Below the pieces are notes generated by a model. It was not told the DNA's origin, did not search any database, and saw only the letters and a list, made by a program, of their open reading frames with translations. The translations under genes and the position numbers were made by a program. From assembly GCA_021736975.1 (NCBI GenBank), contig JAIPET010000009.1:1-36892 (forward strand): a stretch of 36,892 nt of DNA, written 5' to 3'. This DNA comes from Candidatus Woesearchaeota archaeon (GTDB taxonomy: Archaea; Nanobdellota; Nanobdellia; Woesearchaeales; 21-14-0-10-32-9). Positions 1 to 36,892 of this stretch are shown piece after piece (the first letter of the stretch is position 1; each line of letters opens with the position of its first letter).

Positions 1-1040
1 TTGTTTGTGTTGTCTATGTATAGTGTTCCTGCGCTTACGTTGTCGCTTGCGGTTACTAGTTGTACTGTTGTTCCTGTGTCGTTCCATCCTGTGTCGCTTG
101 TTGCTTGGTTTGTTAATGAGCTTAGGCATGTTCCATCATCTAAACAAATATCGCCTGTTGCGTTTATTGTTCCGTTTACGTCTAGTTCGCTGTTTGGTGT
201 TGTTGTTAGTATTCCGACTTTTCCGTCGTTGTCAATTATTACTTTTGTTGTTGTTCCTTGTCTGAATTCTACTATTCCTGAGTTTCCGTATTGTCCTACT
301 ACTAGTGCTGGGTAGCTGTTATGGTCTCTGTATATTGTGTTTGCTTCTGTGTTTGTATTTGGTATTTGCATTCCTGAATTTGGATAAAGTATTCCATTGA
401 ATATTCCTGTTCCTGTTGCTCTAAATGTTCCTGAAATATCTAATTTATAACTTGGGCTTCCGCCGATTCCTATGTTGCTTCCTGATTGTTGTATTTGGCT
501 GTTTCCAAGGGTGCTGCCTGATAGCCATATTGGTATGTAGTTTGTGCTTCCGCTTCCTGTTATGTTTCCTGTTTCTGCTGCTCCTGCGGGGCAGTTTGTT
601 CCATCTGCTAGGCATACGTTTTGTCCGTTTGTGCTTAGGTTTCCTGTTACTATTAGTCCTACTGTGTCTGATCCGTCTCCTAGGTATACGTCTGATGTTG
701 TTCCTGATAGTGTATTTATGTATATGTCTCCAGGGCTTTGTATTGAGAGGTATCCTGCGCTTCCTATTATTCTTGCTTTGGTTCCTGTTTGTTCGCCATC
801 TCCTCTTAATACTAAATTGTTTTGTGTTTGTATTCCTTGGATTGTTGTGTTTCCTGTTACGTTAAAATTTCCTGTTAGTTCGCTGTCTCCTGTTTGTTCT
901 ATGTATAGTGTGTCGTGTCCTGGATTATTTTGTGCTAAATTATTTGTTGCTAATAATGATGTGAAGAGTGTTAAAAATAATATTGTGATTATTATTTTTA
1001 TATTGTTTTTCTCGTTCCTCTTTTTTTCTTTGTGTTTCAT
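1..1040 (-). CDS. Tail-fibre-like secreted surface protein, 3' end beyond window
   Basis: This gene is absent from the ORF track because it has no stop inside the window. Reading the minus strand from ATG at 1040 gives 346 uninterrupted codons. Residues about 15-37 form a signal peptide or N-terminal anchor (IIITILFLTLFTSLLATNN). The rest is low in Cys and rich in Gly, Thr, Asn and Ser, with repeats typical of phage tail fibres and archaeal surface proteins: DVNGTINATGDICLDDGTC and a related GNLSTNGQNVCLADGTNC, plus a KLDISGTFRATG segment. The paired Cys in C-L-x-D-G-T-x-C units recur. The ATG overlaps the stop of the upstream gene as ATGA, so translation is probably coupled. The role is inferred to be cell-surface display or adhesion. 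Most codons end in A (ACA, GGA, ATA), unlike the U-ending style of the electron-transfer operon. The plus-strand ORFs here are shadows. Confidence 0.8.
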   Translation of the reverse strand, partial: MKHKEKKRNEKNNIKIIITILFLTLFTSLLATNNLAQNNPGHDTLYIEQTGDSELTGNFNVTGNTTIQGIQTQNNLVLRGDGEQTGTKARIIGSAGYLSIQSPGDIYINTLSGTTSDVYLGDGSDTVGLIVTGNLSTNGQNVCLADGTNCPAGAAETGNITGSGSTNYIPIWLSGSTLGNSQIQQSGSNIGIGGSPSYKLDISGTFRATGTGIFNGILYPNSGMQIPNTNTEANTIYRDHNSYPALVVGQYGNSGIVEFRQGTTTKVIIDNDGKVGILTTTPNSELDVNGTINATGDICLDDGTCLSSLTNQATSDTGWNDTGTTVQLVTASDNVSAGTLYIDNTN

Positions 1041-2218
1041 TTTGTTGTTTGTCTTTGTATTATTAGGTTGCTTTTTAGATGTAGGTCTCCTGTTTTTGTA
1101 TCTATGTATGCTAGATTTACTCCTCTTATATTTTGAAATATGTATGCGCCTTTTGTTGGTTGCATGAAGAAGTCTTCTTCGTATAGTTTTCCTTTTATGT
1201 GGAAATTTCCTGTTTGTGTATTTATGTATGCTATTGGTGTTTCTTCATAGAATTGTCCAATGTTTACTATTTTGTAATCGTCTTTTTGTGGGTTTATATT
1301 TGAGTTTTCTATTAATTCGCCTTCTATTATTAGGTTTCCTACTTGTGTTATTCTTCCTACTATTTTTCCTTTTATGTTGTCTATGTTTATTCCTGAGTCG
1401 TCTATGTATTGTTGTGGGTTTTGTGCTATGCATTCAAAGGGTATCATATTTGGATTGCTATTTTGGCATGGGTCTGTTAGGTTTATGTCTGTTGTTTGGC
1501 TAATATTTATGGTGTTGTTTTTTGTTGTGTTGGTTTGGTTTGTTGGTGTTAGATCTATTTGTGTTTCGTTTATTGTTTCGTTTGTTATTGTGTTTGGTTC
1601 TTGTGTTGGTGTTGTTTCTATAGGTTCGTTTGACGTAGTGTTTTCTGTTGTTTGGTTTGTTGCGTTTGTTTGTGTTTCGTTTGTTATTTGTGTTGTTGTA
1701 TTGGTGGTTGTGTTTGTTGTTTGGTTTGTTGTGTTTTTTTGTGTTTCGTTTATTGTTGTATTTTTACTTATGTTAAATTCGTTGCTTGTTATTGTGTTTT
1801 CTTCGTCGCTTGCGTATATTTGTAGTGTTCCTGTGTTTGTGTTTGGTTGGATGGTTAGTGTGCTTTCATTTATTGTTGCGTTTACATTATTTAGATTGTT
1901 TAGGTCGTAGTATAGTGTTTGGTTTTCTGGGTCTTTAAAGTAGTTGTTTAGGTTTATTTCTATTGTTTTATTTTGTATTTTAATATTTTGTATTGTTGTT
2001 GTTTGTGTTGGTGGGTTGTTTGGTATTGTGGTTGTGTTTTCTGTTGTTGTGTTGGTTTGGTTTGTTGGTGTTAAATCTATTTGTGTTTCATTTATTGTTG
2101 TATTTGATGTTACTAAACCAGTTATTCCTAAAGAATTTCCAAATATCAGTAATAGTATTAAAACTATTGTGACTGTTATTATTGTTGCTGCTTCTTTAAA
2201 GTGGTTTGTTTCTTTCAT
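1037..2218 (-). CDS. Membrane-anchored Thr/Asn-rich surface protein with Ig/cadherin-like and C-terminal beta repeats
   Basis: The track start at 2254 is replaced by the ATG at 2218, which overlaps the previous gene's stop as ATGA and gives a 393-residue protein. Residues about 9-32 are one hydrophobic segment (TIITVTIVLILLLIFGNSLG). A domain around IEINLNNYFKDPENQTLYYD and TLQIYASDEENTI matches the pattern of cadherin/Ig-like domains of archaeal surface proteins. A long Thr/Asn/Gln linker follows, full of N-x-T sequons; the unit NETQIDLTPTNQTNTT occurs twice. The C-terminus has three related strands (GNLIIEGELIE, GNFHIKGKLYE, GDLHLKSNLII), reminiscent of tail-fibre modules. Its stop overlaps the start of the next surface gene. 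Likely an S-layer-associated or adhesive protein exposed outside the membrane; the exact function is unknown. Confidence 0.75.
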   Translation of the reverse strand: MKETNHFKEAATIITVTIVLILLLIFGNSLGITGLVTSNTTINETQIDLTPTNQTNTTTENTTTIPNNPPTQTTTIQNIKIQNKTIEINLNNYFKDPENQTLYYDLNNLNNVNATINESTLTIQPNTNTGTLQIYASDEENTITSNEFNISKNTTINETQKNTTNQTTNTTTNTTTQITNETQTNATNQTTENTTSNEPIETTPTQEPNTITNETINETQIDLTPTNQTNTTKNNTINISQTTDINLTDPCQNSNPNMIPFECIAQNPQQYIDDSGINIDNIKGKIVGRITQVGNLIIEGELIENSNINPQKDDYKIVNIGQFYEETPIAYINTQTGNFHIKGKLYEEDFFMQPTKGAYIFQNIRGVNLAYIDTKTGDLHLKSNLIIQRQTTK

Positions 2219-2673
2219 TTTATTTTGTTTTTTGTTCTTTGTATTGTTGTCCAAATCGTTTTTGGATTTTTTCCTAGTATTTTTGCAATTTCTACTTGTT
2301 TGTAATCTTCTTTTTGTAAGTGTAAACAGATGGCTTCAAGGATGCTTAGTTCTTTTTTGAATGCGGAAAAGGGTATTTTTGGTGATGTTTCTTGATCTTC
2401 AAATTTTTCTGGTTTTTTTGTTTTGGCTTTTTTGTATGTTGATCCTAAAGAATTTGATTTTCGTTTGAGTAGTTTTGCGATTTCTTTATATTTTAATTTT
2501 TTATTTTCTTTTAGATATTTGACTATTATTTCAAGGCTAGAAATTTTTTTATCATTTAGAATTGTTATGGGAATGCCATCTAGTTCTTCTTCTTCAAGGC
2601 AATCTATTATTTGTTTTGTAGATAGTCCGTATTTATTTTTCAATTCTTGAATTAGGAATCTTTCTTTTAACAT
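2215..2673 (-). CDS. Tandem helix-turn-helix DNA-binding protein (sigma region 4-like HTHs)
   Basis: A 152-residue soluble basic protein. Two similar HTH-type segments are visible: residues about 47-82 (SLEIIVKYLKENKKLKYKEI, then AKLLKRKSNSLGSTYKKAKT) and about 111-150 (ILEAICLHLQKEDYKQVEIA, then KILGKNPKTIWTTIQRTKNK). Both have the form helix, K-x2-E-IAK-hL-x-(K)-(N/S), recognition helix, as in sigma-70 region 4-like HTHs. An N-terminal helical segment (LIQELKNKYGLSTKQIIDCL) may be a third, degenerate unit. It is the first gene of a three-gene cassette whose next two members are surface proteins with ATGA overlaps, so it may regulate that cassette. A TATA box lies about 30 bp upstream, implying a leaderless transcript. 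The family assignment is by pattern only; the regulatory target is inferred. Confidence 0.7.
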   Translation of the reverse strand: MLKERFLIQELKNKYGLSTKQIIDCLEEEELDGIPITILNDKKISSLEIIVKYLKENKKLKYKEIAKLLKRKSNSLGSTYKKAKTKKPEKFEDQETSPKIPFSAFKKELSILEAICLHLQKEDYKQVEIAKILGKNPKTIWTTIQRTKNKIK

Positions 2674-2698
2674 TTATTTATTTGTTTTATGTAGGTGT

Positions 2699-2712
2699 TT
2701 ATTTATATACTT
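2699..2712 (-). promoter_or_regulatory. TATA box of the surface-protein cassette
   Basis: On the minus strand the sequence reads GTATATAAAT, centred about 31 bp before the ATG at 2673. This is the spacing of an archaeal TATA box serving a leaderless mRNA. Confidence 0.55.
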
Positions 2713-2738
2713 TTGTATTAATTAAGTCAAGTATATGT

Positions 2739-2942
2739 TCTTTGTAGGGTTTTTTTGGTTCTTATAGGTTTTTTTCTTTGTTTTTGTAGGTTTTTCTTTG
2801 TTTTTATGGGTTTTTTATTTGGTTCTTATAAGTTTTTTTTGGTTCTTGTAGGTTCTTTTTTTTGTTTTTATAAGGTTTTTTTGGTTCTTGTAGGTTTTTT
2901 GTTTGTTTTTTGTAGGTTTTTTGTTTGTTTTATGTAAGTTTA
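2739..2942. repeat. Degenerate T-rich tandem repeat, about ten units of 17-22 bp
   Basis: The gene-free stretch 2674-3031 contains about ten imperfect units of the form ggTTTTTTTggttcttGTAgg on the plus strand (CCTACAAGAACCAAAAAA on the minus strand). Unit ends vary (GTAGG, ATAGG, ATGGG, ATAAG). The small plus-strand ORF at 2755 only translates this repeat into Phe/Leu/Val and is not accepted as a gene. The array lies upstream of the surface cassette promoter and downstream of the HExxH gene. On the minus strand, where both neighbours are transcribed, it is A-rich, so it is not an ordinary oligo-U terminator. The remainder (2943-3031) is AT-rich with no feature seen. Confidence 0.6.
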
Positions 2943-3031
2943 TGTTTTGTTATTGTGTGTTTTATTTATTTTTTTATTCAGAAAGATTTTTTTTATTTTC
3001 TTAAAAATAAGTTTTATTTTTGTAATTTTTT

Positions 3032-3724
3032 TTAGTTTATATTAAGAACGGAGGGTATTGGTAAATAGAAAAAACCATGTTTTTCTTTTAAGTATTGTTC
3101 TGTGTGATTTATTTTTTCTTTATTTTGTAGATTTATTGAGAATATTTTTGATATTGAATGTGTTAGCGCTTCAAATTCTAAGTGTTTGTCTTCTGTGTAT
3201 TTTTTATTTGTTATTATGTCTGTTAGTTCAAGGATGCGATTATTTATTTTTGTTGAGAATTTATTGTTTGTTTCTTCAGGTTCATATATTATTTTAGTTT
3301 GTTCTATTGGTATGAATTTTTCTTCACTATATTCTATTAATGTATTTTCGTCAATTTCTTTAAAATATATTCTGAAGGGTTTTTCTGTTTTGTATGGTTT
3401 TGAGTTTACTATTTTTTTGAAATTTTCTCTTTCTATTGATGCTTCTAATAAGTCAAGGTGTATTATTTCGTGAAATAGGTATAGTGATTGTGCTGTTAAA
3501 TAGTGGGATAGTATTTCTTCTTTTGTTAATATTTCGTTGTTTTCTTTTTTTTGTATTTTTAGATATCCGTTTATTTTTGTTAGTTGTTTTATTATATTTT
3601 TTTTCTTTAGGTTTCCAAAATTTGTTTGAAATTTTGAGAAGTGTTGATTTATTTGTTTCATTGAGTAAAAACCCATATTTAACTCATATCTTTGTCTTAG
3701 TTCAAAGTTTAAAGAATAGTTCAT
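3032..3724 (-). CDS. Uncharacterised protein with HEIIH zincin-like motif
   Basis: A 230-residue, largely hydrophilic protein with no signal peptide or membrane segment, so probably cytoplasmic. The distinctive feature is HEIIHLDLLE at residues 85-94, within the amphipathic stretch SLYLFHEIIHLDLLEASIE. HExxH is the zinc-binding and catalytic motif of zincin metallopeptidases, and a Glu five residues after the second His could be a third ligand. The rest matches no family I recognise. A Glu/Lys-rich N-terminal helical region precedes it, and a second region after residue 100 looks mixed alpha/beta. It is 45 bp downstream of the DUF192 lipoprotein gene on the same strand and may be co-transcribed. 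A short HExxH can occur by chance, so peptidase activity is only a possibility. Confidence 0.6.
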   Translation of the reverse strand: MNYSLNFELRQRYELNMGFYSMKQINQHFSKFQTNFGNLKKKNIIKQLTKINGYLKIQKKENNEILTKEEILSHYLTAQSLYLFHEIIHLDLLEASIERENFKKIVNSKPYKTEKPFRIYFKEIDENTLIEYSEEKFIPIEQTKIIYEPEETNNKFSTKINNRILELTDIITNKKYTEDKHLEFEALTHSISKIFSINLQNKEKINHTEQYLKEKHGFFYLPIPSVLNIN

Positions 3725-3769
3725 ATTGTTTTTTTTGCTTTTTTTATTAATTAATTTTATGGAAGTTAT

Positions 3770-4201
3770 TTATTTTATGTTTTTAAATTCTATTGTGTCT
3801 CCTTCTTTCATGTTTTTTTCTGCGGTTATATTTGCATTTATTTCTAATACGTATAGTGCTTGTTTTTCAGGATCATATATTGTGCATGGTTCTTCTTTGC
3901 AGGGTGTTGCGCTCATTATTTTTTCTATTTTTTTATTTTGATTTATCCATATTATGTCTAGCGGTATTAGTGTGTTTTTCATCCAGAATGGATAGTTTCC
4001 TGATTTTTCAAATATGAATAGCATTCCTTCATTTTCTGGTAGGTATTCTCTATTCATTAATCCTATTTGTCTTGTTTCTGGTGTGTTTACTATTTCTATG
4101 TTGAAGCATTTTTCATTTATGCATGCTTTTGGTTTTTGTTCTTGGCATCCTGTTATGAGTATTAAAGAAAGTATTATTGTTGCAAATATTATTTTTTTCA
4201 T
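3770..4201 (-). CDS. DUF192 family lipoprotein
   Basis: A 143-residue protein. The N-terminus MKKIIFATIILSLILITGCQ is a lipoprotein signal peptide with a lipobox (LITGC), so the mature protein is predicted to be lipid-anchored at Cys19 on the outer face of the membrane. The remainder is a complete DUF192 domain, recognised by the family pattern ETRQIGLMNREYLPENEGML, FIFEKSGNYPFWMKNTLIPL and DIIWINQNKKI, followed by ALYVLEINANIT. The biochemical role of DUF192 is not established. Three cysteines in the mature part (ACINEKC, ATPCKEEPC) could form disulfides. A TATA-like element about 27 bp upstream suggests a leaderless message, and the HExxH gene follows by 45 bp. Confidence 0.88.
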   Translation of the reverse strand: MKKIIFATIILSLILITGCQEQKPKACINEKCFNIEIVNTPETRQIGLMNREYLPENEGMLFIFEKSGNYPFWMKNTLIPLDIIWINQNKKIEKIMSATPCKEEPCTIYDPEKQALYVLEINANITAEKNMKEGDTIEFKNIK

Positions 4202-4221
4202 TTTATTTGTTTTATTTGTTT

Positions 4222-4234
4222 TAGTTATAAATAT
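4222..4234 (-). promoter_or_regulatory. TATA box of the DUF192 gene
   Basis: The minus-strand sequence ATTTATAACTA is centred about 27 bp upstream of the ATG at 4201, matching an archaeal TATA box for a leaderless transcript. Confidence 0.5.
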
Positions 4235-4275
4235 TGTTGTAGTTCTTTAGTTTTTGTGCGTAGCTAATGGGGTTT

Positions 4276-4298
4276 AATACAAATAAATGATTTGTATT
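4276..4298 (-). terminator. Possible 3' hairpin downstream of hef
   Basis: AATACAAAT and ATTTGTATT form a perfect 9-bp inverted repeat around a 5-base loop, about 80 bp past the hef stop. It could be a 3'-end structure of the hef transcript or part of the upstream region of the DUF192 gene. The core AATACAAATAAAT also occurs at about 34122. Confidence 0.3.
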
Positions 4299-4379
4299 TA
4301 TTGTAGTTGTGCATTAAGAAAACTTTTAGTTTTTTTGTGTCAGAAGCTTTATTTTTGATTTGACTTGGAGTTGTCTTTT

Positions 4380-6620
4380 TTATTCGTATTCTTTGTCCAT
4401 TAGTTCTTTGATTTTTTTTGCTTTAATTTTTCCAATAAGTTCTACTTCTTGTAGTTCTTCTAGTGATGCGTTTGCTATTGCTTTTATTGTTTTAAAGTGT
4501 TTTAGTAGTGCTGGTGCTAGTCTTGGTCCTATGTCTGGTATTGATGATATTATGTATTCTTGTATTTCTTTATCGTTGATTGGTTTTGTTGTGTGCATTT
4601 GCCAGTCTTTTTCGTCTGTTGATTGTTCTCTTTTTGCTATTTGTCTGAGTAGTCCTGCTGTGTCTTTTGCATTTCTTGTTTGTATTAGTGGTATTCTAAG
4701 TCCTATGGTGAGTGCGGCTAGCATTCCTCTTATTGCGTTTGGGTGTATTCTTCTTTGGCTGTATATGTCGTCTGTTCCTTCTATTATTATTAAGGGTTTA
4801 TAGAATTGTTTGAGTTCTTTTGCTTGGCTTAGTAGTCGTCCGTCTATTATCGAATCAACAAAATCTTTTACTGTTTTGTATTCTACTATTACGTGTTCTG
4901 ATAGTTGGTAGTCTCCTAGTTGCATACTTTCTAAGTTAATATTTACTTTTAGATCTAGTAGTTCTTTTATTACTTGGCTTCCTTTTTCTCTGTAGTCTAC
5001 TTTTATTGTGATTTCTTCTTCGCTTAGAAAGTCTGCTAATGGTTTGTTTTGTGTTTTACTTACGGATTCTTGTGATCCTAAAATTGTTTTTTGTTCTTCG
5101 TTATTTTTTTCATGAAGTTTGTTTTTTATGTTTTTTAGTGCTTGATACATTCGTTTTTCTTTATGGTGTGCCGCCCATTTATATCCTTCGTCTCTTGTTC
5201 CTTTTGTTATTAGTGTTATTACTTGTCCTTCTTTTTGTCTTCCTGTTCTTCCTCTTCTTTGTACGGTTCTAATTGCTGATGGTATTGGTTCGTAAAATAT
5301 GACTAGGTCTACTTCGGGAATATCAAGTCCTTCTTCTCCTACGCTTGTTGCAATTAGACAATTAAATGTGTCTTCTGAGAAATTTTCTAGCATTTGTTTT
5401 TGTTGTTTTTGACTTAGTCCGGTATTTTTTTTCTTTGCTTGTCCAACAAATATTTCTGAGCTTATTTTATCTTCTTCTAGTACTTCTTTTATTTTTGATG
5501 CTGTGTCTCTGAATTGTGTGAATATTATTATTTTACATTTTTGATTATGTTTTATGTGTTGGGTTGTTATTTCTTTTATTTTGTCTAGTTTTGGGTGTCT
5601 TATTTTTTGTTCTATTAGTTTTTCTGTTAGTATTTTTGCTGATCTAAAGTTTAAATCTTGAACTAGGTTTTTTACTGATTTTACTTTTCCGCTGCTTGCT
5701 TGTTTTTCTAAATCTGTCATGTATGAGTGTAGTGGGTTGATGTCTTGCGTTTCTATTAGTTCTATTGCGTGTTCTACTTTTAGTGCTTCTGCAACTAAGG
5801 ATATTGATTTTAGCACATCATATTCTTTTTCTCCGCTTGCTATTTTTCCTTGCAGTGCTCCTATGACTTTTAGTAGTGTTGTTTTATTATAGTTATTAAT
5901 TGCGCCATGTAAATATCCTAATTTTATTGCTTCGTCTATTTTTGATTCGTATGCTTTTTTTAGAAATCTGTGTATTCTTAGAAGTTCTTCTGTTAGTTCT
6001 ACGTGTATTGTTTCTTGTTTCATTTCTTGGATGTATTCTTTTACGTCTGGGTCGTCGTGGCTTCGGTATTCTACTTCGTCAATAAATAGGTTTGAACATA
6101 CTTCTAATATTTTTGCTTGATCTGCTCCCGGACTTGCAGTGAGTGCAAGTATTCTTTCATGTTTTGCTTTTTCATGATATTTTTTTGCTAAGAATACGTA
6201 TGCGTAGTCTTTTACTGCTCTGTGCGCTTCGTCAATTATTAATAGGGATATTTCTTCTAATTTTATTCTTCTGCTTATTACGTCATTTTCAAGTCCCTGG
6301 GGCGTGCTTATTATTATTTGGTTTTCATCAAATAGTTCTTGTCTTTTTTCAGGTTTTATTGTTCCTGTAAATAATATTATTTTGTCTTTCATTTTAGGGA
6401 AGAATTTTTTTAGGCTTTTTTCGTGTTGTCCAGCTAATGGTTTTGTTGGTGCTAAGAACATTATTTTTGAATCAGGATAATTATCTAATCTTTGGGTCAT
6501 TAGCATTGCAGCTATGGCTGTTTTTCCAAGACCAGTTGGTAAGACTGCCATTGTATTTGATTTTACTGCGGTATTAAGAATTGTTTCTTGATATAATCTT
6601 GGGGTTATTCCTACTAGCAT
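4380..6620 (-). CDS. hef: Hef: helicase-nuclease for stalled replication forks (FANCM/XPF homologue)
   Basis: A 746-residue protein of full Hef architecture. The N-terminal SF2 helicase has Walker A (LPTGLGKT, 27-34), DEAH (130-133), TASPG (162-166), a second RecA domain with IIFTQFRDTA (365-374) and motif VI QRRGRTGR (454-461). The ERCC4/XPF nuclease follows (about 538-665) with VDYREKGS and GDYQL. A C-terminal helix-hairpin-helix pair ends the protein (IPDIGPRLAPALLKHF; VELIGKIKAKKIKEL). Archaeal Hef acts on branched DNA and stalled forks. The nuclease core motif usually written ERK-x3-D reads E580-Y-K-x3-D586 here, so the arginine is replaced by tyrosine while Glu, Lys and Asp remain. The gene is monocistronic; a TTTAAAAA element about 25 bp upstream is a plausible TATA box. 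Confidence 0.95.
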   Translation of the reverse strand: MLVGITPRLYQETILNTAVKSNTMAVLPTGLGKTAIAAMLMTQRLDNYPDSKIMFLAPTKPLAGQHEKSLKKFFPKMKDKIILFTGTIKPEKRQELFDENQIIISTPQGLENDVISRRIKLEEISLLIIDEAHRAVKDYAYVFLAKKYHEKAKHERILALTASPGADQAKILEVCSNLFIDEVEYRSHDDPDVKEYIQEMKQETIHVELTEELLRIHRFLKKAYESKIDEAIKLGYLHGAINNYNKTTLLKVIGALQGKIASGEKEYDVLKSISLVAEALKVEHAIELIETQDINPLHSYMTDLEKQASSGKVKSVKNLVQDLNFRSAKILTEKLIEQKIRHPKLDKIKEITTQHIKHNQKCKIIIFTQFRDTASKIKEVLEEDKISSEIFVGQAKKKNTGLSQKQQKQMLENFSEDTFNCLIATSVGEEGLDIPEVDLVIFYEPIPSAIRTVQRRGRTGRQKEGQVITLITKGTRDEGYKWAAHHKEKRMYQALKNIKNKLHEKNNEEQKTILGSQESVSKTQNKPLADFLSEEEITIKVDYREKGSQVIKELLDLKVNINLESMQLGDYQLSEHVIVEYKTVKDFVDSIIDGRLLSQAKELKQFYKPLIIIEGTDDIYSQRRIHPNAIRGMLAALTIGLRIPLIQTRNAKDTAGLLRQIAKREQSTDEKDWQMHTTKPINDKEIQEYIISSIPDIGPRLAPALLKHFKTIKAIANASLEELQEVELIGKIKAKKIKELMDKEYE

Positions 6621-6672
6621 GTTTGTATAGAAGCATTTTTCTTTTTAAATGATTTGTGTAGTTGTCCAGTGT

Positions 6673-7608
6673 TTATTCGCTCATATCTTTTTCTAGGAAT
6701 ATGTCATAGTTTCTTCCTATTTTTTCTCTTCTTATTATTTTTTTGTATTCTAGATTCGTTATTATTGCGCTGACTTTTGATTTTGACCAGTTTAGTTGTT
6801 TTCCTAGTTCTTTTTGTTTTATTTGATTATTATTTTCTTTTATTTTGTTGATTATTATTTTTTCATCTGGGTTAAATAGTGATGAGGGTATTTCTGTTAT
6901 TTCTGTTTTTTTTGTTATTTGTTTTTTTCTATTTGTGTGTATTATTTGTCCATGCCATCCAGCTATTAGTCCTAGTATTAGTGCTATTAATATTATTATT
7001 AAAACGGATGTTTCTTTTAATTCGTTTACATATTCAGGTATTATTTCTTCTGAGTTTTCGTGTCCACTATATTTTACTTGGTATATTTTTGGAAGATCTG
7101 GGTTTTGTTCTTCCCAATTTACTATTATTCCTTCGCCATCCGTACTTATATGTGAATTTTTGGGAATTATGTTTGTATTGTCGTTTAAATTTATTTTTTT
7201 TCCTATTGGGATTTTTATTGAGTAAATTAGATTTGCGGGTTGTTTTGGTAAATACATTGTTCTTGAAAATATATCTGTGTCGGCACCTATGTTTTTTACA
7301 ATATTTTTTAGTTCGTAGCTTAATGTTATTTTACAATCAACACATGCTGTTTTTAGATTTAGTGTATTGTTTTCTGTTTTGGTTTCTTTTCCGCTTATTT
7401 TTATGTTGTATGCATCTTTTGGTAAGTGTAAGTTTAGGATGTCATTAGTATTATTTGTCATTATTAATGTCATTTCTTCTAGTAGTTTTCCTGTTTCTGT
7501 TAGTGAGTCTTTTATTTGTACTGATTCAAGATTATATGCTGTGCTATTTTGTGAAAAAATAGTTATGAACAATATAATCATAATTATTATTGTGGTTTTT
7601 TTCGTCAT
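6673..7608 (-). CDS. Membrane-anchored winged-HTH regulator with extracellular domain
   Basis: A 311-residue protein. It has an N-terminal signal sequence (TIIIMIILFITIFSQNSTAY), an outside domain of about 175 residues rich in Asn and beta-strands, one transmembrane helix (about 200-218, SVLIIILIALILGLIAGWHG) and a cytoplasmic winged HTH (about 245-305). Within the wHTH, QKELGKQLNWSKSKVSAIIT is the HTH, and NLEYKKIIRREKIGRNYDIF the wing. This layout is known in archaeal one-component membrane regulators with MarR/DUF7343-type wHTH domains. It suggests direct coupling of an outside signal to transcription. The outer domain holds a C-V-D-C pair (89-92), a possible disulfide or metal site. It is divergently transcribed from the electron-transfer operon, with paired palindromes in the shared region that may be its operators. 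Confidence 0.8.
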   Translation of the reverse strand: MTKKTTIIIMIILFITIFSQNSTAYNLESVQIKDSLTETGKLLEEMTLIMTNNTNDILNLHLPKDAYNIKISGKETKTENNTLNLKTACVDCKITLSYELKNIVKNIGADTDIFSRTMYLPKQPANLIYSIKIPIGKKINLNDNTNIIPKNSHISTDGEGIIVNWEEQNPDLPKIYQVKYSGHENSEEIIPEYVNELKETSVLIIILIALILGLIAGWHGQIIHTNRKKQITKKTEITEIPSSLFNPDEKIIINKIKENNNQIKQKELGKQLNWSKSKVSAIITNLEYKKIIRREKIGRNYDIFLEKDMSE

Positions 7609-7634
7609 TTTTTATCTTTTTTTATTTTTGTTTA

Positions 7635-7654
7635 TTCAGAAAACAGTTCTGAAC
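7635..7654. promoter_or_regulatory. Inverted repeat, candidate operator site 1
   Basis: TTCAGAA-AACAG-TTCTGAA is a perfect 7-bp inverted repeat, and its right half lies in the palindrome GTTCTGAAC (7646-7654). It lies between a TATA-like TTTAAATAG (about 7656-7664, minus strand) and the start of the membrane wHTH gene, so a bound protein would cover the transcription start. Confidence 0.45.
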
Positions 7655-7695
7655 TATTTAAATTTTACTTGTTTTGTTGCATTTTGAGTTTTATT

Positions 7696-7704
7696 GTTCT
7701 GAAC
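7696..7704. promoter_or_regulatory. GTTCTGAAC palindrome, candidate operator site 2
   Basis: A second exact copy of GTTCTGAAC, centred 50 bp from the first, in the divergent intergenic region. The spacing of about five helical turns would place the sites on the same DNA face. Confidence 0.4.
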
Positions 7705-7741
7705 CTTTAAACATCAAAATTTGACTATTAGACGCTTTTTA

Positions 7742-7798
7742 AACAATATATAATTTGTTTTGTTTCGTTGGTTTACAAAGATGTATTATATATTTCTA
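7742..7798 (+). promoter_or_regulatory. TATA elements upstream of the electron-transfer operon
   Basis: Two TATA-like boxes are visible: CAATATATAATT (about 7744-7755) and ATTATATATTT (about 7785-7795). The second would give a start site close to the GAGGTGAT Shine-Dalgarno at 7829. Confidence 0.45.
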
Positions 7799-7841
7799 GA
7801 TGTATTCTTATTTCATGAAACATAAATTCGAGGTGATAAGA

Positions 7842-8459
7842 TTGAATAAAAAATTTGGTGTTTTGTTATTAATAGGGTTGGTTATGATCTCTGCCTTAAG
7901 TTTTAGTGTACTAGCAGATGATGACGATGATGATCATGATGATCGTGAGAGTGATAATGATCGTAGATCTAGCCATGATGATGACAATGATTGGGATTTT
8001 AGTGATGATTTTGATGACGATGATGATCATGAAAGTGATAATGATGATGATTATTATGAGGAAGTAATTTATGAAGAGGTTCCTGTTGAGGAAATTGTTT
8101 ATGAAGAGGTTCCTGTCATTGAAGAAGTTATTGTTCAAGATGTTTTATCTAATAATTCAAATTTTAGTGAGTTAATGGATTTGAATGAGTCGTTAAATTC
8201 ATCATTTAATGAATCAGATTATTTAGATGATGATGGAGATGGTGTTTTAAACATGAATGATTTGTATCCTGGAGAAAATGATTACATGTTTTTGGATTCA
8301 GATAATGATGGGGTTGTTGATGCTCTTGATTTGTATCCTGGTCTTGACGATTTATTTATGAATCAAACTCCAAATTCTGAAGTTATTCAAGAAGATTTTG
8401 TAGTTGAACAAAAGGAAACTTGGTTTAGAACTTTTTTACATTGGTTAGGAATATTATAA
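7842..8459 (+). CDS. Secreted Asp/His-rich acidic protein with calcium-type repeats
   Basis: The start is set at TTG 7842, not the track ATG at 7800, because GAGGTGAT (7829-7836) is correctly spaced and the protein then begins with a clean signal peptide (MNKKFGVLLLIGLVMISALS, cleavage expected after VLA). The product has 205 residues. The mature N-terminus is about 50 residues of almost only Asp, His, Ser, Arg and Asn (ADDDDDDHDDRESDND). Repeats of YEEVPV follow. Two thrombospondin-type-3-like Ca-binding loops are then visible (DDDGDGVLNMNDLYPGEND; DSDNDGVVDALDLYPGLDD), and a short hydrophobic C-terminus ends the protein. It lies 17 bp upstream of the ferredoxin gene in one operon. A role in binding cations, possibly iron or another metal, outside the cell is inferred from composition only. 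Confidence 0.75.
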   Translation: MNKKFGVLLLIGLVMISALSFSVLADDDDDDHDDRESDNDRRSSHDDDNDWDFSDDFDDDDDHESDNDDDYYEEVIYEEVPVEEIVYEEVPVIEEVIVQDVLSNNSNFSELMDLNESLNSSFNESDYLDDDGDGVLNMNDLYPGENDYMFLDSDNDGVVDALDLYPGLDDLFMNQTPNSEVIQEDFVVEQKETWFRTFLHWLGIL

Positions 8460-8476
8460 AATTTAGGAGGTAAAAA

Positions 8477-8716
8477 ATGGCGTATAAAATAATTTATGAC
8501 AAAGATTCTTGCATTGGTGCAGGAGAGTGTGAGGCGATTTCAAAGAAATTTTGGAAAGTAGATCGTGATGGAAGAGCGATTCTTAATGGAGCTAAGCTTA
8601 ATGAGGAGACGGGAAATTACGAGCTTATTATTGGTGATGGAGATTTAAAAGAACAAGAGGTTGTTGTTGGTAGTTGTCCTATTGCTTGTATCAAGCTTGA
8701 AAAAATGAAGGAGTAG
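8477..8716 (+). CDS. Small single-cluster ferredoxin
   Basis: A 79-residue ferredoxin starting at ATG 8477 behind a strong AGGAGGT. The cluster motif is CIGAGEC (Cys12, Cys18) and GSCPIACIKLE (Cys70 in the SCP, plus Cys74). In Pyrococcus furiosus ferredoxin the equivalent stretch is CIGDAIC, where Asp takes the fourth ligand position; here that position is Ala. The visible ligands are therefore three cysteines, which suggests a [3Fe-4S] cluster or an easily converted [4Fe-4S] cluster. The protein is acidic and soluble, and is expected to shuttle electrons in the cytoplasm. Its gene lies directly before an FNR-type reductase gene, its likely partner. A 5-bp hairpin follows the stop codon. Confidence 0.9.
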   Translation: MAYKIIYDKDSCIGAGECEAISKKFWKVDRDGRAILNGAKLNEETGNYELIIGDGDLKEQEVVVGSCPIACIKLEKMKE

Positions 8717-8729
8717 ACTCGTTACGAGT
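8717..8729 (+). other. Short hairpin between ferredoxin and reductase genes
   Basis: ACTCG-TTA-CGAGT, a 5-bp stem with a 3-base loop, begins at the base after the ferredoxin stop codon. It may be an RNA processing or translation-insulating element. Confidence 0.35.
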
Positions 8730-8750
8730 TATAACAATAGAGGTATTAAT

Positions 8751-9410
8751 ATGAATTTATCAAAAAAATATGAAGCGAAGTTGATTTCAAACTCCGTAAA
8801 AACCCCGACGGTAAAAACTTTTGTATTTAGTGTTGATCAGGAATTTAATTTTATTCCTGGTCAGTACATTTTTTTAGAAATTCCTGGGTTTGAAATTAAG
8901 AGACCGTTTTCAATTCTTGACTTTAATAAGCAAGAAAAAACATTGAGTTTGGGAATTAAAAGAAATGGTGAGTTTACAGGCAAACTTTGGGATTTAGAAA
9001 TTGGTTCTAAACTTTTTTTTACAGGTCCTTTTGGTAGGTTTTGTTGTAATTCTGAAAAAACAGTTTTTATTGCTGGAGGTATTGGTATAACACCTATTTA
9101 CAATATGATTATTAATAGGGATTCAAAAAATGATTTTTTATTTTATAGTTCTAAATCAGAAACTGAAATGCCTTATTTAGATGAAGTTTTAAATTTAAAG
9201 AATGTTAATAAAACATTATTTTTTACAAGAGAAAAATGTGATAAGGGTTTAAATTGTAGAGTTTCTGCTAGTTATATTTTAAAGAATTTAGATGATTGGA
9301 AATATTATGACTTTTTTATTTGCGGTCCAAAAATTATGATTGATTCTTTAAAAGTTGATTTTTTAAATTTGGGTGTTAGTAAAGAAAAAATAAGAAGTGA
9401 GGTGTTTTAA
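8751..9410 (+). CDS. FNR-family flavin-dependent oxidoreductase (ferredoxin/NAD(P)H reductase-like)
   Basis: A 219-residue protein with both FNR domains. The N-terminal FAD-binding beta-barrel carries the signature KRPFSILD (flavin-binding RxYS/T motif). It is followed by GPFGRF, which fits the diphosphate-binding region. The NAD(P)-binding domain has GGIGITPIYNM (G-G-x-G-x-x-P) and ends in FICGPKIMIDSLK, the conserved CGP motif. It should move electrons between NAD(P)H, FAD and ferredoxin, or to the downstream heme membrane protein. There is no iron-sulfur domain of its own; the separate ferredoxin gene upstream could supply it. The start has GAGGT 8 bp upstream. The stop is one base from the ApbE start, implying co-translation. 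Confidence 0.9.
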   Translation: MNLSKKYEAKLISNSVKTPTVKTFVFSVDQEFNFIPGQYIFLEIPGFEIKRPFSILDFNKQEKTLSLGIKRNGEFTGKLWDLEIGSKLFFTGPFGRFCCNSEKTVFIAGGIGITPIYNMIINRDSKNDFLFYSSKSETEMPYLDEVLNLKNVNKTLFFTREKCDKGLNCRVSASYILKNLDDWKYYDFFICGPKIMIDSLKVDFLNLGVSKEKIRSEVF

Positions 9411-9411
9411 T

Positions 9412-10248
9412 ATGTTAACAGAGATTAGTTTTCCTATGTTTGGAAAGGAGATAGTTATTGGTTTTGAAGATGTTGATGATGGTATTTTAGAATTTAATAA
9501 AGAGGATATTGTTAGTGAAGCTTTAAGGCTTCAGAAAGTTTTTAATTTTTATGATGGAGATAGCGAGCTTTCTAAATTAAATAAAAATAGAAAAATTCGT
9601 GCAAGTGATGATTTTTTATTTGTTTTAAATTCCGCTTTGAAATATTGTGAATTATCAGATGGTAAATATGATATTTCTAAAGGTTTTTTATTTATTGCAA
9701 GAAAAAATAAAGTTCCTATTTCAAATATTGGTTGTTCTTATAACGATATTGTTGTTAAAGAAAATTTGGTTACTTTAGTTAATGATGATGTTTTAGTTGA
9801 TTTAGGAAGTATTGCTAAGGGGTTTATTGTTGATTCGTTAAATAAATATATTTCTGATTTGGGTTTTATTGATTTTTTTATTGATGCTCGTGGAGATATG
9901 GTTTTTAATAATTATTATTCTGAAATCGGAATTCAAGATTCTAGGTCTAAAGGTGTTGTTCATGAGTTTGTTTTAGAATCTGGAAGTGTTGCAACTTCAG
10001 GTGATTATTTGCAGTATTTTGATTCTTTTGAAAATAATCATTTATTGAACAATTCTTTTTATTCTTCAGTTACTGTTGTTCATGATTCTTTGATGATTGC
10101 AGATGTTTTAGCTACAGTCATTAGTGTTTCAGGTAAAGATTTCATAAATGATCATAAGGATTTATTTGAAAATATTCCTATTTTTGTTTTGGATAAATTT
10201 GGAAAAATTGTTTATGATTCATTAAATATTGTTGAGGTGGGAAATTGA
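9412..10248 (+). CDS. apbE: ApbE, FAD:protein FMN transferase
   Basis: The track start at GTG 9397 is replaced by ATG 9412, since GAGGTG (9399-9404) is the ribosome-binding site; this gives 278 residues. Family motifs are present: NFYDGDSELSKLN near residue 47, DLGSIAKGFIVDSL (the family's DLGGIAKGY block), DARGDM, SVATSGDYLQYF (the family's SVATSG block) and SVTVVHDSLMIADVLATVIS. ApbE attaches FMN covalently to a Thr of partner proteins using FAD and Mg2+. No signal peptide is seen, so action is cytoplasmic. It sits between an FNR-type reductase and a heme membrane protein, as in flavinylation-linked electron-transfer operons, but no obvious FMN-bind acceptor domain is encoded here. The end overlaps the next start (TTGA). 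Confidence 0.92.
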   Translation: MLTEISFPMFGKEIVIGFEDVDDGILEFNKEDIVSEALRLQKVFNFYDGDSELSKLNKNRKIRASDDFLFVLNSALKYCELSDGKYDISKGFLFIARKNKVPISNIGCSYNDIVVKENLVTLVNDDVLVDLGSIAKGFIVDSLNKYISDLGFIDFFIDARGDMVFNNYYSEIGIQDSRSKGVVHEFVLESGSVATSGDYLQYFDSFENNHLLNNSFYSSVTVVHDSLMIADVLATVISVSGKDFINDHKDLFENIPIFVLDKFGKIVYDSLNIVEVGN

Positions 10249-11117
10249 ATAATATGCTTAAATATTCTTTAATTGGTATTCCTTTTCTTGCTTTGTATAT
10301 TTTTATTTCAAGTTTGATTAGTTCAACTGAATGGATTTGGTATTTGACTAGAATGTTTGGTTTAATATCTTTTTTCTTTTTATTTGCAACTATTGTGTTG
10401 GGAGAATTAAGATTGTTGTCTTTTGTTAAGGCGGATTTTAAATTGTTTAAGTATCATGTACCTATTAGTGTTTTCACTTTATTCCTCGTTTTACTTCATT
10501 TTATTTCTGCAGTTTTTGACAAGTTTAAATGGGGTACTAATTTAGCGTTCACTGATTTTTTAGGTTTTAGTTTTTCAGATAAGTGGCTTACTTTGTTAAG
10601 TTTAGGAACTTTGGCGTTTTATTTGTTAATTATTGTTGGCATGACGTCTATGAAAAAATCTATTAGGATGCTCGGTTTTAAGAAATGGAAGTTAGTTCAT
10701 TTTTTAAGTTATGCAACTTTTGCAACTGCTTATTTTCATACAGTTAATTTAGGTACTGATATTAAATATTCAGTTTTAAGTGTTTTCCTTAAACCTGCTG
10801 TGATGTTTTGCTTTTGGTTTGTTGTCGCATTATTGATTGTTAGGGCTTTAAAGTCTTTTGATTTGTTTACTGATCAAGCTGAAATAACTTTGACAAGTGC
10901 TTTTTTTGTTATTTTAATTGTCGGCGGTATTTTTGTATCTTCAGTTATTTTTTCAGTAGCACTTGATGTTCCAAGTGATGATGTGAATTTAGTTAATGAT
11001 GTTTCTGCGGATATTGCATATTATGAGAATGCAAATAGTTTGATTATTCAGCAAAATAATGCGTTGTTTAATCAATTAATTAATCAAGGAGGTGGTTATA
11101 TTGCGAACAATAGTTAA
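10245..11117 (+). CDS. Ferric-reductase-like transmembrane cytochrome (bis-heme)
   Basis: A 290-residue membrane protein. The TTG start at 10245 overlaps the apbE stop (TTGA) and has GAGGTGG at good spacing; the ATG nine bases later would be spaced too far. About seven hydrophobic helices are visible. Two helices carry paired histidines: H71 and H85 (KYHVPIS, VLLHF) and H152 and H165 (KLVHFLSY, AYFHTV). This H-x13-H / H-x12-H layout is the bis-heme signature of ferric reductase/NADPH oxidase-type domains and the related MsrQ/YedZ proteins. It is predicted to carry electrons across the membrane from the neighbouring reductase. The C-terminal tail (about 240-290) lies after the last helix and is Asn/Gln-rich. 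The substrate is unknown. Confidence 0.85.
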   Translation: MNNMLKYSLIGIPFLALYIFISSLISSTEWIWYLTRMFGLISFFFLFATIVLGELRLLSFVKADFKLFKYHVPISVFTLFLVLLHFISAVFDKFKWGTNLAFTDFLGFSFSDKWLTLLSLGTLAFYLLIIVGMTSMKKSIRMLGFKKWKLVHFLSYATFATAYFHTVNLGTDIKYSVLSVFLKPAVMFCFWFVVALLIVRALKSFDLFTDQAEITLTSAFFVILIVGGIFVSSVIFSVALDVPSDDVNLVNDVSADIAYYENANSLIIQQNNALFNQLINQGGGYIANNS

Positions 11118-11574
11118 GACATTTTTATTTTTGGGAATTATGTTTGTTGTTTTGTCTTACTCTTTGTTAATAGCTTATGCTTTGACGGTTCAACAAGACA
11201 ATATGCACAGTTTTGAATCTAAAATAGATGTTTTGCTTGCTAGGCGTGATGAATTATCCGCGCTTAATCAGGAATTAGCATTTAAAAAAGCGAATCTTTC
11301 TTCAGAACTTATTTTGCAAAATGAAAAGAAAAAATTAGTTGAAGCTAGTGCTACTATTGATGCTGCTCAAGCGGATATGCAGGCTTTTTTGAAAGCTCAA
11401 GAAGCGTTAAAATTACAGCAACAAATCCAGCAACAAAAAATTCAACAGCAACAATTGCAAGCTCAACAAGTTTCGCAAACTAATTCCGTAGTTCAAACTG
11501 TTAAAAAAGTTCCTGTAACTACAACTAAAACTGTTGCTAAAACTGTTAAAAAACCTAAAACCAGAGCGTCATAA
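11101..11574 (+). CDS. Membrane-anchored coiled-coil protein
   Basis: The start is TTG 11101, because AAGGAGGTG (11086-11094) is its ribosome-binding site and overlaps the track's GTG start. The product has 157 residues. There is one transmembrane helix near the N-terminus (TFLFLGIMFVVLSYSLLIAY), then a long helical coiled coil (about 38-110, FESKIDVLLARRDELSALNQ) that becomes a Gln-rich tract (QQQIQQQKIQQQQLQAQQ), and a basic Thr/Lys tail. The gene overlaps the end of the ferric-reductase-like gene by 17 bases, so it is the last member of that operon. No family was recognised. A scaffold or assembly role for the membrane complex is possible. Confidence 0.7.
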   Translation: MRTIVKTFLFLGIMFVVLSYSLLIAYALTVQQDNMHSFESKIDVLLARRDELSALNQELAFKKANLSSELILQNEKKKLVEASATIDAAQADMQAFLKAQEALKLQQQIQQQKIQQQQLQAQQVSQTNSVVQTVKKVPVTTTKTVAKTVKKPKTRAS

Positions 11575-11640
11575 TTTTTTTGTTTTTAACTTTTTTTGTT
11601 TTTTTGTTTTCTTGTTTTTTTCTTTTATCATATTTTATTT
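11575..11640 (+). terminator. Oligo-U terminator of the electron-transfer operon
   Basis: A run of T tracts (several of 6-8 T) follows the last stop codon directly, with no strong hairpin. This is typical of archaeal termination. Confidence 0.6.
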
Positions 11641-11703
11641 TTTCAAAACAAATATTTATTTTCTATATTGCAAATAAGTGTGTTGTTTTTTTCAAGTTCG
11701 AAA

Positions 11704-11715
11704 ATAATATATAAT
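11704..11715 (+). promoter_or_regulatory. TATA box of the primase gene
   Basis: TAATATATAATC is centred about 26 bp before the ATG at 11735, implying a leaderless mRNA. Confidence 0.55.
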
Positions 11716-11734
11716 CATTCAATATCTGTTATTT

Positions 11735-13663
11735 ATGCTTTTATCAAAGACTCTTAAATTCTATAAGCGAAAAGAAGTTCAAAGTCTATTAGTTCATTAT
11801 GCTAAAGATAAGGAAATTGCTGTAAGATTTAAGGATTATTTTGGTAAACGACCTGATACTTTAATGTATGATGCGGATATTATTGAGTTAGCAAAAAAGA
11901 AAGCGACTAGTTTTCATTGTTCTGAAGAACTTTGGATTAATCCGTTGCAAATTAGTAGTGATTTGAAAAAACAAGAGCTTGATAATTTAAGAAAAGGTTG
12001 GGATTTAATTTTAGATATTGATTGTCATCATTTTGTTTATAGTAAAATTGCAACTCATATTCTTATAAAAATATTAAAAGATCAAGGCATAGAAAGTATT
12101 TCGTGTAAATTTTCTGGTAATAAAGGTTTTCATATAGCTGTTCCTTTTGAAGCATTTCCAGAAGATGTTAATGGAACTTTAGTCAAGGATTTATTTCCAG
12201 AGGCTCCTAGGAAAATTGCTTTTTATTTAAGAGATAAATTAAGACCTTTATTTGAAAGAGCGATTTTAAAATATGAAAAAAATGATATTAACAACATTAT
12301 GAAAAGAACAGGTATGGCGCATAAAGATTTAGTGATGCAAAAAGATGTTAAAGCAATCATTGATGAAAATACAACTAGTGATAAATTAAATGTTGATTCG
12401 TTTTTAGAAATTGATACTATATTGATCGCGTCAAGACATTTGTATAGGATGCCTTATTCTTTACATGAAAAATCTGAATTAGTTTCAGTTCCTGTGGATA
12501 TTAATAAAATTTTGAAATTTTCAAAAAAAGAAGCGGAACCTGAAAATGTGAAATTTGATATTCCTTTTATTCAAAGAGAAAAAGCTAAATCTGGTGAAGC
12601 AAATCAACTTTTCATAAATGCATATGATTTTAATTTTGATGAATCTAAATCATCAGAAACAAAAGAACGTAAGGAGTTTAAACTTCCCGAAACAGCTATT
12701 AGAGAAGAACTTTTTCCGCCTTGTATAAAATTCGCTTTAAACGGAATGAAAGATGGTAAGAAAAGAATGCTTTTTACATTAACTAATTTTATGAGAGGAG
12801 CTGGTTGGGGTTTTGATGCGATTGAATTAAGATTAAATGATTGGAATAAAAAAAATCCTGAACCTTTAAGACAAGTTTTACTTAATGGTCAATTAAGACA
12901 ATTAAAAAAGAATAAAGATGTTGTAGCACCTCATAATTGTCCTCAAGGAGGAACTAGGTATTTTCAAGATTTACAATTATGTCATCCTGATTCTTTTTGT
13001 AGTAAAATAAAAAATCCTTTGCAATATTCTAAATTAAAATATGAGACTGAAAAAAATACTAAAGGAAAATCTGAATTAACAAACGAACAAGTTACTGCAA
13101 GAAATTTTGATAAAGTTTTAACAGAAAATATTATTGAAAAAATTAAACCTTTTGCAAAACTTTCATCTGCTAATGTTTTAGATGTTGGTTGCGGAGATGG
13201 TAAAAAAGGCAGATATTTGGCTCAGAAAAGTTTTTCATATACAGGTATTGATTTAGATGAACAAAGAATTAGAATTGCATCTAATCTTGTTAAATCAAAA
13301 AAGATTACTTTTTTTAATGATTCGTTTGAAAATTTTCAAACAGAAAAATTGTTTGATGTTGTTTATTTTATTTTTTCTTGGCGTTATATGAAAAATTTTA
13401 ATTCTATTTTAAAAAAATTAAAATCTCTTTTATCTGATAAAGGGGTTATTGTAATTGTAGAACCTTCTGAAAAAACTGAAAATTGGAAAAGTCCTTATTT
13501 AAGAAAATCAAGTAAAGATTTTGATGAAAATATTTTTAATGAAACTATTGAAAAAATAAATTTAGCAATAAATATTTTAAAAAATTCAGAAAAAATAGAG
13601 ATTATTAATAAGTCTCAAATTAATATTGATTATCATTCACTATATATATTAAGGTTAAAATAA
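11735..13663 (+). CDS. priS: DNA primase (PriS plus PriL-type Fe-S region) fused to a SAM methyltransferase
   Basis: A 642-residue protein with three regions. Residues 1-260 are an archaeal/eukaryotic primase catalytic domain: LILDIDC holds the metal-binding D94 and D96, CKFSGNKGFHIAVPFEAFP is the S-G-x-x-G-x-H motif (127-133), and RHLYRMPYSLH follows a likely third acidic residue (D227). Residues about 322-440 resemble the large-subunit C-terminal Fe-S region, with Cys330, Cys402, Cys416 and Cys422 (LFPPC; NCPQGG; LCHPDSFC). Residues about 455-642 form a class I methyltransferase: VLDVGCGDGKKGRYLA (motif I), TGIDLDEQRI (motif II), VVYFIFSW and GVIVIVEP. Fused PriS-PriL is known in Nanoarchaeum; a methyltransferase tail on it is not something I know. 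The frame is continuous throughout. Confidence 0.88.
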   Translation: MLLSKTLKFYKRKEVQSLLVHYAKDKEIAVRFKDYFGKRPDTLMYDADIIELAKKKATSFHCSEELWINPLQISSDLKKQELDNLRKGWDLILDIDCHHFVYSKIATHILIKILKDQGIESISCKFSGNKGFHIAVPFEAFPEDVNGTLVKDLFPEAPRKIAFYLRDKLRPLFERAILKYEKNDINNIMKRTGMAHKDLVMQKDVKAIIDENTTSDKLNVDSFLEIDTILIASRHLYRMPYSLHEKSELVSVPVDINKILKFSKKEAEPENVKFDIPFIQREKAKSGEANQLFINAYDFNFDESKSSETKERKEFKLPETAIREELFPPCIKFALNGMKDGKKRMLFTLTNFMRGAGWGFDAIELRLNDWNKKNPEPLRQVLLNGQLRQLKKNKDVVAPHNCPQGGTRYFQDLQLCHPDSFCSKIKNPLQYSKLKYETEKNTKGKSELTNEQVTARNFDKVLTENIIEKIKPFAKLSSANVLDVGCGDGKKGRYLAQKSFSYTGIDLDEQRIRIASNLVKSKKITFFNDSFENFQTEKLFDVVYFIFSWRYMKNFNSILKKLKSLLSDKGVIVIVEPSEKTENWKSPYLRKSSKDFDENIFNETIEKINLAINILKNSEKIEIINKSQINIDYHSLYILRLK

Positions 13664-13689
13664 ACTCTTCTTGGCAGTGATTAATCATA

Positions 13690-13812
13690 GGCTCTAGCCG
13701 GAATAACACTTTTGTGTATACTGGCGCCCATCGAGGCACATGCAGTCTCGAAGAGAATGCATAGGTTGTGCCGTGTTCCAGTATACAAATTTATTATTTT
13801 CCGGCCAGAGCC
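13690..13812. mobile_element. MITE copy 1 (123 bp, palindromic, 8-bp target duplication)
   Basis: The ends GGCTCTAGCCGG and CCGGCCAGAGCC are inverted repeats matching at 11 of 12 positions. Inside are nested arms TGTATACTGG / CCAGTATACA and GGCACATGCA / TGCATaggtTGTGCC, closing on TCTC-GAA-GAGA, so one strand can fold into a single long hairpin. The element is flanked by the direct repeat TAATCATA (13682-13689 and 13813-13820), a target-site duplication. GC is about 48% (59 of 123 by hand count), far above the surroundings. A 120/123 identical copy lies at 34226. It has no coding capacity, so it must be mobilised by a transposase elsewhere. GGCTCT ends with 8-bp duplications resemble ISL3-family elements; that family link is tentative. 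Confidence 0.88.
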
Positions 13813-13823
13813 TAATCATACAA

Positions 13824-13838
13824 AGCTTTTTAAATGGT
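13824..13838 (+). promoter_or_regulatory. Promoter of the ribosomal protein operon
   Basis: AAGCTTTTTAAATGG contains a TATA-like core. It begins just after the right target-site duplication of MITE copy 1. Transcription should start near 13855-13860, leaving a leader of about 145 bases before L3. Confidence 0.5.
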
Positions 13839-13883
13839 TGTGCTTTCCCATAATACATAACTCGTGTTAAACAATTAAGTTTA

Positions 13884-13959
13884 GCGACGAATCATCGCCT
13901 GAAAAGGGGTTTTTCAAGAAATTGAAAAACATCTGGATGAAAACTCCAATAATAGGCGA
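13884..13959 (+). promoter_or_regulatory. Structured leader RNA of the ribosomal protein operon
   Basis: The leader can form an outer stem TCGCCT (13895-13900) / AGGCGA (13954-13959), an inner GGGG / CTCC pairing, and a perfect 9-bp hairpin GTTTTTCAA-GAAA-TTGAAAAAC (13909-13930) with a GAAA tetraloop and a 13-14 base bulge on its 3' side. An upstream GCGA (13884-13887) can pair instead with TCGC, giving two mutually exclusive folds. It could be an autoregulatory site for a ribosomal protein such as L3 or L4. Confidence 0.45.
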
Positions 13960-14002
13960 ATAAAGCAAAAACCAATATATCAAGTTAGAGATAAAGATAA
14001 AA

Positions 14003-15001
14003 ATGGGAAAAACAGGAAAACCAAGAAGCGGAAGTATGGGTGTTTGGCCTAGAAAAAGATCTGTAAGACCTTATGCTAAAGTAAGAGCTAAAGCATCTGT
14101 AAAAGAAGCAAAATTATTATCTTTTCCAGCATACAAAGCAGGTATGACTCACGTTATGGCTGTTGGTTCAGATAAAAATAAAAGAACCGCAAAATTAAAC
14201 ACTGCTGTTTCTGTAACAATTCTTGAATGTCCACCTATTAGATTAGCATCATTAAGATTATATAAAGAAACATCAAATGGATCAGTTGTTGTTTCACAAT
14301 TAAATTTCAAAACAGAAAAGGAGTTAACAAGAAAGCTTCCAGTTGTAAAAAAAGGGAAATTATCAACTACTGATGATTTAGCAAAATTAAATTCAGATGA
14401 TTATTCAGATGTAACTGTTCAAGTTTATACTCAACCTAAACAAACAAGCATTAAAAAAACACCAGAATTATTTGAAATAAGTCTAGGTGGAAAAGTTGCA
14501 GATAAAATTGAATGGGTAAAAGCACATCTTGATTCCCAAATACCAATCACTGAGGTTTTCAAAGAAGGACAATTTGTAGATTCACATTCAATAACTAAAG
14601 GAAAAGGATTTCAAGGACCTGTTAAAAGATTTGGTATTGGTTTAACAAGTCACAAAGCAGAAAAAGCAAGAAGAAACCCAGGATCTTTAGGTGGATGGAA
14701 AGGTCAAGCACACGTAATGTATAGGGTGCCACATGCAGGACAAACAGGATATCATCAAAGAACACAATTTAATAACTCTATTCTAAAAATTTCAGAAAAA
14801 CCAGAAGAAGTTAATCCAAAAGGGGGATTAGTAAATTTTGGAAATGTTAAATCATCATACTTATTAATAAGGGGAACTATACCAGGACCTAAAAAAAGAT
14901 TAATTACATTAACAGAGCCAGTAAGATTAAATGGTAAAAAACCAGAATTTACGCCTGACTCAATTAAACAAATAATTACAGATAGTAAACAGGGAAGATA
15001 A
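14003..15001 (+). CDS. rpl3: Ribosomal protein L3 (uL3)
   Basis: A 332-residue large-subunit protein, first gene of the operon, that binds 23S rRNA near the peptidyl transferase centre. Archaeal L3 hallmarks are the start GKTGKPRSGSMGVWPRKR, AGMTHVM, TKGKGFQGPVKRFGI and the loop GHxAGQxGYHQRT-like HAGQTGYHQRTQFN. Length fits the archaeal family. The stop is immediately followed by the L4 start (no spacer). No distinct Shine-Dalgarno is visible; the leader carries extensive structure instead. Confidence 0.98.
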   Translation: MGKTGKPRSGSMGVWPRKRSVRPYAKVRAKASVKEAKLLSFPAYKAGMTHVMAVGSDKNKRTAKLNTAVSVTILECPPIRLASLRLYKETSNGSVVVSQLNFKTEKELTRKLPVVKKGKLSTTDDLAKLNSDDYSDVTVQVYTQPKQTSIKKTPELFEISLGGKVADKIEWVKAHLDSQIPITEVFKEGQFVDSHSITKGKGFQGPVKRFGIGLTSHKAEKARRNPGSLGGWKGQAHVMYRVPHAGQTGYHQRTQFNNSILKISEKPEEVNPKGGLVNFGNVKSSYLLIRGTIPGPKKRLITLTEPVRLNGKKPEFTPDSIKQIITDSKQGR

Positions 15002-15913
15002 ATGAAAATACCAATATTATCAACAAACGCTGCACAAAAAGGAGAAATTGAATTACCAAGTCAATTCAAAGAACCTGTTAGAGAAGATTTAATTTTAAGA
15101 GCAGTAATTGCTTTAAGAGCAAATATTAGACAAGCGTATGGATCAAATCCGGAAGCTGGAAAAAATGTTTCTGCAATGCTTAGTAAAAGAAGAAGAAAAT
15201 ACAGAGGAACATATGGTATTGGTCAATCAAGAACTCCAAGAAAAGTGATGAGTAGATCAGGAACAAGATTTAATTATACTGGCGCATTCGCACCTCAAAC
15301 AGTAGGTGGAAGAAGAGCACATCCTCCTAAAGCTGAAAAAATATGGAGTCAAAAAGTAAACAAATTAGAAAATAGAAAAGCAATCAGATCCGCATTATCC
15401 GCAACAGTATCTAAAGATATTGTAGCATCAAGAGGACATAAAGTTCCAGCAAATTATCCATTCGCAATCACAGATGATTTTCAATCAACTAAAAAAACAA
15501 AAGATGTTAAAGAAATTTTAGCAAAACTTGGCTTAAAAGATGAGCTTGATAGAACAAGTCAAAGAAAAATAAGAGCTGGTAAAGGAAAAACAAGAGGAAG
15601 AAAATACAAAACAAAAACAGGTTTATTAATTGTTACTTCGGAAGAAGGAGCAATATCAAAATCAGCAAAAAACATTCCTGGTGTTCATATTACAACAGTT
15701 GAAAAATTAAATACAGAAAGTTTGGCTCCGGGTGCAGTACCTGGAAGAATAACTTTATTCACAGAATCCGCAATTAAAAAAATATCAGAATCAAAAATAT
15801 TCACAAGCGCTTTTAAAGCAGAAACTACTAAAGAAGAAAAACCAAAAAAAGAAACAAAAAAGAAAATTGTGAAAAAAGTTGTAAAGAAAGTAGCAAAAGA
15901 GGCTGAACAATGA
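15002..15913 (+). CDS. rpl4: Ribosomal protein L4 (uL4)
   Basis: A 303-residue L4 of the archaeal/eukaryotic type, recognised by RAVIALRANIRQAYGSNPEAG, SKRRRKYRGTYGIGQSRTPRK and the extended exit-tunnel loop FAPQTVGGRRAHPPK. The last 35-40 residues are a Lys/Glu tail (KKETKKKIVKKVVKKVAKEA) beyond the usual archaeal end near 260. The L23 start overlaps its stop by four bases (ATGA). L4 is an autoregulator of this operon in bacteria; whether it controls this leader is unknown. Confidence 0.97.
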   Translation: MKIPILSTNAAQKGEIELPSQFKEPVREDLILRAVIALRANIRQAYGSNPEAGKNVSAMLSKRRRKYRGTYGIGQSRTPRKVMSRSGTRFNYTGAFAPQTVGGRRAHPPKAEKIWSQKVNKLENRKAIRSALSATVSKDIVASRGHKVPANYPFAITDDFQSTKKTKDVKEILAKLGLKDELDRTSQRKIRAGKGKTRGRKYKTKTGLLIVTSEEGAISKSAKNIPGVHITTVEKLNTESLAPGAVPGRITLFTESAIKKISESKIFTSAFKAETTKEEKPKKETKKKIVKKVVKKVAKEAEQ

Positions 15914-16161
15914 AAACATTACTATATCCATTAGCGACAGAAAAAAGTATTAAATTAATGGAATCAGAAAATAAATTAGTTTTTGTTGTAAATTTAAAAT
16001 CAACAAAACCAGAAATTAAAAAAGCAATCGAAGAAGAGTTTGATGTTAAAGTTACAGATGTAAAAACTTTAGTAGATACAAAAGGAAGAAAAAAAGCATA
16101 TGTCAGATTTGCAATGGATACACCAGCAATTGATATTGCAACAAAATTAGGATTAATGTAG
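15910..16161 (+). CDS. rpl23: Ribosomal protein L23 (uL23)
   Basis: An 83-residue L23 located at the polypeptide exit site, where it also contacts SRP and the translocon. Visible hallmarks are YPLATEKSIKLMESENKLVF, STKPEIKKAIEEEFDVKVTD and the C-terminal KAYVRFAMDTPAIDIATKLG. Length is normal for archaea. The start overlaps the L4 stop (ATGA), so translation is coupled. Confidence 0.97.
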   Translation: MKTLLYPLATEKSIKLMESENKLVFVVNLKSTKPEIKKAIEEEFDVKVTDVKTLVDTKGRKKAYVRFAMDTPAIDIATKLGLM

Positions 16162-16171
16162 GCACATAAAA

Positions 16172-16870
16172 ATGGGAAAAAATCTAATACAACAAAGGAG
16201 AGGAAAAGGATCAGGAAGATTCAGAAAACCTACTTTTAGATTCAAAGGAGATATAAAAATGCTTCATAAAGAATCTTATATAGTAAAAGATCTAGTTAGA
16301 TGTGCAGGTCATTCAGCACCATTAATAGAAGCAAAATACGATGATGGTTCAACATCATTATTAATCGCGGCAGAAGGAATATCTGTTGGAGATACATTCA
16401 AAATTAACAATGGAGAAGTAAAAATAGGAAATATTATGTCTCTAAAAAATATACCTGAAGGAACTAGTGTTTTTTGTATAGAAGGAAGACCTGGTGATGG
16501 CGGAAAATTTGTAAGAGGATCTGGTACAAGTGCAAAAGTTGTAGCAAAAAATAAAGACGCAATAACAATATTATTACCTTCAAAAAAACAAAAAATATTC
16601 CATCCTGAATGTAGAGCAATGATTGGAGTTGCATCAGGAGCAGGAAGACCTGATAAACCATTACTTAAAGCAGGAAAAAAACATCATATTGCAAAATCAA
16701 AAAACCAATATTATCCAATAGTTTCTGGTTCAGCAATGAACGCAGTAGCACATCCATTTGGTAATAAAAGAAGTTTAAGAAAATCAAAAGCAAAACCAAC
16801 TAGTAGAAATGCGCCTCCTGGAAGAAAGGTAGGTATGATTGCTGCAAGAAGAACTGGAAGAAGAAAATAA
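16172..16870 (+). CDS. rpl2: Ribosomal protein L2 (uL2)
   Basis: A 232-residue L2, a core large-subunit protein near the peptidyl transferase centre. It begins MGKNLIQQRRGKGSGRFRKP and contains PEGTSVFCIEGRPGDGGKFV, GAGRPDKPLLKAGKKHH and the conserved NAVAHPFGNKRS block, which carries the functionally important His. A basic C-terminal tail ends GRKVGMIAARRTGRRK. Length matches archaeal L2. It is 10 bp after L23 and 11 bp before S19. Confidence 0.98.
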   Translation: MGKNLIQQRRGKGSGRFRKPTFRFKGDIKMLHKESYIVKDLVRCAGHSAPLIEAKYDDGSTSLLIAAEGISVGDTFKINNGEVKIGNIMSLKNIPEGTSVFCIEGRPGDGGKFVRGSGTSAKVVAKNKDAITILLPSKKQKIFHPECRAMIGVASGAGRPDKPLLKAGKKHHIAKSKNQYYPIVSGSAMNAVAHPFGNKRSLRKSKAKPTSRNAPPGRKVGMIAARRTGRRK

Positions 16871-16881
16871 GGTAAATCAAA

Positions 16882-17262
16882 ATGGCAAAAAAAATATTCA
16901 CATACAAAGGAAAAAAACTTGAAGAATTACAAACTCTTTCAATAAAGGAGTTAGCAGATTTATTTCCTGCAAGACAAAGAAGGAAAATTAAAAGAGGATT
17001 TTCAGATCAAGAAAAATTATTCATTGAAAAAGTTTCAAAGAAAGATAATGTAAAAACACAATTAAGAGATATGATTGTGCTTCCAAATATGGTTGGAAAA
17101 ACAATTAAAGTTCATACAGGTAAAGAATTTTCACCAGTAGAAATTCAACCAGAAATGATTGGACATTATTTAGGAGAATTGATCCTTACAAGAAGAAAAG
17201 TAGGACATAGTTCACCAGGAGTTGGAGCAACAAAATCATCAGGTAGTGTATCCGTAAGATAA
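16882..17262 (+). CDS. rps19: Ribosomal protein S19 (uS19)
   Basis: A 126-residue small-subunit head protein. The archaeal form is recognised from LFPARQRRKIKRGFSDQEKL, RDMIVLPNMVGKTIKVHTGK and the C-terminal GELILTRRKVGHSSPGVGAT, which extends toward the decoding region. The ends and length fit the family. L22 follows after two bases. Confidence 0.97.
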   Translation: MAKKIFTYKGKKLEELQTLSIKELADLFPARQRRKIKRGFSDQEKLFIEKVSKKDNVKTQLRDMIVLPNMVGKTIKVHTGKEFSPVEIQPEMIGHYLGELILTRRKVGHSSPGVGATKSSGSVSVR

Positions 17263-17264
17263 AA

Positions 17265-17891
17265 ATGAAAAATAAATACGCGTTTAAGGAACTTGAAGAA
17301 AACATGGCTAGGGCTATGGTTAAAGATGCTACTATTAGTACAAAAACATCAATAGAAATTGCATCTTTCCTTAGAGGAAAAACAACAAAAAAAGCTTTAG
17401 CAATCCTTAATAGAGTATTGAAGAAAACAACTGCAATACCATTCAAAAGATTTACAGATGGTGTAGGTCATAGAGCAGGAGTAGGTATCGGTGCAGGTAG
17501 ATTTCCTCAAAAAGGTTCAGAAGAATTTATCGCTTTAATAAAAAATGTGGAAGCAAATGCTCAAACAAAAGGATTATCAGACAATTTAAAAATAATACAT
17601 TTAGTTGTTCAAAGAGGATCAAACCAATATCATATGGGTAGACAAAGAAGAAGAAGATATAAAAGAACACATTTAGAAATTGTTGTTCAAGAAATGGAAG
17701 AAGTTAAAGAAGAAGTTAAAAAAGCACAATCAAAGAAAAAAGAATCACAATCAAAAAAACAAGAAACAAAACAAGAAGTAAAAAAGGAAGAAAAAAAACA
17801 ACCTGAAGAAAAAACTAAAGAATCAGAATCAAAAAACAGTGTCGTGGACGCAAAGTCACAGACTACTGAAAAAGTAGAGGATAAAAAATGA
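17265..17891 (+). CDS. rpl22: Ribosomal protein L22 (uL22) with charged tail
   Basis: A 208-residue L22 that lines the exit tunnel. The core (1-145) has ARAMVKDATISTKTSIEIA, FLRGKTTKKALAILNRVLKK and the loop HRAGVGIGAGRFPQKGSEEF, ending KRTHLEIVVQE. After this, about 60 residues are almost only Lys, Glu, Gln and Ser (EEVKKAQSKKKESQSKKQE), absent from typical archaeal L22 proteins. The stop overlaps the S3 start by four bases. Confidence 0.97.
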   Translation: MKNKYAFKELEENMARAMVKDATISTKTSIEIASFLRGKTTKKALAILNRVLKKTTAIPFKRFTDGVGHRAGVGIGAGRFPQKGSEEFIALIKNVEANAQTKGLSDNLKIIHLVVQRGSNQYHMGRQRRRRYKRTHLEIVVQEMEEVKEEVKKAQSKKKESQSKKQETKQEVKKEEKKQPEEKTKESESKNSVVDAKSQTTEKVEDKK

Positions 17892-18712
17892 TTGAAAGAA
17901 AATTCGTCGCACAAAACATAAAAGAATTTGAAATTAAAAAATACTTATTCAACGAGTTAAGTAGAGTAGGTTTAAGCGATGTAAAATTACAAAGAACACC
18001 ACTTGGTGAAAAAATATTAGTTAGCGCTTCAAGACCAGGATTAGTAGTTGGTAAAGGAGGAAGCAATATTACAAGATTAACAAAAGAATTAAAAGAAAAA
18101 TTTAAACTTGAAAATCCGCAAATAGAAATAGAAGAAGTTTTGGATGCAAGAGGAGATGCTTCAATAACAGCAGAAATGATTGCAAATTTCCTAGAAAGAT
18201 ATGGACCTCAAAGATTCAAAGGAGTAGGACATAAAGCAATGAGCACAGTAATGAGTTCAGGAGCTTTAGGTGTAGAAATATTAATTTCAGGAAAAATACC
18301 AAGTAGTAGAGCAAAAACATGGAGATTCTACATGGGATACTTAAAAAAATGTGGAGACATAAGTGTTTCAGGTGTTTACAAATCACAACAAATAGCAAGA
18401 TTAAAATCAGGAGTAATAGGAATTCAAGTTACAATTATGCCAGGTACTACTGTACTTCCAGATAAAATAGAAGTACTTACTGAACCAATTCAAATAGTTG
18501 AAGAAGTTGAAACAGAAACAAAATCAGAAAAAGAAGATAAACCAAAAAAGAAAGTTAAGAAAAAAACTCCTAAGAAAAAAACAGCAAAAAAAGAAGAAAC
18601 TAAAGAAGATTCAGTAAAAGAAGATGTGAAAGAAGAAACTGAAGAATCTTTAGAACCAGCAAAAGAAGAATCAAAAGACTCAGAATCAGAAAAACCGGAA
18701 GTTGAAAAATGA
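17888..18712 (+). CDS. rps3: Ribosomal protein S3 (uS3) with charged tail
   Basis: A 274-residue S3 of the mRNA entry region. The N-terminal KH domain has GLVVGKGGSNITRLTKELKE, and the S3 C-domain has GVGHKAMSTVMSSGALGVEI and SGKIPSSRAKTWRFYMGYLK. The core ends near residue 205; then a tail of about 68 Lys/Glu/Ser residues follows. The start overlaps the L22 stop and the stop overlaps the L29 start, both by four bases. Confidence 0.97.
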   Translation: MIERKFVAQNIKEFEIKKYLFNELSRVGLSDVKLQRTPLGEKILVSASRPGLVVGKGGSNITRLTKELKEKFKLENPQIEIEEVLDARGDASITAEMIANFLERYGPQRFKGVGHKAMSTVMSSGALGVEILISGKIPSSRAKTWRFYMGYLKKCGDISVSGVYKSQQIARLKSGVIGIQVTIMPGTTVLPDKIEVLTEPIQIVEEVETETKSEKEDKPKKKVKKKTPKKKTAKKEETKEDSVKEDVKEETEESLEPAKEESKDSESEKPEVEK

Positions 18713-18960
18713 AATCAAAAGAAATCAGACAACAAAAACCTGAAGATACTCAAAAGAAAATGAAAGAGTTAAATTCAGAATTAATTCAACTACATGGACA
18801 ATCAGCAACAGGAACTCCACCAAAAAATCCTGGTAGAATAAAACAAATTAAAAGAATAATTGCAAGAGTAAAAACAATACAACACGAAGAAGAATTAAAA
18901 GAATTAGTAAAAAAAGCAAAATTACAAAATGAAAAAAACAAAAGGAGGATAAGTAAGTAA
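18709..18960 (+). CDS. rpl29: Ribosomal protein L29 (uL29)
   Basis: An 83-residue, mostly helical L29 beside the exit tunnel, in contact with L23. Recognised by MKSKEIRQQKPEDTQKKMKE and KNPGRIKQIKRIIARVKTI. The start overlaps the S3 stop; the stop is directly followed by the eIF1 ATG. Confidence 0.95.
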   Translation: MKSKEIRQQKPEDTQKKMKELNSELIQLHGQSATGTPPKNPGRIKQIKRIIARVKTIQHEEELKELVKKAKLQNEKNKRRISK

Positions 18961-19266
18961 ATGCCAGAAATAGACCCTATCACAGGCTTGCCAAAAGAAC
19001 TTGGTGCTTGGGACAACATTGCCAAAGAAAATCAAAAGATAACAATTAAAATCATAAAGAAAAAATTTGGTAAAAAATACACAACAATATCAGGCATAAA
19101 CAAACACGAAGTTGACCTCAAAGACATTGCCAAAAAATTGAAATCAAAATTCGCATGCGGCGGAACTGCCAAAGACGGATTGGTAGAACTTCAAGGCGAT
19201 CACATGAAAGATATGAGAAAAGAACTAATAAACATCGGTTTTAGTCCAGATCAAATCGAAAGATGA
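18961..19266 (+). CDS. sui1: Translation initiation factor aIF1 (SUI1)
   Basis: A 101-residue SUI1/eIF1 protein that promotes accurate start-codon selection on the small subunit. It starts with PEIDPITGLPKELGAWDNIA, then has the SUI1 core KKKFGKKYTTISGI, KKLKSKFACGGTAKDG and IELQGDH-like VELQGDHMKDMRKELINIGF. The length is normal. Its place between L29 and the RNase P protein is the usual archaeal order. A structured 49-base gap follows. Confidence 0.97.
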   Translation: MPEIDPITGLPKELGAWDNIAKENQKITIKIIKKKFGKKYTTISGINKHEVDLKDIAKKLKSKFACGGTAKDGLVELQGDHMKDMRKELINIGFSPDQIER

Positions 19267-19287
19267 TGAAAATTAAAGAGATTTTCA
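19267..19287 (+). other. Hairpin after the aIF1 stop codon
   Basis: TGAAAAT (19267-19273) and ATTTTCA (19281-19287) form a perfect 7-bp stem with a 7-base loop, beginning at the base after the aIF1 stop. It is the first of two tandem hairpins before rnp1. Confidence 0.4.
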
Positions 19288-19288
19288 G

Positions 19289-19318
19289 CATGCCAAAAAC
19301 CAGAGGTTTTTAAGCATG
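19289..19318 (+). promoter_or_regulatory. Start-sequestering hairpin of the RNase P protein gene
   Basis: CATGC (19289-19293) pairs with GCATG (19314-19318), which includes the rnp1 ATG. Inside it, AAAAACC (19295-19301) pairs with GGTTTTT (19305-19311) around AGA, so the likely Shine-Dalgarno AGAGGT lies in the loop and inner stem. Twelve base pairs thus cover both initiation signals, suggesting controlled translation. Confidence 0.5.
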
Positions 19319-19564
19319 AAACAAAACAAATATCAAAAAAATTACATTGGAAAAACAATTGAAATAACAAAAACAAAAAACATGGAGCAACAAGGAATCA
19401 AAGGAATAATAACAAATGAAACAAAAAACACGTTCCAAATTCAAACAATAAAAAAATCAATCAAAATACTAAAAAACAATAAAGAATTCAAAATACAAAA
19501 CGAAACAATTCAAGGAAACAAAATAGCAAAAAAACCAGAAGAAAGAATTAAAATCAAAGGATGA
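19316..19564 (+). CDS. rnp1: RNase P protein component 1 (Rpp29)
   Basis: An 82-residue Rpp29/Rnp1 subunit of archaeal RNase P, which matures tRNA 5' ends. The Sm-like fold is recognised from [46 protein letters not shown] and the terminal [16 protein letters not shown]. It is at the short end of the family. The start lies within a hairpin (see separate entry), and the stop overlaps the S17 start (ATGA), so S17 translation may depend on rnp1 translation. Confidence 0.92.
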
Positions 19565-19854
19565 AAAAAATGAACGAAAAACCACTAAGCATCAGAGGAA
19601 GAAAATTTACAGGAACTGTAGTTAGCGACAAAATGTCAAAGACAGTAACAGTTGAATGGGAAAGAAGAAAATATATTCCAAAATATGAAAGATATGAAAA
19701 AAGAAGAACTAAAGTAAAAGCTCACAATCCAGAAGAAATAGACGCAAAAGTAGGAGATAAAGTAATAATCGCAGAAACAAGACCTATAAGCAAAACAAAA
19801 AATTTTGTAGTAATCAAAATTATAACAAACGAAGAAAAGGAAAAAACTGAATAA
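19561..19854 (+). CDS. rps17: Ribosomal protein S17 (uS17)
   Basis: A 97-residue archaeal S17, a 16S rRNA-binding primary assembly protein. Recognised by [40 protein letters not shown] and [20 protein letters not shown]. The ATG at 19561 overlaps the rnp1 stop; a second ATG three codons on is the alternative. Confidence 0.97.
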
Positions 19855-19856
19855 AA

Positions 19857-20258
19857 ATGAAAAGCATTAAAGCAACAGTAACAAACGCATTGCCACATGG
19901 AGCAGTTATCGATACCTGTGACAATTCAGGAGCAAAAACATTGAAAGTATTTTCAGTAAAAGGCTCTAAAACAGTTAAAGGTAAAATGCCAGCAGCTGGA
20001 GTAGGCGATTTAGTACATGCATCAGTAGTTAAAGGAAAACCAGACATGAGAAAAACAGTGGTTTTAGCTGTAATAGTTAGACAAAAAAAAGAATACAGAA
20101 GACTTGATGGAACAAGAATAGAATTTGAAGACAACGCAGCAGTTGTAGTAAAAGATGATAAAGGAAATCCAAAAGGAACAATATTCAAAGGACCAATCGC
20201 AAAAGAAGCATGTGAAAGATGGCCAGGAATAGCAAAAATAGCAAACATAATCATATAA
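19857..20258 (+). CDS. rpl14: Ribosomal protein L14 (uL14)
   Basis: A 133-residue L14 at the subunit interface. Recognised by DTCDNSGAKTLKVFSVKGSK, GVGDLVHASVVKGKPDMRKT, YRRLDGTRIEFEDNAAVVVK and PIAKEACERWPGIAKIANII. Length is normal for archaea. Confidence 0.98.
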   Translation: MKSIKATVTNALPHGAVIDTCDNSGAKTLKVFSVKGSKTVKGKMPAAGVGDLVHASVVKGKPDMRKTVVLAVIVRQKKEYRRLDGTRIEFEDNAAVVVKDDKGNPKGTIFKGPIAKEACERWPGIAKIANIII

Positions 20259-20268
20259 GAGGAAAAAA

Positions 20269-20715
20269 ATGAAAACAAAATTTTCAAAAACATGGAATAA
20301 AAGCGTTCAACCTAGAAAGCAAAGGAAATATAATTATAATGCTCCATTACATGTTAAACAAAAATCACTATCCGTAAACTTAAGTAAAGAATTAAGACAA
20401 AAATATGGTTTAAGAAATATACCTGTAAGAACTGGAGATAAAGTACTTATTCAAAGAGGAAGTTTCAAAGGCAAAGACGGTAAAGTAGAAGAATTAAATT
20501 TAAAGACTTCAAAAATATACATAACTAAAATAGAAAGAACAAAAAAAGATGGATCAAAAACAAGAGTTCCAATGTTACCTTCAAACCTTCAAATAGTAGA
20601 ATTAAACCTTGAAGATAAAAAAAGAAAAGCAAAGATAAATCAAAAAACTGCAAGTAAATCTCAAAAAGCAGAAAAAACCCAAACAGCACAGAAAACAGAT
20701 AAGGGGGCACAATAA
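20269..20715 (+). CDS. rpl24: Ribosomal protein L24 (uL24)
   Basis: A 148-residue L24, an assembly initiator of the large subunit. Archaeal motifs are APLHVKQKSLSVNLSKELR and the KOW segment PVRTGDKVLIQRGSFKGKDG. About 30 extra Lys/Gln/Thr residues (QKTASKSQKAEKTQTAQKTD) follow the core. GAGG lies just upstream of the ATG. Confidence 0.96.
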   Translation: MKTKFSKTWNKSVQPRKQRKYNYNAPLHVKQKSLSVNLSKELRQKYGLRNIPVRTGDKVLIQRGSFKGKDGKVEELNLKTSKIYITKIERTKKDGSKTRVPMLPSNLQIVELNLEDKKRKAKINQKTASKSQKAEKTQTAQKTDKGAQ

Positions 20716-20717
20716 AA

Positions 20718-21416
20718 ATGGTTAAAAATCACATGAAACGACTAACTACTCCAAAAACATGGAGAGTAGCAAGAAAAACTATCAAATTCATAACAAAACC
20801 TCAAGCAGGGGGATACAAACAAAGTATGGGTATAAGTATAAACACATTCCTAAAAGAATTAACAAATGTAACAAACACTACAAAAGAAACAAATTACTTA
20901 ATGACTAAACAAGAAGTTCTAATTAATGGAACAAGAAAAAGAAGTAGAAAACATTTAGTAGGTTTTTTAGAATCTGTAATTGTACCGAGCATTAACAAAT
21001 CATTCAGATTAATAATGGATGATAAAGGAAAGTTAAAAGCCACAGAAATAAAAGAAGATGAAGCAAAAAAAACAATTGTTCAAATAATTGGAAAAACAAA
21101 ATTAAAAGGTACAAAAATCCAATTAAATACATTATCAGGAAATAATATATTAGTAGAAGAAAAAGATGCAAAAGAATACAAAACAGGAGATTCATTATTA
21201 ATAAGTCTTCCAGACAAAAAAATACAGGGACACATAAAAAGAGAAAAAGGAAACTTAGCATTTATTTACACAGGAAAACACGCAGGTAAAATAGGTTCTG
21301 TGGAAAATATTCATGCAGGAGATGTATTAATAAAAACTGACAAAGAATCTTTAGAAACTAAAACTTCATATATTATAATAGTAGGAACAAAAAAAGCTGA
21401 AATAATAATTGAATAA
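20718..21416 (+). CDS. rps4e: Ribosomal protein S4e (eS4)
   Basis: A 232-residue S4e, found only in archaea and eukaryotes. Recognised by the N-terminus NHMKRLTTPKTWRVARKTIK, the S4-like RNA-binding part EVLINGTRKRSRKHLVGFLE and the KOW motif FIYTGKHAGKIGSVENIHAG. Length is near the archaeal norm. L5 follows after two bases. Confidence 0.97.
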   Translation: MVKNHMKRLTTPKTWRVARKTIKFITKPQAGGYKQSMGISINTFLKELTNVTNTTKETNYLMTKQEVLINGTRKRSRKHLVGFLESVIVPSINKSFRLIMDDKGKLKATEIKEDEAKKTIVQIIGKTKLKGTKIQLNTLSGNNILVEEKDAKEYKTGDSLLISLPDKKIQGHIKREKGNLAFIYTGKHAGKIGSVENIHAGDVLIKTDKESLETKTSYIIIVGTKKAEIIIE

Positions 21417-21418
21417 AA

Positions 21419-21937
21419 ATGACAAACCCAATGAAAGAAATAAGGATAGAGAAAGTAACCTTGAACATAGGTGCAGGTAAGGATCAAAAAGTACTTGAAA
21501 AAGGAATAAAATTAATTAAAAACATAACTGGAAAAAGTCCTATTAAAACAATAACAAACAAAAGAATTCAAGGATGGGGATTAAGAGCAGGTCTTGCTAT
21601 AGGAACAAAACTAACTTTAAGAAATGAAGAAGCAGTAAATATAATTCCTAGATTATTAGTTGCTAAAGATAATACTTTGAAAAAATCAAGTTTTGATAAC
21701 AATGGGAATGTAAGTTTTGGAATACCAGAATACATTGATATTGAAGGCGCAAAATATGATACAGAAATAGGTATGATGGGATTACAAGCAACTATAACAC
21801 TTAAACGACCAGGATTCAGAATTAAAAATAGAAGATTAAATACTAAAAAAATTCCTTCAAAACATAGAATAAATCAAGAAGACGCGATGAATTTCATGAA
21901 AGAAAAATTTCAAACAAAAGTAGGTGACGAAGAATGA
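21419..21937 (+). CDS. rpl5: Ribosomal protein L5 (uL5)
   Basis: A 172-residue 5S rRNA-binding L5. Recognised by IRIEKVTLNIGAGKDQKVLE, PIKTITNKRIQGWGLRAGLA and MGLQATITLKRPGFRIKNRR. Its stop overlaps the S14 start by four bases. Confidence 0.97.
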   Translation: MTNPMKEIRIEKVTLNIGAGKDQKVLEKGIKLIKNITGKSPIKTITNKRIQGWGLRAGLAIGTKLTLRNEEAVNIIPRLLVAKDNTLKKSSFDNNGNVSFGIPEYIDIEGAKYDTEIGMMGLQATITLKRPGFRIKNRRLNTKKIPSKHRINQEDAMNFMKEKFQTKVGDEE

Positions 21938-22164
21938 CTCAATCACAACATGACAAATCATTAAAACAAATAGGAAAAAAACCTGGAAAATACAAAAAAT
22001 ATCAAAAGTATAACACTCCTAAAGAAAGAAAATTCGGAAAAGCAGCAAAAAAATGCAAAATGACGGGAGCAACAAGAGGCGTAATTCACAAATATGGAAT
22101 TAACCTTTGTAGAAAAACATTTAGACAATTTGCAACGAAATTAGGATTCAAAAAATATTCATGA
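21934..22164 (+). CDS. rps14: Ribosomal protein S14 (uS14), degenerate zinc site
   Basis: A 76-residue S14 of the small-subunit head, with an N-terminal basic extension compared with the usual 50-55 residues of archaeal S14. The conserved C-terminal half is clear (GVIHKYGINLCRKTFRQFAT, ending LGFKKYS). The archaeal zinc-binding C-x2-C...C-x2-C pattern is broken: residues 41-44 read CKMT and 59-62 read CRKT, so two of four Cys ligands are Thr. Zinc binding is probably lost. The position between L5 and S8 is canonical. Confidence 0.93.
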   Translation: MTQSQHDKSLKQIGKKPGKYKKYQKYNTPKERKFGKAAKKCKMTGATRGVIHKYGINLCRKTFRQFATKLGFKKYS

Positions 22165-22176
22165 GGAAAAATAAAA

Positions 22177-22569
22177 ATGTCATTAAACGACCCATTAGCA
22201 AACGTATTATCAAGCATATATAACTACGAAAAATTAGGAAAAAAAGAATTAACAACAAAAAATAATTCTAAACTAATTAGAGGAGTACTTACAATAATGC
22301 AAGAAGAAGGATTAGTTGGATCTCAAGAAATAACTGAAGATGGAAAAGGAAACATCTTAAAAATAAATTTATTAGGATCATTAAATAAAACAGGCGTTAT
22401 AAAACCAAGATTTAAAGTAAAAAATACAGAATTTGAAAAATATGAAAAAAGATTTTTACCAGCAAAAGATTTTGGAATATTAATTGTGAGTACAAGTAAA
22501 GGATTAATGTCTCATAAAAACGCAAAAGAACAAAACATTGGTGGAACACTAATAAGTTTCGCTTACTAA
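22177..22569 (+). CDS. rps8: Ribosomal protein S8 (uS8)
   Basis: A 130-residue S8, a 16S rRNA central-domain binder. Recognised by NDPLANVLSSIYNYEKLGKK, INLLGSLNKTGVIKPRF and the C-terminal GILIVSTSKGLMSHKNAKEQ with NIGGTLISFAY. Length is normal for archaea. Confidence 0.97.
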   Translation: MSLNDPLANVLSSIYNYEKLGKKELTTKNNSKLIRGVLTIMQEEGLVGSQEITEDGKGNILKINLLGSLNKTGVIKPRFKVKNTEFEKYEKRFLPAKDFGILIVSTSKGLMSHKNAKEQNIGGTLISFAY

Positions 22570-22577
22570 GGATAAAA

Positions 22578-23126
22578 ATGGCAGAAAATAAAGAACTAAA
22601 AGTTGAAATTGAAATTCCTCAAGATGTGGAAATAAAACATGAAGGAAGAAATATTCATGTAAAAGGACCTAAAGGGGAAGTTCACAGAAAACTAGCAGAT
22701 ATACATATGACTGTAGAAGTGCAAAAAGACAAAATGTTCATTTCATATCAAAATAACGGAAAAAAACAAAAAGCACAATTATTCACAACGAGAGCGCACA
22801 TAAAAAATATGATTGATGGTGTTCATAAAAGTTTTAATTATAAACTTAAAATATGTTCAGGACACTTTCCAATGAATGTAAGTCTAAAAGGAGACATAAT
22901 CGAAATTAAAAATTTCATAGGAGAAAAAGTTCCAAGAACAGTAAAAATCAAAGAAGGAGCAAAAGTTACAATTAAAGGAGAAATAATTGAAGTTGATGGT
23001 ATTAACAAAGAAATTGTTGGTCAAACAGCAGCAGACATTGAAAAATTAACTAAAAGACCTGGCTTTGATAAAAGAATATTCCAAGATGGAATATACATAA
23101 TAGAAAAAAACGGAAAGAAAATATAA
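22578..23126 (+). CDS. rpl6: Ribosomal protein L6 (uL6)
   Basis: A 182-residue L6 near the factor-binding site. It has two L6 repeats, the first with IHVKGPKGEVHRKL and the second with IIEVDGINKEIVGQTAADIE. FTTRAHIKNMIDGVHKSFNY links them. The archaeal length is as expected. Confidence 0.97.
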   Translation: MAENKELKVEIEIPQDVEIKHEGRNIHVKGPKGEVHRKLADIHMTVEVQKDKMFISYQNNGKKQKAQLFTTRAHIKNMIDGVHKSFNYKLKICSGHFPMNVSLKGDIIEIKNFIGEKVPRTVKIKEGAKVTIKGEIIEVDGINKEIVGQTAADIEKLTKRPGFDKRIFQDGIYIIEKNGKKI

Positions 23127-23140
23127 CTAAGTGAATAAAC

Positions 23141-23698
23141 ATGGCCCCAAAAAAATTCCTAAGAAAAGACACTCACAAAAAAGCTAGAATTGGCAAAAAG
23201 TGGAAAAATCCTAAAGGACATCAAAACAAAAAAAGACTTCATGTAAAAGGACATTCAGCAACAGTTAAAGCTGGGTATGGAAGAAAACTTGAAGAAAAGA
23301 ATACTAATAAAGAAGGATTACAAATAGTTATTATAACTTCAATTGAAGAACTAAAAAGAATAGATCCTAAAACTCAAACAGCAAGCATTGAAGGTTTAGG
23401 AAGAAAGAAAAAAATAGAACTTTTAGATGAAGCAAAAAAATTAAACATAACAATACAAAATTTAAACATAAAAAGATATGAAGAAACTGCAAATGCAAAA
23501 CAAAAAGAAAGACAAAAAGCAGCTAAAATAAGAAAAGAAAAAATATTAGAAAAAGAAAATGCAGCTAAAAAAGCAGAAGAAAAAGCTGAAAAAAAAGCAA
23601 CTAAAAAAACAGATGAAAAACCTGAAGAATTAGTAATTGAAGAAAAAAAGAAACAAGAAAAAGAAGAAAAAGATAAAATCCTAACAAAAGCAAAGTGA
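23141..23698 (+). CDS. rpl32e: Ribosomal protein L32e (eL32) with coiled-coil tail
   Basis: A 185-residue L32e. The family core is near the N-terminus: KKARIGKKWKNPKGHQNKKR, HSATVKAGYGRK, then the IEGLGRKKKIELLDEAKKLN block. About 75 extra Lys/Glu/Ala residues from around residue 112 form a highly charged helical tail, which the family usually lacks. Its position between L6 and L19e is canonical for archaea. Confidence 0.95.
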   Translation: MAPKKFLRKDTHKKARIGKKWKNPKGHQNKKRLHVKGHSATVKAGYGRKLEEKNTNKEGLQIVIITSIEELKRIDPKTQTASIEGLGRKKKIELLDEAKKLNITIQNLNIKRYEETANAKQKERQKAAKIRKEKILEKENAAKKAEEKAEKKATKKTDEKPEELVIEEKKKQEKEEKDKILTKAK

Positions 23699-23702
23699 TA
23701 AT

Positions 23703-24245
23703 ATGAAAATACAAAAAAGACTCGCAGGCCAATTATTGAAATCATCCACTAAAAGGATAAAATTTGATAAAGATAGACTTGCAGATATAAAAGAAGCTAT
23801 AACCAAAACAGATATTAGACAACTAATAGATGAAAAAGCAATTAAAAAAATTGATGAAAAAGGCGTTAGCAGAAGTAGAGCAAACAAAATAAAATCACAA
23901 AAAAGTAAAGGAAAACAAAAAGGTCCTGGAAGCAGAAAAGGAAAAAGAACTGCAAGACTTCCAAGAAAAGAAGAATGGATGATAAAAATAAGATCACAAA
24001 GAGAATTAATTAAAGAATTAAAAGATAATTCAGTAATCACTCAAGAAACTTACAGAATGGTATATAAAAAATGCAAAGGTGGATTTTTTAGAAATAAAAG
24101 ACATATAAAATTATTCCTAGGAGATCATAACTTATTTCAAAAAGCAGAACCAGGTGTTAAGAGAATAGTAAAAACAAAGAAAAAAACAGTTAAAGTTACA
24201 AAAAAAGCACCAGCAAAAAAACAAGAAGCTGAAAAGAAAGACTAA
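23703..24245 (+). CDS. rpl19e: Ribosomal protein L19e (eL19)
   Basis: A 180-residue L19e, an archaeal/eukaryotic large-subunit protein. Recognised by IQKRLAGQLLKSSTKRIKFD, IKKIDEKGVSRSRANKIKSQ, the basic GPGSRKGKRTARLPRKEEWM and the helix TYRMVYKKCKGGFFRNKRHI. The last 25 residues are Lys-rich. Confidence 0.97.
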   Translation: MKIQKRLAGQLLKSSTKRIKFDKDRLADIKEAITKTDIRQLIDEKAIKKIDEKGVSRSRANKIKSQKSKGKQKGPGSRKGKRTARLPRKEEWMIKIRSQRELIKELKDNSVITQETYRMVYKKCKGGFFRNKRHIKLFLGDHNLFQKAEPGVKRIVKTKKKTVKVTKKAPAKKQEAEKKD

Positions 24246-24255
24246 GTGAACTAAA

Positions 24256-24768
24256 ATGCCAAATACAATAAGAACAATAAAATTTAGAAGAAAAAGAGAC
24301 GGAAAGACTAATTACAAAAAAAGACTTTCCTTACTTAAATCAAGAGAAAACAGATTAGCAATAAGAAAAACAAACACTCAAATAATATTACAAATAATTA
24401 AGTATGAAACAGATGGGGATAAACCAATTGTAACTGTTCAGAGCAGTCAATTAAAGAAATTAGGTTGGAAATATTCATTTAAAAATTTACCAGCAGCATA
24501 CTTAGCAGGATTATTGCTTGCAAAAAAAGCAAAAGAAAAAGGAATAAAAAAAGCAATCTTAGATATGGGTTTGCAATCTCCTAAAAAAGGAAATAAAATA
24601 TATTCAGCACTAAAAGGTGTAATTGACGGAGACATAAATGTTCCAGCAAATGAAGATATATTTCCACCAGAAGACAGATTAAAAGGAGAACACGTAGGAA
24701 AATATTTAGAACAATCAAAAAATATAACGCAAGATTTTGAAAAAATCAAAACAGAACTAACAAAATAA
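24256..24768 (+). CDS. rpl18: Ribosomal protein L18 (uL18)
   Basis: A 170-residue 5S rRNA-binding L18. Recognised by FRRKRDGKTNYKKRLSLLKS, RENRLAIRKTNTQIILQII, the AYLAGLLLAKKAKEKGIKKA helix and LKGVIDGDINVPANEDIFPP. GTGA lies upstream as a weak ribosome-binding site, as for several genes here. Confidence 0.97.
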   Translation: MPNTIRTIKFRRKRDGKTNYKKRLSLLKSRENRLAIRKTNTQIILQIIKYETDGDKPIVTVQSSQLKKLGWKYSFKNLPAAYLAGLLLAKKAKEKGIKKAILDMGLQSPKKGNKIYSALKGVIDGDINVPANEDIFPPEDRLKGEHVGKYLEQSKNITQDFEKIKTELTK

Positions 24769-24787
24769 AATTAACCGAGTGAAAAAA

Positions 24788-25594
24788 ATGCCTAAAAAGA
24801 AAATTACTAAAAAAGAAGAACCAGAGGAACTAGTAGTCTTAGAACCTACGGACGAAGAATCAACAAAACCAATACCTGAAGAAACATCAATACCAGAGAA
24901 TTGGCAACCAAAAACAGAACTCGGAAAAAAAGTAAAATCAGGAGAAATTACTAATATGGATCAAATACTAGATAATGGCATGACTATTTTAGAACCAGAA
25001 ATTGTAGATTCTTTATTAGCAGAACTTGATTCAGAATTATTATTAATTGGTCAAGCTAAAGGAAAATTTGGTGGCGGTCAAAGAAGAATCTTTAGACAAA
25101 CTCAGAAAAAAACAAGAGAAGGAAATAAACCAAAATTCACAACTCTTGCTGTTGTAGGTAATAAAAATGGATACATAGGAATAGGTATTGGAAAAAGCAA
25201 AGAAACAGTACCTGCAAGAGAAAAAGCAATAAAAAATGCAAAATTAAATATTTTTAAAATCACAAGAGGCGCAGGAAGCTGGGCTTCAAATAGTAAAGAA
25301 CCAACAAGCATACCTTATGCAGTAGAAGGAAAAGTAGGTTCTGTAAAAATTAAATTAATGCCTGCACCAAAAGGTAAAGGATTATGTGTTGAAAAAGAAT
25401 GTGGAAAAATTTTGGCTTTAGCAGGAATAAAAGATGTGTGGGCTAAAACAGAAGGTCAAACAAAAAATAAGATTAACTTAATCACTGCTTGTGAAAAAGC
25501 ATTAAGAAATTTGATAAGTACAAAAACAAGACCACAAGACATAGAAACATTAAGTATACAAGAAGGAAGATTGAGGTTGCCAGAAAATGAGTGA
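24788..25594 (+). CDS. rps5: Ribosomal protein S5 (uS5)
   Basis: The track start at GTG 24779 is moved to ATG 24788, because GAGTGA directly precedes it as the ribosome-binding site; this leaves 268 residues. Archaeal S5 features are WQPKTELGKKVKSGEITNMD, FGGGQRRIFRQTQKKTREGN, VVGNKNGYIGIGIGKSKETV and GAGSWASNSKEPTSIPYAVE. An acidic/basic N-terminal extension of about 35 residues is unusual. S5 acts at the mRNA channel and in decoding fidelity. The L30 start overlaps its stop by eight bases. Confidence 0.95.
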   Translation: MPKKKITKKEEPEELVVLEPTDEESTKPIPEETSIPENWQPKTELGKKVKSGEITNMDQILDNGMTILEPEIVDSLLAELDSELLLIGQAKGKFGGGQRRIFRQTQKKTREGNKPKFTTLAVVGNKNGYIGIGIGKSKETVPAREKAIKNAKLNIFKITRGAGSWASNSKEPTSIPYAVEGKVGSVKIKLMPAPKGKGLCVEKECGKILALAGIKDVWAKTEGQTKNKINLITACEKALRNLISTKTRPQDIETLSIQEGRLRLPENE

Positions 25595-26021
25595 AGAAAA
25601 AACAATCGCAAAAGAAAACATTCAAACTACAGAAAAGAAAGTAGTAAAAGATACTGAAAAATCAAGTTCTGAATTCTTCGCAGTACTTCAAGTAAGAGGT
25701 TTAATTAATGTTACTGGTCAAGTAAAAGACACTCTTAGAATGTTAAATTTACAAAATTCAAATCAATTAACAATAATTCCAAAAAATAAACAAACACTTG
25801 GAATGTTACAAAAATGTAAAGATTACATAACTTGGGGAGAAATAAATGAAGAAACTAAAAAACTCCTTGATGAAAAAAGAAAAACAACAAAAAAATATTA
25901 TGCTTTACATCCACCAAGAGGCGGTTTTGAAAGAAAAGGAATAAAACAACCATTTAATAAAGGCGGAGTATTAGGTTATAGAAAAGAAAAAATCAATGAA
26001 TTAATAAAAAAGATGTTATAA
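25587..26021 (+). CDS. rpl30: Ribosomal protein L30 (uL30)
   Basis: A 144-residue L30 with FFAVLQVRGLINVTGQVKDT, LRMLNLQNSNQLTIIPKN and the archaeal C-terminal PPRGGFERKGIKQPFNKGGV. The first 28 residues are a Lys/Glu extension. A 5-bp hairpin follows the stop. Confidence 0.96.
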   Translation: MSEEKTIAKENIQTTEKKVVKDTEKSSSEFFAVLQVRGLINVTGQVKDTLRMLNLQNSNQLTIIPKNKQTLGMLQKCKDYITWGEINEETKKLLDEKRKTTKKYYALHPPRGGFERKGIKQPFNKGGVLGYRKEKINELIKKML

Positions 26022-26038
26022 CTGCGTTCAGATCGCAG
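26022..26038 (+). other. Hairpin between L30 and L15
   Basis: CTGCG-TTCAGAT-CGCAG is a 5-bp GC-rich stem with a 7-base loop directly after the L30 stop codon, in the only sizeable gap (37 bases) between S5 and L15. It may be a processing or insulating structure. Confidence 0.35.
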
Positions 26039-26058
26039 AACACATATGGCTGATAAAA

Positions 26059-26559
26059 ATGACTCATAACAAAAGAAAAAAAGTAAGTAGACAAAGAGGC
26101 AGTTGGACTCATGGCGGCGGAGAAAAGAAAAAGAGAAGAGGCGCTGGTCATAGAGGAGGACGAGGAAACGCAGGATCTGGTAAAAAAGGAGATGCTAAAA
26201 AAACAATGTTTTGGAAAGACACAGAATACTTTGGTAAACATGGTTTTGTAAATGTAACTGCTGATACTGACATCGCAATTAATATATCAAAATTAGAAGA
26301 ACAAATAGAGAACTTCTTAAAAACAAAACACGCAAGTAAATCTGGTGATATAATAAAAATAAATCTACACGCATTAGGTTTCACAAAATTACTAGGTGCG
26401 GGTACTTCAAAAACTAAATTTGACATTGCTGTTAACAAAGCTTCAGAATCTGCAGTAAAAAAAATTGAAGCGCTTGGTGGAAAAGTTAATATAGGAAGTA
26501 ATAAACCAAAAACTGAACAAAAAGTTCAAAAAGAAACAAAGTCAATTTCAAAAAAATAA
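26059..26559 (+). CDS. rpl15: Ribosomal protein L15 (uL15)
   Basis: A 166-residue L15, a late-assembly large-subunit protein. The Gly/Arg-rich start is conserved (RKKVSRQRGSWTHGGGEKKK, RGAGHRGGRGNAGSGKKGD), and the C-terminal domain has INLHALGFTKLLGAGTSKTK and EALGGKVNIG. A charged tail ends the protein. SecY follows after 57 bases. Confidence 0.96.
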   Translation: MTHNKRKKVSRQRGSWTHGGGEKKKRRGAGHRGGRGNAGSGKKGDAKKTMFWKDTEYFGKHGFVNVTADTDIAINISKLEEQIENFLKTKHASKSGDIIKINLHALGFTKLLGAGTSKTKFDIAVNKASESAVKKIEALGGKVNIGSNKPKTEQKVQKETKSISKK

Positions 26560-26616
26560 ATTTTGGCGTTTAATTAACAATCGTCAAATTAAAAATAAAC
26601 ATTTTAAGAGGGAAAA

Positions 26617-27951
26617 ATGGGGTTCTTAGACAACCTAATATCAGTACTACCGGAAGTAAAGCCACCAACACAGAAGAAACTGTCATTCTCAGAAAAACTT
26701 AGATGGACATCAATAGTTTTATTATTATATTTTGTATTAAGTCACGTACCTGTTTTTGGTCTTGGACAAAATACATTAGCACAATTCGAATTCTTATCAA
26801 CAATCTTAGGAGCAAGTTTTGGTTCATTAGTAAGCTTAGGAATTGGACCTATAGTGACTGCGAGTATTGTTTTGCAATTACTTCAAGGATCAGGTTTAGT
26901 TCGTTTTGATTTAAGTAGTGAACAAGGAAAAAGAAGATTTCAAGGATTACAAAAAATTTTAAGTGTATTTTTTATTTTACTTGAAGCAACTATATTTGTA
27001 ATAACTGGCGCTTTAGGCGCAGATCCGGGAATGACTGGAATAGTTATATTTCAAATCGCACTAGGAGGTTTATTCGTATTATTTATGGATGAAATCGTTA
27101 GCAAATATGGTTTTGGTTCAGGAATAAGTTTATTTATTGCAGCAGGAGTTAGTCAACAAATATTTTTACAATTATTCAATCCATTAGTTGGAGATGGAGC
27201 TTCACTTCCAGCAGGTCACGTTATAGCAATTTTATCAGCTTTGTTTACACAAACTGGAACAGATATAATTGCAACAAGTTTCGCAATAATACTAGCAACT
27301 GTATTAATATATTTATTAGTAGTATATGTTCAAGCAATGAAAGTAGAAATTCCTTTAAGTTTTGGAAGAGTGTCAGGACATGGAATAAGATGGCCATTAA
27401 ACTTTTTATACGCAAATGTAATACCTATAATTTTAGTTTCGGCATTAATTGCTAATTTTCAATTATTAAGTCAAATGTGGCCTTCACTTCAACCAATATT
27501 TAATTGGATAAATGCACCTAATATTCTTCAAGCAGCATTTAACGGTCAATTATTTGCAGTGGGAGCATGGACTATTATTGCTCAAGCATTAATATATTTA
27601 TTAATTTATATTGTTGGCGCGACAGTATTTAGTTTATTTTGGGTTCAAACATCAGGTCTTGATGCAAGTTCACAAGCACAACAAATGATTAATTCAGGTT
27701 TACAAATTCCAGGTTTTAGAAGAGATAAAAGAGTCTTGGAAAGAATGCTTAAAAGATATATAACTCCTTTAACTGTTATGGGTGGAATAAGTATTGGTAT
27801 CTTAGCAACACTTGCAGATCTTACAGGTGCTATAGGAACAGGTACTGGACTTTTATTAACTGTAATAATTATCTATAAATTATACGAAGACATAGCAAAA
27901 CAACATATGTATGATATGAATCCAATGATGAAAAAATTCATGAAGTTCTAG
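26617..27951 (+). CDS. secY: Protein translocase subunit SecY
   Basis: A 444-residue integral membrane protein, the channel subunit of the Sec translocon. About ten hydrophobic helices are visible. Archaeal hallmarks are PPTQKKLSFSEKLRWTSIVL, the plug-region VFGLGQNT, LGIGPIVTASIVLQLLQGSG, KYGFGSGISLFIAAGVSQQI, and the C-terminal cytosolic loop VERMLKRYI-like VLERMLKRYITPLTVMGG. It handles export and insertion of the signal-peptide proteins seen here. GAGGG is upstream of the ATG. The usual archaeal neighbour adk does not follow. Confidence 0.98.
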   Translation: MGFLDNLISVLPEVKPPTQKKLSFSEKLRWTSIVLLLYFVLSHVPVFGLGQNTLAQFEFLSTILGASFGSLVSLGIGPIVTASIVLQLLQGSGLVRFDLSSEQGKRRFQGLQKILSVFFILLEATIFVITGALGADPGMTGIVIFQIALGGLFVLFMDEIVSKYGFGSGISLFIAAGVSQQIFLQLFNPLVGDGASLPAGHVIAILSALFTQTGTDIIATSFAIILATVLIYLLVVYVQAMKVEIPLSFGRVSGHGIRWPLNFLYANVIPIILVSALIANFQLLSQMWPSLQPIFNWINAPNILQAAFNGQLFAVGAWTIIAQALIYLLIYIVGATVFSLFWVQTSGLDASSQAQQMINSGLQIPGFRRDKRVLERMLKRYITPLTVMGGISIGILATLADLTGAIGTGTGLLLTVIIIYKLYEDIAKQHMYDMNPMMKKFMKF

Positions 27952-28006
27952 AAATATTTTTTTGTAATTAATATTATTGTATTTTTTTCTCATTTTTTTT
28001 GTGATA
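27952..28006 (+). terminator. Oligo-U terminator after secY
   Basis: T tracts of 7-8 bases (ATATTTTTTTG, GTATTTTTTTC, CATTTTTTTTG) follow the secY stop, consistent with the end of the ribosomal operon transcript. Confidence 0.55.
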
Positions 28007-28064
28007 GATAACGTGTTTCGCTCAATTTAAATCCTTCTACGTATGTTTATTAATAACTCAAAAC

Positions 28065-28098
28065 ACTTATAAATAAGTAAATATTCTATTAGAATATT
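28065..28098 (+). promoter_or_regulatory. TATA box and inverted repeat before the DUF106 gene
   Basis: CTTATAAATA (28066-28075) is a good TATA box. Just downstream, AATATTCT-ATT-AGAATATT (28080-28098) is a perfect 8-bp inverted repeat across the expected transcription start, positioned like an operator. GAGGGG (28099-28104) is the ribosome-binding site. Confidence 0.5.
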
Positions 28099-28111
28099 GA
28101 GGGGTTAAAAA

Positions 28112-28843
28112 ATGGTTTTAGATGCAATTTTAAGTTTAGATTATTGGATTCTTATATTTTTATTATCTTTGATAGTGACTTTAATTTCTACTATTACTTA
28201 CAAATATACTACTGATCAAAAGAAGATTAAACAATATAGGAAAGAAGTAAAAGATATGCAGGCTGAGATGAAAAAGCATAAAGATGATCAGAAAAAAATG
28301 CTTAAAATTCAAAGAGAAATGATGTCTAAAAATGGTGAATTGATGAAACAAAGTTTCAAACCTATGCTTTATACATTTATTCCTTTATTATTGATTTTAA
28401 GTTGGATGTCTTCAACTCTTGCTTATGAACCTTTACAACCTAATATTCCTTTCTCTGTAACTGCTCAATTAGATGAACTGTATATGGCGAATTTATCTGA
28501 TATAACTATTAAAAGTGATAAGCCTATTAAAATGAAAGAAGATATTGAGTTTCAAGCTGAGGGAAAACAAAAAAGATGGATTTTGCAAGCAAATGAATCA
28601 GGCACTTATACTTTATTATTTGAAGGAGATTCGTTTAAAGAAACAAAAGAAATTTTAGTTACAACTGAAAAAAAATTCAAACAACCAATTCAAACTTATA
28701 AAGGACAATTAAAAAGTGTTACGACAAGTAATAAAGAAGTTACAATGGATTTTGGAATATTCAAACTTAATTGGTTATGGAGTTATATTTTATTATCAGT
28801 TATAATGAGTATTGGTTTAAGAAAAGTAATGGGTGTTGCATAA
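28112..28843 (+). CDS. DUF106 membrane insertase of the EMC3/Oxa1/YidC superfamily
   Basis: A 243-residue membrane protein. It has an N-terminal helix (WILIFLLSLIVTLISTITYK), a long cytoplasmic amphipathic coiled coil with Met and Lys (KEVKDMQAEMKKHKDDQKKM, then KIQREMMSKNGELM), a second helix (MLYTFIPLLLILSWMSSTL), an outside domain of about 100 residues and a final helix (WLWSYILLSVIMSIGLRKV). This is the DUF106 architecture, archaeal relatives of EMC3/TMCO1 that insert membrane proteins beside SecY. Its position after secY is normal for archaea. It has its own promoter. Confidence 0.88.
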   Translation: MVLDAILSLDYWILIFLLSLIVTLISTITYKYTTDQKKIKQYRKEVKDMQAEMKKHKDDQKKMLKIQREMMSKNGELMKQSFKPMLYTFIPLLLILSWMSSTLAYEPLQPNIPFSVTAQLDELYMANLSDITIKSDKPIKMKEDIEFQAEGKQKRWILQANESGTYTLLFEGDSFKETKEILVTTEKKFKQPIQTYKGQLKSVTTSNKEVTMDFGIFKLNWLWSYILLSVIMSIGLRKVMGVA

Positions 28844-28852
28844 ATTCTTTTT

Positions 28853-29194
28853 TTATAATTTTTCTAATATGTGGTACTGCTCCTCGTAGCTTCTTGCAAT
28901 ATCATTATCTTTTATAATTACAGTTTTTACGTTCTTTTTCCAATTTGTTATCAAAGTTGTATCTCCGCAAACAATTGTTGAAGCAAGAGAATGACGTTTT
29001 TGTTTGTTTTGTATTGCGTAGGTTAATTTCATTTTTTTAAGGAATTTTATTCTGTCTTTTGCATCATAATCATATATGTGGTGCATTTTTACGCCTTGTT
29101 TTATTCTTTCCTTATGAAACTTCATAATGTAGTATTTGACAATATCAGGAACATAAGCAGGAATATCAAATTCTTTATCTCATGCTTCTGTTTT
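28853..29194 (-). pseudogene. Remnant of a TrmB/PLD-like regulator (C-terminal sensor part)
   Basis: The 90-residue ORF starting at 29125 is only the end of a longer reading frame. Reading upstream in the same frame gives DIPAYVPDIVKYYI before the first Met, then an in-frame TGA, and another stop further up. The combined sequence (VPDIVKYYIMKFHKERIKQG, STIVCGDTTLITNW, KTVIIKDNDIARSYEEQYHI) fits the C-terminal part of archaeal TrmB-type regulators with a PLD-like sensor domain, where a gDkvai.sW strand and an iaesYr.yFe.lW helix end the protein. The N-terminal HTH is missing. It lies in a 780-bp stretch between DUF106 and L34e that looks like decayed DNA. An intact TrmB gene of a different subtype lies at 30511. 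Confidence 0.55.
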
Positions 29195-29579
29195 TGTTGA
29201 TTATCTTTATGAAAAAATAAATATGGTGAGAAAAACAACAGAGTTTGTTTCTGATTTTGATGTTTTTGATGGTGTTGATGAAGATTCTGTTTATAAAATT
29301 CAAGAATTATAAAGTGCTTCTTTTTTGCCTCCTAGTCCTCTTATTTTTTCTACGAATTTATATTTCTTGTTAAAAGAAAATCATAATATTTCTGAAGATG
29401 TGAGAGAAGAAACATTGAAACATTTATCTGAACATTATGTGAATAAATTTAATTATACTTTTAAAAATCCGTACAAGGTTGATTCTTATCTTTCTTTTAA
29501 TTCATTTTTGCCAGAATGGTCATATAAAAAAGTGAAAAAAGAAATAAATAATGTTCTTTACATCAAAGAAATTCAATAA
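29157..29579 (+). pseudogene. Broken unknown ORF with one in-frame stop
   Basis: The frame 29157-29579 is open except for a TAA at 29310-29312. The track shows only the 84-codon second half, from TTG 29325; the first half (ATG 29223, MVRKTTEFVSDFDVFDGVDE) is 29 codons. Both halves use protein-like composition with U-ending codons. The second half reads YFLLKENHNISEDVREETLK and SFLPEWSYKKVKKEINNVLY. No promoter or ribosome-binding site is seen for either part, and no family is recognised. A single decayed gene is the simplest reading; two small ORFs, or chance, are alternatives. Confidence 0.4.
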
Positions 29580-29591
29580 ATTCTCACAATA

Positions 29592-29604
29592 AGCTTTATA
29601 AATA
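29592..29604 (+). promoter_or_regulatory. TATA box of the L34e-L14e operon
   Basis: AGCTTTATAAATA is centred about 29 bp before the L34e ATG at 29628, giving a leaderless transcript. Confidence 0.6.
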
Positions 29605-29627
29605 GGTGTTCTTTCCCAAATAGTATT

Positions 29628-29897
29628 ATGGCTCAACACAAAACAAAATCAAGAACTTTTGCAAGAGTAAAAGTTAGAACAGTTTCAGGTACTAAAACAA
29701 GATTTGATAGAAGAAAACCTTCGCTTGGTGTATGTCCTGTTACGGGTGAAACTCTTAAAGGTGTTCCAAGAGTTAATGCTGGTGAAATGAAGAAAATTGC
29801 TAAAAGTTCAAGAAGACCAGAAAGACCTTTTGGTGGTGTTTTATCAAGTAAGGCGACTAGAGCTATAATGAAAGATAAAGCAAGAAAAGAACAGTAG
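29628..29897 (+). CDS. rpl34e: Ribosomal protein L34e (eL34), zinc ligands lost
   Basis: An 89-residue L34e. The family pattern is clear from CPVTGETLKGVPRVNAGEMK and KSSRRPERPFGGVLSSKATR. Typical archaeal L34e has C-x2-C-G-x2-L-x-G and GGVLC-x2-C. Here the first pair is C36-P-V-T39 and the second is S73-S-K-A76, so three of four zinc Cys are gone. The fold must be held without zinc. L14e follows 54 bases later, and the cytidylate kinase gene often found between them in archaea is missing. Confidence 0.92.
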   Translation: MAQHKTKSRTFARVKVRTVSGTKTRFDRRKPSLGVCPVTGETLKGVPRVNAGEMKKIAKSSRRPERPFGGVLSSKATRAIMKDKARKEQ

Positions 29898-29901
29898 ACT
29901 T

Positions 29902-29926
29902 AGCTTTCCTGGCGACGGGAAGGGCT
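29902..29926 (+). other. Hairpin between L34e and L14e
   Basis: AGCTTTCC-TGGCGAC-GGGAAGGGCT can fold into an interrupted 8-bp stem with a 7-base loop. It follows the L34e stop by four bases and is more GC-rich than its surroundings. The L14e Shine-Dalgarno AGGAGG lies just after it, outside the stem. Confidence 0.4.
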
Positions 29927-29951
29927 TCTAATAAGGTCTAGGAGGATTAAA

Positions 29952-30398
29952 ATGTATGAAATAGGAAGATTATGTGTAAAAATAGCTGGAAGAGATGCAG
30001 GTAATTACTGTGTTATTCTTGAAGAACAAAAAGATGGTTTAGTTCTTGTTGATGGAGAGACAAGAAGAAGATCTGTTAATGTTAAACATTTAGAACCGAC
30101 AAATAAAGTTCTTAAAATAAATAAAGGTGGCTCAAGATCTGATGTTGTTGCTTTATTTAAATCAGAATTGAATATAGAATTAAAAGATTCAAAACCTAAA
30201 AAAGCAGCTGCTAAGCCTGTTAAACAAAAAGTTAAGAAAGAAAAAGTTTCAAAACAAGCTAAATCAACAAAATCAGCTAAAAAAGTTTCTAAAAAAGAAG
30301 AAACAGTAAAAAAAACTCCTGAATCTGCAAAAAAAGTAGAAAATGAATCAGATGTAGAATCAGAAGTTAAAAATGAGCTTTCAGGTAACAAAAAGTAA
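29952..30398 (+). CDS. rpl14e: Ribosomal protein L14e (eL14) with Lys-rich tail
   Basis: A 148-residue protein. The KOW-type core (1-75) is L14e: MYEIGRLCVKIAGRDAGNYC, VLVDGETRRRSVNVKHLEP, ending LKINKGGS. About 60 residues of Lys/Ser/Ala/Val repeats follow (AAAKPVKQKVKKEKVSKQAK). Typical archaeal L14e is 75-100 residues. AGGAGG lies seven bases before the ATG. Confidence 0.93.
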   Translation: MYEIGRLCVKIAGRDAGNYCVILEEQKDGLVLVDGETRRRSVNVKHLEPTNKVLKINKGGSRSDVVALFKSELNIELKDSKPKKAAAKPVKQKVKKEKVSKQAKSTKSAKKVSKKEETVKKTPESAKKVENESDVESEVKNELSGNKK

Positions 30399-30448
30399 TA
30401 ATTTATTTTTATTTTATTTCTTCACTTTTAAATAGTAACACATACAAA

Positions 30449-30460
30449 CATTTATAAATA
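30449..30460 (+). promoter_or_regulatory. TATA box of the TrmB gene
   Basis: CATTTATAAATA lies about 55 bp upstream of the ATG at 30511. The mRNA should have a leader of about 25-30 bases carrying the AAAGGTGG ribosome-binding site. Confidence 0.55.
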
Positions 30461-30510
30461 TCTGCGTATTTCTCTTCATATGATGACAAATAATCAAAGG
30501 TGGTATTAAT

Positions 30511-31311
30511 ATGCTAGTAAAAAAAGATTTTCTTGATAAATTAAAAGATTTTGGAATAAACAGTTATGAAGCAAAAATATGGACAGCACTTCTAAGCCGA
30601 GGCGTAAGTACAGCAGGAGAACTTTCTGATATTGCAAATGTGCCAAGATCAAGATCTTATGATGTTTTAGAATCCTTAGAAAAAAAAGGATTTGTTGTTA
30701 TGAAAATAGGTAAGCCAATAAAATATATTGCGATACCGCCTGAAGAAGTTTTAGAAAGAGTAAAAAAGAATGTTAAAGAAGAATCAGAAAGAGCAGTAAA
30801 ACAAATTGATGAAATAAAAAATACAGAAATTCTAAATGATTTAATGAATTTACATCAAAATGGTGTTGATATGATTGATCCAACAGATTTATCAGGAAGT
30901 ATAAAAGGAAGAGATTCGCTTCATGATCAGTTAAACATGATGATAAAAGAAGCAGAAAAATCTATAGTTCTAGTAACAAGTCAAGAAGGCTTAATAAGAA
31001 AAGCAGAATCACTTTTAAAAAATCTTAAAAAAGCACATGCAAGAGGAGTAACAATAAGAATTGCAGCTCCGATAGAAAAAGAAACTGAAGATATAAAAGA
31101 ACTTAAGAAAATTGCAGAAATTAAAAATATAAAATTAAAAGCAAGATTTTGTATTACAGATTCAAGTGCAGTGATGTTTATGCTTTCAGATGATGCAGAA
31201 GTTCATCCTACATATGATATAGGGGTTTGGGTAAATACGCCTCTTTTTGCTTCAGCACTGCAACAATTATTTGAGACAACTTGGGAAAAAACAGAAAAAA
31301 TAAAAGCATAA
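30511..31311 (+). CDS. TrmB-family transcriptional regulator
   Basis: A 266-residue protein. The N-terminal winged HTH (about 6-75) is typical TrmB: LKDFGINSYEAKIWTALLSR, STAGELSDIANVPRSRSYDV, LESLEKKGFVVMKIGKPIKY. A coiled-coil linker follows (80-115), then a C-terminal PLD-like sensor domain: REDLHDQ-like KGRDSLHDQLNMMIKEAEKS, HARGVTIRIAAPI, and SSAVMFMLSDDAEVHPTYDI. TrmB proteins commonly sense sugars or other small molecules in archaea. The ligand is unknown here. It is probably monocistronic, with its own TATA box. Confidence 0.92.
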   Translation: MLVKKDFLDKLKDFGINSYEAKIWTALLSRGVSTAGELSDIANVPRSRSYDVLESLEKKGFVVMKIGKPIKYIAIPPEEVLERVKKNVKEESERAVKQIDEIKNTEILNDLMNLHQNGVDMIDPTDLSGSIKGRDSLHDQLNMMIKEAEKSIVLVTSQEGLIRKAESLLKNLKKAHARGVTIRIAAPIEKETEDIKELKKIAEIKNIKLKARFCITDSSAVMFMLSDDAEVHPTYDIGVWVNTPLFASALQQLFETTWEKTEKIKA

Positions 31312-31417
31312 AAATATGTTGAACAATTACAATAAATCCCAAAATACTTAAATGAATCTAAAAAAAAATTAGAAACTGAAATTCTATTTAAAATTTTCAG
31401 AGTGTAGGTTGGTATAA

Positions 31418-31888
31418 ATGGAAAAAAATTACGTGAGTCAAACAAAAGAGGACGCATTCAAAAATTTAGTTGATGTTGACAAAGAAAATAGTCACCTTAA
31501 AAAAATAGGTGTTTATGAAGCGAAAATGTTACACTTAGTTCAAAAATATGAATTAAATCAAGAAAATAATTTAATAACAGATTCTTTTAATGATTTACGA
31601 AAACTATTTGTCAAAAATAAAGATTATAAAATTAAAAGTCTAGAAAATTTTTGTGCTGAATTAAACAATTTTTGTGAAGATCTTTCTTTTTGGAAAAATC
31701 AAGAAAATAATTTGATTGATTATTCTGCAGGTGAATTAGTTATTAATTCTTTCATAGATTATTTTGCAGAAAATGTGAATAAAAATAGTTTAGTTAAAAA
31801 AAGAATAAAAAATGTTATTATTGATAATGATAATTTAAATAAATTATATTGTGCAGTAACTAAAGAAAAATATTCATCAAATTTATAA
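31418..31888 (+). CDS. Uncharacterised helical protein
   Basis: A 156-residue, soluble, Asn/Lys/Glu-rich protein with no recognised family. The predicted structure is mainly helical, for example AKMLHLVQKYELNQENNL and ELNNFCEDLSFWKNQENN. The short string NQENNLI occurs twice (about residues 47-53 and 94-100), hinting at an internal duplication. TATTTAAAA about 29 bp upstream of the ATG implies a leaderless message. The next gene's TATA box overlaps its stop codon. Real expression is likely given promoter and length. Confidence 0.6.
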   Translation: MEKNYVSQTKEDAFKNLVDVDKENSHLKKIGVYEAKMLHLVQKYELNQENNLITDSFNDLRKLFVKNKDYKIKSLENFCAELNNFCEDLSFWKNQENNLIDYSAGELVINSFIDYFAENVNKNSLVKKRIKNVIIDNDNLNKLYCAVTKEKYSSNL

Positions 31889-31911
31889 CTTAAAAGACAT
31901 TTCTACAATGT

Positions 31912-32595
31912 ATGAATACAAACAGAATAATGATTATTGGGACAAGTCATGTTGCAAAAGAATCTAAAGATAAAATTAAAAAAGCTTTTGCAGAATTTAT
32001 GCCTGATATTATTGGTGTTGAACTTGATAGGCAAAGATATTATGCATTGATGAATAATGTTAAATCTAATTTATCTATTATGGATATTAAGACTTTAGGT
32101 GTGACTGGTTTTTTATTTGCGGTTATAGGAAAATTTGTTCAGAAGAAAATAGGGGATGTTGTTGGTATGAATCCTGGTGAGGAAATGCTTTTAGGTGCAA
32201 ATTTAGCAAAAAATAATAAGTTGTTGCTTGCTTTAATAGATCAAGACGTTAGAGTTACTTTAAAGAATCTTAGTAAAAAAGTTAAATTTTCTGAAAAATT
32301 AAAAATGGTGGGAGATTTGTTTTTAGCGCCTTTTCAAAAACAAGAAAAAATGAGTTTTGATTTGAATAAAGTTCCTAAAAAAGAATTAATAAATAAATTA
32401 ATGGGTTTAATGAAAAATAGATATCCTGGTTTTTATAATGCTTTAGTTGAAGATAGGAATAAATATATGGCGAAGAAATTGTTTGTTCTTTTAAGAGATA
32501 ATCCTGATAAGAAAATTATGGCTATTGTTGGCGCAGGTCACGAAGAAGGTATGTATAAACATCTTGATATGTTGATTGCAAGTAATCCGATTTAG
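31912..32595 (+). CDS. TraB/PrgY-family protein (TIKI-like), short form
   Basis: A 227-residue TraB-domain protein. Family motifs are IIGTSHVAKES at the N-terminus (GT.H), GVELDRQRY (the ELD/E motif), EDRNKYMAKKL (R-N-x2-M) and AIVGAGHEEGM (GAGH). These make up the putative metal-dependent active site shared with TIKI proteases and PrgY pheromone-shutdown proteins. Many archaeal TraB homologues are near 400 residues with C-terminal membrane helices; this one ends after the domain. A TATA element (ATTTATAACT, about 31881) 28 bp upstream suggests a leaderless mRNA. Substrate unknown. Confidence 0.88.
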   Translation: MNTNRIMIIGTSHVAKESKDKIKKAFAEFMPDIIGVELDRQRYYALMNNVKSNLSIMDIKTLGVTGFLFAVIGKFVQKKIGDVVGMNPGEEMLLGANLAKNNKLLLALIDQDVRVTLKNLSKKVKFSEKLKMVGDLFLAPFQKQEKMSFDLNKVPKKELINKLMGLMKNRYPGFYNALVEDRNKYMAKKLFVLLRDNPDKKIMAIVGAGHEEGMYKHLDMLIASNPI

Positions 32596-32674
32596 GTTCT
32601 TATTACTGTTTTTTAGATCTTTTTTAGCATTTTTTCCATTAATTTTTTAAATTCGTACTATTAATATTATTTTT

Positions 32675-33436
32675 ATGTTAAAATTAGGTTATGGTTGGAA
32701 AAAAATTTTGCATTATAAAAATCAAGAAATCAGGGATTTTTTTATTACTGTTTTTGTTGCAGGTTTTGTTCTTTCTATTAGAAGTTTTATTTATTCTATA
32801 CAAACAGGTATTTTTAATTTTATTATGTTTACAATTTTATTTGGAATAGCATATTTTTTATTTGTTTCAACACAAAAATGGATTGCTTATAGTAGGGGTT
32901 ATGAAGGGACATATTCTAATTGGAAATTTGGTCCTTTTTTGGGTTTTTTATTAAGTATGTATTTGATTATGTTTTTTCCAGATGAAAAATTATTTTATTT
33001 AGTTCTTTTGTATTTAGGTAATGTTTCAATTAAGGATATTCCTCATTTAAGGTTGGGTGAACACAGAAAATCAATTAATATGAAAGATATGATGATAGTT
33101 GGTCTTGCAGGGCCTATTATGATGTTAATTCTTACTGTTATTTTAATGCCTCTTTATTCGGCTACAGGGGCAGATAGTTTCAAATACATGTTGATATTCT
33201 CTTCTTTGATTTTGTTCTTTTCTGCGCTTCCATTGCCTTCTATGAATGGTATTAATATTTTAATAAAGAGTCGTATGGGTTGGGTGTTTTATTTTTTCTT
33301 TTGTTTGGTTTTTATGATTCTTGTTGCTGTTGTTCTTGCTAGTTGGAACATTTGGATTTATTTTGTTGCTTTAGTTATTGCAGCTTTGCTTGCTTATATT
33401 TTTAAGAAGTATTTTGTTCCAAAGCTTCATTCATAA
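32675..33436 (+). CDS. Site-2-protease-like membrane protein lacking the HExxH site
   Basis: A 253-residue protein with about six hydrophobic helices. Two features of the M50/S2P peptidase fold remain: GLAGPIMML and the late motif ALPLPSMNGINIL, corresponding to the usual N-x2-P-x-P-x-LDG. The expected HExxH helix reads FLFVSTQKWIAYSRG here, with no His or Glu, and the LDG aspartate is Asn. The metal site is therefore absent and it is probably a pseudo-protease. A TTTTTTAAATTC element 28 bp upstream implies a leaderless message. Its stop overlaps that of the convergent minus-strand gene by six bases. Confidence 0.75.
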   Translation: MLKLGYGWKKILHYKNQEIRDFFITVFVAGFVLSIRSFIYSIQTGIFNFIMFTILFGIAYFLFVSTQKWIAYSRGYEGTYSNWKFGPFLGFLLSMYLIMFFPDEKLFYLVLLYLGNVSIKDIPHLRLGEHRKSINMKDMMIVGLAGPIMMLILTVILMPLYSATGADSFKYMLIFSSLILFFSALPLPSMNGINILIKSRMGWVFYFFFCLVFMILVAVVLASWNIWIYFVALVIAALLAYIFKKYFVPKLHS

Positions 33437-33709
33437 TAATGAAATTGCACCTTTTTGAAACATCCAAACTGTTGTTATGAGGCTTAAAACAGTCAATAGG
33501 CTTGTATGTGGAGAAAATATCATAAGAATCATAAATATTGCTATGCCAAGATCTGTAAAGCTCGCAGTATCTCCTCTAAATGCGAGTCCTTTTATGAGTA
33601 AGTATAGTATTGCTGAGATAAATAGTTTTATTCCTAGTAATTCAAAATTGTATAATAATATGAATAGTCCTGTTAGTAAATCTAGTAATCCTAGTAATTT
33701 TATTATCAT
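33431..33709 (-). CDS. Small four-helix membrane protein
   Basis: A 92-residue, very hydrophobic protein with about four membrane segments (LLGLLDLLTGLFILLYNFEL, KLFISAILYLLIKGLAF, LGIAIFMILMIF, LLTVLSLITTVWMFQ). The IIKLLGLLDLLTGL start, with an Asp inside a hydrophobic run, looks like a small membrane protein common in archaea, but I cannot name a family. It is convergent with the S2P-like gene. A TTTAATATT element about 28 bp upstream (minus strand AATATTAAA) could be its TATA box. Function unknown. Confidence 0.65.
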   Translation of the reverse strand: MIIKLLGLLDLLTGLFILLYNFELLGIKLFISAILYLLIKGLAFRGDTASFTDLGIAIFMILMIFSPHTSLLTVLSLITTVWMFQKGAISLL

Positions 33710-33816
33710 TTTTAATTAGAAATTGGGTTTCTTTAATATTATTTTCTAAGATTTTGTTTTTTTTACATTTTTTTCTGATATGTTCAAAATAAGTAGTTAT
33801 TAGCTTGTTTTGAGGA

Positions 33817-33829
33817 AACATTTAAATAC
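33817..33829 (+). promoter_or_regulatory. TATA box of the small repeat protein gene
   Basis: AACATTTAAATAC lies about 55 bp before the ATG at 33877. The leader would carry the strong GGAGGGTG ribosome-binding site at 33862. Confidence 0.5.
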
Positions 33830-33876
33830 TCATTTTTTCAGAGTAACACTATAACTTTATTCGGAGGGTGTTTTTT

Positions 33877-34110
33877 ATGGCTAAAAAGGTTGTCAAAGTT
33901 GGTGTTAAAAAAGAATCGGGATATTTATACTTTGTTGATAAAAATGGAAATGTTGCTCGTGCTGTTATGAGTAGAGGTAATAAAAAAGGTAAAAAAGGTA
34001 AACCTGAAGTTGTTGCTAAACCTGGTATTGAGAAAGAATCGGGATATTTGTATTTTGTTGATAAAGATGGTGATGTTTCTAAAGCTAAAATGGCTCGTGG
34101 TAGAAAATAA
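33877..34110 (+). CDS. Small basic protein with two copies of a GYLYFVDK repeat
   Basis: The track start at GTG 33868 lies within the ribosome-binding site GGAGGGTG, so the start is ATG 33877, giving 77 residues. The protein consists of two near-identical units: KKESGYLYFVDKNGNVARAV (about 13-32) and EKESGYLYFVDKDGDVSKAK (about 53-72), each followed by M-(S/A)-R-G and a Lys-rich string. Calculated by eye, it is strongly basic. Each unit could form a small beta-hairpin or sheet and bind nucleic acid; that is inference. The strong promoter and ribosome-binding site suggest high expression. Confidence 0.75.
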   Translation: MAKKVVKVGVKKESGYLYFVDKNGNVARAVMSRGNKKGKKGKPEVVAKPGIEKESGYLYFVDKDGDVSKAKMARGRK

Positions 34111-34225
34111 TTTGTTTGGTTTTAATACAAATAAATTTTATTAATTATTTGATTTAATATATTTTTGTACTAGTAAAAACAACGAGTTTATTATTTTTGT
34201 TGACTTTAAATATTTTTTTAATATT

Positions 34226-34348
34226 GGCTCTAGCCGGAATAACACTTTTGTGTATACTGGCGCCCATCGAGGCACATGCAGTCTAAAAGAGAATGCATAG
34301 GTTGTGCCGTGTTCCAGTATACAAATTTATTCTTTTCCGGCCAGAGCC
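34226..34348. mobile_element. MITE copy 2 (123 bp, palindromic, 8-bp target duplication)
   Basis: Same orientation and length as copy 1 and identical at 120 of 123 positions. The differences are TCTCGAAGAGA to TCTAAAAGAGA at the hairpin tip and one A to C in the right arm (TTATTATTTT to TTATTCTTTT). Its own flanking direct repeat TTAATATT (34218-34225 and 34349-34356) differs from that of copy 1, so the two insertions were separate events at different AT-rich targets. It sits between the small repeat-protein gene and the histidine kinase gene, 13 bp or so upstream of the kinase promoter region. Confidence 0.88.
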
Positions 34349-34366
34349 TTAATATTTACTTTCAAT

Positions 34367-34380
34367 ATTATTTATATATA
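34367..34380 (+). promoter_or_regulatory. TATA box of the histidine kinase gene
   Basis: TTATTTATATATA lies about 26 bp upstream of the ATG at 34400, consistent with a leaderless transcript. It is about 20 bp downstream of MITE copy 2. Confidence 0.5.
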
Positions 34381-34399
34381 TGCATGTTTTTAATTAATT

Positions 34400-36748
34400 A
34401 TGACTAAGCTTGAAGAGCTTTTATCTGATGAAGAATTTAATAAACTTGATACTAATTTAAAAAATAAATTAATTAGTAAGTTTAATGAAATGGAAGATGA
34501 ACTTGGCAGATTTAATTTAATTAAAAATAATTCTTTGACAGGATATGCACGTCATAAAATGATTTTTGATGAGAATGGCAAATCTTTAGATTATGTTTTT
34601 TTGGAAGTTAATGAAAAATTTGAAGAGATGACTAATTTAAAATCAACAAATATTCTTAATAAAGGACTTAAAGAAACTTTAAAAGGTTCTGAGTTTGATT
34701 CTGAAAATTGGATTTCTAGGTATGGATTTGTTGTTAAAAAGAAGGGGTTTGAAGTGTTTGAGGATTTTTCTTCTTTTTTTAATAAATGGTACAAAGTATC
34801 TGTTTTTTATAGTGCTGATGATGAGTTTATTACTTTATTTGATGATGTTACTGATATAAAAAATAAAGAAAGGGATTTGAATCTTAGAGTTAAGCAGCTT
34901 AATGCGTTTCATGAACTTGGAAAATTAACTTCTGAAACAAATTCTCTTGAAGATATTTTTGATGTTTTTGTAAATGATATCCTTCCTAATAGTTTACAGT
35001 ATCCGGATATTGCTTTTGGAGTACTAGACTTTGATGGCAAAAGGTATTTGTCTTCTAAAGTTGTTGAGGATTTAGAAAATTTTTCTATTTCGTCTGATGT
35101 AATTATTAATGGTAAGATGAGGGGAAATTTAAAAGTTGGTTATTTAGAAGATAAATTGTTTTTGCCAGAGGAGAAAGAAAATGTTGATGATTTAGTTGAG
35201 CGAATTTGCAATGTTGTTGATAGGCTTTCAACTCATAAAATTTTGAAATTAAGCGAGACTAGATATAAGGCCGTTGTTGATAATTCTCCAATTTCTATGT
35301 TTATTGCTGATGAAAATGGAAATTATTTGTATGTTAATCCTGAAGCGATAAATTTATTGGGGTTCTCAGAAGAGGAACTTTTAAATTTAAGTATTCCTGA
35401 ATTACTCACCCAGGAGTATTTAGAAAAAGGTATTGCTGTTTTTAAAGAATTAAAAGAAAATAAAATTGTTTATGACTCTGAATTGCAATTAAAATCTAAG
35501 AATGGCCCTCCTGTTGACATTCTTTTGAATGCGAGTTTTGTTGAGAATGTGGGTTATATTGGTCAAGCTATTGATATTTCTTTTCAGAACAAAATTTCTG
35601 GACAATTAGAAGAATCTTTAACTAAATATAAGTCTCTTTTTGATAATGCTCCTAGTGGTGTAGTTAATTTGTCTAAAAATTTAAAAGTTTTAGATGTTAA
35701 TAATTATGTTTGTGAGATTTCAGGGTATTCAAAAGATTATTATGTTGGTAAACACATTAAAGATATCGCAAATATTAGTGCAAAAGACATTCCTAAATTA
35801 TTGAATATTTCTAAGGATTTATTTTTGGGAAAAAATATTAAACCATTTAATTATGATTGGTTCGATATTGATGGCAATAAAAGAACTTCTTTTGCAAATG
35901 TTGTTCCTTTAAAACTTAATGGTAAAAAGGAGAGTTATCAAATTTCTTTGGTTGATGTTACTGAGATGGTTTCTCTTGAAAATAATTTAAATATTTTAAC
36001 AAATGAGTTAAAAGAAGCTTATGAAGTTTTAGAAAAAAAGAATGTTGAATTAATTATTGCTAATAATATTAAAGATGATTTTCTTAATAATTTATCTCAT
36101 GAAATTAGAACTCCTCTTACAGGGATTTCTTCAGGGGTTGATTATTTTTATGAACTTTCTTTAGAGCAAGTTATGGATGATGAACAAATGATGTTTCTTG
36201 ATTTGATAAAAGGAGCAAAAGACAGGTTGTTAAGAACTATTACAAATCTTCAATCTTATGTGGATTTGTATGTTCAAGATTGTAATTTAATGCCTGAAAG
36301 AATAAATGTGTCTGATTATGTAAATAAAATTATTTCAAAATATGATTCTAATAAAAATATTAAAATTTCTAATGAGAATGTTATGGATTCTCTTTTTGTT
36401 GATGTTGATGTTGATGCTTTGAAAATTTCTCTTGATAATATTATTCATAATTCTATTAATTATTCAAAAAATAATAATTCTTCTTTTGTAAAGGTTGATT
36501 TATATGAAGAAAATGAATTCGTTGTTTTTAGAGTTGAAGATAATGGTGTTGGAATGTCTTCAGAATATTTGAAGAATGATGTTTTTAAACCTTTTAATCA
36601 GGAAAGCGGAGGCTTTGCAAAAAAGTATCAAGGTACTGGTTCTGGTTTGGCTGTTACTAAAAAATTTTTAGAAAAATCTGGCGCAATATTAAACGTTGTT
36701 AGTGAAAAAGAAAAGGGGACTGTTGTTGAAGTTAAATTTAAAAAGTGA
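34400..36748 (+). CDS. Cytoplasmic multi-PAS sensor histidine kinase
   Basis: A 782-residue protein without membrane segments. Domains in order: a PAS-like domain (about 45-155), a GAF-like region (160-285), a PAS (about 288-398; YKAVVDNSPISMFIADENGN), another PAS (about 408-525; YKSLFDNAPSGVVNLSKN), a coiled coil, the HisKA dimerisation helix with the phospho-acceptor His567 (NNLSHEIRTPLTG) and the HATPase with N-box DNIIHNSINYS, G1 VEDNGVGM and G2 GTGSGLAV. It should autophosphorylate and pass phosphate to the response regulator gene that starts six bases after its stop codon. A soluble location with several PAS/GAF sensors suggests intracellular redox, ligand or light sensing, not resolved here. 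Bacterial-type two-component systems in archaea are often acquired by transfer. Confidence 0.95.
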   Translation: MTKLEELLSDEEFNKLDTNLKNKLISKFNEMEDELGRFNLIKNNSLTGYARHKMIFDENGKSLDYVFLEVNEKFEEMTNLKSTNILNKGLKETLKGSEFDSENWISRYGFVVKKKGFEVFEDFSSFFNKWYKVSVFYSADDEFITLFDDVTDIKNKERDLNLRVKQLNAFHELGKLTSETNSLEDIFDVFVNDILPNSLQYPDIAFGVLDFDGKRYLSSKVVEDLENFSISSDVIINGKMRGNLKVGYLEDKLFLPEEKENVDDLVERICNVVDRLSTHKILKLSETRYKAVVDNSPISMFIADENGNYLYVNPEAINLLGFSEEELLNLSIPELLTQEYLEKGIAVFKELKENKIVYDSELQLKSKNGPPVDILLNASFVENVGYIGQAIDISFQNKISGQLEESLTKYKSLFDNAPSGVVNLSKNLKVLDVNNYVCEISGYSKDYYVGKHIKDIANISAKDIPKLLNISKDLFLGKNIKPFNYDWFDIDGNKRTSFANVVPLKLNGKKESYQISLVDVTEMVSLENNLNILTNELKEAYEVLEKKNVELIIANNIKDDFLNNLSHEIRTPLTGISSGVDYFYELSLEQVMDDEQMMFLDLIKGAKDRLLRTITNLQSYVDLYVQDCNLMPERINVSDYVNKIISKYDSNKNIKISNENVMDSLFVDVDVDALKISLDNIIHNSINYSKNNNSSFVKVDLYEENEFVVFRVEDNGVGMSSEYLKNDVFKPFNQESGGFAKKYQGTGSGLAVTKKFLEKSGAILNVVSEKEKGTVVEVKFKK

Positions 36749-36754
36749 TGTATT

Positions 36755-36892
36755 ATGAAAAAAATATTATTTGTTGAAGATGATAAAAGTCATGTTTTAA
36801 TTTATAGTCGTATTTTATCACGTATGTATGATGTTGTGTCTGTTTCTAGTGTTAAAGAAGCTATTGATGTTGTTAATAAAGATAGTATTGAT
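36755..36892 (+). CDS. Response regulator receiver domain, 3' end beyond window
   Basis: Not in the ORF track because it runs off the window. From ATG 36755 there are 46 open codons: KKILFVEDDKSHVLIYSRIL, then SRMYDVVSVSSVKEAIDVVN. The acidic pair ED-D after the first beta-strand is the Mg-binding part of a CheY-like receiver. The phospho-acceptor Asp, expected near residue 50, and any output domain lie outside. It follows the kinase gene by six bases, so the pair forms a two-component system. Confidence 0.9.
   Translation, partial: MKKILFVEDDKSHVLIYSRILSRMYDVVSVSSVKEAIDVVNKDSID

Follow-up and report, generated by a model that had tools for sequence, protein, structure and literature searches.

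A single-chain primase fused to a class I methyltransferase in one woesearchaeal genus

The architecture of replicative primases seldom changes, and here the only primase detected in an archaeal genome bears a folded, selected methyltransferase. The locus raises the question of whether the start of strand synthesis is tied to methylation, or the tail of the primase merely tolerates the attachment of enzymes. The window (the whole stretch of DNA that was analysed, 36,892 nucleotides) is part of the draft genome of a Candidatus Woesearchaeota archaeon (G000; 1.31 Mb, 98% complete), and the gene is an ATG-initiated open reading frame of 642 codons at 11735–13663 with no internal stops; the frame exactly opposite it contains many. 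Its features are as follows.

11735..13663, + strand: whole gene, single-chain PriS-PriL primase with a C-terminal class I methyltransferase, 642 aa (open reading frame, Pfam, sister species).
11735..12604, + strand: PriS-like catalytic part, residues ~1–290 (Pfam match at 104–256; alignment with nine relatives).
12014..12022, + strand: PriS metal-binding DxD motif, D94-I-D96 (sequence; invariant in the alignment with relatives).
12113..12133, + strand: PriS motif SGNKGFH, residues 127–133 (sequence; invariant in the alignment with relatives).
12680..13054, + strand: PriL-like C-terminal part, residues ~316–440, with C330, C402, C416 and C422 (Pfam, alignment, profile match).
13055..13105, + strand: junction, residues 441–457, a degraded remnant of the ancestral primase tail, ..KGKSELTNEQVTARN (alignment with relatives).
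13106..13660, + strand: class I SAM-dependent methyltransferase domain, residues 458–642 (Pfam, predicted fold, Foldseek).
13178..13201, + strand: methyltransferase motif I, LDVGCGDG, residues 482–489 (sequence, alignment).
13481..13528, + strand: acceptor-side family signature NWKSPYLRKSSKDFDE, residues 583–598, common to the closest free-standing relatives (alignment).

The gene is confirmed as a single-chain primase fused to a complete class I methyltransferase, and the three-part architecture that the initial annotation proposed for the one frame is borne out by Pfam, by the primase motifs, by the four cysteines and by motif I. The Pfam family DNA_primase_S matches residues 104–256 (E 9.3e-11), and the DxD and SGxKGxH motifs characteristic of PriS are both present and do not vary among the aligned relatives. 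The match to DNA_primase_lrg (residues 305–363, E 1.7e-4) is borderline (21.4 bits, with the cut-off at 22.4), and the PriL assignment is made because of the alignment with relatives and a PDB profile match, built from that alignment, to the solved PriL 9f26 (E 1.2e-5); the four cysteines, putative Fe-S ligands, lie on the same chain as PriS. Several class I models match the methyltransferase part, the best being Methyltransf_23 (residues 465–581, E 3.9e-16). LDVGCGDG is found in both species that carry the fusion, as is an acidic residue after beta 2 (GID in the window genome and GLE in its sister species).

Single-chain primases do exist, as the initial annotation noted in citing Nanoarchaeum, but they are standard in this order and not a peculiarity of that organism. 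A query with the PriL-like C-terminal part finds a match in 317 of the 353 genomes of this order and in 95 of 103 genomes of another order of the class, and a single-chain PriS-PriL primase is described for Cluster 2 DPANN generally and also for Undinarchaeota (PMC7414124). In a search for primases of the PriS-PriL type, each fused genome has one match, and the fusion is thus apparently the cell's sole primase of that type.

An assembly or frameshift error that joined two genes could produce such a frame, and both genomes examined of this genus are draft assemblies in many contigs. However, the sister species (G001, L002) carries the same fusion, with 645 codons and 67% identity over its whole length, and the join falls at the identical tail position in two species whose contigs are arranged differently and in which the genes flanking the fusion differ. 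The artefact, a highly improbable explanation, is rejected because the second species has the same fusion, and the earlier proviso that the fusion might be restricted to one assembly no longer applies. The alignment also indicates how the join was made. In other genera of the family, each of the seven complete primases terminates in an unfused tail without a methyltransferase, a basic end of the form KGRxxLTEEQKEMRRKYREK(K)n followed by a stop, whereas the fused proteins keep KGKSxLTxxQxxARN and continue directly into the methyltransferase. A remnant of the ancestral tail is therefore retained, and the domain was joined onto the tail, replacing its end. The methyltransferase is unlikely to be made separately from an internal start, because neither species has an ATG in the stretch where the methyltransferase would be expected to begin (codons 426–500 in G000 and 421–495 in G001), although TTG codons are present there.

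The fusion is narrowly distributed. Profile searches covered overlapping samples of 353 genomes of the order, 371 of the phylum and 378 of the class, prefiltered such that a few cases may be missed, and among the matches listed this methyltransferase lies within a primase only in the two species of the one genus; the survey of homologues that the annotation proposed thus yields no other surveyed genome with the fusion. The other long primase frames listed are accounted for by N-terminal over-extension or insertions (G038, G047, G316, G134), inteins or NUDIX domains. A contig scan with poorly chosen peptide queries returned one unfused Woesearchaeota primase. The fusion most likely arose once, as a lineage-specific event in the ancestor of the genus.

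The suggestion that this is simply a fusion of neighbouring genes stands in part: gene fusion is the best fit for its origin, but the donor as a neighbour finds no counterpart, since no unfused pair was found. In ten relatives, the sequence flanking the primase (up to 1.5 kb) contains no methyltransferase of the family beside an unfused primase; in G003 an unrelated, divergent methyltransferase lies beside the primase. A viral or plasmid origin was considered and rejected, with no phage matches and only generic partial methyltransferase matches in plasmids; viral contigs contain no relative of the primase, and methyltransferase matches there are weak and partial.

The predicted structure of the methyltransferase domain (AlphaFold2, from an alignment of seven family members) has a pLDDT of 89.7 and a pTM of 0.87, with helices alternating with strands as in class I methyltransferases, and together with Foldseek it points to a seven-stranded Rossmann-like fold. 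The possibility that the C-terminal part would fail to fold as a methyltransferase is countered by this prediction, which covers the last 194 residues; a model of the full-length fusion has a pLDDT of 59 and is poor in the methyltransferase part. The Foldseek hits of the domain are class I methyltransferases (E ~1e-11). The top matches are uncharacterised proteins, the plantazolicin methyltransferase, NodS and pavine N-methyltransferase, with protein N-terminal methyltransferases lower, and the named proteins among them act on small molecules, peptides or protein N-termini. Among the families listed, none of the nucleic-acid methyltransferase type (DNA, cap or rRNA) scores above its cut-off (GidB reaches 24.5 of 27 bits), and none of the NCBIfam families listed is at or above cut-off for the fused domain.

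Free-standing relatives that match over nearly the full length occur in G062, G407, G491, G427, G516 and G537. The held-out member in G537 scores 129 bits (E 5.6e-38) and a second G427 gene scores 107 bits with the family profile, with the next tier at 86 bits or below. The acceptor-side signature NWxSxxLRKxxxxFD is clear in G407 and G491 and partly kept in the other four. In an 80-row tree the fused pair groups with the free-standing relatives, with weak support and three intruding long-branched rows. With a full-length match that includes the signature, the fused methyltransferase is, judged by sequence, a member of a rare and patchy family of free-standing DPANN proteins, a small and uncharacterised family that is brought to light here. 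The free-standing genes are not beside primases, and the primase frames of genomes that have them are, where listed, of ordinary length (468, 454 and 462 aa in G062, G407 and G491). By eye, a deoxyhypusine-synthase-like gene adjoins the free-standing gene in G427 and G516 and a RadA-like gene is near that of G062; the neighbours of these genes give no consistent functional hint.

The two parts of the fusion differ in conservation. Identity between the two species is 45% in the methyltransferase part and 77% in the primase part, and crude dN/dS values, with synonymous sites near saturation, are 0.70 and 0.12 respectively. In neutral simulations at 0.75–1.6 substitutions per site, both 185-codon frames remained open in none of 900 runs, and the maximum identity was 31% compared with the 45% observed. 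The methyltransferase domain is under coding constraint, and the comparison suggests that this constraint is looser than in the primase part. The methyltransferase activity may be relaxed because its conservation is far below that of the primase part, and the domain might then be the passenger of a chance in-frame fusion, still folding and perhaps binding SAM or capping the tail with little or no catalysis. The low conservation and the dN/dS value, the confinement of the fusion to one genus and a GC content lower than that of the primase part in both species agree with this explanation. We consider it rather unlikely, however, as the frame and motif I are kept in both species, the identity is well above that of neutral simulation, and the signature common to the free-standing relatives is retained.

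A different reading has methylation coupled to the initiation of strands, the target of the methyltransferase being either something that priming makes (the 5′ end of the primer, its RNA, or nascent DNA) or a protein of the replisome. In both species of the genus the only primase detected is the fused one, and an enzyme domain has been added C-terminally to primases elsewhere, independently: G179 has a NUDIX domain there and G260 a weak match to one. The methyltransferase domain is also basic (pI ~9.3), but several free-standing relatives are equally so; moreover, the genes of the free-standing relatives do not adjoin primases and the closest of these relatives carry the same acceptor-side signature, the best matches include no family of nucleic-acid methyltransferases, and the NUDIX fusion occurs just once in its family. 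Marking of nascent strands or capping of the primer, as initially proposed, finds no direct support, with free-standing relatives in genomes that have ordinary primases and with the nearest folds being methyltransferases of small molecules, peptides and proteins. We regard coupling as unlikely, and it is doubtful that the fused enzyme methylates its own primer, nascent strand or replisome partner; if it did, it would be the first cellular primase to have methylation built in and linked to the start of strand synthesis.

The reading that we favour, with modest confidence, is of a lineage-specific fusion in which the ancestral substrate is kept and the methyltransferase is a tethered module of the primase. 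The protein would be the single-chain replicative primase of one woesearchaeal genus, in whose ancestor a small class I methyltransferase gene, from the rare free-standing DPANN family, would have joined the primase gene in frame, taking the place of the last part of the basic C-terminal tail. From what is known of the families, the primase part would make primers as unfused relatives do and the methyltransferase part would bind SAM. The latter would most likely methylate the substrate of its free-standing relatives while tethered to the primase, probably a small molecule or protein and not the primer. We infer an unchanged substrate because the acceptor-side signature is common to unfused proteins, whose genomes have ordinary-length primases where these are listed.

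That primases of this type tolerate additions is suggested by the C-terminal NUDIX domains and inteins that other members carry. The G179 primase (L109) has a C-terminal NUDIX domain (E 8.7e-18) and is alone in its family in this, and the G260 primase (L108), from another family, has a weak C-terminal NUDIX match (E 7.6e-5). The G179 fusion resembles that of the window in that an enzyme domain is added C-terminally to the same primase within the same taxonomic order; it differs in that the domain is a hydrolase, in that the fusion is in another family of the order, and in that it is found once. The NUDIX additions might point to a recurring pattern of enzymes that work close to the ends of primers, or equally to a tail that accepts additions. 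DPANN single-chain primases also seem to be interrupted by inteins, with three catalytic motifs affected (ahead of SGNKGFH, in the WD..LDID region and in the YSxxEKxGLVS region); the intein-bearing primases fall into groups of L106 (G022), L191 (G369) and L193 (G629), of L190 (G573), L192 (G355) and L194 (G562), and of L189 (G567), and Pfam confirms Intein_splicing in G022, G567 and G573.

Two further variations are seen among the relatives. One genus of the same family has two genomes (L006 in G008, L007 in G005) with all four PriL-like Fe-S cysteines replaced and a third (L008 in G002) that keeps the four; this natural loss bears on whether the Fe-S cluster is needed for priming (compare PMC5700102). 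The tail motif LTxEQKxMRRxYREK is C-terminal in primases of this family and at least two others (L110, L111, L003–L009), and may be a binding motif; it is degraded in the fused proteins.

The surroundings of the gene contain several other elements. Ribosomal protein L3 is encoded adjacent to the fusion gene, and a Hef-like helicase-ERCC4 nuclease gene (4380–6620) is near the primase; similar Hef-like genes close to the primase in several relatives (L004, L006, L008, L010, L011) form a recurring neighbourhood. Just upstream of the primase (8751–11117), genes for an FAD/NAD reductase-like protein, ApbE (E 3.5e-32) and a ferric-reductase-like membrane protein lie in a row and look like a flavin-based electron-transfer cluster. 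A near-palindromic element of 123 bp (13690–13812) begins 26 bp 3′ of the fusion gene, with a second copy at 34218–34349. It has inverted ends of the GGCTCTAGCCGG type and an 8-bp target duplication, TAATCATA; copies in L151, L155 and L156 have 8-bp duplications too. The window genome has about 14 copies at 92–100% identity, plus weaker ones, and 10 further genomes of the family have none; no Rfam family matches above cut-off. Judging by these features, the element is MITE-like.

The fusion is apparently new. The initial annotation knew of no described methyltransferase fusion, and a full-text search of the open-licence literature for a primase-methyltransferase fusion likewise found no earlier description, an absence that is not proof; in a survey of archaeo-eukaryotic primase domain organisations, methyltransferase appears just as an abbreviation in a figure legend (PMC5862659). 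The fused methyltransferase shares its fold and SAM motif with class I enzymes of Pfam Methyltransf_11/23/25/31, BpumL (4kwc), NodS (3ofj) and NTMT1/NRMT1, but has ~20% identity or less with them and a different acceptor region. The primase-polymerase PolpTN2 of a Thermococcus plasmid (PMC3973330) is also a PriS-PriL fusion in one protein, but it is plasmid-borne and highly divergent, and its abstract names no methyltransferase. The single-chain primase of Cluster 2 DPANN and Undinarchaeota (PMC7414124) has PriS and a PriL-like part in one chain with the same motifs and occurs throughout this order; the window fusion differs from the single-chain primases of the other surveyed relatives in its C-terminal methyltransferase.
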